From NCBI GenBank assembly GCA_022820625.1, contig JAJEFE010000070.1:1-64000 (forward strand): 64,000 nt of DNA. The letters run 5' to 3'. Positions within the stretch are counted from its first letter, which is position 1. Each line of letters opens with the position of its first letter. This DNA comes from Gammaproteobacteria bacterium (GTDB taxonomy: Bacteria > Pseudomonadota > Gammaproteobacteria > Steroidobacterales > Rariloculaceae). Shown here piece after piece: positions 1-64,000 of the stretch. Both the position numbers and the translations under genes were made by a program. The notes under the pieces are model-generated. The model was not told the origin of the DNA and ran no database searches. It worked only from the letters and a program-made list of their open reading frames with translations.

Positions 1-226
1 GCTTGGGGTGAAAATCCGGCGCCGAGACCGGAAACGGCCCAAAATCCCGCCAAAACCGCCGATTCCTGGGGTAAAGTTCTTTTTGGACTTGCTCGAAACC
101 TTTATCGATCAAAGGCTTCCGAACAGCGCAAGAGGCTCAAAGTCTTATGTAAATGCCCAAAAGCATTCAAATACGGCAGTATCGGCGCGCCTTTCGGCTG
201 GTGAAACGGATGCGGGCGGAATACGG

Positions 227-2947
227 CTACATACCGGCCTGCAGCCGCAGGTAGTAGTAGGCGCCCTGCCAGGGAATCATCGAATCGGACCGGTAGATTC
301 TGCCGCAACAGGCTTCGAACTCGGCCCGGTCGGGTGTTTCGCCGAAGACGTTGAGCCCGCCGAGCGCCACGCTGTACCTGTCGCCTGCGCGCCACGCTGC
401 CTGCAGATCGAAAAGGACCTTGCCGCTGAACTGCTGAATATTGCCGGGATCGGCGAAGTTGGCGCTGTTCGCGTGGCGGTAGTCGCCGTACCAGTGCGCC
501 CGGCCCATGAGGTCGAACCGGTCCCACCAGTGGCGCAGTGTGAATACGCCCTGGAATTTCGATAACGCGTTCTCGGTATCGAACACGTCCTCCTCGTTCA
601 CGAACGAAAAGGGATTGCCGTGGCGATCGATCCTGACGGGGATTTCGGTGACCTCGGTCTCGTTGCGGTTCAACGATGCCGAAAACTCGGTGAGCCCTGC
701 GCCGGAGTCGATGGCGTAGGTGGCCACCAGGTCGATGCCCCGGGTCCGGGTGTCCAGGTCGTTGTTGAAGAAACTGACCTGGGCGATGGAATTGGCGCCC
801 GCGACGCCCAGTGCCTCCAGCGCGGCGACCTCTTCCGGGCCGATGCCGAAGTCGGAGGAAAGCACGATCCGATCCCGCAATTCAATGAAATAGTAATCCA
901 CGGAAACCGTCAGCCTTTCCAGGGGCGTGGCGGCGAGACCCAGGGTGAACTGGGTCGATTCCTCCGCATCCAGCGGTTCGGCGCCGAAGAACGCGGATAC
1001 CGGGTGGGCCGCGGGAAAGATACCCTCTGCCACGGGCACGCCCGCGTCGTTGATCCGCGTGGAAACGTTGGTGGTGGAGATCTGGCCCGGAGTCGGCGCC
1101 CTGAAGCCGGTGCCTGCCGAAGCCCGCAGTGAAGCCGCATCGCTGAACGCATAGTTCCCCGCCACCTTCCACGAGAAATTGCGGCCGAATCCGTGATAGT
1201 GCTCCAGGCGTCCGGCGACGCCGACCAGGAGCCTGTCGGAGACGTCGGCCTCGAGATCCACGTAGACCGCCCGGCTGTCGCGATCGAAAGCGGTAGTGAA
1301 CTCCGGCGAGTAGCCGGGGAAACCGTTGGACCCCACCGCCAGCGCATTGTTGATGGGATCTCCCGGTATGCAGGGTCCGGGACGCTCCTGCCCGGGAATG
1401 CGGCACTCCAGGGCCGTCAGGGCATCATCCGGGTCGGCATCGACCTCGGCCCGGGTCACTTCGAAATTGAACGGGTCCACCGAGGCGAACGGGCCGGGCT
1501 CGTAGGACGCCGGGTCGCCTTCCCTCAATTCGTAACCCTCCTCGCGGAACTCGAAGCCGAACGCGATGTTGAGGGCGCCCACAAGCCGGGTGTCCAGCGC
1601 GTAACTGAAATCGGCGTTCACCGACCATTCGTCCGTGACCAGGTCTCCCGGCCGGAATTCCGTCGGTGAATCCGGCCCCAGGGACGGGTTCCAGGTGTTG
1701 ACCAACGTGTACTGGATCTCGTTTTCGCCCGTGCGGACACTAAGATCCCACAGCAGATCGTTTTGCATGGCGCCTCGGATACCGCCCGTAAGCCCGAGGT
1801 CTCCCACGCGGCCGAAAAACCGCGGCGTGAATCCCCCGGGAAACCGGTCGCGGGGATCGTAGATGGAACCGTCGGCCAGGCGCACGGGCAACAACTGGGT
1901 CACACCTGGCCGGCGATAGAAGAAGCTGCCGTTGGCTTCGTAGTCGCGCCAGTTCGCGAAACCGTACGCTTCCCTGTTGCCACCCAGGGGCAACGCAGCA
2001 TTGATGAACAGCTTGCGGTCGTCGCGCTCCGGCTCACCCCAGATCTGTTCCGGGTTGCGCAATTGCTCCCGGAAACGGGGCGAGGAATCATCGGGAATTC
2101 CGTCGGCGCCGGCCACCAGGCTGAGCAACCGGCCGTCTTCGTCCCGAAACTCGGTGAACACATCGGGCCCGAACCGGTCTGCGACCCCGTCCCCATCCGT
2201 ATCGGCTTCCACCAGCGATGCCTCCAGGGGCGTCAGTCCGGAACCGCCCGGCAGGGCGAGATCGTATCGGCCGCCCCGGCTGGTGCCGCTGCCGCTTGCA
2301 TACTCACCGCTGAAGTTGATGAATCCCTCTTCTCCGATCGCGAATCCGAAATGGCCGGCCACACGTTGATCGTCTCCGCCGTCCGAGTATCCCCCCGCGT
2401 GTAGCTGGATGTCCGCACCCTCGGCGGATTGCTTCAGATTGAAATTCATGACGCCGGCGATGGCATCGGAGCCGTACTGCGCCCCGGCGCCGTCGCGCAG
2501 CACCTCGACGGAGCGCAGGGCGATCACCGGAATCGCAGCCAGGTCCGGACCGTGCGACCCGAAGCCGCCCAGGCGCACCAGCGCAGCCCGGTGACGGCGC
2601 TTGCCGTTGACCAGCACCAGGGTCTTGTCCGAGTCCAGGCCACGCAGGTTGGGCGGGCGCACGAAGGTGGCGCCGTCGGAGATAGGCTCGCGCCCCACGT
2701 TGAACGAGGGCACCAGCTTGCTGATCACGTCCGTCAGATCCGCCGCCGCGCCCACACTCTCCAGTTCGTCCTGCGCGAATACGTCCACGGGCACCGGACT
2801 GTCGGTCACCGTCCGGCCGGCCGTGCGGGTGCCCACGGTGACAATCTCCTCGAGGATTTGTGTTTCGTTGGGCTGCTGGGCGAACGATCCGGCCGGCGCC
2901 GCGAGGACCAGGAGCGCCCACACCGGAATGGTCCAATGCGTTACCAT
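227..2947 (-). CDS. TonB-dependent receptor
   Basis: Signal peptide then EEIVTVGTRTAGRTVTDSPVPVDVF plug, LRGLDSDKTLVLVNGKRRH, RDGAGAQYGSDAIAGVMNF; C-terminal beta-barrel-like repeats. Start chosen at ATG 2947 rather than the ORF maximum 3061. Confidence 0.87.
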   Translation of the reverse strand: MVTHWTIPVWALLVLAAPAGSFAQQPNETQILEEIVTVGTRTAGRTVTDSPVPVDVFAQDELESVGAAADLTDVISKLVPSFNVGREPISDGATFVRPPNLRGLDSDKTLVLVNGKRRHRAALVRLGGFGSHGPDLAAIPVIALRSVEVLRDGAGAQYGSDAIAGVMNFNLKQSAEGADIQLHAGGYSDGGDDQRVAGHFGFAIGEEGFINFSGEYASGSGTSRGGRYDLALPGGSGLTPLEASLVEADTDGDGVADRFGPDVFTEFRDEDGRLLSLVAGADGIPDDSSPRFREQLRNPEQIWGEPERDDRKLFINAALPLGGNREAYGFANWRDYEANGSFFYRRPGVTQLLPVRLADGSIYDPRDRFPGGFTPRFFGRVGDLGLTGGIRGAMQNDLLWDLSVRTGENEIQYTLVNTWNPSLGPDSPTEFRPGDLVTDEWSVNADFSYALDTRLVGALNIAFGFEFREEGYELREGDPASYEPGPFASVDPFNFEVTRAEVDADPDDALTALECRIPGQERPGPCIPGDPINNALAVGSNGFPGYSPEFTTAFDRDSRAVYVDLEADVSDRLLVGVAGRLEHYHGFGRNFSWKVAGNYAFSDAASLRASAGTGFRAPTPGQISTTNVSTRINDAGVPVAEGIFPAAHPVSAFFGAEPLDAEESTQFTLGLAATPLERLTVSVDYYFIELRDRIVLSSDFGIGPEEVAALEALGVAGANSIAQVSFFNNDLDTRTRGIDLVATYAIDSGAGLTEFSASLNRNETEVTEIPVRIDRHGNPFSFVNEEDVFDTENALSKFQGVFTLRHWWDRFDLMGRAHWYGDYRHANSANFADPGNIQQFSGKVLFDLQAAWRAGDRYSVALGGLNVFGETPDRAEFEACCGRIYRSDSMIPWQGAYYYLRLQAGM

Positions 2948-2975
2948 CGCGTATCCAGACGGTCGAGGTAACCCT

Positions 2976-4715
2976 ATGAAGCGTCCAGCCATCGTCAAAT
3001 TCGGCATTTTCGCTGTCGCCATGATCGTCTCCTGGATGGTCGGAACCAATATCGCACCCACCTGGACCGTCGAGCAGATTTCCCTGGACGTCCAGGCCGA
3101 TGCGGACGGCGCGCTATTTTATCTGTCGGGCGGGGACCAAAGCTATTTCGACGCCGTTCCGGCGGACCAGTCCCAGCTCGATCCCCTGTCGGTAACGGGA
3201 TCGACCACCCCGCCTCCCGTCCAGGAGGAGTACGTATCGGCGGTGGAAATTCGCGACGGCCAGGCGCAGGACGTCTACTACCAGCGCACGGCCAGGTTCC
3301 ACTGGGGATTCTGGTCGCTGCTGCCCGCCGTGGTTGCCGTGATACTTTGCTGGATCACCAGAGAACCGGTCACGGCGCTGATGAGCGGCATCCTCTCCGG
3401 CGCGCTGATTCTCGGCCGCTACGACCTCTCCGGCGAGGTATTGATCCCGTCCCTGGCGACCACCAGCGCGGCCGGCGTGCTGCTTCTGTACCTGTGGCTC
3501 CTGGGCGGGCTCATGGGGATCTGGTCGCGAACCGGCGCCGCCCAGGCGTTCGCCGAATTCGTCACCGCACGCTTCGTCCGGGGTCCCAGAACCGCCAAGC
3601 TGGTCGCCTGGATGCTGGGCATCGTCTTCTTCCAGGGCGGAACGGTGAGCACCGTGCTGGTGGGCACCACCGTCAAGCCCATCGCGGACAAGGAACGGGT
3701 CAGTCACGAAGAACTGGCCTACATCGTGGACTCCACCGCCTCACCCATCGCATCCCAACTCGCGTTCAATGCCTGGCCGGGCTACGTGCAGGCGTTCATC
3801 TTCGTCTCCGGCGTCGGCTTTCTGGCCACCGAGGCGGATCGCATCGCCTTCTTCTTCCAGAGCGTGCCGTTCTGCTTCTACGCGATCTTCGCGGTGCTGG
3901 GCACGTTTCTTCTCAGTATCGAGAAGCCGCTCTTCCTGGGCAGTCAGTTGCGCGAAGCCATGGACCGGGCCCGCACTACCGGGCGGCTCGACGCGCCTGG
4001 GGCCGATCCGCTCAGCTCAAAGGAATTGCAGGGCAGCAACGTGCCCGAGGGCTACAAGCCCCACGTGGTCGAGTTCTTCCTGCCGCTGGGCACCCTGATC
4101 GGACTCGCGATCCTGACGTTCGTCGTCTACGGCTCGCCCAACGTGCACTGGGCGTTCGGCGCGGCGCTGGCGCTGGCGGCGGGCATGGCGCTGGCCAAGG
4201 GCATGTCGCTGAAGGACCTGATCGCGGGCTTCCACGACGGAATCAAGGGCGTCGTGCTGGGCTCCGTCATTCTCCTGCTCGCCATCACCATCGGCGGCCT
4301 GAGCCAGCAGACCGGCGGGGGCATCTATCTCGTCGATCAACTGGGCGGCAGCATCCCGTTCTTCCTGCTGCCCGTCCTGCTGCAGATCATCACCGTCGTC
4401 ATCGCGTTCTCGACGGGCACGAGCTGGGGCACCTACGCAGTCGCATTCCCGCTGGCCATGCCGCTGGCCTGGGCGGTTGCGAATTCCCAGGGCCTCGCTC
4501 ATCCGGAACTGTACATGACCCTGTGTTTCGCCGCCGTGATGGACGGCAGCGTCTACGGCGACCAGTGCTCACCCATCTCCGACACCACGGTGCTGAGTTC
4601 CGTCTGCACCGGCTGCGACCTGATGGATCACGTCAAGACGCAGATCCCGCAGGCATCGATGGCCGCGGTGCTCGCGGCCGTCTGCTGGACCGCCGTGTCG
4701 TTCCTGACCGCCTGA
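2976..4715 (+). CDS. NhaC-family Na+/H+ antiporter-like membrane transporter
   Basis: Many hydrophobic segments; motifs FSTGTSWGTYAVAFPLAMPLA and GSVYGDQCSPISDTTVLSS typical of the NhaC family. Start at ATG 2976. Confidence 0.82.
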   Translation: MKRPAIVKFGIFAVAMIVSWMVGTNIAPTWTVEQISLDVQADADGALFYLSGGDQSYFDAVPADQSQLDPLSVTGSTTPPPVQEEYVSAVEIRDGQAQDVYYQRTARFHWGFWSLLPAVVAVILCWITREPVTALMSGILSGALILGRYDLSGEVLIPSLATTSAAGVLLLYLWLLGGLMGIWSRTGAAQAFAEFVTARFVRGPRTAKLVAWMLGIVFFQGGTVSTVLVGTTVKPIADKERVSHEELAYIVDSTASPIASQLAFNAWPGYVQAFIFVSGVGFLATEADRIAFFFQSVPFCFYAIFAVLGTFLLSIEKPLFLGSQLREAMDRARTTGRLDAPGADPLSSKELQGSNVPEGYKPHVVEFFLPLGTLIGLAILTFVVYGSPNVHWAFGAALALAAGMALAKGMSLKDLIAGFHDGIKGVVLGSVILLLAITIGGLSQQTGGGIYLVDQLGGSIPFFLLPVLLQIITVVIAFSTGTSWGTYAVAFPLAMPLAWAVANSQGLAHPELYMTLCFAAVMDGSVYGDQCSPISDTTVLSSVCTGCDLMDHVKTQIPQASMAAVLAAVCWTAVSFLTA

Positions 4716-4773
4716 CGGCGTCGGGGATGCGCTGGCCGATGACGTTTCGGTCAGTGAATAGGGGGCTTTGCGG

Positions 4774-6096
4774 TCAGTCCTCACTCGTGAGCGTGCCTAG
4801 CGCGCGCCTGTAGAGTTTCAGGGTCAGCGGTGCGAGGAGCATGGCCGGCAGGCCGAAGATCAGCGGAATCAGCGCAACGCTGTAGCGTACGCCGTCCTCG
4901 CCGAAGACGGTGTCGTTCAGCAGACCGACGAGGCTGGGTCCGAGGAAGAGTCCCGTGAGGCTGATAGTCATGTAGTAGAGCGCAATGGTCTGTGCGCGAA
5001 TCCGCGTGGGCACGATCTGCAGCAATGCCGTCACGCCGACCGACGATATGAACGCGGCGCCGACGGTAAACGCGGAGAGCACGACAAAGGCCGCGATGCC
5101 GCTTTCGAGTAACGGCCCGATGACCGCGAAAGGCAATGAAAGGAAGAGGCCGAGCAGGGCGATGCGCATCGGGGCGTCGGTATGGCCGCGCCGGGTCAGC
5201 CGGTCCGACAGCCAGCCCGCGAACATGACGGACGCGGGGCCCACCACGATCAGCGTCAGCCCGTTGTAGAGCGCGTAGGTCTCTACCGGCCAGCCCCAGG
5301 TGCGCTGGAATGTGACCGCCAGCCAGCCATGGCTGTAGGCGGTGATGGTCATGTAGCAGAACACCGTCACGAAGCAGCCATAGGTCAGTACGTGCCGGCC
5401 GACGTGTCTCAGCATGTGGCCGAGATGCCTGGGTTCGCGCTGCGCGGCCGTACCGATGCGACCGGGTTCGCGCAGCACGAAGAAAATCGGGGCCAGCACG
5501 AATCCCGGCGCCGCGGCGATGAGAAAGGCCGTGCGCCAGGGCGCGAGCGGGCCGACCAGAGGCAGTTCGAGCGATTCGGAGGTCCCGGCCCAGGTCAGCA
5601 CGGCGGCGCCGAGCAGTGCCGCGAGCGCCGCGCCGACGGATATGGCGCTGGAGTAGAGTGCGATCGGCTTGCCGCGGCGGTCTGCGGGAAACGAATCGGC
5701 AATGAGCGACATGGCGCAAGGACTCAACGTCGCCTCGCCGACGCCCACGGAAACGCGCGCGACGAACATGTGCCCGAAGGAGCGCGCGAGGCCGGACAGC
5801 GCCGTGGCGGCGGACCAGATGGCGATGCCCGCGGACACGATCCATGTGCGGCGCGAGCGGTCCGCGAGGTAGCCCAGCGGCAGCCCCATGGTGGCGTAGA
5901 AGATCCCGAATGCAGGGCCCAGCAGCAGACCGATCTGAAAGTCCGTCAGTCCCAGATCGGCCTTGACCGGTTCGATCAGCAGGCTGAGGATGTAGCGGTC
6001 GACGAACGACACCACGTAGGCGACCGTGAGTAGCGCAACCAGCAGCCAGGCGGGTCCGGGCGAGGGATACGGGGGCGCCGCGTTGGAATTGTTCAT
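4774..6096 (-). CDS. MFS transporter
   Basis: 12-TM-like protein with FVDRYILSLLIEPVKADLGLTDFQIGLL and GYLADRSRRTWI MFS signature. Confidence 0.88.
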   Translation of the reverse strand: MNNSNAAPPYPSPGPAWLLVALLTVAYVVSFVDRYILSLLIEPVKADLGLTDFQIGLLLGPAFGIFYATMGLPLGYLADRSRRTWIVSAGIAIWSAATALSGLARSFGHMFVARVSVGVGEATLSPCAMSLIADSFPADRRGKPIALYSSAISVGAALAALLGAAVLTWAGTSESLELPLVGPLAPWRTAFLIAAAPGFVLAPIFFVLREPGRIGTAAQREPRHLGHMLRHVGRHVLTYGCFVTVFCYMTITAYSHGWLAVTFQRTWGWPVETYALYNGLTLIVVGPASVMFAGWLSDRLTRRGHTDAPMRIALLGLFLSLPFAVIGPLLESGIAAFVVLSAFTVGAAFISSVGVTALLQIVPTRIRAQTIALYYMTISLTGLFLGPSLVGLLNDTVFGEDGVRYSVALIPLIFGLPAMLLAPLTLKLYRRALGTLTSED

Positions 6097-6137
6097 TGTT
6101 ACCCGTGTGGCGAAGCTTGCGCGATCCGTGCCGGCGC

Positions 6138-6578
6138 TCAGCCGGGCGCTGCGGCGAGTATCCGGTAGATTACGGTGAGGTTGCCGTCCGCATCGAGTAT
6201 GCCGACTTCCCGCCCGACGCGCCCGTCGTGCGTCACCAGCCGTTCCTCCGGAAATACCCGGTAGCCGCCCTGGCGCGCGCGGTCAACCACTGCGTCAACA
6301 TCCTCCACGTCGAGCACGATCGTGGAACGGCGGGGCGTCGGCTGCTCGGCCAGTCCGGAGACCTCCGTCAGCGCCATGACGCGAGGCTGCGTCGGCGTAC
6401 TGAGCGCCACGAAGCCCACCGCGCTGGAAGGGTCGATGCCGAAAACCGTGTGCGAATAGCTCTTGTCCCGATCCGGCTTCTGGAAGGCCACTTGCATGCC
6501 CAGCACGTCCACGTAGAACCGCAACGCCGCCCGCATGTCCGAGACGAGGAAATTCGCCCGCTGAAATCGAACGCTCAT
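6138..6578 (-). CDS. VOC (glyoxalase/bleomycin resistance) family protein
   Basis: FQRANFLVSDMRAALRFYVDVLGMQVAF; ATGA overlap with the upstream VOC gene. Confidence 0.82.
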   Translation of the reverse strand: MSVRFQRANFLVSDMRAALRFYVDVLGMQVAFQKPDRDKSYSHTVFGIDPSSAVGFVALSTPTQPRVMALTEVSGLAEQPTPRRSTIVLDVEDVDAVVDRARQGGYRVFPEERLVTHDGRVGREVGILDADGNLTVIYRILAAAPG

Positions 6579-7078
6579 GGCGAAGTCTCCGGATGCTCGA
6601 TGCGCAACACCTGGTTGCACTCGAAGAAGTGCCCGTCCGGGTCGAACAGCGCCGTGCCGAGAAGATGACGGATGCTGCCGTCGGCGCCGGGTACCGTGAA
6701 GCGGCGCTGCCTCATGTGGATCCTTGTGCCGAGTTCCTCGGCCCGCCGCGCAAGTTCCGCGGCGTCATCCGTTTCCACGACGAACACGGGCGTACCGTAC
6801 TGGACGGAGGTGGGCACGTCAGGAGCCGGCAACGGCGGGTCGAGCCATTGCAACAGGCCGATCATGCCGATCTTGTCGTGCTCCGCGCGCATGATCACCA
6901 GATGCGTGCGGTCGCCGGAGGAACCGGCCGCGATACCTTCGCCGGACAAGACGTATTCGGTATCGAGCCAGGTCGTCATGCCGAGCACGTGCTCGTACCA
7001 CCGGCGGCTGACGGCCATGTCACGCACAATTAGCGTGGTGCGCTTGACGATGCTGCGAATGTGCCCGGTGCGGGTCAT
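6575..7078 (-). CDS. VOC family protein
   Basis: VKRTTLIVRDMAVSRRWYEHVLGMTTW and DPDGHFFECNQ. Confidence 0.82.
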   Translation of the reverse strand: MTRTGHIRSIVKRTTLIVRDMAVSRRWYEHVLGMTTWLDTEYVLSGEGIAAGSSGDRTHLVIMRAEHDKIGMIGLLQWLDPPLPAPDVPTSVQYGTPVFVVETDDAAELARRAEELGTRIHMRQRRFTVPGADGSIRHLLGTALFDPDGHFFECNQVLRIEHPETSP

Positions 7079-7140
7079 TCCCTGGTCTCGATGGCGCTCT
7101 CAACAGACGCGCTTGAGGTCAATTCCGTTCGGACCGAGCC

Positions 7141-9729
7141 TCAGTTGGAACCAAGAGATACGTCCACGGTCAAGCCAAAGTGCGCTTCTCGACGAAGCGT
7201 GCCTACGAAAGAGCGCCGAAAGCTCCCGTTTGCGTCGGCGTATCGCAATACGAGCGGGGACGAATTCTCGTCGGTGAGGTTCTTGCCCCACAGATTGATC
7301 GCATAACGGTCGTTGCGAAAACCGAGGCGCGCGTTGACGATGGTCATGTCGCCTGTCTCGGCGAGGTTGTGGACCTGGGCGAACTTGCTGGTCTCGTAGG
7401 CGACGTTCGCGCCCGCGAACCACTCCCACGCGCCTGCGCCCAACGGGCGGCGCAGCTCGATATCGGCAAACGCCTGGTGTTCAGCCGTGCGGGGAATCCG
7501 GTTGCCCCTGATCGAGCCGAATGCCGGGGGATTGTTCGCCGCCCCGGCGGATGTCGAGCATGACTGATCCTCAAACTCCGGCAACGCAAACCCCAGCGAA
7601 CAGTTGACCAACCCGTCGTCGCCTACGTCTTGCAGCACGCCTTCGTTCTGATCCAGTCCCGCAGTGAACTCGCTGTCCGTGTAAGCCCAGTTCAGGGTCA
7701 GCGTCAGGCCGTCGACGGACTGCGGCCGCGCCAGCAACTCGAATTCGAGTCCCAGGACATCGGCGTCACCTGCATTGACCGTTGCCGAAACCGTGTTGGC
7801 TCCGGAACGTGCATTCTGGGTGAGCTGATACCCCTCGATGCTGTTGGAGAACGCCGCGACGTTGGCGATGAGCTGTCCCGACATCAGCGAGTTTTTCGAG
7901 CCGAATTCGAACGACAGGACTTCCTCTTCCTCAAACGACGGCAGGCCGGCCTCAATGGCGATGGTCCCGTTGAAACCGCCCGGCTTGGTGCCGCTCGCGA
8001 TCGCACCATAGATCATGCTGCTGTCGTTGACGTCCCATTGCAGTGTCGCACGGGGTGTGAAGGCATCGAACGTCTCCTCGGAGTCGACCGGTGGTTCGGC
8101 CGGCGATCCCAAATCCTGAACGATGCCCACGCGCGAGACGTCTTCGGACTGAATGCGGGCTTCGAGCGTCGCGCGGGCCCGGTCCGACAGCGCAAACGCG
8201 AGCTGGCCGAATATTGCACTATTCTGCAATTCGGTAGTGTTGCGATCGCGAGGTACCGCGATGGTCGGGCCGAAGAAGGGAATGATCCTGCCGCAAATCG
8301 GGTTGGACGCGCAGACGCCCCTCATGCGTCCGAATTCCCTGCCGAAGTTGGCGCCGGCAATGCCGGCCGCGTCGGAAGGCAACTCGCGTATGTCACGGGA
8401 ATCCCTGGTTGAATCCAGGTAAAAGATGCCGAACAGGCCGGAAACTCGTTGCCCTTCGTATTCCAACCGCATTTCATAGGAAAAGTCTTCGTACTCGGTG
8501 CGGTTCGAAAAAGTGAAATCGACCATGCTCCCTACGTAGGCATAGGAAAACGGCGGCCTCGGGAACCCTGCAAACGGAAATCCGTTTGGCGTGAAGTTCG
8601 CAACCTGGAACGAAGTCGGAGAGTAATCGCCGTCGGTGATCTGCACGTCATCGTACTGGTTGAAACCGGCGATGGCGGTAAAGCTCCAGTTGTTTTCCAA
8701 GTCGTAGCCGATGGCCAGACTGGTCTGAACCGTTTCGGTTTCTTCGCGTGCATCCGGCGCCTGCACGGAGTAGTCCGTACTGATATCGCCCGGCCCCAAT
8801 ACGCCGCAATAGTAACGCCCGAGCCCCTGATAGAGGCCGCCGTCGTCCTCGAAGCAGTTGTTTTCGGTCGAGGATTGGGCAAACAACGGAGGCTGCCCAT
8901 CAAGCCGGTTGCTGCCGTATCCGCGCAACCGAACGTCGAGGAGTTCATTGGGTGTGAAGTGCAGGACGCCGGAGACGGATTCCGATTCGTAGATGCCGAT
9001 ATCGGAACCGTCGAAGTGATTGGTCCAGGGGCCGTCAAGCCGATAATTTCGGTAGGTGAGACCTCCCGAGAGTGTGTCCCCGGAAATTGGCCCGCGAACC
9101 GACGCGCTGAGCATCTGTTCTGCATCGTCAGAGGCCATGTAGCGCAAGTCGGCAGACAGGGCATCGCCCGGTGATTTCGTAATGATGTTGATCGCGCCGG
9201 AGTAGGTGTTGCGGCCGTACAGCGCGCTTTGCGGCCCCTTGACGACCTCGATTCGCTCTATATCGTTCAGGTCGTAGTCGGCGATGGAACCGTCGATGTA
9301 GACGCCGTCGATAAAGTAGGAAACACCGCTGTCACCCAGAATGTTCGCCTGCCCGCGGATGACCGGCCGGTTCGACCCGCGGCCGAACTCGTTGTCGAAG
9401 ATCAGTCCGGAGGTGATCTTGGACAATTCCGACAACCCTTGTACGTTGAGTTCTTCTATCCGCTCAGACGTAATGGCGGTAACGGACAAGGGAATATCCT
9501 GAATGTTTTCCTCACGCTTGCGTGCCGAAACCACGATTTCTTCGAGAACCAGGCCTTCCTGGGCCGGAGCGGCTGGCACAATACCGAAACTCAGCGCCAA
9601 TGCGGCCGGTAGTGCGGCGTAGGATGGGCGACATATGAGGGCGGGAGCAGGAGGATTGGCGGTGTTGTGCATCACTGTTCTCCAACGTCGGATCGGGCTC
9701 GGAAAGTCCGGGCGCGCAAGGCTGTTCAT
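7141..9729 (-). CDS. TonB-dependent receptor
   Basis: LEEIVVSARKREENIQDIPLSVTAITSERIEELNVQGLSELSKITSGLIF plug domain; GPQSALYGRNTYSGAINIITK; barrel C-terminus. Confidence 0.92.
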   Translation of the reverse strand: MNSLARPDFPSPIRRWRTVMHNTANPPAPALICRPSYAALPAALALSFGIVPAAPAQEGLVLEEIVVSARKREENIQDIPLSVTAITSERIEELNVQGLSELSKITSGLIFDNEFGRGSNRPVIRGQANILGDSGVSYFIDGVYIDGSIADYDLNDIERIEVVKGPQSALYGRNTYSGAINIITKSPGDALSADLRYMASDDAEQMLSASVRGPISGDTLSGGLTYRNYRLDGPWTNHFDGSDIGIYESESVSGVLHFTPNELLDVRLRGYGSNRLDGQPPLFAQSSTENNCFEDDGGLYQGLGRYYCGVLGPGDISTDYSVQAPDAREETETVQTSLAIGYDLENNWSFTAIAGFNQYDDVQITDGDYSPTSFQVANFTPNGFPFAGFPRPPFSYAYVGSMVDFTFSNRTEYEDFSYEMRLEYEGQRVSGLFGIFYLDSTRDSRDIRELPSDAAGIAGANFGREFGRMRGVCASNPICGRIIPFFGPTIAVPRDRNTTELQNSAIFGQLAFALSDRARATLEARIQSEDVSRVGIVQDLGSPAEPPVDSEETFDAFTPRATLQWDVNDSSMIYGAIASGTKPGGFNGTIAIEAGLPSFEEEEVLSFEFGSKNSLMSGQLIANVAAFSNSIEGYQLTQNARSGANTVSATVNAGDADVLGLEFELLARPQSVDGLTLTLNWAYTDSEFTAGLDQNEGVLQDVGDDGLVNCSLGFALPEFEDQSCSTSAGAANNPPAFGSIRGNRIPRTAEHQAFADIELRRPLGAGAWEWFAGANVAYETSKFAQVHNLAETGDMTIVNARLGFRNDRYAINLWGKNLTDENSSPLVLRYADANGSFRRSFVGTLRREAHFGLTVDVSLGSN

Positions 9730-9760
9730 TTCAAGGTATCGGCCTGTTTCGAGCGTATCA

Positions 9761-9796
9761 AAACCATAAACTTATATCAATATGCAATTATGGTTT
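9761..9796. promoter_or_regulatory. 36-bp dyad with perfect 9-bp arms (AAACCATAA...TTATGGTTT) and TATATCAATAT centre
   Basis: Arms 9761-9769 and 9788-9796 read directly; lies between divergent TonB receptor and amine-oxidase remnant. Confidence 0.6.
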
Positions 9797-9900
9797 AAAG
9801 TAAACAGCCATAACGCCTGTAAGACCGGCGGGATCACCAGTCAAAACGGCGATCAGGGCTCGGGAAAACAGGGAATGTCCCATTCATATATTCTCATGAC

Positions 9901-10614
9901 ATGAACACGGCGCAGAGGTCGGTATTGAGGCGTGAAACGGTCACACGCCGGCGCTTTCTCACCGCATCCGCCCTGGCTGCACTCGCCATTTCGCGACCGG
10001 CGCCGATGCTCGCCCAGGGCAAACGGGTCATCATCGTCGGGGCGGGCCTCTCCGGACTGTACGCTGCCCGGCTTCTGGAACAGGCGGGCCTGGAAGTGGT
10101 CGTTGTAGAGGCTCGCGAGCGGGTCGGCGGGCGCGTACTGACACTCGACGATATCGAAGGACGGCCCGAAGCCGGCGGTAATCTCATTGGTGCGAACTAC
10201 GGCCGGTTGCTGTCGGTGGCCGTGCAGACGGATGTCGCCATGCGCCCTTCGAACGACGTCGAATCGCTGCCCACCGCTTACCTGATCAACGGCGACAGTT
10301 GCGACCGCTATGACAGGCAGGGGGACGAGGAAGCCGCTCGCCAGATTCTTGAGGACCTGTTTGGAACTTACCCGGGCGCTCGCGGAATCGTACGGCTGGA
10401 GAAACTGGTTCGCTGGCATCTGGATGCCTTCAGCCAGGGAAGCTGGGCCGTGTGGGCACCGGGGCAGATCGGCCGGTACTTCGCCGCGCTGCACCAGCCG
10501 GCGGGTTCGATCCATTTCGCCGGAGAACATACCGCTTACGCGTATTCCGGCATGGAAGGGGCCATGGAATCCGGCGAGCGGGCGGCGCTGGAAGTGCTGA
10601 GAGAACTGTCGTGA
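9901..10614 (+). pseudogene. Internally truncated flavin-containing amine oxidase
   Basis: N-terminal KRVIIVGAGLSGLYAARLLEQAGLEVVVVEARERVGGRV and C-terminal GSIHFAGEHTAYAYSGMEGAMESGERAALEVL in one 237-aa frame; about 200+ aa of the usual middle region missing. Confidence 0.65.
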
Positions 10615-11081
10615 AACACGCGCCGGGCATCGCGGTCCTGACGGCCGTGCTGCTCGCCCTGCCGGTTGGGAGCACATCCCAGGATCACGCCCGGACGGAC
10701 GGGGACACCGCGCCGACGGTGGAACCGGGAGCTGCGGATTCGGCCGCCGGGAACGGGAGTGGCTTGTCCGGCGAATACCTGTTCCTGGCCTGCGTCGGCT
10801 GTCACAGCCTGGATCCGGCGGATACCTATCTCGTGGGGCCTCACCTTGCGGGCATCGAGGGACGCCAGGCGGGCGAATTGGCGGACTACGCCTATTCCCC
10901 AGCGCTTGCCGAAGCATCCTTGGTGTGGGACCGCAATGTGCTGTTCAGTTGGATCGTGGCGGGGGAGAGCCTGCTCCCCAGCACCCACATGCTGTATCAC
11001 AACCACCTGGAGCCGGACGAGGTTTTCCGGCTGATCGATTTCCTTGAAGCAAGCGGCGAACCGCAAGCTGCGCAGCGATGA
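10611..11081 (+). CDS. Cytochrome c class I-like protein with signal peptide
   Basis: CVGCH haem motif, VGPHLAGIEGRQAG, distal Met region; GTG start overlapping upstream TGA (GTGA). Confidence 0.8.
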   Translation: MKHAPGIAVLTAVLLALPVGSTSQDHARTDGDTAPTVEPGAADSAAGNGSGLSGEYLFLACVGCHSLDPADTYLVGPHLAGIEGRQAGELADYAYSPALAEASLVWDRNVLFSWIVAGESLLPSTHMLYHNHLEPDEVFRLIDFLEASGEPQAAQR

Positions 11082-11171
11082 CGCGAACCGACATTGTAAT
11101 CGCCACGCTCGTCATCCATCGGGGCGTGCCGGTCGACATCGGCCGAGCCACCCTGCCGAATAGAACCCGGA

Positions 11172-12740
11172 ATGATTGACGACGCCCTGATCGAACGCCT
11201 GGCCGCGGCGGTCGGCGAGTCGGCGGTAAGCCGCGATCCCCGGCCTTGCAAATACCTGGCCGAAGACATCTTTGCACGGGAGCTTCCGGCCGGCGCGGTG
11301 GTGCGGCCGGACAGCCGGCAGGCGCTTGTGGAAGTGGTCCGCGAAACGGTGGCTGCGGGCCATGCGGTGATCGTCCGCGGCGGCGGCATGTCCTACAGCC
11401 TGGGCTACGTGCCCGCCGAACCCGACTCGGTTCTGATCGACATGCGCGGCCTGAACCGTATCCTGGAAATCAACCGCGAGGACATGTCCGTCACCGTGGA
11501 GGCCGGTACGACCTGGCGGGACCTTCACCTGGCGCTGAAGGACGCCGAACTGAGGACGCCGTACTGGGGCACGCTCTCGGGCATCCATGCCACTGTGGGG
11601 GGGAGCCTTTCCCAGAACAGTATTTTCTGGGGATCCGGGCGTTACGGGTCGGCTGCCGAGTCCGTTCTCGGCATGGAAATCGTGCTGGCGGACGGCTCCC
11701 TGCTGCGCACCGGCTCGGCGGGCCAGGTCCACGCCGCGCCCTTCTTCCGCCACCACGGGCCCGACCTGACCGGGTTGTTCTGCGGCGACTGCGGCGCCCT
11801 GGGTGTCAAGGCCGCGGTAACCCTGCGCCTGCTCCCCCGATACCGGGACCGGGCCTTCGGCGCCTTCGCCTTCGACGACCACCGGGCCACGCTGATGGCC
11901 ATGGCGGAGGTTTCCCGCCGCGACCTGACCATGGAATGTTTCGGCTTCGATCCCTTCCTGCAGCGCCAGCGCATGCGCCGGGAAAGCCTCGCGGGCGACG
12001 CGAAACGGCTCATGGGCGTGATGAAGTCCGCCGAAGGCGTCGGCCAGGCGCTGGCCGGGGGCGCCCGCGTGGCGCTGGCAGGGCGCCGCTTCATGGAGGA
12101 CGTTGCGTGGTCGTTCGCCGCGATGATCGAGGAACGTTCTGCGGAGGCGGCCGAGCGGGGCATGCAGGCCGTGCGGGACATTGCGGCCGAACACGGCGGG
12201 CGGGAGTTGCCGGACAGCGTCCCCAGGATACTGCGGGCCAATCCCTTCGGGCCGCTGAACAACATCATCGGGCCCGAGGGCGAGCGCTGGGTGCCCGTCC
12301 ACGGAATCGTCCCCCACTCCCGCGCCGTGGCGGCCATGGACGCCATATTGGCGCTGCTTGAACGCGAGGCAGCGCGGTTGGAGGAGCACCGGATCGGTGT
12401 CGGCCACCTGCTGGCGACGGTGCGCACCAACGGCACGGTGCTGGAACCGGTTTTCTTCTGGCCGGATTCACTGGAGGAAATCCACCGCCGCACCGTCGAG
12501 CCGCAACACCTGCGCCGCGTCGGGGGCTTTCCCGAAAACCTGGCCGCCCGGACCGCCGTGCACGAAATCCGCGCGGCGCTCATCCGGCTGTTCACGGACC
12601 TGGGGGCGGCGCACCTGCAGCTCGGCAAGTCCTACCTTTACCGCGAGGGACTGCGGCCTGCGAACTGGAAGCTCATCACGGCGCTCAAACGCCAACTGGA
12701 CCCCACCGGCCGCCTCAATCCGGGAGCGCTGGGACTGTGA
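11172..12740 (+). CDS. FAD-binding oxidase/dehydrogenase (FAD_binding_4, GlcD/PCMH-like)
   Basis: VVRPDSRQALVEVVRETVAAGHAVIVRGGGMSYSLGYV; C-terminal KRQLDPTGRLNPGALGL. Confidence 0.85.
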   Translation: MIDDALIERLAAAVGESAVSRDPRPCKYLAEDIFARELPAGAVVRPDSRQALVEVVRETVAAGHAVIVRGGGMSYSLGYVPAEPDSVLIDMRGLNRILEINREDMSVTVEAGTTWRDLHLALKDAELRTPYWGTLSGIHATVGGSLSQNSIFWGSGRYGSAAESVLGMEIVLADGSLLRTGSAGQVHAAPFFRHHGPDLTGLFCGDCGALGVKAAVTLRLLPRYRDRAFGAFAFDDHRATLMAMAEVSRRDLTMECFGFDPFLQRQRMRRESLAGDAKRLMGVMKSAEGVGQALAGGARVALAGRRFMEDVAWSFAAMIEERSAEAAERGMQAVRDIAAEHGGRELPDSVPRILRANPFGPLNNIIGPEGERWVPVHGIVPHSRAVAAMDAILALLEREAARLEEHRIGVGHLLATVRTNGTVLEPVFFWPDSLEEIHRRTVEPQHLRRVGGFPENLAARTAVHEIRAALIRLFTDLGAAHLQLGKSYLYREGLRPANWKLITALKRQLDPTGRLNPGALGL

Positions 12741-13651
12741 TCCGGCGCGCTTACCTGCAACACGCCGACGCACGTCAGACGCACTACCGGCGCGCCGGAA
12801 CCGGCGAGCCGTTGATTCTGTTGCATCCCTCCCCGTTGTCGTCGAGTTGGATGGAACCGGTGATGGTCGCCCTGCAGGGCACAGCGGACACCATCGCCCC
12901 GGATACGCCGGGCTATGGCGCCTCCGATCCGCTCCCCGGACCGACGGGCAGCCCCGGCACGAACAAACGGCAGTCCGGCTCCACCGACGATCTCACCCCC
13001 TATACACAATGGCTCCACGAGCTCATCCTGACGCTGGGTTTCCGGCAGGTGGGACTTTACGGGTCGGCCACCGGTGCGCAGATTGCCATCGAGTTTTCCC
13101 GCGCCTGCCCGGAAGCGACACGCTTCGTGGTGCTCGACAACGTGGCGCACTTCACCGCCGGGGAGCGGGAGGAGATGCTGGCGCGGTACTTTCCGGACCT
13201 CTCGCCGCGCGCGGACGGCGGGCACCTCCAAGCAGCCTGGGCGATGGTCAGCGGACTATGGCAGTGGTTCCCGTGGTATCGGCAGGACGACGACCACCGC
13301 ATCGCCGCGGCGCCCGATGGGGGCTCCGGGGAGACGCTTCAGCGGATGCTGGTGGATCACCTCGGCGCCGGGCCCGGCTATGCGCGAGCCTACCGCGCCG
13401 CGATGCGCAACGAGGATGCGTCCAGACTGCAGGGCATCGCCGTCCCGGTACGGATCATCCGCTGGCAAGGCAGCCTGCTGCGCCGCTACGCTGACCGTCT
13501 GGATGACTTCGACTGGCCGAAACACATCAGGATGGTCCCGTGCGGACCCGGAATGGAAGAACGCCTGGACGCCATCCGGAGCGCCGTGGACGAACTCAAC
13601 GACGCCCTGACTGGCATCGAGCGCCCGGCTACGGATTCGCTCCGTCGATGA
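12737..13651 (+). CDS. Alpha/beta-hydrolase fold protein with non-canonical nucleophile elbow (GSATG)
   Basis: LILLHPSPLSSSWMEP, APDTPGYGASDP; elbow reads YGSATGAQIA. GTGA overlap with upstream gene. Confidence 0.8.
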   Translation: MIRRAYLQHADARQTHYRRAGTGEPLILLHPSPLSSSWMEPVMVALQGTADTIAPDTPGYGASDPLPGPTGSPGTNKRQSGSTDDLTPYTQWLHELILTLGFRQVGLYGSATGAQIAIEFSRACPEATRFVVLDNVAHFTAGEREEMLARYFPDLSPRADGGHLQAAWAMVSGLWQWFPWYRQDDDHRIAAAPDGGSGETLQRMLVDHLGAGPGYARAYRAAMRNEDASRLQGIAVPVRIIRWQGSLLRRYADRLDDFDWPKHIRMVPCGPGMEERLDAIRSAVDELNDALTGIERPATDSLRR

Positions 13652-14522
13652 TCTTCCTGAAGTAGGTCCACGAAGTCTCGTTGGGCCTGGAATCATCCAC
13701 CGGCGGCGGTACTGCGTACTCGGGATAGTTGGCGGCTATTTCGGCCTTCATCACGACTGACAACTGCTCGAAACTCTCCAGCTTGCGGCCCATGGCGTTG
13801 AAGTACATCATCCCGGCCCGGTTGCCCATCTGCATCCAGGGCAGCCATGGCGCCAGCCGCACCCAGGAGACGATCGGGTAGGCCACCGGTACTGCGGCAT
13901 CCAGAAGCGCCCGGGTATCGCCGTTGAAGTCGAAGATCTCCGTGGCGTGGTAGGTGCCTCCGACGTAGTCCTGGTAGTCGCCTCCCAACGGATTGCGGTA
14001 GAACAGCGGCACTTCGATCCGCCACATCCACACGCCGTTCATGTCATTGAGCTCGAAGGGAGTAACTTCGCCGTCGGGGGTGCGGCCGAAGGTCGGCCGC
14101 CCGTTGACCGGGTCGTTGGCGACGTGAACGACCTCGTTGTCGGCGCCGGTCCAGGGATTGGCGAAGGTCCGCAACACCTCGTTGGTTTCCGGGTCCAGGT
14201 AAAGCATGATCTCGCGCGAGACCATCCGATAGCCGACACCGCGGACCGGGTCCTCGATGGCCACGCACTGGCGGATGTTCATGCCGTCCAGGTTGAACAG
14301 GTGGCGGTCGCGTTCCCCGGGCACGCGCGACCAGGCGCGCCCGAACCACTGGTACACCTGCGGCGAACTGTCTTCGAGGGAGCAATGGATCTTGCGATTC
14401 AACTGAACGTAGCCTTCCGCGGTCGCGGGATCGATCGCGTTGTCCTGGGCAAGCGCCGAGCCGTACAGCAGTCCGGCGGCCAACATCAATCCGGGCGCCG
14501 CAAGGGAGGGTCTTGTCTTCAT
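13629..14522 (-). CDS. DUF1838 family protein with signal peptide
   Basis: YVQLNRKIHCSLEDSSPQVYQWFGRAWSRVPGERDRHLFNLDGMNIRQC; exported N-terminus; tail-to-tail overlap with the upstream hydrolase. Confidence 0.65.
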   Translation of the reverse strand: MKTRPSLAAPGLMLAAGLLYGSALAQDNAIDPATAEGYVQLNRKIHCSLEDSSPQVYQWFGRAWSRVPGERDRHLFNLDGMNIRQCVAIEDPVRGVGYRMVSREIMLYLDPETNEVLRTFANPWTGADNEVVHVANDPVNGRPTFGRTPDGEVTPFELNDMNGVWMWRIEVPLFYRNPLGGDYQDYVGGTYHATEIFDFNGDTRALLDAAVPVAYPIVSWVRLAPWLPWMQMGNRAGMMYFNAMGRKLESFEQLSVVMKAEIAANYPEYAVPPPVDDSRPNETSWTYFRKIIDGANP

Positions 14523-14598
14523 TGGTTAACTCCTGCGAGCGGTTCGACCGTAGAATCGGCAGGGAACCGCAGGAACCGTATTCGTTCGTATAAAGATA

Positions 14599-14611
14599 TG
14601 TCAATATAACA
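14599..14611. promoter_or_regulatory. TGTCAATATAACA candidate operator
   Basis: Between divergent DUF1838 and DUF1330 genes; 11/13 identical to TGTTGATATAACA at 28373-28385. Confidence 0.4.
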
Positions 14612-14654
14612 TGTCAGCGGGCGCGTGGACCGGTTGCGGGCATTGGAGGCAGAC

Positions 14655-14960
14655 ATGGCAGCGTATCTCGTGGTGGAGGCGGTCATCACCGACCGGAAGA
14701 AATTCGCCGCCTACGCGCAGCGGGTGCCCGATGCGGTGGCCCGGGCCGGGGGCGAATACATCGTGCTGGGCGGCGAAGCCGAGACGCTTGAAGGCGACTG
14801 GGGCGAGGAGCGGCTGGTGGTACACCGATGGCCGGACATGGCCTCGGCGCGCCGTTTCTGGCAATCCGACGAGTACCAAACAATCAAACGCTTGCGGGAG
14901 GGCACCGGCCGGTTCCGGGTGATGCTGGTGGACGGCTGTCCGACGGGCGAGGAACAGTGA
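14655..14960 (+). CDS. DUF1330 family protein
   Basis: AAYLVVEAVITDRKKFAAYAQRVPDAVARAGGEYIVLGG...FWQSDEYQTIKRLRE; GGAGGC RBS upstream of ATG. Confidence 0.75.
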   Translation: MAAYLVVEAVITDRKKFAAYAQRVPDAVARAGGEYIVLGGEAETLEGDWGEERLVVHRWPDMASARRFWQSDEYQTIKRLREGTGRFRVMLVDGCPTGEEQ

Positions 14961-16054
14961 GCCGGAACGCGGAATCGGCCGCCGTGGAATCGGAATCCGT
15001 CGCCCCCGTGCAACCCTACGCGGCCCTGGCGTTGCAGGTCCGTTGCTACGCGGTCAACGAATGCCGCGGCGCCGACGAGTCCCGGGCGCGAATGCGCGAA
15101 GCGATCGAACGCTGCGACAGCCTTGTACGGAGCAGCAAGCGCTTCGTCCAGACGTACAGCGGTGACACGGTAAGGTTGGTGGTGCTGCCGGAATACTTTC
15201 TCAGCGGCTTTCCGCAGGGGGAGACCGCCGCAGAGTGGCAGGCCCGCGCCTGTCTGCAGCCGGACGGCGCCGAATACCTGATGCTGGGCCAGGTCGCCCG
15301 CGACAACGATGCCTGGCTGTCGGGCAACGCCTACGAAATCGACAGCCATTTCCCCGAACTGTACTTTCAGACCAGTTTCATCATCGACCCGGACGGCGAA
15401 TGCAAGTTGCGCTATCGACGGCTGATTTCGATGTATTCACCCACGCCCCACGACGTCCTGGACCGGTACCTCGATATCTATGGTGAACAGTCGCTTTTCC
15501 CGGTAGTGGACACTGAACTCGGGCGACTGGCCTGCGTCGCCTCCGAGGAAATCCTGTTTCCTGAAATCTGCCGCGCCCTGACGCTGAACGGCGCCGAGGT
15601 CATCTGTCACTCGTCAAGCGAAATGGGCAGTCCCCGCGTCACCCCGAAGAATACCGCGAAGCGGGCGCGCGCCTTCGAGAACCTCGCTTACATCGTTTCC
15701 GCCAACAGCGGCGGCATTTCAGGGCTTCGCTTTCCGGCCGAGTCCACAGACGGCCATTCCCAGGTGGTCGATTACAGGGGCCACGTACTCGCCGAAGCCG
15801 GACCCGGCGATTCCATGTGTGCCTTCGCGGAAGTTGACGTCGAAGCGCTGCGCCGTACGCGCCGCAAGCCGTCGATGAGCAACATGCTGGCCCGGCAGCG
15901 CCTGGAACTGTTCAACAACGTCTATGCAGGCGCGGGAGTCTATCCGGCCAACACCCTGCTGGAAGGTGACGCGGACACGGTCCCGGGAAGGGCGTTCTAC
16001 AAGGAAAGGCTGCGCCGGGCGATCCGCCGCTTGCGCGACCGCGGCTGCATTTAG
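14957..16054 (+). CDS. Carbon-nitrogen hydrolase (nitrilase superfamily)
   Basis: LVVLPEYFLSGFPQG (Glu), KLRYRRL (Lys), LACVASEEILFPEICRAL (Cys); GTGA overlap with DUF1330 gene. Confidence 0.83.
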   Translation: MSRNAESAAVESESVAPVQPYAALALQVRCYAVNECRGADESRARMREAIERCDSLVRSSKRFVQTYSGDTVRLVVLPEYFLSGFPQGETAAEWQARACLQPDGAEYLMLGQVARDNDAWLSGNAYEIDSHFPELYFQTSFIIDPDGECKLRYRRLISMYSPTPHDVLDRYLDIYGEQSLFPVVDTELGRLACVASEEILFPEICRALTLNGAEVICHSSSEMGSPRVTPKNTAKRARAFENLAYIVSANSGGISGLRFPAESTDGHSQVVDYRGHVLAEAGPGDSMCAFAEVDVEALRRTRRKPSMSNMLARQRLELFNNVYAGAGVYPANTLLEGDADTVPGRAFYKERLRRAIRRLRDRGCI

Positions 16055-16069
16055 CAGTTACGTGGCAAG

Positions 16070-16558
16070 TCAGTTGTTGACGTCCACAAGCTGAAACCGC
16101 GTCACGGGCTCCCAAGCTGACCGCTGGCGTTGAATGACCTGCCAGGTTGCCCCGTCCGGACCGCTCACCACGAAGTCATGGTGGGTGAATTCGCTGGCGC
16201 CCAGCGGCGAGTGCTCTCCGATCACGCCATAGCCGGGAATGGTATAGCCGTAGCGCTGGAAGAAAACGTGGTTGAACCATTGCCCGTAGACAGCCATCTC
16301 GCGGACGCCGACGCGGCGGTTGACGATGCTGGGCGTGCCCTCCGTGGCATTGTAGAGATCGTCGTAGACGGGGCCGGCGAGCAACCAGGGTTCTCCCGCC
16401 CCATCGCGAAGGTCGGCGAATACATCCGCAATCCGAAAGATGTCCGAGGTGCGCATCACCGCCATCCGCGTACCCACGGATTGCGGGGGCGCGAAGCCGA
16501 CCCCGGGTCCCAGGGGCGTTGCCCACACCAGCAACCGCAACAGGCCATGAGCATCCAC
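16070..16558 (-). pseudogene. Probable truncated VOC/glyoxalase-like fragment
   Basis: HGLLRLLVWATPLGPGVGF...SVGTRMAVMRTSDI...VGVREMAVYGQWFNHVFFQRYGYTIPGYG resembles VOC-type proteins but lacks an obvious N-terminus; the frame stays open upstream to the GntR TAG at 16670. Confidence 0.5.
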
Positions 16559-16669
16559 GGCGCCGTTCTGCAGCCGAATGCTTCGAAGGGCCGAATCGAC
16601 GCCGTAGATCTCCGGCGCCGGCTGGCGCTGACCCGTCGCCCCCGGCCGGCCTCGGATGATGCAGCCCGT

Positions 16670-17446
16670 CTAGTCGATTTCCAGGTCCATCTCGTACTGG
16701 AAATGTTCCGGGTTGTAGAGCACGTGCAGGTGGTCGTGCATGTGTTCGCCGTCGACGTGCTTGTTGAACGAGCGCCGGACGAGGCTCAGCAGGGCGCTGC
16801 CCTGCTTGACGTTGAGCGCTTCGGACGCTTCGGCGCCGGCCTCGGTGGCGCTGAGGGTCTGGGTGACGTGGGTCACCTCCAGGCCGTTCTCCCGGAAGTA
16901 GGACAGCCTGGGCGTATTTTCGAAGATGGCCGGGTCCTCCGGCATGTCCACTCCCACCGTCCAGCTCACGTAGTAGCCGAAATCCATCTTGTCGCGCTGA
17001 CGCACCCGGATGAGATGCAGCGCCCGTTCGCCCGGCTTGAGTCCGAGTTCGTCGCGGACTGCCTGGGGCGGCTCCTGCAGGCTGCAACGCAGGACGCGGG
17101 CGCGGCTGTTCCTCGCCATGGTCTCGATTTCCTGCAGCATGCCCACCAGGGGCGCCTTCACCGGCCGGGGCGAATACTTGTAGGTTACGTGGGTGCCCTT
17201 GCCGCGGCGGCGTTCCAGCAGCCCCTCCCCGGCCAGGTCGTCCATGGCCCGTTTGGCCGTGATCCTTGACACGCTGAACAGTGTCGCCAGCACTTCCTCC
17301 GTGGGCATTCTCGTTCCGAAGGGCAGCGTGCCGTCGAGAATGAGCGTCTTCAGCAGGCCGTAGAGCTGAAAGTACAGCGGGGTGGGAGAGTTCTTGTCCA
17401 GTTCCTTGAACTGGGATTCGCCCAACAGGGTGTCGAATGCGGTCAT
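16670..17446 (-). CDS. GntR family regulator with UTRA effector domain
   Basis: TPLYFQLYGLLKTLILDGTLPFGTRMPTEEVLATLFSVSRITAKRAMDDLAGEGLLERRRGKGTHV wHTH; UTRA-like C-terminus. Confidence 0.92.
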   Translation of the reverse strand: MTAFDTLLGESQFKELDKNSPTPLYFQLYGLLKTLILDGTLPFGTRMPTEEVLATLFSVSRITAKRAMDDLAGEGLLERRRGKGTHVTYKYSPRPVKAPLVGMLQEIETMARNSRARVLRCSLQEPPQAVRDELGLKPGERALHLIRVRQRDKMDFGYYVSWTVGVDMPEDPAIFENTPRLSYFRENGLEVTHVTQTLSATEAGAEASEALNVKQGSALLSLVRRSFNKHVDGEHMHDHLHVLYNPEHFQYEMDLEID

Positions 17447-17476
17447 GGGCAAAAGGGTGATCCTGCTTCCGCATAA

Positions 17477-17486
17477 TGATATATCA
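17477..17486. promoter_or_regulatory. TGATATATCA palindrome upstream of gntR
   Basis: Perfect 10-bp palindrome about 30 bp upstream of the GntR start; reverse strand reads AGTTGATATATCA. Confidence 0.45.
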
Positions 17487-17610
17487 ACTACAGCGTAACT
17501 CGGAAGCAAGTGCACGTCCTTGGTAAGGACTCACTCTGTTTGCAAGTTACGCTTAATGATAATACATTAGGTCATTACCCGCCGCCGTCGAGAATTGCCC
17601 GGACCGCACC

Positions 17611-18939
17611 GTGATCGGGACGCAGACCAACAGGATCTATCCGTGGTTCATCGCCGTGTTCGCGGGCATCGCGCTGATGGTCAGCAACGGCCAGACCATC
17701 TCGGGCCTGTCGGTCTACGATGTCGAGTTCATCAACGAGTTCGGCTGGTCCCGGGGCGAAATCAAGCTCCGGGACATGGTGACGCTGCTGCTTGCGGGGC
17801 TTGCGGCACCCTTCGTCGGCGTGCTGCTGGACCGCTACGGCGTGCGCCGCTGCATGCTGGCCGGCTGGGTGGTGCTGATCCTGAGCTACCTCGCCTACAG
17901 CCGTCTCGGCAGCCTCGCCGGGCTTTACCTCATCCACGCCGCCTTTGCGCTGGTGCTGGTGGTGTGCGGGCTCAATGCCGCCGTCATCCTGGTGTCCAAG
18001 TGGTTCACCCGCTACCGGGGCACGGCCATCGGCATCGCGCTCATGGGCACGAGCATGGGCGGGATCGTATTTCCACAGTACGGCACCGCGATGATCGAAC
18101 TGCTGGACTGGCGCGGCGCCTTCGCCTGGGGCAGCCTCTTTCCGGCAGCGCTGCTGCTGATCACCTGGTTCGCGGTGCGCGAAACTCCGCCGCCGGTTCG
18201 GTCGGCGGCAAGCGCCGAGGCTGCCGGAGCGAAGCCGGAATCCGATGCCGACGACACGGCCGGAGCGGCAGCGGATGCCGATGCCGGCCCGGAGACGCAC
18301 GGCGGCGCAGGGTTTCCCCCCGGCGGCGGGGTGAGCTTCGCCACGGCATTGCGCAGCCCCACGTTCTGGGCACTGGCGGTGATCGCGATGACCACCTTTT
18401 ATACCGTCCTGGGCGTGCAGGCCCACATCTTCCTGTACATGAGCGATGCGCAGTTCGATGCGCGCACCGCCACCAACGCCGTCAGCCTGTTCTTCTTCTG
18501 CGCCCTGGTGGGCAAGTTCGTCTTCGGGTTTGCGAGCGACTTTCTGAATCCGAGAAGGGTATTCTTCGGCAACATCCTGGTCATGCTCATCGGCTCTCTG
18601 ATCCTGGTGCGCATGGACATCGCCTTGATCTGGACCGCCGTGGTGACCTTCGGACTGGGCTGGGGCGGGGTCTACACCGTGCTGCAACTCACGGTCATGA
18701 ACACGTTCGGCACGCGCGATGCGGGCAAGATTCTGGGCACGATCACCGTACTCGACGCCACCGGCGGCGGCCTGGGCATCTGGTTGACCGGTGTGATCTA
18801 CGACGCCACCGGCAGCTACGAAATTCCCTTTCTCATCTTCGCAGCGATGATACTGATCGCCCTGGCCGCGCTCACCCGCGTGCGCCCCCTGGCGGCGCAG
18901 GCGACCCCCATGTCCGGCGTGGCTGATCGCGCTGGCTGA
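17611..18939 (+). CDS. MFS transporter (OFA/monocarboxylate-like)
   Basis: GQTISGLSVYDVEFINEFGWSRGEIKLRDM and 12 hydrophobic segments; GTG start. Confidence 0.9.
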   Translation: MIGTQTNRIYPWFIAVFAGIALMVSNGQTISGLSVYDVEFINEFGWSRGEIKLRDMVTLLLAGLAAPFVGVLLDRYGVRRCMLAGWVVLILSYLAYSRLGSLAGLYLIHAAFALVLVVCGLNAAVILVSKWFTRYRGTAIGIALMGTSMGGIVFPQYGTAMIELLDWRGAFAWGSLFPAALLLITWFAVRETPPPVRSAASAEAAGAKPESDADDTAGAAADADAGPETHGGAGFPPGGGVSFATALRSPTFWALAVIAMTTFYTVLGVQAHIFLYMSDAQFDARTATNAVSLFFFCALVGKFVFGFASDFLNPRRVFFGNILVMLIGSLILVRMDIALIWTAVVTFGLGWGGVYTVLQLTVMNTFGTRDAGKILGTITVLDATGGGLGIWLTGVIYDATGSYEIPFLIFAAMILIALAALTRVRPLAAQATPMSGVADRAG

Positions 18940-18954
18940 CCCCGGAGAATTGAC

Positions 18955-19635
18955 ATGCCCATAGCGGAAGTACTGGTGCTGCGATGGCTGCACATACTAG
19001 CGATGGTGTACTGGCTGGGAGGCGAATGGGGCGTATTCCAGACCTCGCGCCATGTCGTCGACCCCAACCTCTCCATGGAGGAACGGCGCCGGCACATGGA
19101 AACGGCCTACCGCATCGACATCCTCGCCAGGACAGGCATCATCCTGCTGTTACCCCTGGGCCTGCACATGGGTAACATGTATGGACTACAGCCCTACGGA
19201 GGGCCCTGGCTGTGGGGGATGTGGGTGGCGTTCGGCGGCTGGCTGGGGCTGTGCTGGGCCGCCTTCGTCCATCGCGAGACCGACCTGGGCGTGCGCCTGA
19301 CCCTCTGGGACGAGCGCATCCGCTACGTGGTCATACCGGTGCTGCTGGTATCGGCCGTGCTGTCGCTGCTCGGCCGTGGGCCGTTCCTGGCCGGACCGGG
19401 TTTGATGTGGTTCTCCTGGAAGATACTGATTTACAGCCTGCTCCTGGTCATCGGGCTGTACCTGCGCTTCGTCATGCGGGAATGGACCCAACTCTTCCGC
19501 GTATTGGCCGAAGGCCCCAACGCGGAGGTGGAGCGCAAGCTTGCGAAATCCCTGCGGTTCGGCAAGCGACTGGCGTACGTGTACTGGGTGGGCATCGCCG
19601 CGACCGCGTTTCTCGGCACGACCAAATTCGTGTAG
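18955..19635 (+). CDS. Multi-pass integral membrane protein, function unknown
   Basis: Several hydrophobic helices; RWLHILAMVYWLGGEWGVF; co-directional between MFS and CoA-transferase. Confidence 0.6.
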   Translation: MPIAEVLVLRWLHILAMVYWLGGEWGVFQTSRHVVDPNLSMEERRRHMETAYRIDILARTGIILLLPLGLHMGNMYGLQPYGGPWLWGMWVAFGGWLGLCWAAFVHRETDLGVRLTLWDERIRYVVIPVLLVSAVLSLLGRGPFLAGPGLMWFSWKILIYSLLLVIGLYLRFVMREWTQLFRVLAEGPNAEVERKLAKSLRFGKRLAYVYWVGIAATAFLGTTKFV

Positions 19636-19639
19636 CAGC

Positions 19640-20839
19640 ATGGCGCGCGCGCTGGAAGGGGTTCGCATACTGGATCTCACGCACATGCTGTCGGGCCCGT
19701 ACGCCAGCATGATTCTCGCGGACCTGGGCGCGGAAACCATCAAGGTGGAACCGCTCGCCGGAGAAGGCACGCGTCGGCTGCTGGCAAACGATCCGAAGCA
19801 CTCGCTGGAAGGGATGGGCGCCTACTTCCTGACGCTGAATCGCAACAAGAAGAGCATCGCCATCGACCTCAAGAACGAACGGGGCCTTAAGCTGTTTCAC
19901 GAACTGGTGGGCGTCTCCGATATCGTGATCAGCAACTTCACCCCCGGCGTACCGGAGCGGCTTGGTATCGACTACGAGTCGCTAGCCTCCGTCAACCCCC
20001 GCATCATCGCCTGCACGGTAACCGGGTTCGGCGCAAGCGGCCCCAGCCACCGGCGCCCGGCCTTCGATCAGGTCGCCCAGGCCACCGGCGGCGGCATGTC
20101 CATCACCGGTCCGGACCGGGAACACCCCGTACGCGCGGGGATCCCCATAGGCGATCTGGGCGGCGGCATGTTCGGCGTGATGGGCATCCTGGCGGCGCTG
20201 TACGAACGCGAACGCAGCGGCCGCGGCCAGGAAGTGGATATTTCCATGCTCGACGGGCAGATCTCCATGCTCAACTACATGGCGACCATGCACTTCCTCT
20301 CCGGCGAAGACCCCTACCCCATCGGCAACTCGCACTTCGTCCACGTGCCCTACAACACCTTCGCCTGCGCCGACGGGTTCATCGTGATCGCCGTGATCAC
20401 GGACAACTTCTGGCAGAATCTCAAGCAGGTGCTAGGCTGTGAGGATCTGGACGTGCCGGAGTACGACACCCAGCCCGGCCGCTGGCGCGACCGCGAATTC
20501 ATCAACCGCCGCCTGAACGAGGTGCTGGGCCGGGATACCTGCGCCAACTGGCTGCGGCGCCTGCAGAAGCAGCGCATTCCCTGTGCCCCCGTGAATTCAT
20601 TCGGACAGGCACTGTCCGATCCGCAAGTCCTGCATCGCAACATGGTAGTGGAATTGCGGCACCCCTCGGGCGGGAGTACCCGCGGTCCCGGCAACCCGAT
20701 CAAGCTGTCCCGCACCCAGGGGGAGACGTTCACCGCGGCGCCCACCCTGGGAGAGCACACGGACGAAGTGCTGCGAATCTGCCTTGGCATGGACGCCCCG
20801 GCAATCGAGCGGCTGCGTGGCGACGGGGTTATTGGCTGA
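19640..20839 (+). CDS. CaiB/BaiF (family III) CoA-transferase
   Basis: LEGVRILDLTHMLSGPYASMILADLGAETIKVEPLAGEGTRR, NRNKKSIAIDLKNERG. Confidence 0.92.
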   Translation: MARALEGVRILDLTHMLSGPYASMILADLGAETIKVEPLAGEGTRRLLANDPKHSLEGMGAYFLTLNRNKKSIAIDLKNERGLKLFHELVGVSDIVISNFTPGVPERLGIDYESLASVNPRIIACTVTGFGASGPSHRRPAFDQVAQATGGGMSITGPDREHPVRAGIPIGDLGGGMFGVMGILAALYERERSGRGQEVDISMLDGQISMLNYMATMHFLSGEDPYPIGNSHFVHVPYNTFACADGFIVIAVITDNFWQNLKQVLGCEDLDVPEYDTQPGRWRDREFINRRLNEVLGRDTCANWLRRLQKQRIPCAPVNSFGQALSDPQVLHRNMVVELRHPSGGSTRGPGNPIKLSRTQGETFTAAPTLGEHTDEVLRICLGMDAPAIERLRGDGVIG

Positions 20840-20864
20840 TGGACGCACGAAGGGTCGAGGGCTG

Positions 20865-21806
20865 ATGGGCGCGCGAGCGATCATCAACGAGGTCGGCCCC
20901 AGGGACGGACTGCAAAGCCAGAGCCGGATACTTTCGGTGGACGAGCGGCTGCAACTGATCGGCGCGTTGGAAGCGGCCGGTATCCGGCGCATCGAGGTGG
21001 GCAGTTTCGCTTCGCCGAAGGCGGTGCCCGCCATGGCCGGCACGGACCGGCTGCTGGAACGGCTCAACGGCGAAGGCCTCACGACCTACACGTCGATGGT
21101 TCCCAACCTGAAGGGGTACCGGCTCGCCCGGGAGGCGGGTGCGGCTTCGGTCACGGTGATCGCCTACGCCTCCGAAACCATGGCGCAGCGCAATGTCCGG
21201 ATGACGCTCGATGAGACGGAAAGCACGGCGGGCGACATTCTGCGGCTCGCCCGGGACGACGGCGTGGAGGCGATCGTCATCGTCGCGGTCGCCTTCGGCT
21301 GCCCGTTCGAAGGGGCCGTGGACCCAGACTTCGTCGGGAACATCGCCGCGCGCTACCTGGAAGCGGACGTGGCGCGGCTCGTGCTGGCCGACACCATCGG
21401 CGCGGCGGACCCGGCGCAGGTCGGGCGGCTCGCCGGGGAGCTGGTCGAGTCACATGGAGCGGTTCGGCTCGGTTGCCACTTCCACGATACCCGGGCCATG
21501 GGCCTGGCGAACGTTTACGCGGCGCTTCAGGCCGGCATCCGTTGGTTCGACAGCTCCATCGGGGGACTCGGCGGCTGCCCGTTCGCGCCGGGCGCCAGCG
21601 GCAACGTGGCCACCGAAGACGTGGTCATGATGCTGCACCAGATGGGATTCGAAACCGGCATCGATCTGCCGCGGCTGCTGGCGGCTTCGGATCTTGCGAC
21701 CCGGCTGACCGGCACCGCTCCCGGCGGGCGGGCAAGGGAATGGTTGCGGAAGCGCCTCGGCGCATCCGGGCGGGACCCGTCTGCTGCGCTGGAAGCCCGA
21801 GCCTGA
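20865..21806 (+). CDS. Hydroxymethylglutaryl-CoA lyase-like protein
   Basis: INEVGPRDGLQSQ, IEVGSFASPKAVPAMAGTD, DSSIGGLGGCPFAPGASGNVATEDVV. Confidence 0.9.
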   Translation: MGARAIINEVGPRDGLQSQSRILSVDERLQLIGALEAAGIRRIEVGSFASPKAVPAMAGTDRLLERLNGEGLTTYTSMVPNLKGYRLAREAGAASVTVIAYASETMAQRNVRMTLDETESTAGDILRLARDDGVEAIVIVAVAFGCPFEGAVDPDFVGNIAARYLEADVARLVLADTIGAADPAQVGRLAGELVESHGAVRLGCHFHDTRAMGLANVYAALQAGIRWFDSSIGGLGGCPFAPGASGNVATEDVVMMLHQMGFETGIDLPRLLAASDLATRLTGTAPGGRAREWLRKRLGASGRDPSAALEARA

Positions 21807-21858
21807 AACGTAGTGAGCGGCTCCCACTGCCCCGAAAAACCCGAACACTGGTCAAGTC

Positions 21859-22089
21859 ATGAACAAAAGCACTACTCCTTTCTGCACCATCCTGCCGATT
21901 GCGGCTGTCCTGTGTCTCGGCGCATGCGCCGGGGACGACGATCAGGTCTGGCCTCAGCTCGTCGATGCGGGCGGCGGATATGAAACGATGCCCCTGGAGA
22001 AGGGCGTGGAGATCATGTTTCGCACGGCCAGTTGCCGCAAACGAGATCGGACATGGCCGAACTGCTCGACCGCGAGAGCCGCTGGTTGA
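21859..22089 (+). CDS. Small putative lipoprotein or remnant
   Basis: ILPIAAVLCLGACAGDDD lipobox-like; short ORF, no family recognised. Confidence 0.3.
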   Translation: MNKSTTPFCTILPIAAVLCLGACAGDDDQVWPQLVDAGGGYETMPLEKGVEIMFRTASCRKRDRTWPNCSTARAAG

Positions 22090-22185
22090 ATGAATAGAGC
22101 CGCTGCGGAGAAACTCCACGCTTTGGCAAGAAATGGACCTCGATTCGGGCGAACCGCCCAAGTACGGTAGACGCATCGCTGTGAT

Positions 22186-22515
22186 ATGGTGCGGACAATG
22201 AAAAACGGGTTGCTCGAATTGAAGTCGGACACGTGGGCGATCATCGGCGCGGGCGCGGCGATGGCGGCGATCAACGTGACAATCATGCTCGCGCTGATTT
22301 CCGCCACCAACGCGCGCATCAGCGAGCAGGGCGAGCGGCTCGACGCGCGCACCGACGCCCAGGGCGTCCGAATCGACATGCTTTACGACACCATGAGGAA
22401 CGAGCACGCCCTGATTCTCGAGTCCCTGGCCGGAGTCGCGCAGCGCGTTTCCTATATCGAGGGGCATCTCGGAATCGGCCGCACAACGGATCCGGAAGAC
22501 ACCGGCCCGCCATAG
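22186..22515 (+). CDS. Hypothetical membrane-anchored protein with helical C-terminus
   Basis: Single TM AIIGAGAAMAAINVTIMLALI followed by charged helical ISEQGERLDARTDAQGVRIDML. Confidence 0.45.
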   Translation: MVRTMKNGLLELKSDTWAIIGAGAAMAAINVTIMLALISATNARISEQGERLDARTDAQGVRIDMLYDTMRNEHALILESLAGVAQRVSYIEGHLGIGRTTDPEDTGPP

Positions 22516-22527
22516 GGGCTTGCGACG

Positions 22528-22749
22528 CTACCAACAAATGTAGTCCAGCACGACAACGCTCTCAACGACCCGCCAACGCTTCACGCCAGCCCGAGCTCCG
22601 CGGGCGCATCGCGCCAATGCAGGCAGAGTACACCTTCCATGCGCATCCGGGTCAAAGGCGTTCCTTATGCAGGTCGTCTTGCCCGTGCCGCGCGCGCCAA
22701 AGAGGATGAAGGAGTTGTTGCGGGTGGTCTGCAGAAGGCGATCGAACAT
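22528..22749 (-). pseudogene. N-terminal fragment of AAA (AAA_14-like) P-loop ATPase
   Basis: MFDRLLQTTRNNSFILFGARGTGKTT with Walker A, then terminates after 73 aa without Walker B. Confidence 0.55.
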
Positions 22750-22785
22750 ACGGGATGCATCATTCTAATTCGGGATTATGATCCA

Positions 22786-22815
22786 TATATCACGCTGATA
22801 TACGGAATATATTCC
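22786..22815. promoter_or_regulatory. Dyad TATATCAcgcTGATATA (22786-22802) adjacent to palindrome GGAATATATTCC (22804-22815)
   Basis: Both read directly; lie between the MDR gene 3' end and the AAA remnant. Confidence 0.4.
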
Positions 22816-22832
22816 ACATTTCCGTTCTGCGA

Positions 22833-23825
22833 TCAGGCCTTCACGATCACCTTGCCGAAGTTTTGCCCGCTCATGAGGCGGTGGAAGGCAGCCGGCGCGT
22901 TCGCAAGGCCAACGGTAATGTCCTCGCGCTGCGTGAGCTTGGATTGCACCACTAACGGTAGGCATTCGCGAATGAATTCGTCGCGCCGGGGTTCGTAGTC
23001 GTAGACGACGAGCCCGCTGACGACGGCGCGCTTGCCGATCAGCAGGCCGGGAGCGGGGCCCGGCGTGCGGTCGGCCCGGTTGTACTCGGCCATGAGTCCA
23101 CAGAGCACGACGCGTCCGTAATGCGCCAGATTCCGGCAGGCCGCATGCAGTATCGAGCCGCCCACCAGGTCGAAATAGACATTGATGCCGTCCGGGCACA
23201 GTTTGCCGAGGCGTGCTTCCACATCTTCGCTGCGTCGGTCGATGCAGTCCGCCGCGCCGAGGGTCTCGATCGCGTAGCGGCATTTCTCGCCTGAGCCCGC
23301 GATTCCGATCACCCGGGCGCCACGAGCCGCACAGAGCTGCGCGGCGATCGAACCGACGCCGCCGGTCACGGCGGGAATGACCACGCACTCGCCGGCGCAG
23401 ACCCTGGCCAGCCAGATCATGCCGGCATGGGCGGTCAGGCCCGTCATCCCCAACACCGAAAGCGCGTACGAGGGCGGGTCTATGTTGTCGGCAACGGTAC
23501 TCAGCTCACTCGCGACGTGCACCGAGTACTCCTGCCAGCCTCCCATGCAGCGCACGAGTTGGCCCACGGAGAAAGACGTCACATTCGAACGCACCACCTC
23601 GCTGACGGTCTCTCCATTCATCACGTCACCCGGTACCACGGCGCCGGATGTGTGCCGGCCCGCGATCTGGCTGCGCATGTAGGGGTCCAGGGACAGGTAG
23701 CGGGTCCGGCAGAGCACCTCACCGGCGCCCGGCTCAGGCATCGGCGCGTTTCGCAGGGAGAAATTTTCGGGAGCCGGGACACCCTGCGGCGTTGATTCAA
23801 GGATGATTTGTCGGTTGGAATGCAC
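22833..23825 (-). CDS. MDR-superfamily NADP-dependent oxidoreductase
   Basis: RYLSLDPYMRSQI, VVIPAVTGGVGSIAAQLCAARGARVIGIAGSGEKC; GTG start 23825. Confidence 0.86.
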   Translation of the reverse strand: MHSNRQIILESTPQGVPAPENFSLRNAPMPEPGAGEVLCRTRYLSLDPYMRSQIAGRHTSGAVVPGDVMNGETVSEVVRSNVTSFSVGQLVRCMGGWQEYSVHVASELSTVADNIDPPSYALSVLGMTGLTAHAGMIWLARVCAGECVVIPAVTGGVGSIAAQLCAARGARVIGIAGSGEKCRYAIETLGAADCIDRRSEDVEARLGKLCPDGINVYFDLVGGSILHAACRNLAHYGRVVLCGLMAEYNRADRTPGPAPGLLIGKRAVVSGLVVYDYEPRRDEFIRECLPLVVQSKLTQREDITVGLANAPAAFHRLMSGQNFGKVIVKA

Positions 23826-23842
23826 GGCCGGCAGGGTTTCCG

Positions 23843-24931
23843 CTACTGCGCTGCTCCTTCCTGCGTCAACCCGGCCTGCATCCACCCCAGGTTGATGCCG
23901 ATCCGCGCTGCATCGGGATCGGCCCAGGAATAGGCCACGGTCTCGCCCGTCGCCGCCTCCAGGATGCCCAGCTTGAGCACTGCGACCCGGGTATTCTGGT
24001 AGGTCAGGCGCGCCAGTTCCAGCGAGTAGCCGGTTTCGTCGCCGGACTCCGTGACCAGAGGAATCACCTGCCCCTCGTTGTGCAGGCGCAGTCCGGGAAC
24101 CAGCAACATTTCCTCCGGATCGGCCGACGCCGGAGCGAACGAGCCGCGACGGATTGCGGCCCAACCGTCGAAGTAGCGCACCTTGCGGTTGATGTGCGGC
24201 TCATTGCGGCCGAACAGCCGGTTGCCGTCCTCGTCGAAGGCCTTGTCTCCTATCCGGATCTCCTCAGCGGTGAGCGTCAGGGTATCGGTGATGTAAACGT
24301 TCTGCTCCAGGTTGGCGGAGTAGTAGAAGCACGCCCCGTCATCCATCTCCCCAAGATAGTGGCCGTCCACGAAACGCCAGTACACGTTGCAACCGGGCAG
24401 GTTGCGCAATTCTCCCGGCTCGATCTCTCCGATTACGGCCGGGTCGCGGTCGGCGTACCGGTACTTGCCTTCGTCGTTGAAGCTGTGAATCGCCAACTCG
24501 ATGGCTCCGCGTCCGTCATTGACGCTGAAACTGTAGAGACGCTGGCGGTAGACGTTTTCGTAGTCACCGTCCATGTACTGCTTGACGAAGACCGTGTGCT
24601 CGCCGACGGCGGGCGCGGCGACCGGCAGGAAGATGTGGTGGATGTGCTCGTGGCGCTCTTCGGGCGCCACGCCGTCGACAGCCTGCTGCCAGACCTGCTC
24701 GTTGTTGTCGTACTCTCCGGCGAACCAGCCGAGGAAATGATCCAGGTCGGCCGCGGACCGCGGCGGCGTTTGTTGACCGTATGCAGCGCCGACCGTCAGG
24801 GCAAGCGCCGCGGCCAGCGTCCTGGCGGTTTTGGGGGCGCCGCCGTGTTGGCGCGAAGGCAACCGATGTTGGTCCATGCGAGTCCGAGTGGGCGCAACCA
24901 TGCGCGGCGGGGTCAAGTGCTCAGTGGACAT
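23843..24931 (-). CDS. CpeT/CpcT-like (chromophore lyase family) exported protein
   Basis: DLDHFLGWFAGEYDNNEQVWQQ...IHHIFLPVAAPAVGEHTVFVKQYMDGDYENVYRQRLYSF and NLPGCNVYWRFVDGHYLGEMDDGACFYYS resemble the CpeT/CpcT family; signal peptide region. Confidence 0.68.
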   Translation of the reverse strand: MSTEHLTPPRMVAPTRTRMDQHRLPSRQHGGAPKTARTLAAALALTVGAAYGQQTPPRSAADLDHFLGWFAGEYDNNEQVWQQAVDGVAPEERHEHIHHIFLPVAAPAVGEHTVFVKQYMDGDYENVYRQRLYSFSVNDGRGAIELAIHSFNDEGKYRYADRDPAVIGEIEPGELRNLPGCNVYWRFVDGHYLGEMDDGACFYYSANLEQNVYITDTLTLTAEEIRIGDKAFDEDGNRLFGRNEPHINRKVRYFDGWAAIRRGSFAPASADPEEMLLVPGLRLHNEGQVIPLVTESGDETGYSLELARLTYQNTRVAVLKLGILEAATGETVAYSWADPDAARIGINLGWMQAGLTQEGAAQ

Positions 24932-24937
24932 TTGTAC

Positions 24938-24953
24938 TATTGATAGATCAATA
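24938..24953. promoter_or_regulatory. TATTGATagATCAATA dyad
   Basis: Perfect 7-bp arms, 2-bp spacer, between divergent CpeT-like and leuC-like genes. Confidence 0.5.
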
Positions 24954-24985
24954 TATGTTTTACCAGAACGCGATTATAGCAGGCC

Positions 24986-26386
24986 ATGCCTGAAACCCTT
25001 TTCGACAAGTTATGGAGCATTCACCGGGTCGCCAATACGGGTCAGGGGGAATGCCTGTTGCACCTGGACCGCATCTTCCTGCACGAGCGCACCGGCAGCG
25101 TCGCGCTGCTCAGCCTGGAACGGGCCAACCGGACGATTCGCTCGCCGGAACGGGTGTTCTGCACCATGGACCATATCGTGGATACGCGGCCGGGCCGGGG
25201 CGACGCCACTTCGGTACCCCACGGCGCGCGCTTCATCGCAGCCACCCGGGACAGCGCGAGGCGGGCGGGCATTCGCCTTTTCGACGTCAACGATCCGCGG
25301 CAGGGGATCGGCCACGTGATCGCGGCGGAACTGGGCATCGTACTGCCGGGCATGAGCGTGGTCTGCCCGGACAGCCACACCTGTACGCTGGGCGCGCTCG
25401 GTGCGCTCGCCTGGGGCATTGGTTCCACGGAGGCCGAGCACGCGCTGGCGACCGGTACCCTCCGCGTTTCCCGTCCCGGGTCAATGCGCGTGTCCTTCGA
25501 TGGCTGTGTCCCGGCGGGCGTCGCGCCGAAGGACCTGATCGTTCATCTCATCAGCCGTTTCGGAAGCCGGGCGGCGACCGGACATGCGGTGGAATTCGCA
25601 GGCCCCGCGATCGAGGCGATGCCGGTGGAGGGCCGCGCCACACTATGCAACATGGCGGTTGAAATGGGTGCGTTCACCGGGCTGGTCGCGCCTGACGAGC
25701 GGACCGTTCGTTACATTCGCGGACGCGAGTACGCGCCCACGGGCGGGCTTTGGGAACAAGCCGCCCGGCACTGGTCCGGACTGCACAGCGACAGCGGCGC
25801 ACGGTTCGACCGGGAACTTCGGGTCGACTGCGCGGCCATCGCGCCCACCGTCACCTGGGGCACCAACCCGGAGCAGGCGGTGCCGATCGGCAGCCGCGTG
25901 CCCGATCCGGACTCCTTTGCCGATCCGCATCAGGCCAGGGCCGCGGCCAGGGCACTGAAGTACATGGACCTGGCGCCCGGAACGCCGACGGACGCCATCC
26001 GAATCGATGCGGCCTTCATCGGATCCTGCACCAACAGCCGCCTGAGCGACCTGCGCGCGACGGCGGGTTACCTGCGAGGGCGGCGGATCGCACCGTGGGT
26101 CCGCGCGCTGTGCGTGCCGGGCTCGTCCAGCGTCAAGCGTGCCGCCGAAGCGGAAGGCCTCGACGAGGTATTTCGCCGGGCCGGCTTCGAATGGCGCGAG
26201 GCCGGCTGCTCCCTTTGCTTTCATGCCGGCGGCGAGTCATTCGGCGGTCAGCGGGTGATTTCCTCCACCAATCGCAATTTCCAGGGACGGCAGGGACCCG
26301 GAGCCCGCACCCACCTGGGCAGCCCGCTGACCGTGGCTGCCTCGGCCTGCCGCGGCTATATCTCCGTGGCGGAGTCCGCAGAATGA
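24986..26386 (+). CDS. LeuC-like (aconitase-superfamily hydro-lyase large subunit)
   Basis: CPDSHTCTLGALGALAWGIGSTEAEHALATGTL; IGSCTNSRLSDL; GCSLCFHAGGE Fe-S cysteines. Confidence 0.88.
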   Translation: MPETLFDKLWSIHRVANTGQGECLLHLDRIFLHERTGSVALLSLERANRTIRSPERVFCTMDHIVDTRPGRGDATSVPHGARFIAATRDSARRAGIRLFDVNDPRQGIGHVIAAELGIVLPGMSVVCPDSHTCTLGALGALAWGIGSTEAEHALATGTLRVSRPGSMRVSFDGCVPAGVAPKDLIVHLISRFGSRAATGHAVEFAGPAIEAMPVEGRATLCNMAVEMGAFTGLVAPDERTVRYIRGREYAPTGGLWEQAARHWSGLHSDSGARFDRELRVDCAAIAPTVTWGTNPEQAVPIGSRVPDPDSFADPHQARAAARALKYMDLAPGTPTDAIRIDAAFIGSCTNSRLSDLRATAGYLRGRRIAPWVRALCVPGSSSVKRAAEAEGLDEVFRRAGFEWREAGCSLCFHAGGESFGGQRVISSTNRNFQGRQGPGARTHLGSPLTVAASACRGYISVAESAE

Positions 26387-27030
26387 AACCGCAGCCGTTC
26401 ACGGTCCACCGGGGCATTGCCGCGCCGCTGCTGATCCGCAATATCGACACCGACACCATCATTCCATCGCGGGAAATTCAGCGCGTTTCCAAGCAGGGAC
26501 TGGGCGACGGACTGTTCGCCGGCTGGCGCTACAGGGCGCCCGGCGGTCGGGAACCGGACCCGGAATTCATCCTCAACCGCGACGGCTGGCAAGACACCAG
26601 CATCCTGCTGGCGGGCGCCAACTTCGGCTGCGGGTCGTCCCGGGAACACGCTGTCTGGGCGCTCGGGGAATTCGGCATCCGTGCGGTGCTGGCGCCGTCC
26701 TTCGGCAGCATCTTTCGCAACAACTGCACGTTGAACGGGATTCTTGCGCTAGTCGTGGAGGATGCGACGATCCGCACCCTCGCCGACTGGGTACAGACGA
26801 ATCCCCAACGCAATCAGCTGGAGATCAACCTCCAGAATCAAGTCATCGAGTGGAGGGCCGGAGGAACACTGGCCTTCGAGATCGAACCGGCCAAACGCCG
26901 CCTGTTGCTCCAGGGTCTCGACGGCATAGCGGTCACGCTGCAGCAGGCATCAGCCATCGACGAATTCGAAGTCGCGGACCGCGCCGTGCGACCCTGGGTC
27001 TACCGACTGCCGGCGCCTCCGGGCGCGTAG
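26383..27030 (+). CDS. LeuD-like (aconitase-superfamily hydro-lyase small subunit)
   Basis: RNIDTDTIIPSREIQ, AGANFGCGSSREHAVWAL, SIFRNNCTLNGIL; ATGA overlap with LeuC-like gene. Confidence 0.9.
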   Translation: MKPQPFTVHRGIAAPLLIRNIDTDTIIPSREIQRVSKQGLGDGLFAGWRYRAPGGREPDPEFILNRDGWQDTSILLAGANFGCGSSREHAVWALGEFGIRAVLAPSFGSIFRNNCTLNGILALVVEDATIRTLADWVQTNPQRNQLEINLQNQVIEWRAGGTLAFEIEPAKRRLLLQGLDGIAVTLQQASAIDEFEVADRAVRPWVYRLPAPPGA

Positions 27031-27107
27031 CCCGGCAAACGACCCGGCAGCAGGGGCGCTTGAGCCACAAGGGCAGGGTTGCCAGGACGGTCCGTCAGCC
27101 GCAACGC

Positions 27108-28316
27108 TTACGGGGTCGGAAACTGAACCAAACCCGCCCGCTCGAGTTCGTCGATCCGCTCCGGCGGGTAGCCCGCGGCCGCGAGCACATCACGGCCGTG
27201 CTCGCCCGCAGCCGGGATGTCGTGGCGCAGCCCGAACCGAGCGTCGGTCCAGTCGATGGGCAGCGCGGGTGTCTCCGTGCGCGTGCCGGCGCGAGGACCG
27301 TCGCGCAGCGTGACACCGACAAGTCCGCCCTTGGCGCAAAGGTGCGGGTCGTCAAACAGGTCGGACGGCGTGTTGACCTGTGCGAACGGCACGCCCGCGC
27401 GGTCCAGACGCATGAGCAGTTCTTCTCTGCCCAGGGAACGAAACAGCGCCGAGACAACAGGCAGGATACGGTCGCGCCGGCGGACCCGTTCGTTGTTTTT
27501 CGCCAGGGACACGTCGGCCTGCAGGTCCTTGAGATCGAACTCCTTGCAGAAGCGCCGCCACTGGGTGTCGCTGACTACGCCGACGAATATCTTCTCCCCT
27601 TCCCGTGACTCGAAGACGTCGTATATGGCCCAGGCCGAACGGCGTACCGACATGGGCAGTGGCGCCTCACCCGTCACCGCCTCCTGCGCCATGTGCTGGC
27701 CGACCAGAAAGGCGGTCGTTTCGAACAGGGAGCCGGTAATGCGCTCACCTGCGCCGGTGCGCTGCCGCCGTTCAAGCGCGGCCAGAATGCCGACGACGCC
27801 GAACAGCCCCCCGGTGACATCGACCACCGAGGCCCCGACCCGCATGGGCCGATCAGGCAGACCGGTCATGTAGGCGAGCCCGCCCATCATCTGCGTGACC
27901 TCGTCCAGCGCGGCGCGGCGCTCGTAGGGGCCGGACAGGAATCCCTTCAGCGAACAGTAGATCAGGCGCGGATTCGCGGCATGCAGATCGGACCACCCGA
28001 ATCCCATCCTGTCCATGGCGCCCGGCCGGAAATTCTCGATCAGCACGTCTGCGCCGGCGAGGAGTTCTCCGGCCAATTCGCGCCCGAGGGCGTTCTTCAG
28101 ATCGATACAGATGCTCTTCTTGTTGCGGTTGTACATGGGAAAGTAACCCGCGCCGGACCCCTTCAGGCGCCGGGTCTTGTCGCCGCCCGGCGGTTCAACC
28201 TTGATGACCTCCGCGCCCAGATCGGCCAGGATCATGCCGGCGGCCGGCCCCATGACCATGTGGCTGAACTCGATCACCCTGACGTGCGCGAGCGGAAGTT
28301 CCGTGTGCGAGTGCAT
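27108..28316 (-). CDS. CaiB/BaiF (family III) CoA-transferase
   Basis: RVIEFSHMVMGPAAGMILADLGAEVIKVEPPGGDKTRRL, NRNKKSICIDLKNALG. Confidence 0.92.
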   Translation of the reverse strand: MHSHTELPLAHVRVIEFSHMVMGPAAGMILADLGAEVIKVEPPGGDKTRRLKGSGAGYFPMYNRNKKSICIDLKNALGRELAGELLAGADVLIENFRPGAMDRMGFGWSDLHAANPRLIYCSLKGFLSGPYERRAALDEVTQMMGGLAYMTGLPDRPMRVGASVVDVTGGLFGVVGILAALERRQRTGAGERITGSLFETTAFLVGQHMAQEAVTGEAPLPMSVRRSAWAIYDVFESREGEKIFVGVVSDTQWRRFCKEFDLKDLQADVSLAKNNERVRRRDRILPVVSALFRSLGREELLMRLDRAGVPFAQVNTPSDLFDDPHLCAKGGLVGVTLRDGPRAGTRTETPALPIDWTDARFGLRHDIPAAGEHGRDVLAAAGYPPERIDELERAGLVQFPTP

Positions 28317-28366
28317 GCCGCCGATTTGCTACCGTTTTCTCTCCAGCAATTCGCCGTATGGTATAT

Positions 28367-28386
28367 TTGTTATGTTGATATAACAA
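28367..28386. promoter_or_regulatory. TTGTTATgttgatATAACAA dyad
   Basis: Perfect 7-bp arms, 6-bp spacer, between divergent CoA-transferase and HMG-CoA-lyase-like genes. Confidence 0.55.
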
Positions 28387-28423
28387 TAGCGCAAAGTTGC
28401 AGCATTGAAGCAGGCTGAGTGGC

Positions 28424-29365
28424 GTGGCGACGGATATCCTGATCAGTGAAGTCGGTCTGCGGGACGGCCTGCAGAGCATCGATGCCGTTCTGCCCACCGA
28501 ACGGAAAAAGGCCTGGATCGCGGCGCAGCATGCCGCCGGAACCCGCGAGATGGAAGTGGGTTCGTTTGTCCCCGCGAAGCTGATCCCGCAACTGGCCGAC
28601 ACGGCCGAGGTGGTGCGTCACGCAACAAGCCTGCCTGGGCTGCGCGTGGCGGCCCTGGTACCAAACCTTAACGGGTTGCGGGACGCTGTCGCCAACGGCG
28701 TGCACAAGGTCACCCTGCCCTTTTCCATGAGCGAAACCCATTCGATCAGAAATCTCCGCAAGACACATGCGCAGGTCATGGAGGAAATCGGGCGATGTAT
28801 CGGGTATCTGGACACCTTGCCCCGGGAACGGCGGCCGAAGTTCGAGGTCAGTCTCTCAACCGCTTTCGGGTGTACGCTCGAAGGGCCGGTGCCGGAACAA
28901 CGCGTGATCGGGTACGCGGAACGGGTCGTTGCACTTGGTGTCGATGAAGTCTGTCTGTCGGACACCACAGGCTACGGCAACCCTGCCCAGCTCAGGCGGC
29001 TCGTCCGCGGCGTACGGGAGACGTGCGGCGCGGACCGGCTCGACGGCGTGCATCTTCATAATACCCGGGGGCAGGGACTGGCCAATGCTGTCGCGGCCGT
29101 CGAGTTGGGCATCACCACCCTGGACAGTTCCCTGGGCGGCATCGGCGGCTGTCCCTGGGCGCCGGGCGCCAGCGGCAACATCGTCACCGAGGACCTGGTT
29201 TTCCTGCTGGAATCCATGGGCCTGGGTACGGGCATCGATCTGGAGGCGCTGATCGAAGTCCGCGAACTGGTCCAGGCGGCGCTGCCTGATGTCGAATTAT
29301 TCGGGTATACGCCAGCCGCGGGCCTGCCCCTGGGTTTTCGGCTCGCATGCGAACAGTCCCCGTAA
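28424..29365 (+). CDS. Hydroxymethylglutaryl-CoA lyase-like protein
   Basis: ISEVGLRDGLQSI, EVGSFVPAKLIPQLADTAEV, DSSLGGIGGCPWAPGASGNIVTEDLVF. Confidence 0.9.
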   Translation: MATDILISEVGLRDGLQSIDAVLPTERKKAWIAAQHAAGTREMEVGSFVPAKLIPQLADTAEVVRHATSLPGLRVAALVPNLNGLRDAVANGVHKVTLPFSMSETHSIRNLRKTHAQVMEEIGRCIGYLDTLPRERRPKFEVSLSTAFGCTLEGPVPEQRVIGYAERVVALGVDEVCLSDTTGYGNPAQLRRLVRGVRETCGADRLDGVHLHNTRGQGLANAVAAVELGITTLDSSLGGIGGCPWAPGASGNIVTEDLVFLLESMGLGTGIDLEALIEVRELVQAALPDVELFGYTPAAGLPLGFRLACEQSP

Positions 29366-29517
29366 CCGACCCTCGGTCGGGCCGCGCTGTCGGTCGCGTG
29401 GATGCAGCCGATACGGCTACGGTTCAGGGTATTGCCGCGCGGTTGCGCAGTGCACAGCCGGGCTGGAGGCAAGGCGGCCTCCATCGACCTGCTGCGCGAG
29501 AATCAGGCGGACTGACC
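29347..29517 (+). pseudogene. Possible aldehyde-dehydrogenase N-terminal remnant
   Basis: VPVTDPRSGRAVGRVDAADTATVQGIAARLRSAQPGW resembles an ALDH N-terminus; a shifted frame then gives DLLRENQAD followed by a stop; no catalytic region. Confidence 0.35.
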
Positions 29518-29552
29518 GTAGCCCGCAGGCCGGCTTGCATCCCGTGCGGCGG

Positions 29553-30515
29553 TCAGACGCGCGCGAGCGCGCGCTCGACCTGGCGCTCCAGGTTCTCCAT
29601 GGGCAGGACGTCGGGTCCGCGCTTGAGGACGAATTCCAGGAACCTTTCCGCGATCAGGGACATGGACCTGGAATTCGGGTAGACGACATGCCAATCGGAC
29701 AGCACGGGGAATCCCGCAACCCGCAACTGCACCAGGTCGGTCCCGACCGCGTCGGCCAGTACGTAGGCCGACAGGATCGTGATGCCCATGTTCTCCACCA
29801 CCGCGTACTTGATGGCCTCGTTGCTCTCGATGGTCATGGTCTTGCCGAGCTCTTCGCCCCGTCGGTCGAGATGACGGCGAACCGCGTTGAACGTCCCGGA
29901 GCCCGGCTCGCGCATGAGGAAAGTCTCGCTTTCCAGGTCTCGCCACCGGAGTCCCTTGCGCCCCGCCAGCCGATGACGCCGCGACGCGATGACGGCCAGC
30001 GGATTGGCCAGAAAGGGATGGGACGCGATGTCGAGCTCGCGCGGCAGGTCGTTGAAGATGTACAGATCGTCCCGGTTGTTGTCGAGCCTCGCGATGATCT
30101 GCGCGCGGTTTCCGACGTGGAATTCCACTTCGATCTCGGGATACTCGCGGCAGAATGCGCCCAATATGCGCGGCAGGAAATACTTGGCCGTGGTGACCAC
30201 TGCGATCCTGAGCCGGCCGGCCTTGAGCCCCTTCAACCCGTTGATGGTTTCGTCGAGGCGCCCGATCTCGGCGAACAGGCGGTTGGCCGTGGCGACCACC
30301 TCGCGGCCGGCATCGGTCAGGTAGAGCTGCTTTCCGATGACCTCGTGCAGCGGCAGTCCGACGGCTTCGGTGAGCTTGCGAACCTGCACCGACACGGCAG
30401 AGTGACTCAGGTAAAGCTCCTCGGACGCACGCGCCATGCTGCGGTGCTCGGCCACTTTCGCGAAAATCTGGAGCTGCCTGAGTGTCCCCAGGCGGGTGAA
30501 CAGCCGCGAATCCAT
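29553..30515 (-). CDS. LysR family transcriptional regulator
   Basis: LGTLRQLQIFAKVAEHRSMARASEELYLSHSAVSVQVRKLTEAVGLPLHEV wHTH. Confidence 0.92.
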   Translation of the reverse strand: MDSRLFTRLGTLRQLQIFAKVAEHRSMARASEELYLSHSAVSVQVRKLTEAVGLPLHEVIGKQLYLTDAGREVVATANRLFAEIGRLDETINGLKGLKAGRLRIAVVTTAKYFLPRILGAFCREYPEIEVEFHVGNRAQIIARLDNNRDDLYIFNDLPRELDIASHPFLANPLAVIASRRHRLAGRKGLRWRDLESETFLMREPGSGTFNAVRRHLDRRGEELGKTMTIESNEAIKYAVVENMGITILSAYVLADAVGTDLVQLRVAGFPVLSDWHVVYPNSRSMSLIAERFLEFVLKRGPDVLPMENLERQVERALARV

Positions 30516-30598
30516 CCGATTGCCCCGGACAATTATTTAATGATTATAAATGTATATGGTGAATATTATATAGTTTTACTTGTTATTGAGCCGCTCTA

Positions 30599-30616
30599 GG
30601 ATACAGGTCTGTATCC
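30599..30616. promoter_or_regulatory. 18-bp dyad GGATACAGgtCTGTATCC
   Basis: Perfect 8-bp arms, 2-bp spacer, 21 bp upstream of the cupin gene start. Confidence 0.6.
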
Positions 30617-30637
30617 GCAAACCAGAGGAACACGCCC

Positions 30638-31534
30638 ATGCGACCCCATGTTGAACTGGTCGATGAAAAAGACCTGATCTGGCACCCGGCCGAACTGCCG
30701 CACGGCAGCGGAGAGGCCCGCCAGCGCAACCTGTGCTACGACGAAGAGAACGGCGCGGCATCGCTGCTGGTGGAGTTCGTCACGGACTGGCGCCGCGGCG
30801 CGGGCCTGCATGCAGCCCAGACGGAATGGTACGTGCTCGAGGGCAGCATCAGGATCGGCGAGAAGCAAATGGGCGAAGGCGGCTACTGGGTGGCGCCCCG
30901 CGGCGTGACCACGCCCGCGATGAGCGCTGCGGCCGGCACGCGCATCCTGCTGTTTCGCGAGTACGCGGACTGGGCGTTCACGCCGGCCGAAAACGGCGCC
31001 GACGTGTCCGGCGACGGTCTCGTGGTCATGGATTCCAATGCCATGGACTGGTATGACGTGGTGCACCCGGAACATGGCAGCCCGATGGATTTCGACCGCG
31101 GCGGAACGCCGGTTCCGGGACTCTTCATCAAGCTCTTGTGGCGCGACCCCGAAAACGGGTTCTATACGCGACTCATCAAGGCCAAGCCCGGCTGGCGCGA
31201 GCATCCGCTGGCCCACCACCCGGTGTACGAAGAGGCCTACTGCCTTGACGGCGACTTCCACTACAACTTCGGTACGATGGTCAAGGGGCAGTATTTCTTC
31301 CGCCCGGCGGGCGTCCGTCACGGCGACTTCACCGCCGGCGAGGAGAATGGCTGCGTCTGGCTTCTGCGCTGCGACGGAGACCTGGTCGACTGGTACACGG
31401 ACAACGCCAGCGTCGAAATGAAGGGCGACCCCGTCAACTGGGGCGAGGGTTATCCGGACACGGAACCGCCGGTGTACCTGCAGCCGGTCCGGTCCCGGTC
31501 GATCGGGCCATGGAAGGATCCGAGCTACGTCTAG
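30638..31534 (+). CDS. Cupin-domain protein (bicupin-like)
   Basis: EWYVLEGSIRIGEKQMGEGGYWVAPRGVTTP and a second YCLDGDFHYNFGTMVKGQYFFRPAGVRHGDF motif. Confidence 0.72.
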   Translation: MRPHVELVDEKDLIWHPAELPHGSGEARQRNLCYDEENGAASLLVEFVTDWRRGAGLHAAQTEWYVLEGSIRIGEKQMGEGGYWVAPRGVTTPAMSAAAGTRILLFREYADWAFTPAENGADVSGDGLVVMDSNAMDWYDVVHPEHGSPMDFDRGGTPVPGLFIKLLWRDPENGFYTRLIKAKPGWREHPLAHHPVYEEAYCLDGDFHYNFGTMVKGQYFFRPAGVRHGDFTAGEENGCVWLLRCDGDLVDWYTDNASVEMKGDPVNWGEGYPDTEPPVYLQPVRSRSIGPWKDPSYV

Positions 31535-33051
31535 TGCTGGACCTGATCCTGAAGAATGTGCGTGTCGTTCGCACGGGTGGCGACGGCCCGGAGAACCTCG
31601 ACATCGGCATCGAGAACGGCAGGATTGTCCGTCTTGAGGCGGACATTCCGGTCGACGACGCCACGGCCGTGCTTGACGGGCAGAGTCGACTGGTGTTTCC
31701 GGGCCTGGTCGACGGGCACATGCATGTCGGCATTTACTCGCCGCTGGTGCAGGACGCCGTCACCGAGAGCAAGGCGGCCGCGATGGGTGGCGTCACATCC
31801 GCGATAACCTACTTCCGCACCGGGCAGTATTACCTGAACAAGGGCGGCTCTTACGAGGCGTTCTACCCCGAGGTTCTCGACATTTCGCGCGGTAACTACT
31901 GGGTCGATTACGCCTACCATCTCGCGCCCATATCCAGCCTCCACATCGACGAGATGGAATCGCTGCTGTCGAATCACGGCGTGTGCTCGTTCAAGATCTT
32001 CATGTTCTACGGCGGCTACGGTCTGCACGGCAAGAGCGGCAAGGATGCCCAGAAGCAGTTTCTCATGATCGGCGACGACGAGTCCTACGACATCGCCCAC
32101 TTCGAGTTCATCATGCGCTCGGCGCGGAAACTCATGGACAGGCATCCCGATAAGGCCGACCGGATCTCGGTCAGCCTGCACTGCGAACTGGCCGATATCC
32201 TCAACGCCTATACGAAGATCGTGCAGAGTGAAGGCAGGCTGACCGGGCTGCGCGCCTACAGCGCCGCGCGACCAGCGCACTCGGAAGGCCTTGCGGTCTG
32301 GATCGCCTCCTATCTCGCACATGAGACCGACTGCCTCAACATCAATCTGTTGCACCTGTCCTCGCGCAAGGCCGTGCAAGCGGCGCTCATGATGCAGGAC
32401 GTGTTTCCCCACATAAGCTTTCGCCGCGAGGTCACGATCGGGCATCTGCTGCTCGATTACGATGCACCGGCCGCGTGCCACGCGAAGGTCAATCCACCCA
32501 TTCGCTCGCGCGAGGACGTGGAATTCCTGTGGGAAAAGCTGCTCGAAGGCCGGATCGACTGGGTCGTTTCCGACCACGCCTGTTGCTCCGGAGAACTCAA
32601 GTCCGATCACCGGGACCCGAAGGACGGCAACAACATCTGGGTCTCCAAGTCGGGCTTCGGCGGTACCGAATACCTGCTCTCGGGCCTCTACAGCGAGGGT
32701 ACGAAACGCGGCCTGTCCGTCAACCGCATGGCTCGACTGGTCTGCAAGAATCCGGCCGAGCGGTACGGACTGCTCCGCAAGGGCGATATCGAGGTCGGCT
32801 ACGACGCGGATCTCGTCCTGTTCGACCCTGACGAAACGTTCACGGTTCGGGCAGCGGAGTCGCAGTCAGCGCAGGGTTATACGCCGTTCGAGGGTTTGGA
32901 ATTGACGGGGCGGGTCAAGACGACCCTGCTGCGCGGCGAGGTCGTCTACGACAAAGGCGGCATCGTCGGCGGGGCTCGGGGCCAATACCTGCGCCGACCG
33001 ACGAGCCCGCCGAAAATCGCCGGCATTGCGGCGCCTGCCCGCTCACCGTGA
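31510..33051 (+). CDS. Dihydropyrimidinase/hydantoinase-family amidohydrolase
   Basis: FPGLVDGHMHVGIYSP, CSFKIFMFYGG (metal-bridging Lys), VNPPIRSREDVEFLWEKLLEGRIDWVVSDHAC. Alternative GTG start at 31534. Confidence 0.86.
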   Translation: MEGSELRLVLDLILKNVRVVRTGGDGPENLDIGIENGRIVRLEADIPVDDATAVLDGQSRLVFPGLVDGHMHVGIYSPLVQDAVTESKAAAMGGVTSAITYFRTGQYYLNKGGSYEAFYPEVLDISRGNYWVDYAYHLAPISSLHIDEMESLLSNHGVCSFKIFMFYGGYGLHGKSGKDAQKQFLMIGDDESYDIAHFEFIMRSARKLMDRHPDKADRISVSLHCELADILNAYTKIVQSEGRLTGLRAYSAARPAHSEGLAVWIASYLAHETDCLNINLLHLSSRKAVQAALMMQDVFPHISFRREVTIGHLLLDYDAPAACHAKVNPPIRSREDVEFLWEKLLEGRIDWVVSDHACCSGELKSDHRDPKDGNNIWVSKSGFGGTEYLLSGLYSEGTKRGLSVNRMARLVCKNPAERYGLLRKGDIEVGYDADLVLFDPDETFTVRAAESQSAQGYTPFEGLELTGRVKTTLLRGEVVYDKGGIVGGARGQYLRRPTSPPKIAGIAAPARSP

Positions 33052-33082
33052 CCGCAGCAACCGGCGCGTCGACAGACTCCCC

Positions 33083-33706
33083 ATGAATCCGGATCTGCGC
33101 GATAACTACCGGGGCGCTTTCAGTGGCAGCCTGGGATTCGGCGCGAAGCCGGCCTTGATTCTCGTCGATTTCGTGCAAGCCTATTTCGACCGGAAGAGCC
33201 CCTTGTACGCCGGTGTCGAAGACGCCTTGGCGTCGGCGCTGCGCGTTCGCGCCGCTGCACGCGCTGCCCGTGTCCCGGTGTTTTACACCAACGTCGTGTA
33301 CCGGGAGGGCGGCGCCGACGGCGGCGTGTTCTACCGCAAGGTGCCGGCGCTGCAGGTTTTCGTTCAGGGCAACCCGCTGGGCGCCTGGCCCGAAGGGCTC
33401 GAGCCGGGCGAAGAAGAGTTCGTGATATCGAAGCAGTATCCGAGCGCTTTTTTCGGTACGTCGCTCGACGCCACGCTGACGGACCAGGGCATCGATACGC
33501 TGATCATCACGGGGCTCACGACGAGCGGCTGCATTCGAGCCACGTGCGTCGATACGGTTTCACACGGCTTCATCCCGATTGTCGTTGCCGACGCCTGCGG
33601 CGACCGGCATGCCTCGCCGCACGAAGCGAACCTGTTCGACATGAACGCCAAGTACGCCGACGTGATCGACGAGAAGGCGGTTATCGAATACCTGAAAGCG
33701 TTGTGA
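33083..33706 (+). CDS. Isochorismatase-family amidohydrolase (maleamate/carbamoylsarcosine amidase-like)
   Basis: Asp-Lys-Cys triad in ALILVDFVQAYF, VISKQYPSAFFGTSLD, ITGLTTSGCIRATCVDT. Confidence 0.86.
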   Translation: MNPDLRDNYRGAFSGSLGFGAKPALILVDFVQAYFDRKSPLYAGVEDALASALRVRAAARAARVPVFYTNVVYREGGADGGVFYRKVPALQVFVQGNPLGAWPEGLEPGEEEFVISKQYPSAFFGTSLDATLTDQGIDTLIITGLTTSGCIRATCVDTVSHGFIPIVVADACGDRHASPHEANLFDMNAKYADVIDEKAVIEYLKAL

Positions 33707-33709
33707 GGC

Positions 33710-34486
33710 TCAGAACTCCTCCAGCAGGCGGCCCTTGCCGATGATCGTGTCGTGAATCCCGCAGGCACGCAGTGCGTGCCACACGCAGGCGATGTTGATG
33801 GGGATGACCGGCTTCTGCAGCCAGTGTTCCATGGTCGGGAAAATGTCCACCGTCGAGAGATTGGTTCCGCACTGGATGATGGCATCCACGTCGTCGCCGT
33901 CAATCTCGCGAATGGCGTCCATGACCATCGGAATGGTGATTCGGGCGATCGAGGTCGCCGAGGGGCTGGCGAGCCCCCTGATGGCCTTCACTTCGAAGCC
34001 GATATCGTTGAAGAAGCGCTCGACGTTGTCGTCACCGATCGGTGGGTACGGCGTGATGACCGAGATTTTCCTTGCGCCGAACCGGTGCAGCGCGTCGCGC
34101 GTCGCGCCCGCGCCGGTCGTCAGGCCAAGTTCGCCGATCTGATCCTGGATTCCTTTTTCGAATTCAATGTTGCCGCCGAGACCCCCCCAGAACGTTTCGG
34201 CGGACATGCCGAGCATCAGGTGCGTGATCCTGGCGCTGAGAATGTTGCGTATCGAGATCGGCAGTTCCACCCGGAGCGCATCGAGAAAGCGCTCGAAGAC
34301 CGTATTGAAATCGTCGCCCGAACGCTCGGATTCGTCGGCCCAGTCGGGAATCTCGATCCAGATCCGCGACGGGTGCCAGGTCAAACCGTCCAGGCTGATC
34401 TTTTGCAGGTCGTACTCCACGCCGGTGTTCGTGGAGGGTATGAGCACCCCGATGCGGGCGCGATGGGCGTTTTGGTAATTGTCCAT
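33710..34486 (-). CDS. Asp/Glu racemase superfamily protein (maleate isomerase/arylmalonate decarboxylase type)
   Basis: RIGVLIPSTNTGVEYDL, ISVITPYPPIGDDNVERFF, AIIQCGTNLSTVD. Confidence 0.8.
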   Translation of the reverse strand: MDNYQNAHRARIGVLIPSTNTGVEYDLQKISLDGLTWHPSRIWIEIPDWADESERSGDDFNTVFERFLDALRVELPISIRNILSARITHLMLGMSAETFWGGLGGNIEFEKGIQDQIGELGLTTGAGATRDALHRFGARKISVITPYPPIGDDNVERFFNDIGFEVKAIRGLASPSATSIARITIPMVMDAIREIDGDDVDAIIQCGTNLSTVDIFPTMEHWLQKPVIPINIACVWHALRACGIHDTIIGKGRLLEEF

Positions 34487-34544
34487 GTTCAGCTACCGGT
34501 TGGTCTGGTGGAAAAAACGCCAGCGACAATGAGGCACAGCCGGT

Positions 34545-35369
34545 TCATGCCGCCTCCGCCGAGAAAAACTCGCACAACAGCGCCGCGACTTCATGACAGT
34601 GCGTCTCGCAGACAAACGTTCCGGCGTCGGCGATCTCGCGTTTCGAACCGTTGGCGAGCAGGGCGAGGGCGGCATTCAACTGAGAGTGCAGTACGTCCCG
34701 GGTACCGGCGAAAACGAGTACGGGACAGGTCAGTGCGGCCAGCACCCTTTCAACGTCGTGCGCCATCACGGCCTCGTAGGCGGCGGAATAACGGTCATCC
34801 AGAGCGATGGCGCTGAGTGTTTCCCGCTGCGCGATCTCAAGCGGAACATCCCGATCCATCCGGCAAATGCCTCGCCACCTCTTCACGAGATGGCCCCCGG
34901 CGTCGTCGATCAGCGGCGTGGCTGCGACTTCGGGCAGCTTCGCCCTGAGAGTTGCGTCGATCAGGGTCGGGCCCGACAGGGCAAGAGCGTCGACCCGGTT
35001 CGGGTGATCCGCGGCCAGCTGTGTGGCAATGGCCGCACCCGTGTGGTGCCCGAACACGAAGCACCGGTCGATTCCGAGTTCGTCGAGGAACTCGATCAAG
35101 CCGCTCGCCAGTGCGTCGATCGTCATCTCGCCGGCGACAGGATCGCTGAGTCCCATACCCGGTGTGTCGGGGGCGAACAGGCGGTAGTCGTGTGCCAACG
35201 CCGACAGGAGATCTTCATACATTGCCGACGTGCTCGGTGTCTGATGCAACAGCATCAGCACCGGCCGGTGCGCCGGACCGGCGTAGCGGTAGTGAATCTG
35301 GCCGAACGAAACCGTCGTGTAGCCGCGCGATACCTTCACGCCTTGCTCCCGAGATTGAAGGCGCACCAC
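34545..35369 (-). CDS. Alpha/beta-hydrolase fold protein with GHHTG elbow
   Basis: LMLLHQTPSTSAMYEDLL, APDTPGMGLSDP, FGHHTGAAIATQLAADHP. Confidence 0.82.
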   Translation of the reverse strand: MVRLQSREQGVKVSRGYTTVSFGQIHYRYAGPAHRPVLMLLHQTPSTSAMYEDLLSALAHDYRLFAPDTPGMGLSDPVAGEMTIDALASGLIEFLDELGIDRCFVFGHHTGAAIATQLAADHPNRVDALALSGPTLIDATLRAKLPEVAATPLIDDAGGHLVKRWRGICRMDRDVPLEIAQRETLSAIALDDRYSAAYEAVMAHDVERVLAALTCPVLVFAGTRDVLHSQLNAALALLANGSKREIADAGTFVCETHCHEVAALLCEFFSAEAA

Positions 35370-35408
35370 TCGAGTTCTGCAAATTCGTCCGACATGGTCG
35401 CCCGCCAG

Positions 35409-36530
35409 TCAGCCCCGTTCCGCCAGCGGCACCCAGGCCCTCAGGCTCGGTCCGGCGTATTCCGCGCCAGGACGGATGAGCTTGTTGTCCGCCCGCTGCT
35501 CGAACACGTGCGCCGACCAGCCGGTGATGCGCGAGCACACGAAAATCGGCGTGAACAGGTACGTCGGAATGCCCATGAAGTGGTAAACGCTGGCGGAATA
35601 GAAATCCGCGTTGGCGAACAGCTTCTTCTCCTCCCACATGATCCGCTCGATCACTTCGGATACGGCGTAGAGCCGCTCGTCGCCCACTTCCTCGGCGAGG
35701 CGCGCAGACATGCGCTTGTTCACCGAGTTGCGCGGGTCCACGCTCGTGTACACCCGATGACCGAACCCCATGATCAGTTCCTTGCGGGCCAGCATGTCGC
35801 GCACGCCTTGTTCGGCCGCCTCCGGCGAATCGAACCTCTCGATCAGTTCCATGGCCGCCTCGTTGGCCCCGCCATGCAGTGGGCCGCGCAACGCACCGAT
35901 GGCGCCGGCGATGGCGGAGTGAAAGTCCGACAGGGTGGCGGTGATCACCCGGGCGGTAAAGGTCGAGGCGTTGAACTCGTGCTCGGCGTACAGGATCAGC
36001 GAAGTATCCAGGGTGCGCCGGTGAAGTTCGCTTGGCGGGACATCGTGGAGCAGGTGCAGGAAGTGACCCGCGACGCTGTCGTCGTCGGTTGAGGTCTCGA
36101 TGCGCTTCCCGTCGGCGTGAAACCGGTGCCAGTACAGCAACATGGACGGGAAGGCGGCGAGCAGCCGGTCGGCGGCGTCGCGCTGCCCCGAGAAATCCAT
36201 CTCCGGTTCCAGGTTGCCCAGCACCGAGCAACCCGTGCGCAGCACGTCCATGGGATGAGTGTCGGCAGGGATGAACTCCAATGCCTGTTTCAGCACGCTG
36301 GGCAAGGCACGCAGCGACTTGAGCCTCTCCCGGTAGGCGGACAGCTCATCGGCGTTGGGGAGGCACCCGTGATGGAGCAGGTGGGCAACCTCCTCGAACG
36401 ACGCGTTGTCGGCCAAATCGTAGATGTCGTAACCACGGTAGGTGAGGCCCGCACCCTTCTTGCCGACAGTACAGATTTCGGTGCGGCCGGCAATGACGCC
36501 CGCCAGGCCGCCGGTTTTCTTCTGGCTCAT
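35409..36530 (-). CDS. prpC: Citrate synthase family, 2-methylcitrate synthase-like
   Basis: GLAGVIAGRTEICTVGKKGAGLTYRGYDIYDLADNASFEEVAHLL, HPMDVLRTGCSVLGNLEPE, LHGGANEAAMELI. Confidence 0.82.
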   Translation of the reverse strand: MSQKKTGGLAGVIAGRTEICTVGKKGAGLTYRGYDIYDLADNASFEEVAHLLHHGCLPNADELSAYRERLKSLRALPSVLKQALEFIPADTHPMDVLRTGCSVLGNLEPEMDFSGQRDAADRLLAAFPSMLLYWHRFHADGKRIETSTDDDSVAGHFLHLLHDVPPSELHRRTLDTSLILYAEHEFNASTFTARVITATLSDFHSAIAGAIGALRGPLHGGANEAAMELIERFDSPEAAEQGVRDMLARKELIMGFGHRVYTSVDPRNSVNKRMSARLAEEVGDERLYAVSEVIERIMWEEKKLFANADFYSASVYHFMGIPTYLFTPIFVCSRITGWSAHVFEQRADNKLIRPGAEYAGPSLRAWVPLAERG

Positions 36531-36563
36531 ATCGCTTCCGATCGCAACTTGGCATGAACATTA

Positions 36564-36592
36564 AAAACCATATTATTATGCGATTATGTTTT
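36564..36592. promoter_or_regulatory. AT-rich element AAAACCATAttatTATGCGATTATGTTTT
   Basis: TATGCGATTATGTTTT matches TATGCAATTATGGTTT at 9781-9796 in 14/16 positions; upstream of the citrate-synthase-family gene. Confidence 0.4.
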
Positions 36593-36674
36593 GCGATATG
36601 GAAGGATCGGCGGCTGGTTCATCTTCCCGTGAACAGTTTCCCTCATGCGTCACCGCTGGCCATAGCCTGACTTC

Positions 36675-36788
36675 GCCGTGTGTGCGCGTCCATCCCTTGC
36701 GCACGTCGTGGGCTCGGCGAGGGGCCAGGAGCCCCGATCCCCGATCCTGGTCCGCCATGGATGGCGGTCGAGGTTGAGTGCACAAGGG
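36675..36788 (+). repeat. Dispersed repeat, copy 1 (contains CCGCCATGGATGGCGG hairpin)
   Basis: Shares GTGTGTGC..TCCAT.CCT.GCGC.CGTCGT.GGC and CCGCCATGGATGGCGG..GAG.TTGAG.GC.CAAGGG with copy 2. Confidence 0.7.
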
Positions 36789-36822
36789 ACGGGCGCGCAC
36801 GCCTGGCGCCACCACGTCAAGT

Positions 36823-37836
36823 TCAAGTGTGGCGGCGATCGGGATGAGCGGTCTTGTCGAACAGGCGATCGTCGCTGGCGATTACATCCCCGCTTGAGCC
36901 GACAATCAGCGGATCGGGCGTGCCGACCCGCGCCTTGTCCCTGGCCGGATAAGGCAACTGCGAGAGGAAATGCCGCATGCAGCCCAGGCGGGCGCGCTTC
37001 TTGTCGTCCGACTTGATGATCGTCCAGGGCGCATCGGCGGTGTCCGTATAGAAGAACATCGCCTCCTTGGCGTCGGTATAGTCATCCCACATTTTCAGCG
37101 ACTGCCTGTCGATCGGCGAAATCTTCCACTTCTTGAGAGCCTCGGTTTCCCGCGATTCGAAACGTCTCAACTGCTCGTCGCTGGTCACCGAGAACCAGTA
37201 CTTGAACAGGATGATGCCGCTGCGTACCAACATCCGTTCAAACTCGGGAGCCTGGCGCATGAATTCCAGATACTCGTTCGGCGTGCAAAACCCCATGACC
37301 CGCTCGACGCCGGCGCGGTTGTACCAGGAACGGTCGAAGAAGACGATTTCGCCGGCCGACGGCAGATGCCGGACATAGCGCTGAAAGTACCACTGGGACC
37401 GTTCCCGTTCCGAGGGCTTGTCCAGAGCCACGACCCGCGCGCCGCGAGGATTCAGATGCTCGGTAAAGCGCTTGATGGTCCCGCCCTTGCCCGCCGCGTC
37501 CCGGCCTTCAAAGAGAATGACGATCTTGCGCCCGTTGACCTTCACCCATTCCTGCACCTTCAGCAGCTCGATCTGCAACTCCTTCTTCTGCCGCTCATAG
37601 AACTTGCGGCGGATCTTCTGCTTGTAGGGATATTCTCCGGTTTCGAAGAACCGGCGGATCGAGTCGCGGTCCCTGCGGATGTCCGCGAGACGTCTGGCGG
37701 CGCTTGCCACCGTTTCTTCAGCAGCTCCGGCCTTCACGGCGTCCACCGGCTTGCCCTCACCGGCTTCCGGGTCCTCCTTCGGCCTCGCGATTTCGAGCGG
37801 TTCCCGGTTGCCGACGGCATCGGACTTGAGGGCCAT
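36823..37836 (-). CDS. ppk2: Polyphosphate kinase 2 family protein
   Basis: IVILFEGRDAAGKGGTIKRFTEHLNPRGARVVALDKPSERERSQWYFQRYVRHLPSAGEIVFFDRSWYNRAGVERVMGF. Confidence 0.95.
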   Translation of the reverse strand: MALKSDAVGNREPLEIARPKEDPEAGEGKPVDAVKAGAAEETVASAARRLADIRRDRDSIRRFFETGEYPYKQKIRRKFYERQKKELQIELLKVQEWVKVNGRKIVILFEGRDAAGKGGTIKRFTEHLNPRGARVVALDKPSERERSQWYFQRYVRHLPSAGEIVFFDRSWYNRAGVERVMGFCTPNEYLEFMRQAPEFERMLVRSGIILFKYWFSVTSDEQLRRFESRETEALKKWKISPIDRQSLKMWDDYTDAKEAMFFYTDTADAPWTIIKSDDKKRARLGCMRHFLSQLPYPARDKARVGTPDPLIVGSSGDVIASDDRLFDKTAHPDRRHT

Positions 37837-37921
37837 TTCCGTGTGTCTCGCAGAATATGGGCTAAAGATAATATCCCATCGGGTGCCGCTCCGACACTGC
37901 CCCACATGGTGTAGGATTCGC

Positions 37922-37937
37922 CCGACCGGCCGGTCGG
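37922..37937. repeat. 16-bp perfect palindrome CCGACCGGCCGGTCGG
   Basis: Identical to its own reverse complement; between divergent ppk2 and the cinA-like gene. Confidence 0.6.
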
Positions 37938-37971
37938 CCGGCGAACGCTTTGGCAACCTATTTACGTAGAC

Positions 37972-38718
37972 ATGGACACCACGACCTCAACCGCGTGCGT
38001 ACTCATCATCGGCAACGAAATACTGTCGGGCAAGACCCAGGACACCAACCTCCAATTCCTGGGCGCCGAGTTGGCGGCCAAGGGCATCACGCTCGTGGAA
38101 GCCCGCGTCCTGCGCGATGACAAGGCCGCCATCGTCGCCGCGGTGAACGAGTGTCGGGCAGCGTACACCTACGTGTTCACCACCGGGGGTATCGGACCGA
38201 CCCATGACGACATCACCGCCGAGTGTATTGCCACAGCATTCGGCCGCGACCTGGTCCTTCACGAGGAGGCCGTGGAGCGTCTGCGCAGGCAGGGACTTGA
38301 ACTCAACGCCGCACGCCTGAAGATGGCGCGTGTTCCCGCAGGCGCCAGCCTGATCGACAACCCGATGAGCGGCGCGCCGGGGTTCCGGGTGGACAACGTT
38401 TTTGTCATGGCAGGCATCCCCGCAGTGGCCCGTGGCATGTTCTCCACGCTGGACGAGGAGTTGGCCGGCGGATCGCCGATCCATTCCCGCAACGTGGACG
38501 TCTACCTCCCGGAAGGTGAACTGGCCGCACCCCTTGAAAACATCGTCCGCAAATATTCCCAAGTGGAAATCGGCAGCTATCCCTTCTTCCGAAAACGAGG
38601 AGGAGAACGCCGCTTCGGCGCCAACCTGGTAGTGCGCGGCACCGACGAAGTCCTGGTCGATCAAGTCCTTCAGGAGATCATCACCACCATGACCGGCCTG
38701 GGCGGCGACACCGGCTGA
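37972..38718 (+). CDS. Molybdopterin-binding/CinA N-domain protein
   Basis: VLIIGNEILSGKTQDTNLQFLGAELAAKGI, FTTGGIGPTHDDITAECIATAFG. Confidence 0.85.
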   Translation: MDTTTSTACVLIIGNEILSGKTQDTNLQFLGAELAAKGITLVEARVLRDDKAAIVAAVNECRAAYTYVFTTGGIGPTHDDITAECIATAFGRDLVLHEEAVERLRRQGLELNAARLKMARVPAGASLIDNPMSGAPGFRVDNVFVMAGIPAVARGMFSTLDEELAGGSPIHSRNVDVYLPEGELAAPLENIVRKYSQVEIGSYPFFRKRGGERRFGANLVVRGTDEVLVDQVLQEIITTMTGLGGDTG

Positions 38719-38800
38719 CCCACCACACCATCAGCGCCGGAGCCTGTAGCCCGATACCACAGACAAGCCCGGCCATACGCGTGCAACCGCTTCCATGGCA

Positions 38801-38928
38801 GCGCCGGGTGTGTGCATCCATTCCTCGCGCGCGTCGTCGGCGACGCGCGGGCCTGGGATGGCCATTAGCGAGGAGCCGTCGATACTCTCCCCGCCATGGA
38901 TGGCGGGGAGAGTTTGAGCGCGCAAGGG
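38801..38928 (+). repeat. Dispersed repeat, copy 2; contains a 14-bp-arm dyad at 38884-38913
   Basis: ACTCTCCCCGCCAT gg ATGGCGGGGAGAGT; flanks match copy 1 at 36675-36788. Confidence 0.7.
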
Positions 38929-39017
38929 CATTGTCCGCACACGCCGAAAACGCCGCACGGTGGTGGTCGGGCGAAATTCAGCGCACAAGGGCATTGTCTA
39001 CAAACGCCGAAAACGCC
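38917..39017 (+). repeat. Imperfect direct repeat, 38-bp units, 63-bp period
   Basis: AGCGCGCAAGGGCATTGTCCGCACACGCCGAAAACGCC (38917-38954) and AGCGCACAAGGGCATTGTCTACAAACGCCGAAAACGCC (38980-39017), 34/38 identical. Confidence 0.8.
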
Positions 39018-39072
39018 AGGCGGTGGAGAGCGGCACCCGTTAAGTTACAATGCCGCCCACGGAGTGATTACG

Positions 39073-41814
39073 ATGCCCATCCACTCTTCACCAACCGTGC
39101 GCCGCGCGGACATCTTCTTCCCCGAGAAGGACAAGGCTCTCCGACACGATGTCCACCGCCTCGGAGAACTGGTCGGCGAGGTGGTCAGGGAACAGGGGGG
39201 CGAAGCGCTTTTCGATCTGGTCGAGTCCGCGCGCCGGGCATCCATCGCCCACCGGGAAGGCGATGCGGATGCGCTGGAGCCACTTCAGCGACTTCTGACA
39301 TCCCTGGACCCGGAAACCGCCACGGAGTTCATTCGCGCGTTTTCCACCTACTTCCAGGTGGTCAACATGGCCGAGAAGGTCCACCGAATCCGCCGGCGCA
39401 GGGCCTACCTGAGGGACACGGCCACACCCCAACCGCGTGGATTCGAAGACGTGCTTGCGAGACTCAAGGCCGGCGGTGTCGGCGCAGATGCGATTCTGGA
39501 TGCGTTGTCAGGATTGTCGGTGGAACCCGTATTCTCCGCCCACCCCATGGAAGTGACTCGCCGCACGTTGTTGACTCACCAGCAAAGCGTCGCCAGGCAC
39601 CTGATCCGGATGCTCGATCCCAACCTCACGCCCCAGGAAGAACAGGCCCTGATGGCCCGGATTCGAATGGATATCACCGCGGGCTGGCAGACCGAAGAAC
39701 ACCCGAGGGAACACGGCCGTGTGAGCGACGAGGCCGAACACATCCTGTTCTTCCTGACCGACATCCTCTACCGGATCATCCCGCCGTTCTACGAGCAGCT
39801 TGCGGAAACGGTGAAAGAAGCGTTTCCTACCGTATCCGAATCGCTGCAACTGCCCACAATGGTCAGGTTCGGATCCTGGGCGGGGGGCGACATGGACGAC
39901 AACCCGGACGTGACCGCCAAGACCATTCGCCAGACGCTCGCGCGGCAAAAGGCCCTGGTGCTGAACCTCTACCACCAGGAGTGCGGATTGCTGGCGAGGC
40001 ATCTGAGCCAGAGCGACAGTCGGGTACAGGTTTCGGAACCGCTGAGAGCCCGCAGCGCGTTTTACGCCGGTCACTTCCCCCATGCGGCGCATGCCATTCC
40101 TGCCCGGCACCGGGGAATGCCCTACCGGGTCTTTCTCGGCCTGGTGGCCGCCCGCTTGCGCGCCACCCACGAGGAAAATGCATTTCCCTACGAATCGCCG
40201 GACGAATTCATCGAAGACATCGACATCCTGGCCGACAGCCTGCGGGCCAACAAGGGTGCGAATTCGGGGCTCTTCGCGGCGCAGCGGCTGCGCCGCCGGG
40301 CAGACACGTTCGGGTTCCACGCCGCCACGCTCGATATCCGCCAGAACGCACTGGTACACCGGTGTGCCGTAGGCGAAGGCCTGCAGGAACAGGGTTGGCT
40401 CGATGCTTCCATCGAGGAGCGAACGACTCGTCTGCAGGCGGCTCTTGAACGGCGCGAGTCGCCGGTGGGCCGGCTGTCGTCCGATGCGCGGCGGACGCTG
40501 GCCGTATTCCAGACCATTGCCCACTGCCGCCGCAAGTACGGGGCCCGTTCCATCGGTCCCTATATCGTCAGCTCGGCCCACGGCCCCGACGACGTACTCT
40601 CTGTGTTGTTGCTGGCCCGCTGGGGAGACCTGGGCACGAAGGGGTTGCCGGTGCCGCTCGACGTGGTACCGATGTTCGAAACCGTCGAGGACCTGGAGAG
40701 TTCTTCCGTCATCCTGGAGCGCCTGCTGCAGGACGAGAGCTATTCCGCCCACTTGCGGCATCGCGGTTCCCGCCAGATGGTCATGGTGGGCTTTTCGGAC
40801 AGCAACAGGGATGGCGGTGTCGCATCGGCGCGCTGGACTCTTCAGAACGCCCAGCGCAACCTGGTGGCCGCGTGCCAGGGCTTCGGAATCGCCCTGACCC
40901 TGTTTCACGGGCGCGGCAGCACGCTGAGCCGCGGCGGCGGCCGGCTTGACGAAGCGCTGCTGGCCTCGCCGGCGGGTGCGGTCACCGGCCGGCTGCGGAT
41001 CACCGAGCAAGGCGACATGATCAACGCGAAGTACGGCCTCCGCGGCATCGCCATGCGCTCGCTGAAACGCAGCGTCGGTTCGCTGCTCTGGGCCACCGCC
41101 GGCGACTATGTGCCCGCTGCATCGGAGGATCGCTGGCGCGCGATCATGGGGGAAATCGCGGCGACCAGCCGGCAAGCCTACAAGGAAACAGTATTCGACC
41201 GCGCCGAGTTCAATACCTATTTCAGGGCGGCCACTCCCATCGACGTGATCGAGCGGCTCGGAATGGGCTCACGCCCGGGAACCGAGGAACATGTCTACGG
41301 CAGGAACGAACCCCGAGCCAATCCCTGGCTGTTCGCCTGGACGCAGAATCGGGCCTTTCTGCCGGCGTGGTTCGGTCTGGGTACCGGACTGGAGCAAGCG
41401 GCCCGGAAACACGGCATGGACGCACTCCGCAAAATGTATGACGACCTGAACTTCTTCCGGGTGCTGATCACCGATGCGGAAGTCGTACTGGGCAAGTCGG
41501 ACCTCACCGTATCGGAGCGTTACTCACGGCTTGCCGGTCCCTTGCACGAAATGTTTTTTCCCGTGATTCGCGACGAGTATGAACGCTGCGCGCAACTGGT
41601 GATGGACCTCACCGAGCAGGGTGAATTACTGCAGCGCACCAGAACCCTTCGCCGCGCAATACGACTGCGAAACCCCTACGTGGATCCCATGAGCCTCCTG
41701 CAGGTGGATCTGCTGAAACGCTGGCGCCGGAGCGGCCGGCGGGACGACGCCGTGCTGCAACCGCTGGTCGTCAGCATATACGGCATCGCCCACGGGATGC
41801 AGACGACCGGATGA
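39073..41814 (+). CDS. ppc: Phosphoenolpyruvate carboxylase
   Basis: VFSAHPMEVTRRTLL, GSWAGGDMDDNPDVTAKT, VGFSDSNRDGGVASARWTL, FHGRGSTLSRGGGR. Confidence 0.95.
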   Translation: MPIHSSPTVRRADIFFPEKDKALRHDVHRLGELVGEVVREQGGEALFDLVESARRASIAHREGDADALEPLQRLLTSLDPETATEFIRAFSTYFQVVNMAEKVHRIRRRRAYLRDTATPQPRGFEDVLARLKAGGVGADAILDALSGLSVEPVFSAHPMEVTRRTLLTHQQSVARHLIRMLDPNLTPQEEQALMARIRMDITAGWQTEEHPREHGRVSDEAEHILFFLTDILYRIIPPFYEQLAETVKEAFPTVSESLQLPTMVRFGSWAGGDMDDNPDVTAKTIRQTLARQKALVLNLYHQECGLLARHLSQSDSRVQVSEPLRARSAFYAGHFPHAAHAIPARHRGMPYRVFLGLVAARLRATHEENAFPYESPDEFIEDIDILADSLRANKGANSGLFAAQRLRRRADTFGFHAATLDIRQNALVHRCAVGEGLQEQGWLDASIEERTTRLQAALERRESPVGRLSSDARRTLAVFQTIAHCRRKYGARSIGPYIVSSAHGPDDVLSVLLLARWGDLGTKGLPVPLDVVPMFETVEDLESSSVILERLLQDESYSAHLRHRGSRQMVMVGFSDSNRDGGVASARWTLQNAQRNLVAACQGFGIALTLFHGRGSTLSRGGGRLDEALLASPAGAVTGRLRITEQGDMINAKYGLRGIAMRSLKRSVGSLLWATAGDYVPAASEDRWRAIMGEIAATSRQAYKETVFDRAEFNTYFRAATPIDVIERLGMGSRPGTEEHVYGRNEPRANPWLFAWTQNRAFLPAWFGLGTGLEQAARKHGMDALRKMYDDLNFFRVLITDAEVVLGKSDLTVSERYSRLAGPLHEMFFPVIRDEYERCAQLVMDLTEQGELLQRTRTLRRAIRLRNPYVDPMSLLQVDLLKRWRRSGRRDDAVLQPLVVSIYGIAHGMQTTG

Positions 41815-41820
41815 GGCGGA

Positions 41821-42522
41821 TCAGCCCGCCTGCTCCGCGGCGACGGTGCGCACGATACGGCCCGCCGCCATCTCGAACATCCGATCGCACTTGCGGGCTG
41901 CAACCAGGTCGTGGGTCACCAGGACCAGGGTGGTATCCGACGCGTCGTTGAGTTCGAACAGCAGGTCCAGGACGCGTTCGCCGGTGACATTGTCCAGGTT
42001 GCCCGTAGGCTCGTCCGCGAACAGCAGCGATGGCCCGGTGACAAATGCCCTGGCAATTGCAACGCGCTGCTTCTCCCCGCCGGACAACTGCCTGGGATAG
42101 TGATGCAGGCGCTCGTCCAGACCGACCCGGCCCAGCGCGTCCGTGGCCCGGCCGGCCTGGTCCGACGCCCCGCCGAGTTCCAGCGGCAGGAGCACGTTCT
42201 CGAACGCCGTCAGTGACGGCAGCAGGTGGAAGGACTGGAACACGAAGCCCACATGGCGGCTTCTGAGCCTGGCCCGGCCATCCTCGTCCAGGCCCGTCAC
42301 TTCCACGCCATTCAGCCAGACCTGTCCGGAGGTGGGCTCGTCGAGGCCCGCAAGAAGCGACAGAAGCGTGGACTTGCCGGCGCCGGAGGGGCCTACGACG
42401 GCCGCCGTCTCGCCCTGGTTCACGGTCAGGCTGGCCTCGTTCAGGATAGTCAACTCCCCCTCGGGGCTGGTAACCTTTTTGGTCAGGGCCCGCGCCGTCA
42501 ACAGCGAGTTTCGTTCGATCAT
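41821..42522 (-). CDS. ybbA: ABC transporter ATP-binding protein, YbbA-like
   Basis: Walker [34 protein letters not shown]; divergent from tesA as in E. coli. Confidence 0.83.
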   Translation of the reverse strand: MIERNSLLTARALTKKVTSPEGELTILNEASLTVNQGETAAVVGPSGAGKSTLLSLLAGLDEPTSGQVWLNGVEVTGLDEDGRARLRSRHVGFVFQSFHLLPSLTAFENVLLPLELGGASDQAGRATDALGRVGLDERLHHYPRQLSGGEKQRVAIARAFVTGPSLLFADEPTGNLDNVTGERVLDLLFELNDASDTTLVLVTHDLVAARKCDRMFEMAAGRIVRTVAAEQAG

Positions 42523-43162
42523 GTCATCCAAAGTGCACGCACCCTGTCGCGTAGCGTTCCTGTTCATCTCCTGCGTCGCTGCGTGGTGCGTCGCCCACGG
42601 CGCCGGCGCCGGCGCCGGGCCCATCGTCGTTCTCGGCGATTCCCTGAGCAGCGGCTACGGGCTGAGCCGTGACGAAGAGTCCTGGGTTGCCAGGCTGCAG
42701 CAACGGCTTCGTGGCGAAGGGTACGGATATGAGGTCGTCAATGCCAGTATCTCCGGCGACACGACCTCCGGCGGACTGGCCCGGCTGCCCGCGCTTCTGG
42801 AAGCGCACAGCCCGTCCATCGTGATCCTCGAGCTGGGCGGTAACGATGGCCTGCGCGGCCAGCCGCTGACGAGTCTGCGAGGCAACCTGCTGCAAATGAT
42901 CGAACTGGTGCTTGCCAGCGGCGCAACGCCGGTTCTGGCGGGCATGCAGATACCGCCCAACTACGGTCCGGCCTATGCCGGGGAGTTTGCCCGGACCTAT
43001 CCCGATCTGGCCGCGCAGTTCGAGATTCCGCTGGTGGGATTCCTGCTGGAGGACGTCGCCCTGAACTCCGACCTGATGCAGCCGGACGGCATTCATCCCA
43101 ACGCGGGCGGCAACGCGGTCATGCTGGACAACGTCTGGCCGGTGCTGGCCGACCTGCTCTGA
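42521..43162 (+). CDS. tesA: Arylesterase/lysophospholipase/thioesterase I
   Basis: IVVLGDSLSSGYGL (GDSL), ELGGNDGLRG, PDGIHPNAGG. Confidence 0.9.
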   Translation: MSSKVHAPCRVAFLFISCVAAWCVAHGAGAGAGPIVVLGDSLSSGYGLSRDEESWVARLQQRLRGEGYGYEVVNASISGDTTSGGLARLPALLEAHSPSIVILELGGNDGLRGQPLTSLRGNLLQMIELVLASGATPVLAGMQIPPNYGPAYAGEFARTYPDLAAQFEIPLVGFLLEDVALNSDLMQPDGIHPNAGGNAVMLDNVWPVLADLL

Positions 43163-43212
43163 ATCGGGCGGATGATCATGAAGCGGACAGTTTTACGAGG
43201 AGACCGGCAACC

Positions 43213-44880
43213 ATGACTGACAATGACAACAGGCCCTGGACAAACGCCTACCCCGAGGGGATTCCCGCCGAGATCGACCCCGGGGGTTATTCATCGTTGA
43301 AGGCACTGATGGAACGCAGCTTCGAACGATTCGCGTCCGAGCCGGCCTTCTCCAACGCCGGCACGAGGCTCAGCTACGCGGAGATGGACGAGCTGAGCCG
43401 GCATTTCGCTGCCTTCCTGCAGGCTCGGGGTCTGAAGCGCGGCGACCGCATCGCCATCATGATGCCCAACCTCCTGCAGTATCCCGTGGCGGTGTTCGCG
43501 GCGTTGCGCGCGGGCCTTGCGGTGGTCAACGTCAACCCGCTCTACACGCCGCGGGAACTCGAGCACCAGCTCAGGGACAGCGGCGCCCGGGCCATCCTCG
43601 TACTGGAGAACTTCGCCCATACCGTGGAGCAGGTCGTCCAGGACACGGACGTGGAGACGGTGGTAGTCACCGAAATCGGGGATCAGCACCCGTTGCTGAA
43701 GCGTGTACTCGTCAACCTTGTCGTCCGCCACGTCAAGAAACTCGTCCCGCGCTGGAACATCGCCGGCACGATTCGCTACAACGCCGCGCTGGCCCAGGGA
43801 CGGCGCGCGCGCTTCCAGGACGTGGAAGTAACCGGCGAAGACATCGCGTTCCTGCAGTACACCGGCGGCACCACCGGTGTGGCCAAGGGCGCCATGCTCA
43901 CGCACCGCAACATGGTCGCCAACATTCTCCAGATCTCGGCCTGGTCGAAACCCTACCTGCAAGGCCCCGGGGACATCGGCGCGGCTCCCCTGCCCCTCTA
44001 TCACATCTTTGCGCTCACGGTGAACCTGTTCCTGTTCTTCGAACTCGGCGGCCACGACATGCTGGTCACCAATCCGAGGGATCTGCCGAGCTTCATCAAG
44101 GACCTGGCGCGCGAACCGGTGACGCTCGTCACCGGCGTCAATACATTGTTCGCGGCGCTGCTGGAGTCCCCCGACTTCAGGGCGCTCGACTTCAGCAAGC
44201 TGAAGATTTGCCTGGGCGGCGGAATGGCCGTCCAGAGCGATGTCGCCGCACGATGGAAGGACCTGACCGGCCAGAATCTGTGCCAGGGCTACGGGTTGAC
44301 GGAAACCTCGCCCGTGGTCACTGCCAATCCTCTGGACGGGCGCGAGTTCAACGGTTCCGTCGGCCTGCCGATCCCGTCCACGGACGTGGAAATCCGCGAT
44401 GACGACGGCAACACGCTGACGATCGGCGAAATTGGCGAGATCTGCGTTCGCGGCCCCCAGGTCATGCGCGGGTACTGGCAGCGCCCGGAGGCGACCGACG
44501 AGATACTTTCCGACGATGGCTGGCTGCAAACCGGCGACATCGGCCGCATGGACGACCAGGGATTCGTCTATATCGAGGATCGCAAGAAGGACATGATCAT
44601 CGTCTCCGGGTTCAACGTCTATCCGAACGAGGTCGAGGATGTCGCCGCCGCCCACCCGGGCGTACTGGAAGCCGCCGCGATCGGCATCCCGCACGAGCAG
44701 TCCGGCGAAGCGGTCCGGTTGTTTGTGGTCAGGCGCGATCCGGAGTTGACCGCCGATGACGTGATCGCCCATTGCCGTGAGAATCTGACTGGCTACAAGA
44801 TTCCCAGGGAAGTCGTTTTCCGGGACGACCTGCCCAAGACCAACGTGGGCAAGATCCTGAGGCGAGAGCTCAGGGAATAG
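43213..44880 (+). CDS. fadD: Long-chain-fatty-acid--CoA ligase
   Basis: FLQYTGGTTGVAKGAMLTHRNM, GYGLTETSPVV, GWLQTGDIGRMDDQGFVYIEDRKKDMIIVSGFNVYPNEVE. Confidence 0.9.
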   Translation: MTDNDNRPWTNAYPEGIPAEIDPGGYSSLKALMERSFERFASEPAFSNAGTRLSYAEMDELSRHFAAFLQARGLKRGDRIAIMMPNLLQYPVAVFAALRAGLAVVNVNPLYTPRELEHQLRDSGARAILVLENFAHTVEQVVQDTDVETVVVTEIGDQHPLLKRVLVNLVVRHVKKLVPRWNIAGTIRYNAALAQGRRARFQDVEVTGEDIAFLQYTGGTTGVAKGAMLTHRNMVANILQISAWSKPYLQGPGDIGAAPLPLYHIFALTVNLFLFFELGGHDMLVTNPRDLPSFIKDLAREPVTLVTGVNTLFAALLESPDFRALDFSKLKICLGGGMAVQSDVAARWKDLTGQNLCQGYGLTETSPVVTANPLDGREFNGSVGLPIPSTDVEIRDDDGNTLTIGEIGEICVRGPQVMRGYWQRPEATDEILSDDGWLQTGDIGRMDDQGFVYIEDRKKDMIIVSGFNVYPNEVEDVAAAHPGVLEAAAIGIPHEQSGEAVRLFVVRRDPELTADDVIAHCRENLTGYKIPREVVFRDDLPKTNVGKILRRELRE

Positions 44881-44940
44881 TCTGAAGACGCCCCCGGACG
44901 CGTCGGTTACCCGCCGATGGCGCAGGGGCGAACTTCCGCG

Positions 44941-46185
44941 TCAGCCGACCAGGCCCCACAGCAGGTAGATCGCGACCCCCACCAATCCGCCCACCAGGGT
45001 GCCGTTGATGCGGATGAACTGCAGGTCCCGGCCGATGTAGAGTTCGATTCGGTCCGAGGTGGCGGCGGGGTCCCACTGCTCGATGGTTTCGGATATGAAG
45101 GCGCTCAGCGGCTGGCGGTAGTTGTCCACCAGGTACAGGATCAGGTTTCGCAGCCAGCGATTGGCCTGCCGGTTGACATCGCCGTCTTCCCGTAGTTCAT
45201 GACCGATGCCTTGCAGTTCGCCGTCGATCGCCAGCCGGCCGAGGGACTGCGGATCGCGTAATGACGCCACCAGGAACTCGCGCACCTTGTCCCAGAGTTC
45301 CCGAGAGTAGTCGCGCACCGCGGGGTGATCGAGAAATTCATCCCTGAGCGCCCTGCCCCGCCGCTGCATTTCCGCGTCGTCGCCGATGGCCGTCCGGAGT
45401 TCGGCGAGCCAGACATTGAACCGGTCCCTTGCCGGATGGGTCGAATCGGCGCCGATCTCGTCCAGGACGCGTTGCAACTCCCCGATCAGTTGATCGTAGA
45501 TCTCCCTGTCCACGAATTTCGGCAGCCACCATGGGCTGCGATCCTGGATGCGTTCGCGAATGCGGTCCTTGTTGTGCTCAAGTTGTTCCCGGCCGAATTG
45601 AACCAGGTGATCCACTACCGCCTGGGCGTGCCGACCCGAGGAAACCACGTCCAGCGCGGCCTGCAACGCCGACGACAGCGGCGCCCGGTCCAGCGCCTTG
45701 CCCAGTATCTCCCGCAGGGCGTTACGCAACTGGGCGCTGTCGGTGGCATTCAGCAGCCACACCAGCCCGACGCTGATGTCGCGGCCCAGGTTGCGCGCAT
45801 TGTTGCCTTCGGCGAGCCACTCGCCGACGCGCGCGGCCAGGTCCACCCGTTCCAGGCGCGCCGCCACCGTCTCCCTGACCAGGAAATGGTCGCGGATGAA
45901 GTCCGCCAGCATGCGGCCGATCTCGTCCTTGCGCGTGGGCACGATGGCGGTGTGGGGAATCGGCAGGCCAAGCGGATGGCGGAACAGGGCCGTGACCGCG
46001 AACCAGTCCGCCAGCGCGCCGATAAGCCCGGCTTCGGCGAATGCCTGGACCAGTCCCAACCACGGGTAGCGGGGCAGCAGCAGGCTGGCGGCGACGAACA
46101 ACGCCGCCATGGCGAGGAGAAGCCCCGTGGCGATCCAGCGCATCCGCGCCAGGCGCCGCGACATCACCGCGTCGGCGGTATTCAT
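44941..46185 (-). CDS. DUF445 family membrane protein
   Basis: AEAGLIGALADWFAVTALFRHPLGLPIPHTAIVPTRKDEIGRMLADFI. Confidence 0.88.
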   Translation of the reverse strand: MNTADAVMSRRLARMRWIATGLLLAMAALFVAASLLLPRYPWLGLVQAFAEAGLIGALADWFAVTALFRHPLGLPIPHTAIVPTRKDEIGRMLADFIRDHFLVRETVAARLERVDLAARVGEWLAEGNNARNLGRDISVGLVWLLNATDSAQLRNALREILGKALDRAPLSSALQAALDVVSSGRHAQAVVDHLVQFGREQLEHNKDRIRERIQDRSPWWLPKFVDREIYDQLIGELQRVLDEIGADSTHPARDRFNVWLAELRTAIGDDAEMQRRGRALRDEFLDHPAVRDYSRELWDKVREFLVASLRDPQSLGRLAIDGELQGIGHELREDGDVNRQANRWLRNLILYLVDNYRQPLSAFISETIEQWDPAATSDRIELYIGRDLQFIRINGTLVGGLVGVAIYLLWGLVG

Positions 46186-46928
46186 TGCTGGCTGGATTCG
46201 ATCCCTTGCAACGTGGCTGCGATCTCCGACTGCACGGCTTCCGCCGCCTGCCGGGGGCTGGGGGCGCCGCGTATCGGCCGGCCCATGACGATGTAGTCCG
46301 CGCCGCCTGCCAGCGCCCGGGCGGGAGTCACGACCCGTTTCTGATCGTGCACGGCGTCCGTCCCCGCGGCCCGTACGCCCGGGGTCACGATGCACGGCCC
46401 GGCGCCCAGTTCGGTGCGAAGCGCAGCGGCTTCGAGGCCCGAGGCGATAAGACCGTCGCAGCCGGCGGCGACCGAGATTCTCGCGCGCTGCAGTACCAGG
46501 TCCTCCACCTCCATGGCGATGCCCATGTCCCGCAGGTCTTCACGCCCGATGCTGGTGAGCACCGTCACCGCGAGTATCCCCAGCGAGCCCTTTTGCGATG
46601 CGGCCGCTTCGATGATGGCGCGGTCCCCGTGGACCGTGACGAAGGAGGCGCCGCGCCCGGCCAGTTGCCGCACCGCCGCCGCCACCGTCGCCGGTATGTC
46701 GTGGAACTTCAGGTCCGCAAAGACCCGCTTGTCCCTGGCAAGCAGCCAATCCAGCAGTTCAAAGTAGCAACCCGAGGCCATGAGTTCCAGACCGATCTTG
46801 TAGAACTCCACGGCATCGCCCAGTTCCCGCACAAGCGCCCGCGCGGCCTCGGCGCCGGGCACGTCCAGGGCGACGATCAGGCGCTGTCGGGGGGGGATGG
46901 ATGGGCGTGGGAAGGCATGTGCGGTCAT
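46182..46928 (-). CDS. pyrF: Orotidine 5'-phosphate decarboxylase
   Basis: LIVALDVPGAEAARALV, FADLKFHDIPATVA, VTPGVRAAGTDAVHDQKRVVTPARALAGGADYIVMGRPI. Confidence 0.95.
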   Translation of the reverse strand: MTAHAFPRPSIPPRQRLIVALDVPGAEAARALVRELGDAVEFYKIGLELMASGCYFELLDWLLARDKRVFADLKFHDIPATVAAAVRQLAGRGASFVTVHGDRAIIEAAASQKGSLGILAVTVLTSIGREDLRDMGIAMEVEDLVLQRARISVAAGCDGLIASGLEAAALRTELGAGPCIVTPGVRAAGTDAVHDQKRVVTPARALAGGADYIVMGRPIRGAPSPRQAAEAVQSEIAATLQGIESSQQ

Positions 46929-48097
46929 GGCAGACATTCTCCGGCTTTTGGCACTTCGTTGCACCCGCAGAGCACTTCGTGGGACTGCAGGGCGAACCGG
47001 TCCGTCATGCCCGCGATATAGTCGGCGACGACGCGGGACGATCCGGCGGCGCCGGCCGTTCTCTCGGCATCGCGCGCCCGACGGGCATGCTCCGTGGGCA
47101 TTTGCCCAAAATCCTCGCGGAAGACCGAAAACAGGGACGTGACGATCTCTTCGGCGCGATCGCTCATTCCGCGCACCCGGGGATGGAAGTACAGCCGCTC
47201 GCGCAGAAACGCCTTGAGTTGCCGCTGGGCTTCGGCACAGGACGGGCTGAAACCGATCACCGGTTCATCGTGGCTGCGCACGGCATCGATACTGTCCGGT
47301 GACAGACGCTTGAGCCGTTCGCCGCTCGTGGCGACGAGGTCGGTAACCAGCGTTTCGATCATGGCGCGCCCCACTTCGAAATTCCGCTGCCGCGCCCCCA
47401 TGCCCGGATACCGCCGCTCGACCCGGCTCAGGGTCTCTTCCACGAAAGCGATCTCCCGCAGGTCCTCGAACCGGATCAATCCCGAGCGCAGGCCATCGTC
47501 CACGTCGTGGGTGTTGTAGGCGATCTCGTCCGCCAGGTTCGCCAACTGGGCTTCAACCCCCGGCTGGCGGCGATCCATGACATGCTGCCCCAACTCACCC
47601 AGCTCGCGGGCATTGTCGACGGAGCAGTGTTTCAGGATGCCCTCGCGCGCTTCGAAGGTCAGGTTCAGGCCGCGAAACGCCGCATACCGCTGCTCCAGGT
47701 GGTCCACCACCCGCAGCGACTGGAGGTTGTGCTCGAATCCGCCGTACGCCTGCATGCAGCGGTCGAGGGCATCCTGCCCGGCGTGACCGAACGGCGTGTG
47801 GCCCAGGTCGTGCGCCAGGCTGATGGCTTCGGCGAGGTCTTCGTTGACCCGCAGCGAGCGCGCCACGCTGCGGGCGATCTGCGCCACTTCCAGTGAGTGC
47901 GTCAGCCGCGTGCGGTAGTGATCGCCCTCGTGATTGACGAATACCTGGGTTTTGTAGACCAGGCGCCGAAAGGACGCGGAGTGGATGATGCGGTCCCGGT
48001 CGCGCTGGTACTCGGTCCTGTGGCTTGGCGGGTCCTCGGCATGGACGCGGCCGCGGGAACCTTTCCCGGATGCCGCGTACGGAGCCAGCGAGGTCAC
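46925..48097 (-). CDS. dgt: dGTPase-like HD-domain triphosphohydrolase
   Basis: DRDRIIHSASFRRLVYKTQVFVNHEGDHYRTRLTHSLEVAQIARSVAR...SLAHDLGHTPFGHAGQDALD. Confidence 0.93.
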   Translation of the reverse strand: MTSLAPYAASGKGSRGRVHAEDPPSHRTEYQRDRDRIIHSASFRRLVYKTQVFVNHEGDHYRTRLTHSLEVAQIARSVARSLRVNEDLAEAISLAHDLGHTPFGHAGQDALDRCMQAYGGFEHNLQSLRVVDHLEQRYAAFRGLNLTFEAREGILKHCSVDNARELGELGQHVMDRRQPGVEAQLANLADEIAYNTHDVDDGLRSGLIRFEDLREIAFVEETLSRVERRYPGMGARQRNFEVGRAMIETLVTDLVATSGERLKRLSPDSIDAVRSHDEPVIGFSPSCAEAQRQLKAFLRERLYFHPRVRGMSDRAEEIVTSLFSVFREDFGQMPTEHARRARDAERTAGAAGSSRVVADYIAGMTDRFALQSHEVLCGCNEVPKAGECLP

Positions 48098-48110
48098 GGG
48101 CTGCCAGGCG

Positions 48111-49232
48111 TCACGATGCCGTTGTGCGCCGCGCAGAGGCGTGCGGGCCGTGGGCCGCGGTGCAAGCGTCGATCACCTGCCGCAGCAGCGCGGCATCCGG
48201 AGCAGCGGTCACGACGGCCCGGCCTAGCCGCTCGAGAAAGATCATCCTCAGCCCCCCCGCGCCGGCTTTCTTGTCCAGTTTCATGGTGCGCAGCATCGCA
48301 TCGGCATCGATGCCGGCCCCCGGGGAGATCGGCAGTCGCGCGCCGCTCAGCACTGCCTCCACGCGCCGGCAATCGGCAGCGTCGATCATGTCCAACTCCT
48401 TCGACGTCCACGCCGCCATGACGATACCCGCCGCCACGGCCTCGCCGTGAAGCCAGTCCCGGTAGGCGCCCAGCGACTCCAGGGCGTGGCCGAAGGTGTG
48501 ACCCAGGTTGAGCAGGGCACGGCGACCCTGCTCCAGTTCGTCCTCGGCGACTATGGCGGCCTTGATTTCGCAACTGCGCCCCACGATGCGGGCGAGCGCG
48601 CCGGCATCGTGGTCGAGGATCGCCCCCATATTCTCTTCCAGCCAGGCCAGGAACGGCTCGTCCAGAATCAGGCCGTGCTTGATGACTTCGGCCAGGCCTG
48701 CCGAGAACTCCCGCTCCGGCAGGCTCGCCAGCGTGTCCGTATCCGCGAGGACCGCGATGGGCTGATGGAACGCGCCGATCATGTTTTTCGCCTTCGGGTG
48801 ATTCACCGCCGTCTTGCCGCCCACCGAAGAATCGACCTGCGCCAGCAGCGTGGTCGGAACCTGCGCGAACGCGATCCCGCGCTGATAGCAGGCCGCCGCG
48901 AAGCCGGTGATGTCGCCGATCACGCCGCCGCCCAGGGCCACCAGACAGGCGTCGCGGCGAAACCCCTCCGCCACCAGCCGGTCGATGATCGCGCCCAGCG
49001 TCGCCAGGTTCTTCTGCTTCTCCCCATCCGGGAGCACCAGACTGTGTTGCTGCCCGGCTGCCAGGGATCGCTCCAGCCGACTCAGGTAGAGCGGGGCGAC
49101 GGTTTCGTTGGTGACGATCATCACCTGCCGGGCGGGGATGCATTTCCGCACCAGATCGCCATCGTCGATCAGGCCCGGCCCGATATGGATGGGATAGCTG
49201 CGCTCGCCCAGCGATACCTGTACGGTTTCCAT
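48111..49232 (-). CDS. aroB: 3-dehydroquinate synthase
   Basis: VALGGGVIGDITGFAAACYQRGIAFAQVPTTLLAQVDSSVGGKTAVNHP. Confidence 0.95.
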   Translation of the reverse strand: METVQVSLGERSYPIHIGPGLIDDGDLVRKCIPARQVMIVTNETVAPLYLSRLERSLAAGQQHSLVLPDGEKQKNLATLGAIIDRLVAEGFRRDACLVALGGGVIGDITGFAAACYQRGIAFAQVPTTLLAQVDSSVGGKTAVNHPKAKNMIGAFHQPIAVLADTDTLASLPEREFSAGLAEVIKHGLILDEPFLAWLEENMGAILDHDAGALARIVGRSCEIKAAIVAEDELEQGRRALLNLGHTFGHALESLGAYRDWLHGEAVAAGIVMAAWTSKELDMIDAADCRRVEAVLSGARLPISPGAGIDADAMLRTMKLDKKAGAGGLRMIFLERLGRAVVTAAPDAALLRQVIDACTAAHGPHASARRTTAS

Positions 49233-49251
49233 GTTGCTCAGCCGGAACCGG

Positions 49252-49857
49252 TCACTGGCCGTCCGCAGGAGCCGAAGCTGCTGCAGCGCCGTCGAATCGT
49301 GGCGCCACAAAGCCATGCTCGCGCAGTCGGTCGCTGATTTCCCCTACCATCACTCCGATCCTCTGGCTCCCCGTAGTGACCACGATGTCGGCGATCTCGT
49401 CGTACAGTGGACCCCGCTCCTCCATCAGGCGCTGCAACACCGCCGCCCGGTCCTCGTTCTGCAGCAATGGCCGGTTCTTGCTGTGTCGTGTTCGTTCCAG
49501 CTGATACGCCAGGCTGGTCCTGAGGTAGACGACGGTGCCGCTGTCCCTGAGCAGACTCCGGTTGCCCGGGTCCAGAACCGCGCCTCCGCCGGTGGCAAGA
49601 ACCATGCTCTTGCGGGCAGCAAGCTCAGCGATGACGGCGCTTTCGCGTACCCGGAATCCCTGCTCGCCTTCCTTGTCGAAGATGAACGTGATATCCACGC
49701 CGGTGCGGCGCTCGATCTCGTTGTCGCTGTCCACGAACTCCATCTCCAGGTGCCTGGCAAGTTGCCGGCCCACAGCGGTCTTGCCGGAGCCCATGGGACC
49801 CACCAGGACGATATTGGACTTGGTATTCACGCAATCAGTGCAGTCACTTCCGGCCAT
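49252..49857 (-). CDS. aroK: Shikimate kinase
   Basis: NIVLVGPMGSGKTAVGRQLARHL, VLATGGGAVLDPGNRSLL. Confidence 0.93.
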   Translation of the reverse strand: MAGSDCTDCVNTKSNIVLVGPMGSGKTAVGRQLARHLEMEFVDSDNEIERRTGVDITFIFDKEGEQGFRVRESAVIAELAARKSMVLATGGGAVLDPGNRSLLRDSGTVVYLRTSLAYQLERTRHSKNRPLLQNEDRAAVLQRLMEERGPLYDEIADIVVTTGSQRIGVMVGEISDRLREHGFVAPRFDGAAAASAPADGQ

Positions 49858-49915
49858 TCGAACCCGATCGGCCGGCGGAGCGATTTTACCAGTACGCGCG
49901 GTTGGCGTACCCCTG

Positions 49916-49960
49916 GCGCTCCATCCGATTGACAATGACGTATCGGTTGGATGGAGCACC
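49916..49960 (+). repeat. Hairpin repeat copy A
   Basis: GCGCTCCATCCGATTGACAATGACGTATCGGTTGGATGGAGCACC; 36/45 identical to copy B with 23 contiguous identical bases at the 3' side. Confidence 0.75.
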
Positions 49961-50031
49961 GGATTTGACGGTTTCCCGGACTCGGGGGCATCATCGGCCC
50001 GGTTTTCATTTGCCCGGTGTCGGAAAGTCCA

Positions 50032-50403
50032 ATGGATCGATCGGTCAACGTATTCGGCGAGCCGCTGGAAGACTGCAACCAGGATCCCGTCACGGGATTC
50101 TTTCGCGACGGGTGCTGCAATACCAGCGATCAGGACCTGGGCTCTCACACCGTCTGCGTCCGCGTGACGAAGGAGTTTCTCGAGTTTTCGGCCTCCAGGG
50201 GGAACGACCTGTCGACGCCACATCCCGAATTCGAGTTCCCGGGGTTGAAACCCGGCGACCGGTGGTGCCTGTGCGCGGCGCGCTGGGCCGAGGCTTACCA
50301 GCACGGGATGGCGCCCCGGGTCATGCTCAAGTCCACCCATGCCCGTGCACTGGAGGTGGTGCCCCTGTCGGTGCTGAGACAGTACGCGGCCGATCTGAAC
50401 TGA
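50032..50403 (+). CDS. DUF2237 family protein
   Basis: NVFGEPLEDCNQDPVTGFFRDGCCNTSDQDLGSHTVCVRVTKEFLEFSASRGNDLSTP...WCLCAARWAEAY. Confidence 0.88.
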   Translation: MDRSVNVFGEPLEDCNQDPVTGFFRDGCCNTSDQDLGSHTVCVRVTKEFLEFSASRGNDLSTPHPEFEFPGLKPGDRWCLCAARWAEAYQHGMAPRVMLKSTHARALEVVPLSVLRQYAADLN

Positions 50404-50412
50404 CGCGCAATG

Positions 50413-51900
50413 TCACTCGCGCAGGATCCTCGGCGTCACGAAGACCATCAGTTCGACTTCATTTTCGATCGTGACCCGGGAGCGGAACAGTCGGCCCAGC
50501 GCCGGAACGTCGCCCAGTACCGGCACCTTGCGGGTGGTTTCGCGGGATTCGGTCTCGATGATACCGCCGAGAACCACGGTCTCGCCGTCACCGACGAGCA
50601 CCTGGGTCATCACCGAGCGCGTATCGACACTGGGCACGAAGCCGCCCGTGGCGCTGGCAACCAGTTCGCCGACGGAATCCTTGGTCACCACCAGGTCCAT
50701 GATTATGCGGTCGTCAGGGGTGATCTGCGGGGTTACTGCAAGACTGAGCACCGCTTCCTTGAACTGGGTCGTGGTGGCGCCGCTGGAGGATGACTCCTGG
50801 TAGGGAATCTCCGTCCCCTGTTCGATGCGCGCCTCCTGCTGGTTGGCGGTGATGATTCGGGGCATGGAGACGATGCGTCCGTTGCCCTCGGCCTGTATAG
50901 CGGAGAGTTCCAGGTCCAGCAGGTAGTCCGGCCGCAGTATCGCCAGCGCCAGCCGCCCGGCGGGATTGGCGACCGGCACGTTGACGTTGTAGCGCTGATC
51001 GACCGGCGGAATGACGCCGGCAAGAGGGGCCGGCGGACCTGTCGCGCCGTCGAACGCCGTGCCGGTCAACGACTCGATGCCCGCGCCGGTGCCGGTCACC
51101 GCGATCAGCCCATCGTCAACCGCCGCACCGACGGCCGTAGCCCCCAGGCGAACGCCCAGGTCGCGCCGGTAATCGTCATTGACGATGACGATTCGGGACT
51201 CGATCAGAACCTGGCGGACGGGCTTGTCCAGTCTTGACACCAACCCCTCGATGTCTGCAATCCGGTCGGCGATGTCCTGTACCAGCAACGTGTTGGTCCG
51301 TTCATCGATGGTCACGCTGCCGCGGGTGGAGATCAGCGGATTCTGGCCGCCGCCGAGGATCAGGTTCGCCAGGTCCGCCGCCCTGGCGTAGTTGATCTGC
51401 AGAAAGCGCGTGTGCAGTGGCTCCTGCTGTTGCCGCTGGAGCTGTTCGTCCAGAGCGGCCTGCTCCCGGGCGGCCAGTTCCTCGGGGGGCGCAACGATGA
51501 TCACGTTGCCGTTGCGGCGCATGTCCAGTCCCTTCGTCGTCAGAATGATGTCCAGGACCTGGTCCCACGGCACGTCGCGCAATTGCAGCGTTACGTTGCT
51601 CTGCACCGAATCGCTGACGACCATGTTCACGCCACCGGTCTCGGCCAGCAACTGCAGCACGGCGCGCGTGGCGATGTCCTGAAAATTCAGCGACAACCGT
51701 TCGCCAGTGAAACGCGGCTCGTCCGTGGCCGGACCCGATGCATTCGCCGGCGCCCCTGGAACCGGTTCGGCGACATCCCCGGGGGACTGGGCCAGAACAC
51801 CGATCGAGCCAAGCATCCCGACCCACGCTACCATTACGCGCGCCCACCTCGATGCGTGGTGACCACGCTGCTGAACCTTGCTCATGTTCTCATGACCCAA
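50413..51900 (-). CDS. pilQ: Type IV pilus secretin PilQ (short form)
   Basis: LSLNFQDIATRAVLQLLAETGGVNMVVSDSV, VPVLGDVPALGRLFRSRV...ELMVFVTPRIL secretin C-terminus. Confidence 0.93.
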   Translation of the reverse strand: MGHENMSKVQQRGHHASRWARVMVAWVGMLGSIGVLAQSPGDVAEPVPGAPANASGPATDEPRFTGERLSLNFQDIATRAVLQLLAETGGVNMVVSDSVQSNVTLQLRDVPWDQVLDIILTTKGLDMRRNGNVIIVAPPEELAAREQAALDEQLQRQQQEPLHTRFLQINYARAADLANLILGGGQNPLISTRGSVTIDERTNTLLVQDIADRIADIEGLVSRLDKPVRQVLIESRIVIVNDDYRRDLGVRLGATAVGAAVDDGLIAVTGTGAGIESLTGTAFDGATGPPAPLAGVIPPVDQRYNVNVPVANPAGRLALAILRPDYLLDLELSAIQAEGNGRIVSMPRIITANQQEARIEQGTEIPYQESSSSGATTTQFKEAVLSLAVTPQITPDDRIIMDLVVTKDSVGELVASATGGFVPSVDTRSVMTQVLVGDGETVVLGGIIETESRETTRKVPVLGDVPALGRLFRSRVTIENEVELMVFVTPRILRE

Positions 51901-51916
51901 TCATCCGGAATTGCCA

Positions 51917-52435
51917 TCAGTCGGCCAGCAGGATCACGGCCTGGCGTTGCAGATAGCCGCCGTTTCCGTCCGCAACCAGTTCCAGCAGTTGCACTTCTCC
52001 ATCGGAGATATGGATCACGCGGCCGTGATTACGCCCCAGGTAGTCTCCCGTGGCCAGCCTGTGCACCAATCCATCGGGCGTTTGCATCAGGCCGTAAAAC
52101 CCCGATGCGTGGCGAAGCGAACCGACCATTCGCAGTGCATCGAGGGAATAGTGCTCCAGGAATTCCCGCTCCCGGGCAAGGTCCGGCCCAGGCTCCGCGC
52201 CTGTCCGGCGCGTATCTTCGGCTCTCGGTCCGATCGGCGCGAACGGCGAGCGCCGACCGGCGGCGACGTAACGGAATTCTTCAGGATGCCTGATCTGCGG
52301 CAATGCCTCCGGCGATCTTCCGGGCCGGGTCCTGACCTCTTCCAGATAAGCGTCCAGATCGTCCTTCTCACCGCCACAGGAAACCACAATCGCTGCAACC
52401 AGCGGACCCGCCAGCGGGCTTCGTCGAATTCTCAC
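51917..52435 (-). CDS. pilP: Type IV pilus lipoprotein PilP
   Basis: GRRSPFAPIGPRAEDTR, LEHYSLDALRMVGSL; operon position. Confidence 0.88.
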   Translation of the reverse strand: MRIRRSPLAGPLVAAIVVSCGGEKDDLDAYLEEVRTRPGRSPEALPQIRHPEEFRYVAAGRRSPFAPIGPRAEDTRRTGAEPGPDLAREREFLEHYSLDALRMVGSLRHASGFYGLMQTPDGLVHRLATGDYLGRNHGRVIHISDGEVQLLELVADGNGGYLQRQAVILLAD

Positions 52436-53037
52436 GGCAGTCCCTCCCCCTCATCCAGGTGACGATAGGTCCTGGCGATGACATCCAGGACGAGTTCGCC
52501 GGTCTCGCCTTCGTTCAGCGGCCGGATATGGATGTCGTGCAGGGTCACCAGGCGCGGGATGGCGGCGATATCGCTGACGAAACGGCCGAATTGATGATAG
52601 TCGCCGGACAGGCGCAGGTGGACGGCCAATTCAGCGTAGAACTCCCGCTGCTGTTCCTCCATCGGGTGGAACAGCCGTTCCTCCAGGCCCGCATTCAACC
52701 CTGCCTGAGACAGGTCCGCAAGTAACCCCGGTATCTCGGTTGTGGGGGATAGCCGGCCCAGCTCCGTGCCGAACGAACGCTCGATTTCGGCGATCTGCTC
52801 CCGGTAGCCCTCCAGGTCCGCGGCCCGCCGCTGACCCTGCTCAAAGCGCCTCCGCAGGTCGGTTTCCTCACTTTGCGCCGACCTCAACAGCGCATACTCC
52901 GCATCGACTGCAAACACCCGGGCCCCGAACAGGAGGACCAATGCCAGGGCCGCGGCCACCGCGGCCGCCCGCAGGCTCGGCGGCCATTGTCCGGGATCGC
53001 TCAAGTCCGTCGAACGCAGTTGGTCGGTCAATGCCAT
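52432..53037 (-). CDS. pilO: Type IV pilus protein PilO
   Basis: Operon position, single N-terminal TM; LSGDYHQFGRFVSDIAAIPRLVTLHDI. Confidence 0.88.
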   Translation of the reverse strand: MALTDQLRSTDLSDPGQWPPSLRAAAVAAALALVLLFGARVFAVDAEYALLRSAQSEETDLRRRFEQGQRRAADLEGYREQIAEIERSFGTELGRLSPTTEIPGLLADLSQAGLNAGLEERLFHPMEEQQREFYAELAVHLRLSGDYHQFGRFVSDIAAIPRLVTLHDIHIRPLNEGETGELVLDVIARTYRHLDEGEGLP

Positions 53038-53038
53038 G

Positions 53039-53593
53039 TCAGGGTTCCCCTCCTGCCGCTTTCTGCTCCATCGCAATGGTGAATCGTGCGCTTCTCACCC
53101 CTCCCTCCGCAGCGGTTTCCACCAACTCGAGCCGCGGCGCCTGCAACCATGGCGACACCTCGATGTTTCGCATCAACGCCGCGACCCGGCTGTTGGACTC
53201 CGCCAGTCCCACCAGCACGACACGATTGCCGTTCTGAGCGACTTCCACCAGTTGCACGCCCGCAGGAAGTATTTCCATGAGCTCGTGAAACAGGTGGACC
53301 GCGCGCGGCCGGGAGTGCTGCATCTCGACGATGATTTGCATGCGCGTCAGGAGCTGATCTCTGCGGGACTCAATCCACGTGAGTTCCTCCAGTTGTCCGT
53401 CTATCAGCTCGATCTCGCTACGGATCGCCCGGTTGCGGGCCTGCTGATCCGCGAGCAGGCCCTGAACTGTCAGCCTGACGGCGTAAACGACGGTCGCGCC
53501 GGCAAGGATCGCGGCGCACAGGCCGAACAGAAACCGCTGCTTCCGTTTGCGCCGCTGTTCCTCCCGCCAGGGCAACAGGTTAACGGCCGGCAT
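53039..53593 (-). CDS. pilN: Type IV pilus protein PilN
   Basis: AVNLLPWREEQRRKRKQRF. Confidence 0.92.
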   Translation of the reverse strand: MPAVNLLPWREEQRRKRKQRFLFGLCAAILAGATVVYAVRLTVQGLLADQQARNRAIRSEIELIDGQLEELTWIESRRDQLLTRMQIIVEMQHSRPRAVHLFHELMEILPAGVQLVEVAQNGNRVVLVGLAESNSRVAALMRNIEVSPWLQAPRLELVETAAEGGVRSARFTIAMEQKAAGGEP

Positions 53594-53594
53594 A

Positions 53595-54656
53595 TCAGTC
53601 GAAGTTCCTCAACGCCAACCCGCACGCCGTCATCAGCGCAGTATCGCCGCCTCGCACACCCTGCGCGTCGGCTTTCTCGCCGACACTGAGGTGACCGAGC
53701 GGATCGACGATCTGCGCAGGTATTCCGAGCCGCTGCTCAACAGCCCCGGCGACCCCCGGAAGTTTTGCGCAACCTCCACCCACGAGAACCTGGACGGGTT
53801 GTCCGGCGCCATTCTGAGAGGCCAGAAAAAACTGCAGTGATCGGCTGACCTGCCGCGCCATGTCGTCCCGAAAACCGGCAAGCAGGTCGGTGGCGTAGTC
53901 CTCCGGCAATTCGCCCGCCTGTTTCGCCCGCTCGGCTTCCGCCGGGTTCAGGCCGTACCTCTCCATGACTTCGTCGGTGAGCTGTTGGCCTCCGAACGCG
54001 AAATCGCGCGTGTAGACGAGCTTTCCATCGGACAACGCGCTGAAAGTCGTGGTCGCTGCGCCGAATTCCACCAACGCGATCATCTGCCTCAAGCCGCCGC
54101 AGATCATCTGATGCGTCAGCAGTCGGCACGCGCGCTCCAGCGCATGCGGCTCCGGTTCCACAACCCGCGCCTCCAGCCCCCCGGCCCGCAGCGCGCGCTG
54201 CCGCTGGCTGACGTGCACCGAGCGAGCGGCCACCATCAGGACATCCAGCATCCCGGGCGCGGCCTCGCTGGGTCCCACCACTTCGAAATCCAGGTTCGCC
54301 TCCTCCATGGGGAACGGCAGAATCTGTTCTGCCTGGAACGCTGCGTGGGCTTGCATCTCATCGTCGCTCAACCGGCCCGGAATGCGTGTCATGCGAGTCA
54401 CCACCGCGTCGCCCGCGATGGCCACGGCCGCCTCGCGGCTTCGGGCGCCGGAACGCCTGAGCGCCCGCCGCACCGCCTGTGCCACCACCTCGACATCGAC
54501 GATGTCGACGTCATCCATGGAGTCGGCAGGAATCGGTTCCGATGCATAGGTTTCCACGCGATAGCTCTCGCCGCTTCGTGCAAGTTCGACCAGTTTCACT
54601 CCGCTGACGGTGATGTCCACACCCAAAATGGGTCGTTTCGCCCTGTTTGAAAACAT
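53595..54656 (-). CDS. pilM: Type IV pilus protein PilM
   Basis: ILGVDITVSGVKLVELARSGESYRVE; MTRIPGRLSDDEMQAHAAFQAEQILPFPMEEANLDFEVVG. Confidence 0.92.
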   Translation of the reverse strand: MFSNRAKRPILGVDITVSGVKLVELARSGESYRVETYASEPIPADSMDDVDIVDVEVVAQAVRRALRRSGARSREAAVAIAGDAVVTRMTRIPGRLSDDEMQAHAAFQAEQILPFPMEEANLDFEVVGPSEAAPGMLDVLMVAARSVHVSQRQRALRAGGLEARVVEPEPHALERACRLLTHQMICGGLRQMIALVEFGAATTTFSALSDGKLVYTRDFAFGGQQLTDEVMERYGLNPAEAERAKQAGELPEDYATDLLAGFRDDMARQVSRSLQFFLASQNGAGQPVQVLVGGGCAKLPGVAGAVEQRLGIPAQIVDPLGHLSVGEKADAQGVRGGDTALMTACGLALRNFD

Positions 54657-54891
54657 GACAGCCCCCTCAAACGGGTCGCATTGAGTTAGAATTCGCAAAG
54701 ATGTTCGTAGTGCCCATGTACGCGCTTCCCCGGACTGCACGGCATGTGTTGACGCCGGTACCAGAACCAAAGGTTATGCGAGCGGTCAAAGGAATACCGC
54801 ACCCAAACCTGGCCATTAGGTATCGATATTGAGCACGAACGGCGCCAAATTGCGGGGAAACGGGGCACGGTCAAGCGACAGGGGCTCGGCG

Positions 54892-57519
54892 ATGCGCAGG
54901 CACATGAGACTCTCAGGCGCCCTTGGAGCCCTCTCGGGTGCGGGGTTGCTCGCCATCGTCGCGCTGATTTCCGGGGGCTACTTCTATGTCGCGCCGGGAC
55001 TCCCCCAGGCGGAAGAGTTGCGCGACATCCGCGTTCAGATTCCGCTCTCCATCTACAGCCGCGACGGACGGCTGATCTCACAGTTCGGCGAACGGCGCAC
55101 GCCGGTTGCCCTCGAGGACATGCCGCCGGTCATCGTACAGGCGGTGCTCGCGGCCGAGGACGACCGCTTCTTCGAGCATCCGGGCATCGACTACCAGGGC
55201 ACGCTTCGGGCCATCCTGTTGTTCGTTCTCAACGCCGGCGAGCCCGAGCAGGGCGGCAGCACCATCACCCAGCAGATCGCCAGGCAGTATTTCCTGACCC
55301 GGGACCGAACGCTGGTGCGAAAATTCAAGGAGTGGATTCTGGCGATCCGCATCGAGCGGGAATTCACCAAGCAGGAAATTCTCGACATCTTCCTGAATAC
55401 CACCTTCTTCGGCCAGCACGCCCACGGAGTGGCCGCCGCCGCACAGACCTTCTTCGGCAAACCGCTTGAGGAAATCAGCCTGTCGGATGCGGCCATCATT
55501 GCCGGCATACCCCGCGGACCCTCCATCTTCAACCCGATCACAAGCCCCGAGGCAGCCAAGCAACGCCGGGCCTACGTGTTGCGCCGCATGCGTGAACTCG
55601 GGTTCATTTCCACCGAGGAGCAGCGGCTGGCGCTGACCGTTCCCGTCGACGGCCGGCGTCACGGGCCCGAACAGCAACTGGACGCGCCCTACGTGGCCGA
55701 AATGGTGCGTGCGGAGATGATCCGGCGCTTCGGGCTCGCGGCCTACACCGCCGGCCTCAAGGTCACGACGACCATCGACAGCCGCCTGCAGCGCGCCGCG
55801 GACGACGCGCTGAGGGGCGCACTGATCGACTACGACGAACGCCACGGCTATCGGGGGCCGCTGGCGCGAATCCCGGCCGAGGCATGGACTGCCGCGTCCG
55901 GGAGCGACCCGGAAGGCGGTACCGGCGGCTTTGAACCAGCGGGCGGCAGCGATCCCGAAGCGGTCTGGAGCGCATTGCTGGCGGATTATGAGCCGGTGGC
56001 AGGCTACCGCACGGGCCTGGTGGTCGGCCTGGAACCGGTCCCTGCGAGTGACGATTCGTTGACGGCCGCCGCCGAAGTAGAAGCCGACATCTACAGCGCG
56101 GCTGCGGATGAAGATGCTCCTCCCATGGACGGCGACAATTTCCCGCAGAGACTCCGGGCAATGGTGTTCTTCAGTGATCTGGGGCGCGTACCCGTGGAAC
56201 TTGCGTCGGTGGGATGGGCCGCCCCCTACATCGACGAGAACCGCACCGGGAACCGCCCGGGCAGCGTGGCCGACATGCTCGCTCCCGGCGATGTCGTGCG
56301 TTTCCGGGAAACCGCGACCGGGGAACTGCGTCTGGGCCAGGTCCCCGAGGCGCAGGGGGCCCTGGTTTCGCTGGACCCCATGGACGGGGCCGTGACCGCG
56401 CTTTCCGGCGGCTTCGATTTCTTTCTCAGCAATTTCAACCGCGCGACCCAGTCCCGGCGCCAGCCGGGATCGGCGTTCAAGCCCTTCGTCTATTCGGCGG
56501 CACTGGACCGCGGCTTCACGGCAGCCTCGATCTTCAACGATGCCCCGATCGTGGAACCCAGTGCGGATCTGGAAGGATACTGGCGGCCGACCAATTACTC
56601 GGAAGGGTTCAACGGTCCGACGCGGCTCCGCGAAGCGCTGATCAAGTCCCTCAACCTGGTCTCGGTGCGTGTCATGCAACAGACCGGCCTGTCGCATACG
56701 GTCGACTACGTGAGGCGTTTCGGATTCGACGAACTGGCCGCGCCGATGAATCCCTCCATGTCGCTGGGCGCCGGGGGCGTGGCGCCCCTGGACCTGGCCG
56801 GCGGCTACGCGGCACTGGCAAATGGCGGCTCGTACGTGGAGCCCTACATTATCGACAAGGTAGAGGACGCTGATGGAGAGACGCTCTACGCCGCCGAGCC
56901 CGCGCTGGCCTGCAGAAATTGCGATGAGTCCGAGCAGCCCGAAGCAGAGCTGTTGCATTCGATCACCGACATCTACGGCGCCCGACCGCCGGCAGATCGC
57001 ATAGCGGATGTACAGAACATTTACCTGATGAACGACATGCTGTCGGACGTGGTACTCCGGGGAACCGGCGCGCGGGCTTATCGGGAACTCGGACGGACGG
57101 ACCTGCGGGGCAAGACCGGCACCACCAACGACCGCCGCGATGCCTGGTTCGCGGGCTTCAACGGGGACATCGTTGCCGCGGCCTGGGTCGGCTTCGACCA
57201 GGAGCGCTCCCTGGGCGACGGCGAGCAGGGCGCGCGCACTGCCCTGCCGATGTGGATCGAGTTCATGCGCGAAGCCCTGGACGGACGTCCCCTGAACAGC
57301 ATGGAGCGGCCCCCGGGGATTATCGATGTACGGATCGATCCGGCCACGGGCCTGGCGGCAAACAGCAGTGAAGCAAGCGTATTCGAGAAGTTCAGGATGG
57401 AGCACGCACCGCGTGCGCCGGCGCCCCGAATCCAGGCGCCGCAGGCGCCCGCGGAAACGCTGACGGGCAACCCGCTTCCGAGCACGGACGAAATCGTCGA
57501 ACCGGGCGGGATCTTCTAG
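54892..57519 (+). CDS. mrcA: Penicillin-binding protein 1A
   Basis: VLAAEDDRFFEHPGIDYQGTLRA, GGSTITQQIARQYFLTR; transpeptidase QPGSAFKPFVYSAALDRG, KTGTTNDRRDAWFAGF. Alternative TTG start 54829. Confidence 0.93.
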   Translation: MRRHMRLSGALGALSGAGLLAIVALISGGYFYVAPGLPQAEELRDIRVQIPLSIYSRDGRLISQFGERRTPVALEDMPPVIVQAVLAAEDDRFFEHPGIDYQGTLRAILLFVLNAGEPEQGGSTITQQIARQYFLTRDRTLVRKFKEWILAIRIEREFTKQEILDIFLNTTFFGQHAHGVAAAAQTFFGKPLEEISLSDAAIIAGIPRGPSIFNPITSPEAAKQRRAYVLRRMRELGFISTEEQRLALTVPVDGRRHGPEQQLDAPYVAEMVRAEMIRRFGLAAYTAGLKVTTTIDSRLQRAADDALRGALIDYDERHGYRGPLARIPAEAWTAASGSDPEGGTGGFEPAGGSDPEAVWSALLADYEPVAGYRTGLVVGLEPVPASDDSLTAAAEVEADIYSAAADEDAPPMDGDNFPQRLRAMVFFSDLGRVPVELASVGWAAPYIDENRTGNRPGSVADMLAPGDVVRFRETATGELRLGQVPEAQGALVSLDPMDGAVTALSGGFDFFLSNFNRATQSRRQPGSAFKPFVYSAALDRGFTAASIFNDAPIVEPSADLEGYWRPTNYSEGFNGPTRLREALIKSLNLVSVRVMQQTGLSHTVDYVRRFGFDELAAPMNPSMSLGAGGVAPLDLAGGYAALANGGSYVEPYIIDKVEDADGETLYAAEPALACRNCDESEQPEAELLHSITDIYGARPPADRIADVQNIYLMNDMLSDVVLRGTGARAYRELGRTDLRGKTGTTNDRRDAWFAGFNGDIVAAAWVGFDQERSLGDGEQGARTALPMWIEFMREALDGRPLNSMERPPGIIDVRIDPATGLAANSSEASVFEKFRMEHAPRAPAPRIQAPQAPAETLTGNPLPSTDEIVEPGGIF

Positions 57520-57563
57520 TGCTCCATCCAACCGGTCGTTACGTATCGGTTGGATGGAGCACC
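57519..57563 (+). repeat. Hairpin repeat copy B, perfect 16-bp arms
   Basis: GTGCTCCATCCAACCG gtcgttacgtat CGGTTGGATGGAGCAC at 57519-57562, followed by C; starts at the last base of the PBP1A stop codon. Confidence 0.8.
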
Positions 57564-57594
57564 AGCATGCGGTTCAGGGGAGGAGACAAACACC

Positions 57595-58188
57595 ATGGCC
57601 ACCTCCGACACGCTACGGGATCGGCTTGCGCATGAAGCTGCGCGGCTGATGATCGAACACGGCATCCGGGATTACGGACTCGCCAAACGCAAGGCCGCCC
57701 GCCGTCTGGGCGTGCGGGCCGCCTGGGCACTCCCCGGCAACGCTGAAATCGATGCACGAGTGACCGAGTGGCAGGAGCTCTTCGAGCCCGAAACCCATGT
57801 CCGGCGGCTTCGCGAGCTTCGCAGCCTGGCGCTTCAAGTCATGGACGCCTTTTCCGTGTTCAACCCACGCCTGGCGGGACCCGTGCTGAGCGGCGCGATC
57901 AACGTGAACTCGCCCATCGAAGTGCACCTGTTTACCGATGCTCCGGAGGACGTGGCGATGTCGCTTGACGCCCTGGGCAAGACTTACAGGGATTGCCAGC
58001 GCCGCTATCGCTATAACGGCCGCGGTGTATCGCTCATCCCGGGCTTTCGCTTCAACATCCGCGGCCAGCGGGTCGATGCGCTGGTGTTTCCGGACAAGGG
58101 CCTGAGGCAGGCGCCCATGAGCCCGGTGGACGGACGGCCCATGCCACGGGCGAACCGCGCCCGCGTGCGCGCCCTGCTGGACCAATAG
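57595..58188 (+). CDS. Conserved hypothetical protein, possibly nucleotidyltransferase-like
   Basis: GGGGAGGAG RBS; IEVHLFTDAPEDVAMSLDALGKTYRDCQRRYRYNGRG; no firm family. Confidence 0.55.
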   Translation: MATSDTLRDRLAHEAARLMIEHGIRDYGLAKRKAARRLGVRAAWALPGNAEIDARVTEWQELFEPETHVRRLRELRSLALQVMDAFSVFNPRLAGPVLSGAINVNSPIEVHLFTDAPEDVAMSLDALGKTYRDCQRRYRYNGRGVSLIPGFRFNIRGQRVDALVFPDKGLRQAPMSPVDGRPMPRANRARVRALLDQ

Positions 58189-58190
58189 CT

Positions 58191-59030
58191 CTACGGCGAG
58201 TACCCGGCCTGACCCGACGACCGCTTCCGCAGCCACGCGACCGTCCACAGCAGGCACAGCGCAAAGACAATCAGGAACGCGGCCACCGCCAGGATCGCCG
58301 GGCTGATGTTTTCGCGGATGCCGGCCCACATCTGTCGGGGAATCGTGCGCTGCTCGACGCCGGCCAGGAACAGCACCACCACCACCTCGTCGAACGACGT
58401 CGCGAAGGCGAACAACGCCCCCGAAATGACGCCTGGCGCAATCAGCGGAAGCTGAATGCTGCGGAAGGTTCGCACGGGACCGGCTCCCAGCGAGGCTGCC
58501 GCGCGCGTCATGTTGCGGTTATAGCCCGCCAGGGTCGCCGTCACGGTGATCACTACAAATGGCGTGCCGAGCACTGCGTGGGCCAGTATCAACCCCAGGT
58601 GCGTCTGTCCGAGACCAAGCCTGGTGTAAAAAAAGAACATTCCGGCGGCGGCAATGATCACGGGGGTGACCAGCGGGGAGATGAGAAATCCCATCACCAG
58701 GCGCCGTGCGGGCATATGGGGACTTGCAAGGCCGAGTGCCGCCAGGGTACCCAGGAACGTGGCCAGCAATGTCGCCGACGTACCGATGACGAGGCTGTTC
58801 GCCAGGGCGTTTGTCCACGCCTGGTCGGTCACCACTTCACGGTACCAGCGCATCGACCAGGCCTCGGGATCGAAGCGCAGCATGCCTTCGGTAAAGGTGA
58901 AATACGGTTCGGCATTGAAACTCAGCGGCAGGATCACGAGGATCGGCGCGATCAGAAACACCAGCACGCCCGCGCAGTAGCCCAGGTAAGCCACCCGCCC
59001 GATTTGTCCGACTCTGCCCGCGGCCTGCAT
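58191..59030 (-). CDS. ABC transporter permease, PotC-like
   Basis: LGTPFVVITVTATLAGYNRNMTRAAASLGAGPVRTFRSIQLPLIAPGVISGALFAFATSFDEVVV. Confidence 0.9.
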   Translation of the reverse strand: MQAAGRVGQIGRVAYLGYCAGVLVFLIAPILVILPLSFNAEPYFTFTEGMLRFDPEAWSMRWYREVVTDQAWTNALANSLVIGTSATLLATFLGTLAALGLASPHMPARRLVMGFLISPLVTPVIIAAAGMFFFYTRLGLGQTHLGLILAHAVLGTPFVVITVTATLAGYNRNMTRAAASLGAGPVRTFRSIQLPLIAPGVISGALFAFATSFDEVVVVLFLAGVEQRTIPRQMWAGIRENISPAILAVAAFLIVFALCLLWTVAWLRKRSSGQAGYSP

Positions 59031-59031
59031 G

Positions 59032-60228
59032 TCAGGTCACGCCGATGCGGCCGCCGGCGATGCGGTCGTAGAGGATGTACAGGGCGGTCACACAGACCAT
59101 GATGATCCCGCCCAGCGCCGATGCCAGCCCCCAGTTCAGCGACGTCTGCATATGGTAGGCGACCATGTTGGAAATCAACTGGCCGGTACTGCCTCCCACC
59201 AACGCCGGGGTGATGTAGTAGCCGATGGCGAGGATGAACACCAGCAGGGAGCCGGCGCCGACACCCGGGAGGGACTGCGGCCAGTAGACGCGCCAGAACG
59301 CCTGAGCGGACCCGGCGCCCAGTGACGCGGCGGCGCTCATGTGCGATCGCGGGATGGTGCGCATCACGGAGTAAAGCGGCAACACCATGAACGGCAGCAG
59401 CACATGGGTCATGGCCACGAAGGTCCCGGTCATGTTGTAGATCAGGGCCAGCCTCGCGTCGTCGGCAATGAACCCGGCAGCGACCAGCAGGTCGTTGATG
59501 ACGCCCTGGTTCTGCAGCAGCACGATCCACGAAGTCGTGCGCACCAGCAGCGATGTCCAGAACGGCACCAGCACCAGCGCCAGCAGGATAGCGCCGCGCC
59601 GCGGCGGCGAGTGCGCGATGAGGTGTGCAAGGGGATAGCCGAGAATGAGGCACAGCAGGGTCACTCCGAAACTCACCGCGAGCGTGCGCGTGAACAGCGG
59701 GACGTAGATACGCCGGTCCGGCGCCTGGCGCGCTACCGAACCATCGGGCAGGCGGGTCAGGTCGACCGCCGCCAGGTAGTGCCTGGTGGTGTAGCGCTCG
59801 CCGGCCGTGCGGAGCGCGTGCCAGGTTTCGATCTCCTCCCAGGCGGGATTGATCTCCACCATCGTTTCGCGCCAGGCGTCGCCGGAGGCGTCCCGCAACC
59901 GGCGCGCGGAAACGACCATCACGCTGCGCAGCCCGCCCTGCACGCGGTTGACCCGGCCGGCGACCTGGCCGATGGTCCGTTCCTCCTGCGCGACGAGCAG
60001 TTCCCGGGCAGCGGCCTCGAATACGGCTTCTTCCGGCACGCCCACGCCGTCCCAATCGTCCAGCAGGGCGATCGTTTCCGGCAGTACATCGGCAACCACC
60101 GGATCGTAGACGCTGCGCACCAGCATCGACACCAGGGGTGCGACGAAGGTGACGCCCACGAACGCCACCAGGGGCAGCGCCAGCCCCGCCGCGCGCAGAC
60201 GCGCTCGCCTCTCGGCCGCGCTACGCAT
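59032..60228 (-). CDS. ABC transporter permease, PotB-like, with large loop after TM1
   Basis: VPFWTSLLVRTTSWIVLLQNQGVINDLL, SAAASLGAGSAQAFWRVYWPQSLPGV. Confidence 0.9.
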   Translation of the reverse strand: MRSAAERRARLRAAGLALPLVAFVGVTFVAPLVSMLVRSVYDPVVADVLPETIALLDDWDGVGVPEEAVFEAAARELLVAQEERTIGQVAGRVNRVQGGLRSVMVVSARRLRDASGDAWRETMVEINPAWEEIETWHALRTAGERYTTRHYLAAVDLTRLPDGSVARQAPDRRIYVPLFTRTLAVSFGVTLLCLILGYPLAHLIAHSPPRRGAILLALVLVPFWTSLLVRTTSWIVLLQNQGVINDLLVAAGFIADDARLALIYNMTGTFVAMTHVLLPFMVLPLYSVMRTIPRSHMSAAASLGAGSAQAFWRVYWPQSLPGVGAGSLLVFILAIGYYITPALVGGSTGQLISNMVAYHMQTSLNWGLASALGGIIMVCVTALYILYDRIAGGRIGVT

Positions 60229-61342
60229 CGTGATCGTCGCCGGCGTCGAGCACGCGGCAGTCGGTCGGCGTCCAGCCGATCCGGATCTCGTCACCTTCCA
60301 GCACCGCGCCGTGGCCGACCATGTTCGGGATCTTGGCGATGAAGTCCTTCCGGCCGCACGCGTGTACGCGGATCCTCAGGTGATCGCCCACGAAGGTGAT
60401 GTCCCGGATGCGCGCGTCGAACTCGTTGGTATAGAGACCTGGCCGCGGCGCCACGGCAACCCGTTCGGGGCGAATGGACAGCGTCGTTGCGTCGCCGGGT
60501 TCGCAGGGCGCCACCCGAATGGCCTTCACGACCTGTTCGCCCACCTGGACCCGGCAGATGTCCTTGTCGATGGACAGGACACGACCGTGCAGGCGATTGT
60601 TCTCGCCGATGAAGCGCGCCACGAAGGACCGTTCCGGCTCCTCGTAGAGCGACTCCGGCGGCGCCACCTGCTCGATTCGCCCGTCCTTCAATACGGCCAC
60701 GCGATCCGACATGACCATCGCCTCCTGCTGATCGTGGGTCACGTAGACGATGGTCACGCCGAGAGTCTGGTGGATGCGGCGGATCTCGTACTGCATCTCC
60801 TCGCGCAGATGCCGGTCGAGCGCGCCCAGCGGCTCGTCCATGAGCACCAGGTCGGGCTCGAAAACCAGCGCTCGGGCGATGGCCACCCGCTGTTGCTGAC
60901 CGCCGGAGAGCTGGCCCGGATACCGCCCTTCAAAGCCTTCCAGACGGACCAACTGCAGCGCCCGCCGTACAAGATCCCCGGACTCGTCCCTGGACATTCC
61001 GCGCACGTCCAGCGGAAAGGCGAGGTTCCGCGCAACCGTCATATGCGGAAACAGCGCGTAATCCTGGAAGACCATGCCGATCCCGCGCTTGCGGGGCGGC
61101 AACGCATGCACCGAGCGCCCTGCGATGCGAATGGCGCCCGTCGTCGGCGCCTCGAATCCCGCGAGCATCATCAGGCAGGTGGTCTTGCCGGAACCGGACG
61201 GGCCGAGCAGGCTGAGAAACTCGCCCCGGCGCACCGTAAGGTTGAAGTCCTGAACGGCCATCACGCGGCCGTCGTAGCTCTTGCCTATGTTCTCGAATTC
61301 GACGTGGATGCCGTCACTCGCCGGACGTTCTGCGTTTGCCAT
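60221..61342 (-). CDS. ABC transporter ATP-binding protein, PotA-like
   Basis: [56 protein letters not shown]-like C-terminus. Confidence 0.92.
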
Positions 61343-61440
61343 GTGGAATTTCCGGGCAGAATCCGCCGGGGACCATAGCACCGGAACCCGCAGCCGTCAC
61401 CCCGGCGCAGGACCGGTCAAGACCGGGCGTGTATCGAAAA

Positions 61441-62739
61441 CTAGCGCTGATCGACCAGCACGTAGTCCCGCTGTGCCGGCCCGATGTAGAGCTGCCGGGG
61501 CCGACCGATCCGCGACTCCGGATCGCGCACCATCTCGCGCCAGTGCGCCACCCAGCCGACGGTGCGGGCGATGGCGAACAACACGGTGAACATGGACTTC
61601 GGGATCCCCAGCGCCCGGTAGATGATCCCCGAGTAGAAATCCACGTTGGGATACAGGTTCTTCTCGATGAAGTACTCGTCCTTCAGCGCGATCTGTTCCA
61701 GTTCCAGCGCCAGTTCGAACAGCGGACCGTCCTGACTGGCGCCGAGCTTCTCCAACAGCCGGTGGCACATGCGGCGGATGATGGCCGCGCGCGGATCGTA
61801 GTTCTTGTAGACCCGATGCCCGAATCCCATCAGCCGGAACGGATCGTTCCGGTCCTTGGCCCGGTCGACGTATTCCCGGATTCGGCTCCGGTCGCCGATC
61901 TCCTCCAGCATGTTGATCACCGCCTCGTTGGCGCCGCCGTGGGCCGGCCCCCAAAGCGCGGAGATCCCCGCGGAGATGGCCGAGTAGGGATTGGTGCCGG
62001 AACTGCCTGCAAAGCGTACGGTGGACGTGCTGCAATTCTGCTCATGGTCGGCATGAAGGATAAACAGCAGGTCCAGGGCCTGCGCGGCGACCGGGTCGAT
62101 CTCGTACGGAGCCGGCGGAACCGAGAAGAACATGTGCAGGAGGTTGCTGCAGTAGTCCAGCTCGTTCCTCGGGTACACGAAGGGCTGGCCCAGGGAATGC
62201 TTGTAGGCCGCCGCGGCGATCGTCGGGATCTTGGCGATGATGCGGTGCGCGAAGATGTCGCGATGCCTGGCGTTCTGGATGTTCATGCTGTCGTGGTAAA
62301 ACGCCGACATGCAGGCGACAACGCCCGAGACCATCGCCATCGGGTGCGCGTCGTGGTGGAAACCGTTGAAAAACCGCAGGAACGACTCGTTGAGCATCGT
62401 ATGGGTGCGGATGGCCATGTCGAACTCCGCCAGTTCAGCGGGTTTCGGCAGTTCGCCGTACAGCAACAGGTACGCGACTTCGATGAAAGTCGATTGCTCG
62501 GCAAGCTGCTCGATGGGATAGCCGCGGTAGTGCAGGACCCCCTGCTCGCCGTCGATGTAGGTGATGGTGCTGGAGCAGGAGGCGGTGGCGCCGAAGCCCG
62601 GATCGTAGGTGAATACGCCTTGATTTCTGTATAGCTGGGAAATTTCAAGAACATTCGGCCCGGCGGTGCCGGAGCGCTCCCGCAACTCCATTTCCGCGCC
62701 GGAACCGGCTTCAACCACACTGTAGCGCCTTTCGCCCAT
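61441..62739 (-). CDS. gltA: Citrate synthase (type II)
   Basis: [68 protein letters not shown]. Confidence 0.95.
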
Positions 62740-62917
62740 ACGTCGCACCTGTTCCTTCGGAATTGTTTGACCGTCCTCGGCCGGAGCGGCCTTGGTCACG
62801 GCGTATGCGCTTCGCACGGGCCGAGAGCCGTCAAGCGCATCAGAACTTTTTATTATAACAGGCTAGTGAGCCGCTTGGGGGCTCAATTTCGAGTGAATTC
62901 GGGTGAACTTCTATTAA

Positions 62918-63142
62918 TTATTGTCGTTCGCGCGCAACAGACGAGCGGCTGTAGCGCCTGCGGAACTTGTCGACGCGCCCACCCGTATCGACGATCTTCT
63001 GCGTGCCGGTATAGAAGGGATGACAGGCGGAACAGATTTCCACGCGCAGATCCTTGCCCAGCGTGGACCGGGTTGCGAACTCGTTGCCGCAGCCACAGGT
63101 CACCTTGATTTCGGCGTAGGCCGGATGGATGTCGGCTCTCAT
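62918..63142 (-). CDS. rpmE: 50S ribosomal protein L31, zinc-ligand form
   Basis: [64 protein letters not shown]. Confidence 0.96.
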
Positions 63143-63230
63143 GATCGGACAGTCCAGCGGGAAAGGCGCGAGAGCATACTGCCCCCGGCAGCGAATGACA
63201 AGCAGCCGGAGATGGCGGCGGCCAGCGGCG

Positions 63231-63845
63231 TCAGCCGGTTGCCGTCAGCTCCCGAAGCGCTTTCTCGATCTGTGCCAGCGCCTGCCCGCGGTGGCTGACG
63301 CGGTTCTTGACTTCTGCCTTCAACTCCGCTGCAGTGGCGCCCAGGCGCGGGTCGAAGAAAACCGGATCGTAGCCGAATCCCGACGTGCCGCGCGGTTCGC
63401 GCACGATCGATCCGCGCCACTCGCCCGTACCTATAAGCGGCATCGGATCGTCCCAGCGCACCAGCGCCACCACCACGCAGCAAAACCGCGCCCCGCGATC
63501 GGGGCCGGACACATCCTCCATCAGTTCGAGCAGCTTGGCGATGTTCGCCCGCGAACCACCGCCATCGGCGAAACGGGCCGATCGCACGCCCGGAGCGCCG
63601 TCCAGGGCGTCCACAGCCAGGCCGGAGTCGTCCGCGATGGCCGCGAGCCCGGTCGCGGCGGCCGCGTGGCGCGCCTTGAGCAAAGCGTTTTCCAGAAAAG
63701 TCCGGCCGGTCTCTTCGGGCGACTCGAGGCCGAACTCGTTCCTCGCCACCAGGGTAATGCCCGTCGGCGCAAGCAATGCCTCGAGTTCCGAAAACTTGCC
63801 CGTGTTGCCGCTGGCGAAAATCCACCGACCGGCCCGGTCAGTCAC
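63231..63845 (-). CDS. rdgB: XTP/dITP diphosphatase (HAM1 family)
   Basis: [63 protein letters not shown]. Confidence 0.95.
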
Positions 63846-64000
63846 CGCTTCAGCACCTCGGACTGCGCCTCGAGCAGTCGGCTCGTCCCCAGCGAGGCCA
63901 GATCGAGGAGCCGGTCCAGTTCCCCCCGCCGAAAGGCATGTCCCTCCGCCGTTCCCTGTACTTCGATGTACCCGCCGGCGTCATTCATCACCACGTTCAT
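63842..64000 (-). CDS. rph: Ribonuclease PH, C-terminal part (runs off window)
   Basis: Reverse-strand reading [56 protein letters not shown] overlap with rdgB. Confidence 0.85.

Follow-up and report, generated by a model that had tools for sequence, protein, structure and literature searches.

A racemase-superfamily protein that probably lacks both catalytic thiols and belongs to a widespread cysteine-free clade

The window studied here (64,000 nucleotides, positions 1 to 64,000 of contig JAJEFE010000070.1 from a gammaproteobacterium of the Rariloculaceae) encodes a protein of the Asp/Glu racemase superfamily whose chemistry is not evident from its family. The mechanisms described for this superfamily (racemisation, maleate isomerisation and decarboxylation by arylmalonate decarboxylase, AMDase) are all understood in terms of one or two cysteines. 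Maleate isomerase uses one Cys for a Michael addition to C2 of maleate and another as a proton shuttle, while in AMDase Cys188 protonates an enediolate held by a dioxyanion hole (PMC12576825); AMDase has Gly, not Cys, at the N-half position (PMC4996985). The first-pass annotation had noted an N-terminal half without Cys, taken a second-half Cys to be the catalytic one and suggested that the enzyme may be a decarboxylase, like the single-Cys AMDase, or have another chemistry rather than being a maleate isomerase. Which of these chemistries, if any, can the protein support?

The ORF is real, intact and under purifying selection. Orthologues in related gammaproteobacterial MAGs are 84–95% identical, and dN/dS was 0.05–0.13 where dS was finite and unsaturated. 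Its position was as first described, as was the lack of Cys in the N-terminal half (the only cysteines are residues 206, 234 and 242), and both motifs quoted at the time, LGMSAETFWGG and AIIQCGTNLS, are present in the translation. A Cys-free half of approximately 129 residues has a chance probability of 0.99^129 = 0.27, assuming 1% Cys, so we dropped the absence as significant per se; only at the site that aligns with the catalytic residue does it carry information. The orthologue in a Candidatus Rariloculus versatilis MAG (L018:726-1485) carries a frameshift near residue 31 that breaks it in two, and the alpha/beta hydrolase gene next to it is likewise broken, reflecting either assembly error or decay.

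Table 1. Coordinates of the racemase-like gene, key codons and neighbouring genes in the window.
Feature	Position	Strand	Basis or remark
Racemase-superfamily ORF, 258 aa	33710..34486	(-)	Pfam Amdase PF17645, 54.4 bits vs cut-off 25.9
His38 of TxHxxR motif, candidate acid/base	34373..34375	(-)	Clade-invariant; His also in 14/41 relatives
Met94, N-half catalytic Cys position (AMDase Gly74)	34205..34207	(-)	MAFFT alignment and L010 bridge
Ser95, likely part of carboxylate cradle	34202..34204	(-)	37/37 in clade; Thr in 34/41 relatives
Tyr147 (AMDase Tyr126)	34046..34048	(-)	Invariant in 78/78 proteins
Gln205, clade hallmark	33872..33874	(-)	37/37 in clade; mostly Val/Ile/Leu/Met outside
Cys206, residue before catalytic Cys position	33869..33871	(-)	Alignment, tree
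Gly207, C-half catalytic Cys position (AMDase Cys188, maleate isomerase Cys194)	33866..33868	(-)	HMMER, MAFFT; clade-invariant
Isochorismatase-family amidohydrolase, convergent neighbour, conserved partner of clade	33083..33706	(+)	Family match, co-location
Allantoinase/hydantoinase-like amidohydrolase	31510..33051	(+)	
Alpha/beta hydrolase, just upstream, same strand as racemase-like gene	34545..35369	(-)	Homologues beside clade gene in Chloroflexota loci
2-Methylcitrate/citrate synthase, upstream on strand of racemase-like gene	35409..36530	(-)	
CoA-transferase family III	19541..20839	(+)	57–62% identical homologues near clade gene in Chloroflexota and Tistrella
Aconitase/LeuCD-like hydratase pair	24986..27030	(+)	24986-26386; Aconitase_C in ORF 25750-27030; similar pair in L066

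The structure was modelled with AF2 from an alignment of 16 sequences (pLDDT 84, pTM 0.85); a model built from the single sequence (pLDDT 36) was discarded. Foldseek gave maleate isomerase 2xed as the best match (TM 0.83/0.87), with AMDase 3dg9 close (TM 0.79/0.88) and racemases farther away. The Asp/Glu racemase superfamily fold is supported by Foldseek probabilities of 1.00 to maleate isomerase, AMDase and racemases, as well as by the above-threshold Pfam Amdase match.

The position of the remaining C-half Cys relative to the catalytic thiol is central to the question. We aligned 78 sequences, comprising 37 proteins without either Cys and 41 Cys-bearing relatives (one truncated sequence was left out); both the register and the active-site geometry were read from sequence and profile alignments. 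In seven MAFFT settings, the catalytic C-half Cys of all 41 relatives fell on Gly207, while the Cys206 column held the residue preceding it, usually Ser; the second-half Cys first thought to be catalytic is therefore off by one residue. Position 94 was occupied by Cys in 32 of the 41 relatives and by Gly in nine under six settings, the seventh giving seven Gly and two gaps. Ungapped BLOSUM62 scoring agreed: the mean was 8.4 for the C half in the Gly207 register and 4.2 for the N half in the Met94 register, whereas displacement by one or two residues brought either score to −6.5 or lower. A HMMER profile of the clade placed the Cys of 2dgd (IACTALST) on Gly, and Cys194 and Cys193 of 2xec on Gly207 and position 206, respectively. 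An AMDase homologue, L010, provided a bridge to AMDase itself, matching 3dtv with 206 bits and without gaps at Gly74 and Cys188, and equating Gly74 with Met94, Thr75 with Ser95, Cys188 with Gly207 and Gly189 with Thr208. An hhalign comparison of the clade with maleate isomerases was ambiguous at each of the two catalytic loops, and we set it aside in determining the register. Since this register puts Met94 and Gly207 on the thiol positions, the protein does not carry one catalytic Cys per half, and sequence comparison makes it very probable that both catalytic thiols are missing and that the protein belongs to a Cys-free clade. Several relatives (L031, L032, L007, L116 and L125) combine an N-half Gly with a C-half Cys outside the AMDase-like group and represent further single-Cys types.

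In a tree of 75 sequences, from which the catalytic columns and three long-branched rows were removed, the 37 proteins without either Cys occupied one side of a branch with UFBoot/SH-aLRT support of 100/100; the same split had a support of 99 before the long-branched rows were taken out. The tree is unrooted, so a single loss of the thiols in the clade would be beyond proof from it. The clade spans Gamma-, Alpha- and Betaproteobacteria, Chloroflexota, Acidobacteriota and Actinomycetota. Identity to the window protein is approximately 50% for paralogues from related genomes (L011, L017) and 44–48% for proteins from Chloroflexota and one Acidobacteriota MAG; members on alpha- and betaproteobacterial plasmids are mostly 32–46% identical, and a Rhodococcus plasmid is also represented. 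In this sample of genomes the clade is rare, being detected by E-value and identity in three (G000, G309, G371) of 349 Pseudomonadota genomes, and a search for relatives among viral contigs found none.

Within the clade, position 94 is Met in 30 proteins, Ile in three, Val in three and Leu in one, and position 207 is Gly in all 37. Position 206 is Val in 27, Cys in seven, and Ala, Leu and Phe in one each, with Cys206 requiring three state changes on the tree; because Val is found there in 27 of the 37, Cys206 is not a family catalyst. Residues invariant in all 37 include Arg9, Pro17, Ser18, Asn20, Thr21, His38, Arg41, Ser95, Tyr147, Gln205, Gly207, Asn209, Glu220, Asn231 and Trp236, whereas Glu97 is kept in 25. 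The superfamily polar residues retained in the window protein, which would surround the substrate carboxylate, are Asn20, Ser95, Tyr147, Thr208-Asn209 and Asn231. One genome carries two clade members approximately 3 kb apart (L017:6386-7150 and 10001-10774), one with Cys206 and the other with Val206; a TonB receptor gene lies between them, and genes for a FAD monooxygenase and aldehyde dehydrogenases lie upstream.

The neighbourhood in the window (table 1) also includes a cupin, HMG-CoA-lyase-like proteins and CoA-transferases III. The isochorismatase-family protein is the sole homologue in its own genome at E ≤ 1e-8, and its nearest solved structure is N-carbamoylsarcosine amidohydrolase (26st, 4e-46), followed by 3ot4/3uao (NicF; 6.5e-41). 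With one to four such homologues per genome, the best one sits no more than 5 kb from the clade gene in G000, G018, G309, G371, G320, G324 and G327; in G330 it is not close. On plasmids, an isochorismatase gene was found near the clade gene in L059, L060, L062, L063 and L066, and none near it in L058, L061 and L067. Other neighbours of clade genes differ by lineage, being an alpha/beta hydrolase, a CoA-transferase III or a FAD monooxygenase. FAD_binding_3/FAD-dependent monooxygenases adjoin the clade gene in L017, L026, L059 and L063, that of L026 resembling PnpA and HspB, and GntR-type regulators are nearby in several loci. The alpha/beta hydrolase of the window matched no solved structure at E ≤ 1e-15, and the hydantoinase homologue was found solely in loci of the window lineage, with none in the Chloroflexota loci. 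A predicted plus-strand ORF at 29289-30599 without a Pfam match is overlapped by a minus-strand 320-aa ORF (29553-30515), so either may be the true gene.

Such company suggests that an amide or N-heterocycle is broken down, without fixing the substrate. A hydantoin/N-carbamoyl route (hydantoinase, carbamoylase, racemase) was considered and is retained as a candidate because the isochorismatase-family protein is nearest to N-carbamoylsarcosine amidohydrolase. Our literature search found no paper pairing maleate isomerase or AMDase with an isochorismatase or hydantoinase.

A second setting for the clade is pigment biosynthesis. In Leisingera and Rhizobium, clade proteins are encoded beside genes for an NRPS, a tautomerase and an MFS protein; in Bradyrhizobium the neighbour is the NRPS gene. 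This set corresponds to the published indigoidine operon, in which igiC is annotated as an arylmalonate decarboxylase (PMC5014874). PMC12826045 credits earlier work with implicating igiB and igiC in indigoidine production.

How might the protein work, given these observations? Some racemases also have a single Cys, among them the L-Asp/Glu racemase of E. coli, whose structure paper is cited in PMC12661438, so one Cys alone would not indicate decarboxylation. The initial proposal, an AMDase-like decarboxylase in which Cys206 protonates the enediolate once CO2 is lost, is consistent with the Pfam Amdase match, the retained Tyr147, the close fold of AMDase structures and the N-half Gly of AMDase itself (PMC4996985), but we now regard it as very improbable. 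Cys206 is one residue off register and is replaced by Val, Ala, Leu or Phe in 30 of the 37 clade proteins, while Gly, Met and Thr stand at the positions of AMDase Cys188, Gly74 and Gly189. The dioxyanion-hole residues Thr75/Ser76/Tyr126/Gly189, which align with Ser95/Ala96/Tyr147/Thr208, give a mixed picture: the Tyr is kept, Thr75 is changed conservatively and the other two are changed. The AMDase motifs LMGTSLSF and ILLSCGGL (PMC4996985) are represented by LGMSAETF and IIQCGTNL, and NCBIfam scores fall below the cut-offs for both AMDase (NF052327, 51.7 bits against 225) and EutA (TIGR02990, 72.8 bits against 318, over residues 105-256 only). Moving the Cys of AMDase to the opposite face (G74C/C188S) came at a 20,000-fold cost to that enzyme (PMC12576825). 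Cys206 could instead be a new gain of the window lineage only, serving there as a catalytic thiol once the loop has shifted. It is present in all five distinct tree rows of that lineage, and the three state changes in the clade fit such gains; however, Val206 accompanies the remaining motif residues both in the paralogues from related genomes (approximately 50% identity) and in the Chloroflexota proteins (approximately 45%), and lineage-specific recruitment appears improbable.

A maleate or citraconate cis-trans isomerase would account for the closest structural matches and for the combination of an alpha/beta hydrolase, an amidase of the isochorismatase family and an isomerase of the Asp/Glu racemase family, which recalls the lower nic/hsp pathway, the isochorismatase-family neighbour matching 3ot4/3uao. 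Both of the cysteines that this reaction requires (PMC12576825), the N-half nucleophile and Cys194, are replaced by Met94 and Gly207, however, which upholds the early caution over the name; the isochorismatase-family protein is slightly closer to N-carbamoylsarcosine amidohydrolase, and the alpha/beta hydrolase lacks a close solved relative. Isomerisation is accordingly a highly doubtful assignment. Loss of both catalytic residues, together with the GntR-type regulators in several loci, could also suggest a pseudoenzyme or a ligand-binding or regulatory protein that retains the carboxylate-binding cleft. This seems unlikely given the low dN/dS and the conservation of polar cleft residues in 37 of 37 proteins, including the clade-specific Gln205, and it is further weakened because, according to PMC12826045, igiC has been implicated in indigoidine production. 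For the window protein, none of the three mechanisms (maleate isomerase, two-thiol racemase, AMDase) is supported.

The reading we favour, with a probability of roughly 0.7, is that the window protein is a member of a thiol-free clade in the maleate isomerase/AMDase/EutA branch, in which the fold binds a carboxylate and supports a reaction independent of thiols. With Met94 and Gly207 at the standard positions, neither Cys chemistry, that of maleate isomerase or that of AMDase, would be possible there, although binding of a carboxylate substrate remains likely as the surrounding residues are kept. Gln205, invariant beside the vacated thiol site, probably orients the substrate or a water molecule. 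Candidate reactions would be tautomerisation, hydrolysis or decarboxylation, in which water, His38 or Glu97 would move the proton; we nominate no single catalyst residue because Glu97 is found in only 25 of 37 clade proteins and many proteins beyond the clade also have His38. The protein is probably an active enzyme, not a pseudoenzyme. The substrate may be an intermediate of a catabolic route that includes the isochorismatase-type amidohydrolase and, depending on lineage, an alpha/beta hydrolase, a FAD monooxygenase, a LeuCD-like hydratase and CoA-transferase/lyase steps; an imide, half-amide or hydroxypyridine is a tentative suggestion for its type. Most likely, the window protein is an enzyme that acts on a small carboxylate without a thiol, and its pathway may be one that degrades N-heterocycles or imides.

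For the clade as a whole, the odds seem about even that it is an enzyme family with thiol-independent chemistry via Gln205 and a carboxylate cradle, acting mostly in N-heterocycle, imide or half-amide catabolism and in indigoidine biosynthesis in the IgiC branch, with a misleading label. Subgroups differ in genomic context, and one common substrate may not hold. Annotated public records with clade genes are mostly named arylmalonate decarboxylase. This label is probably wrong for the window protein, as is any role as a maleate isomerase, and annotation or pathway reconstruction resting on the name is likely to be wrong, IgiC included. A selected, coherent clade without either Cys in several phyla implies that the fold supports other chemistry.

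Compared with known systems, the window protein is like the maleate isomerases of Nocardia farcinica (2xec/2xed) and Pseudomonas putida S16 (Iso, 4fq5/4fq7) in its fold, PS[ST]N and HxxR motifs, conserved Tyr and similar pathway company, but differs in the replacement of both catalytic Cys, an identity of 22% and a C-half loop one residue shorter. It shares with AMDase of Bordetella bronchiseptica (3dg9/3dtv) the fold, the Tyr126 equivalent and the lack of an N-half Cys, and departs from it in Cys188 to Gly, Gly74 to Met and Gly189 to Thr, as well as in its sub-threshold NCBIfam score. AMDase homologues also occur in relatives' genomes (L010:1342-2142 on the plus strand, and L012 at approximately 1504-2220), with Gly74, Thr75-Ser76 and Cys188-Gly189 kept; the residues upstream in L010, VFLAGAAGVAAVGCSREPSG, resemble a lipoprotein signal, which would make that protein periplasmic. 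EutA and the two-Cys CTS...CTN relatives gave the best NCBIfam score, through the C-terminal half and far under the cut-off, and several have TN after the catalytic position, but unlike the window protein they retain both Cys. The IgiC proteins (Leisingera, with the same arrangement in Rhizobium and Bradyrhizobium) belong to the same clade, being Cys-free at both positions with Gln205-x-Gly207-Thr-Asn. They form a separate subclade, however, with AVSPDGYW or ALSPDGSW where the window protein has GMSAETFW, and their operon is biosynthetic, not catabolic.
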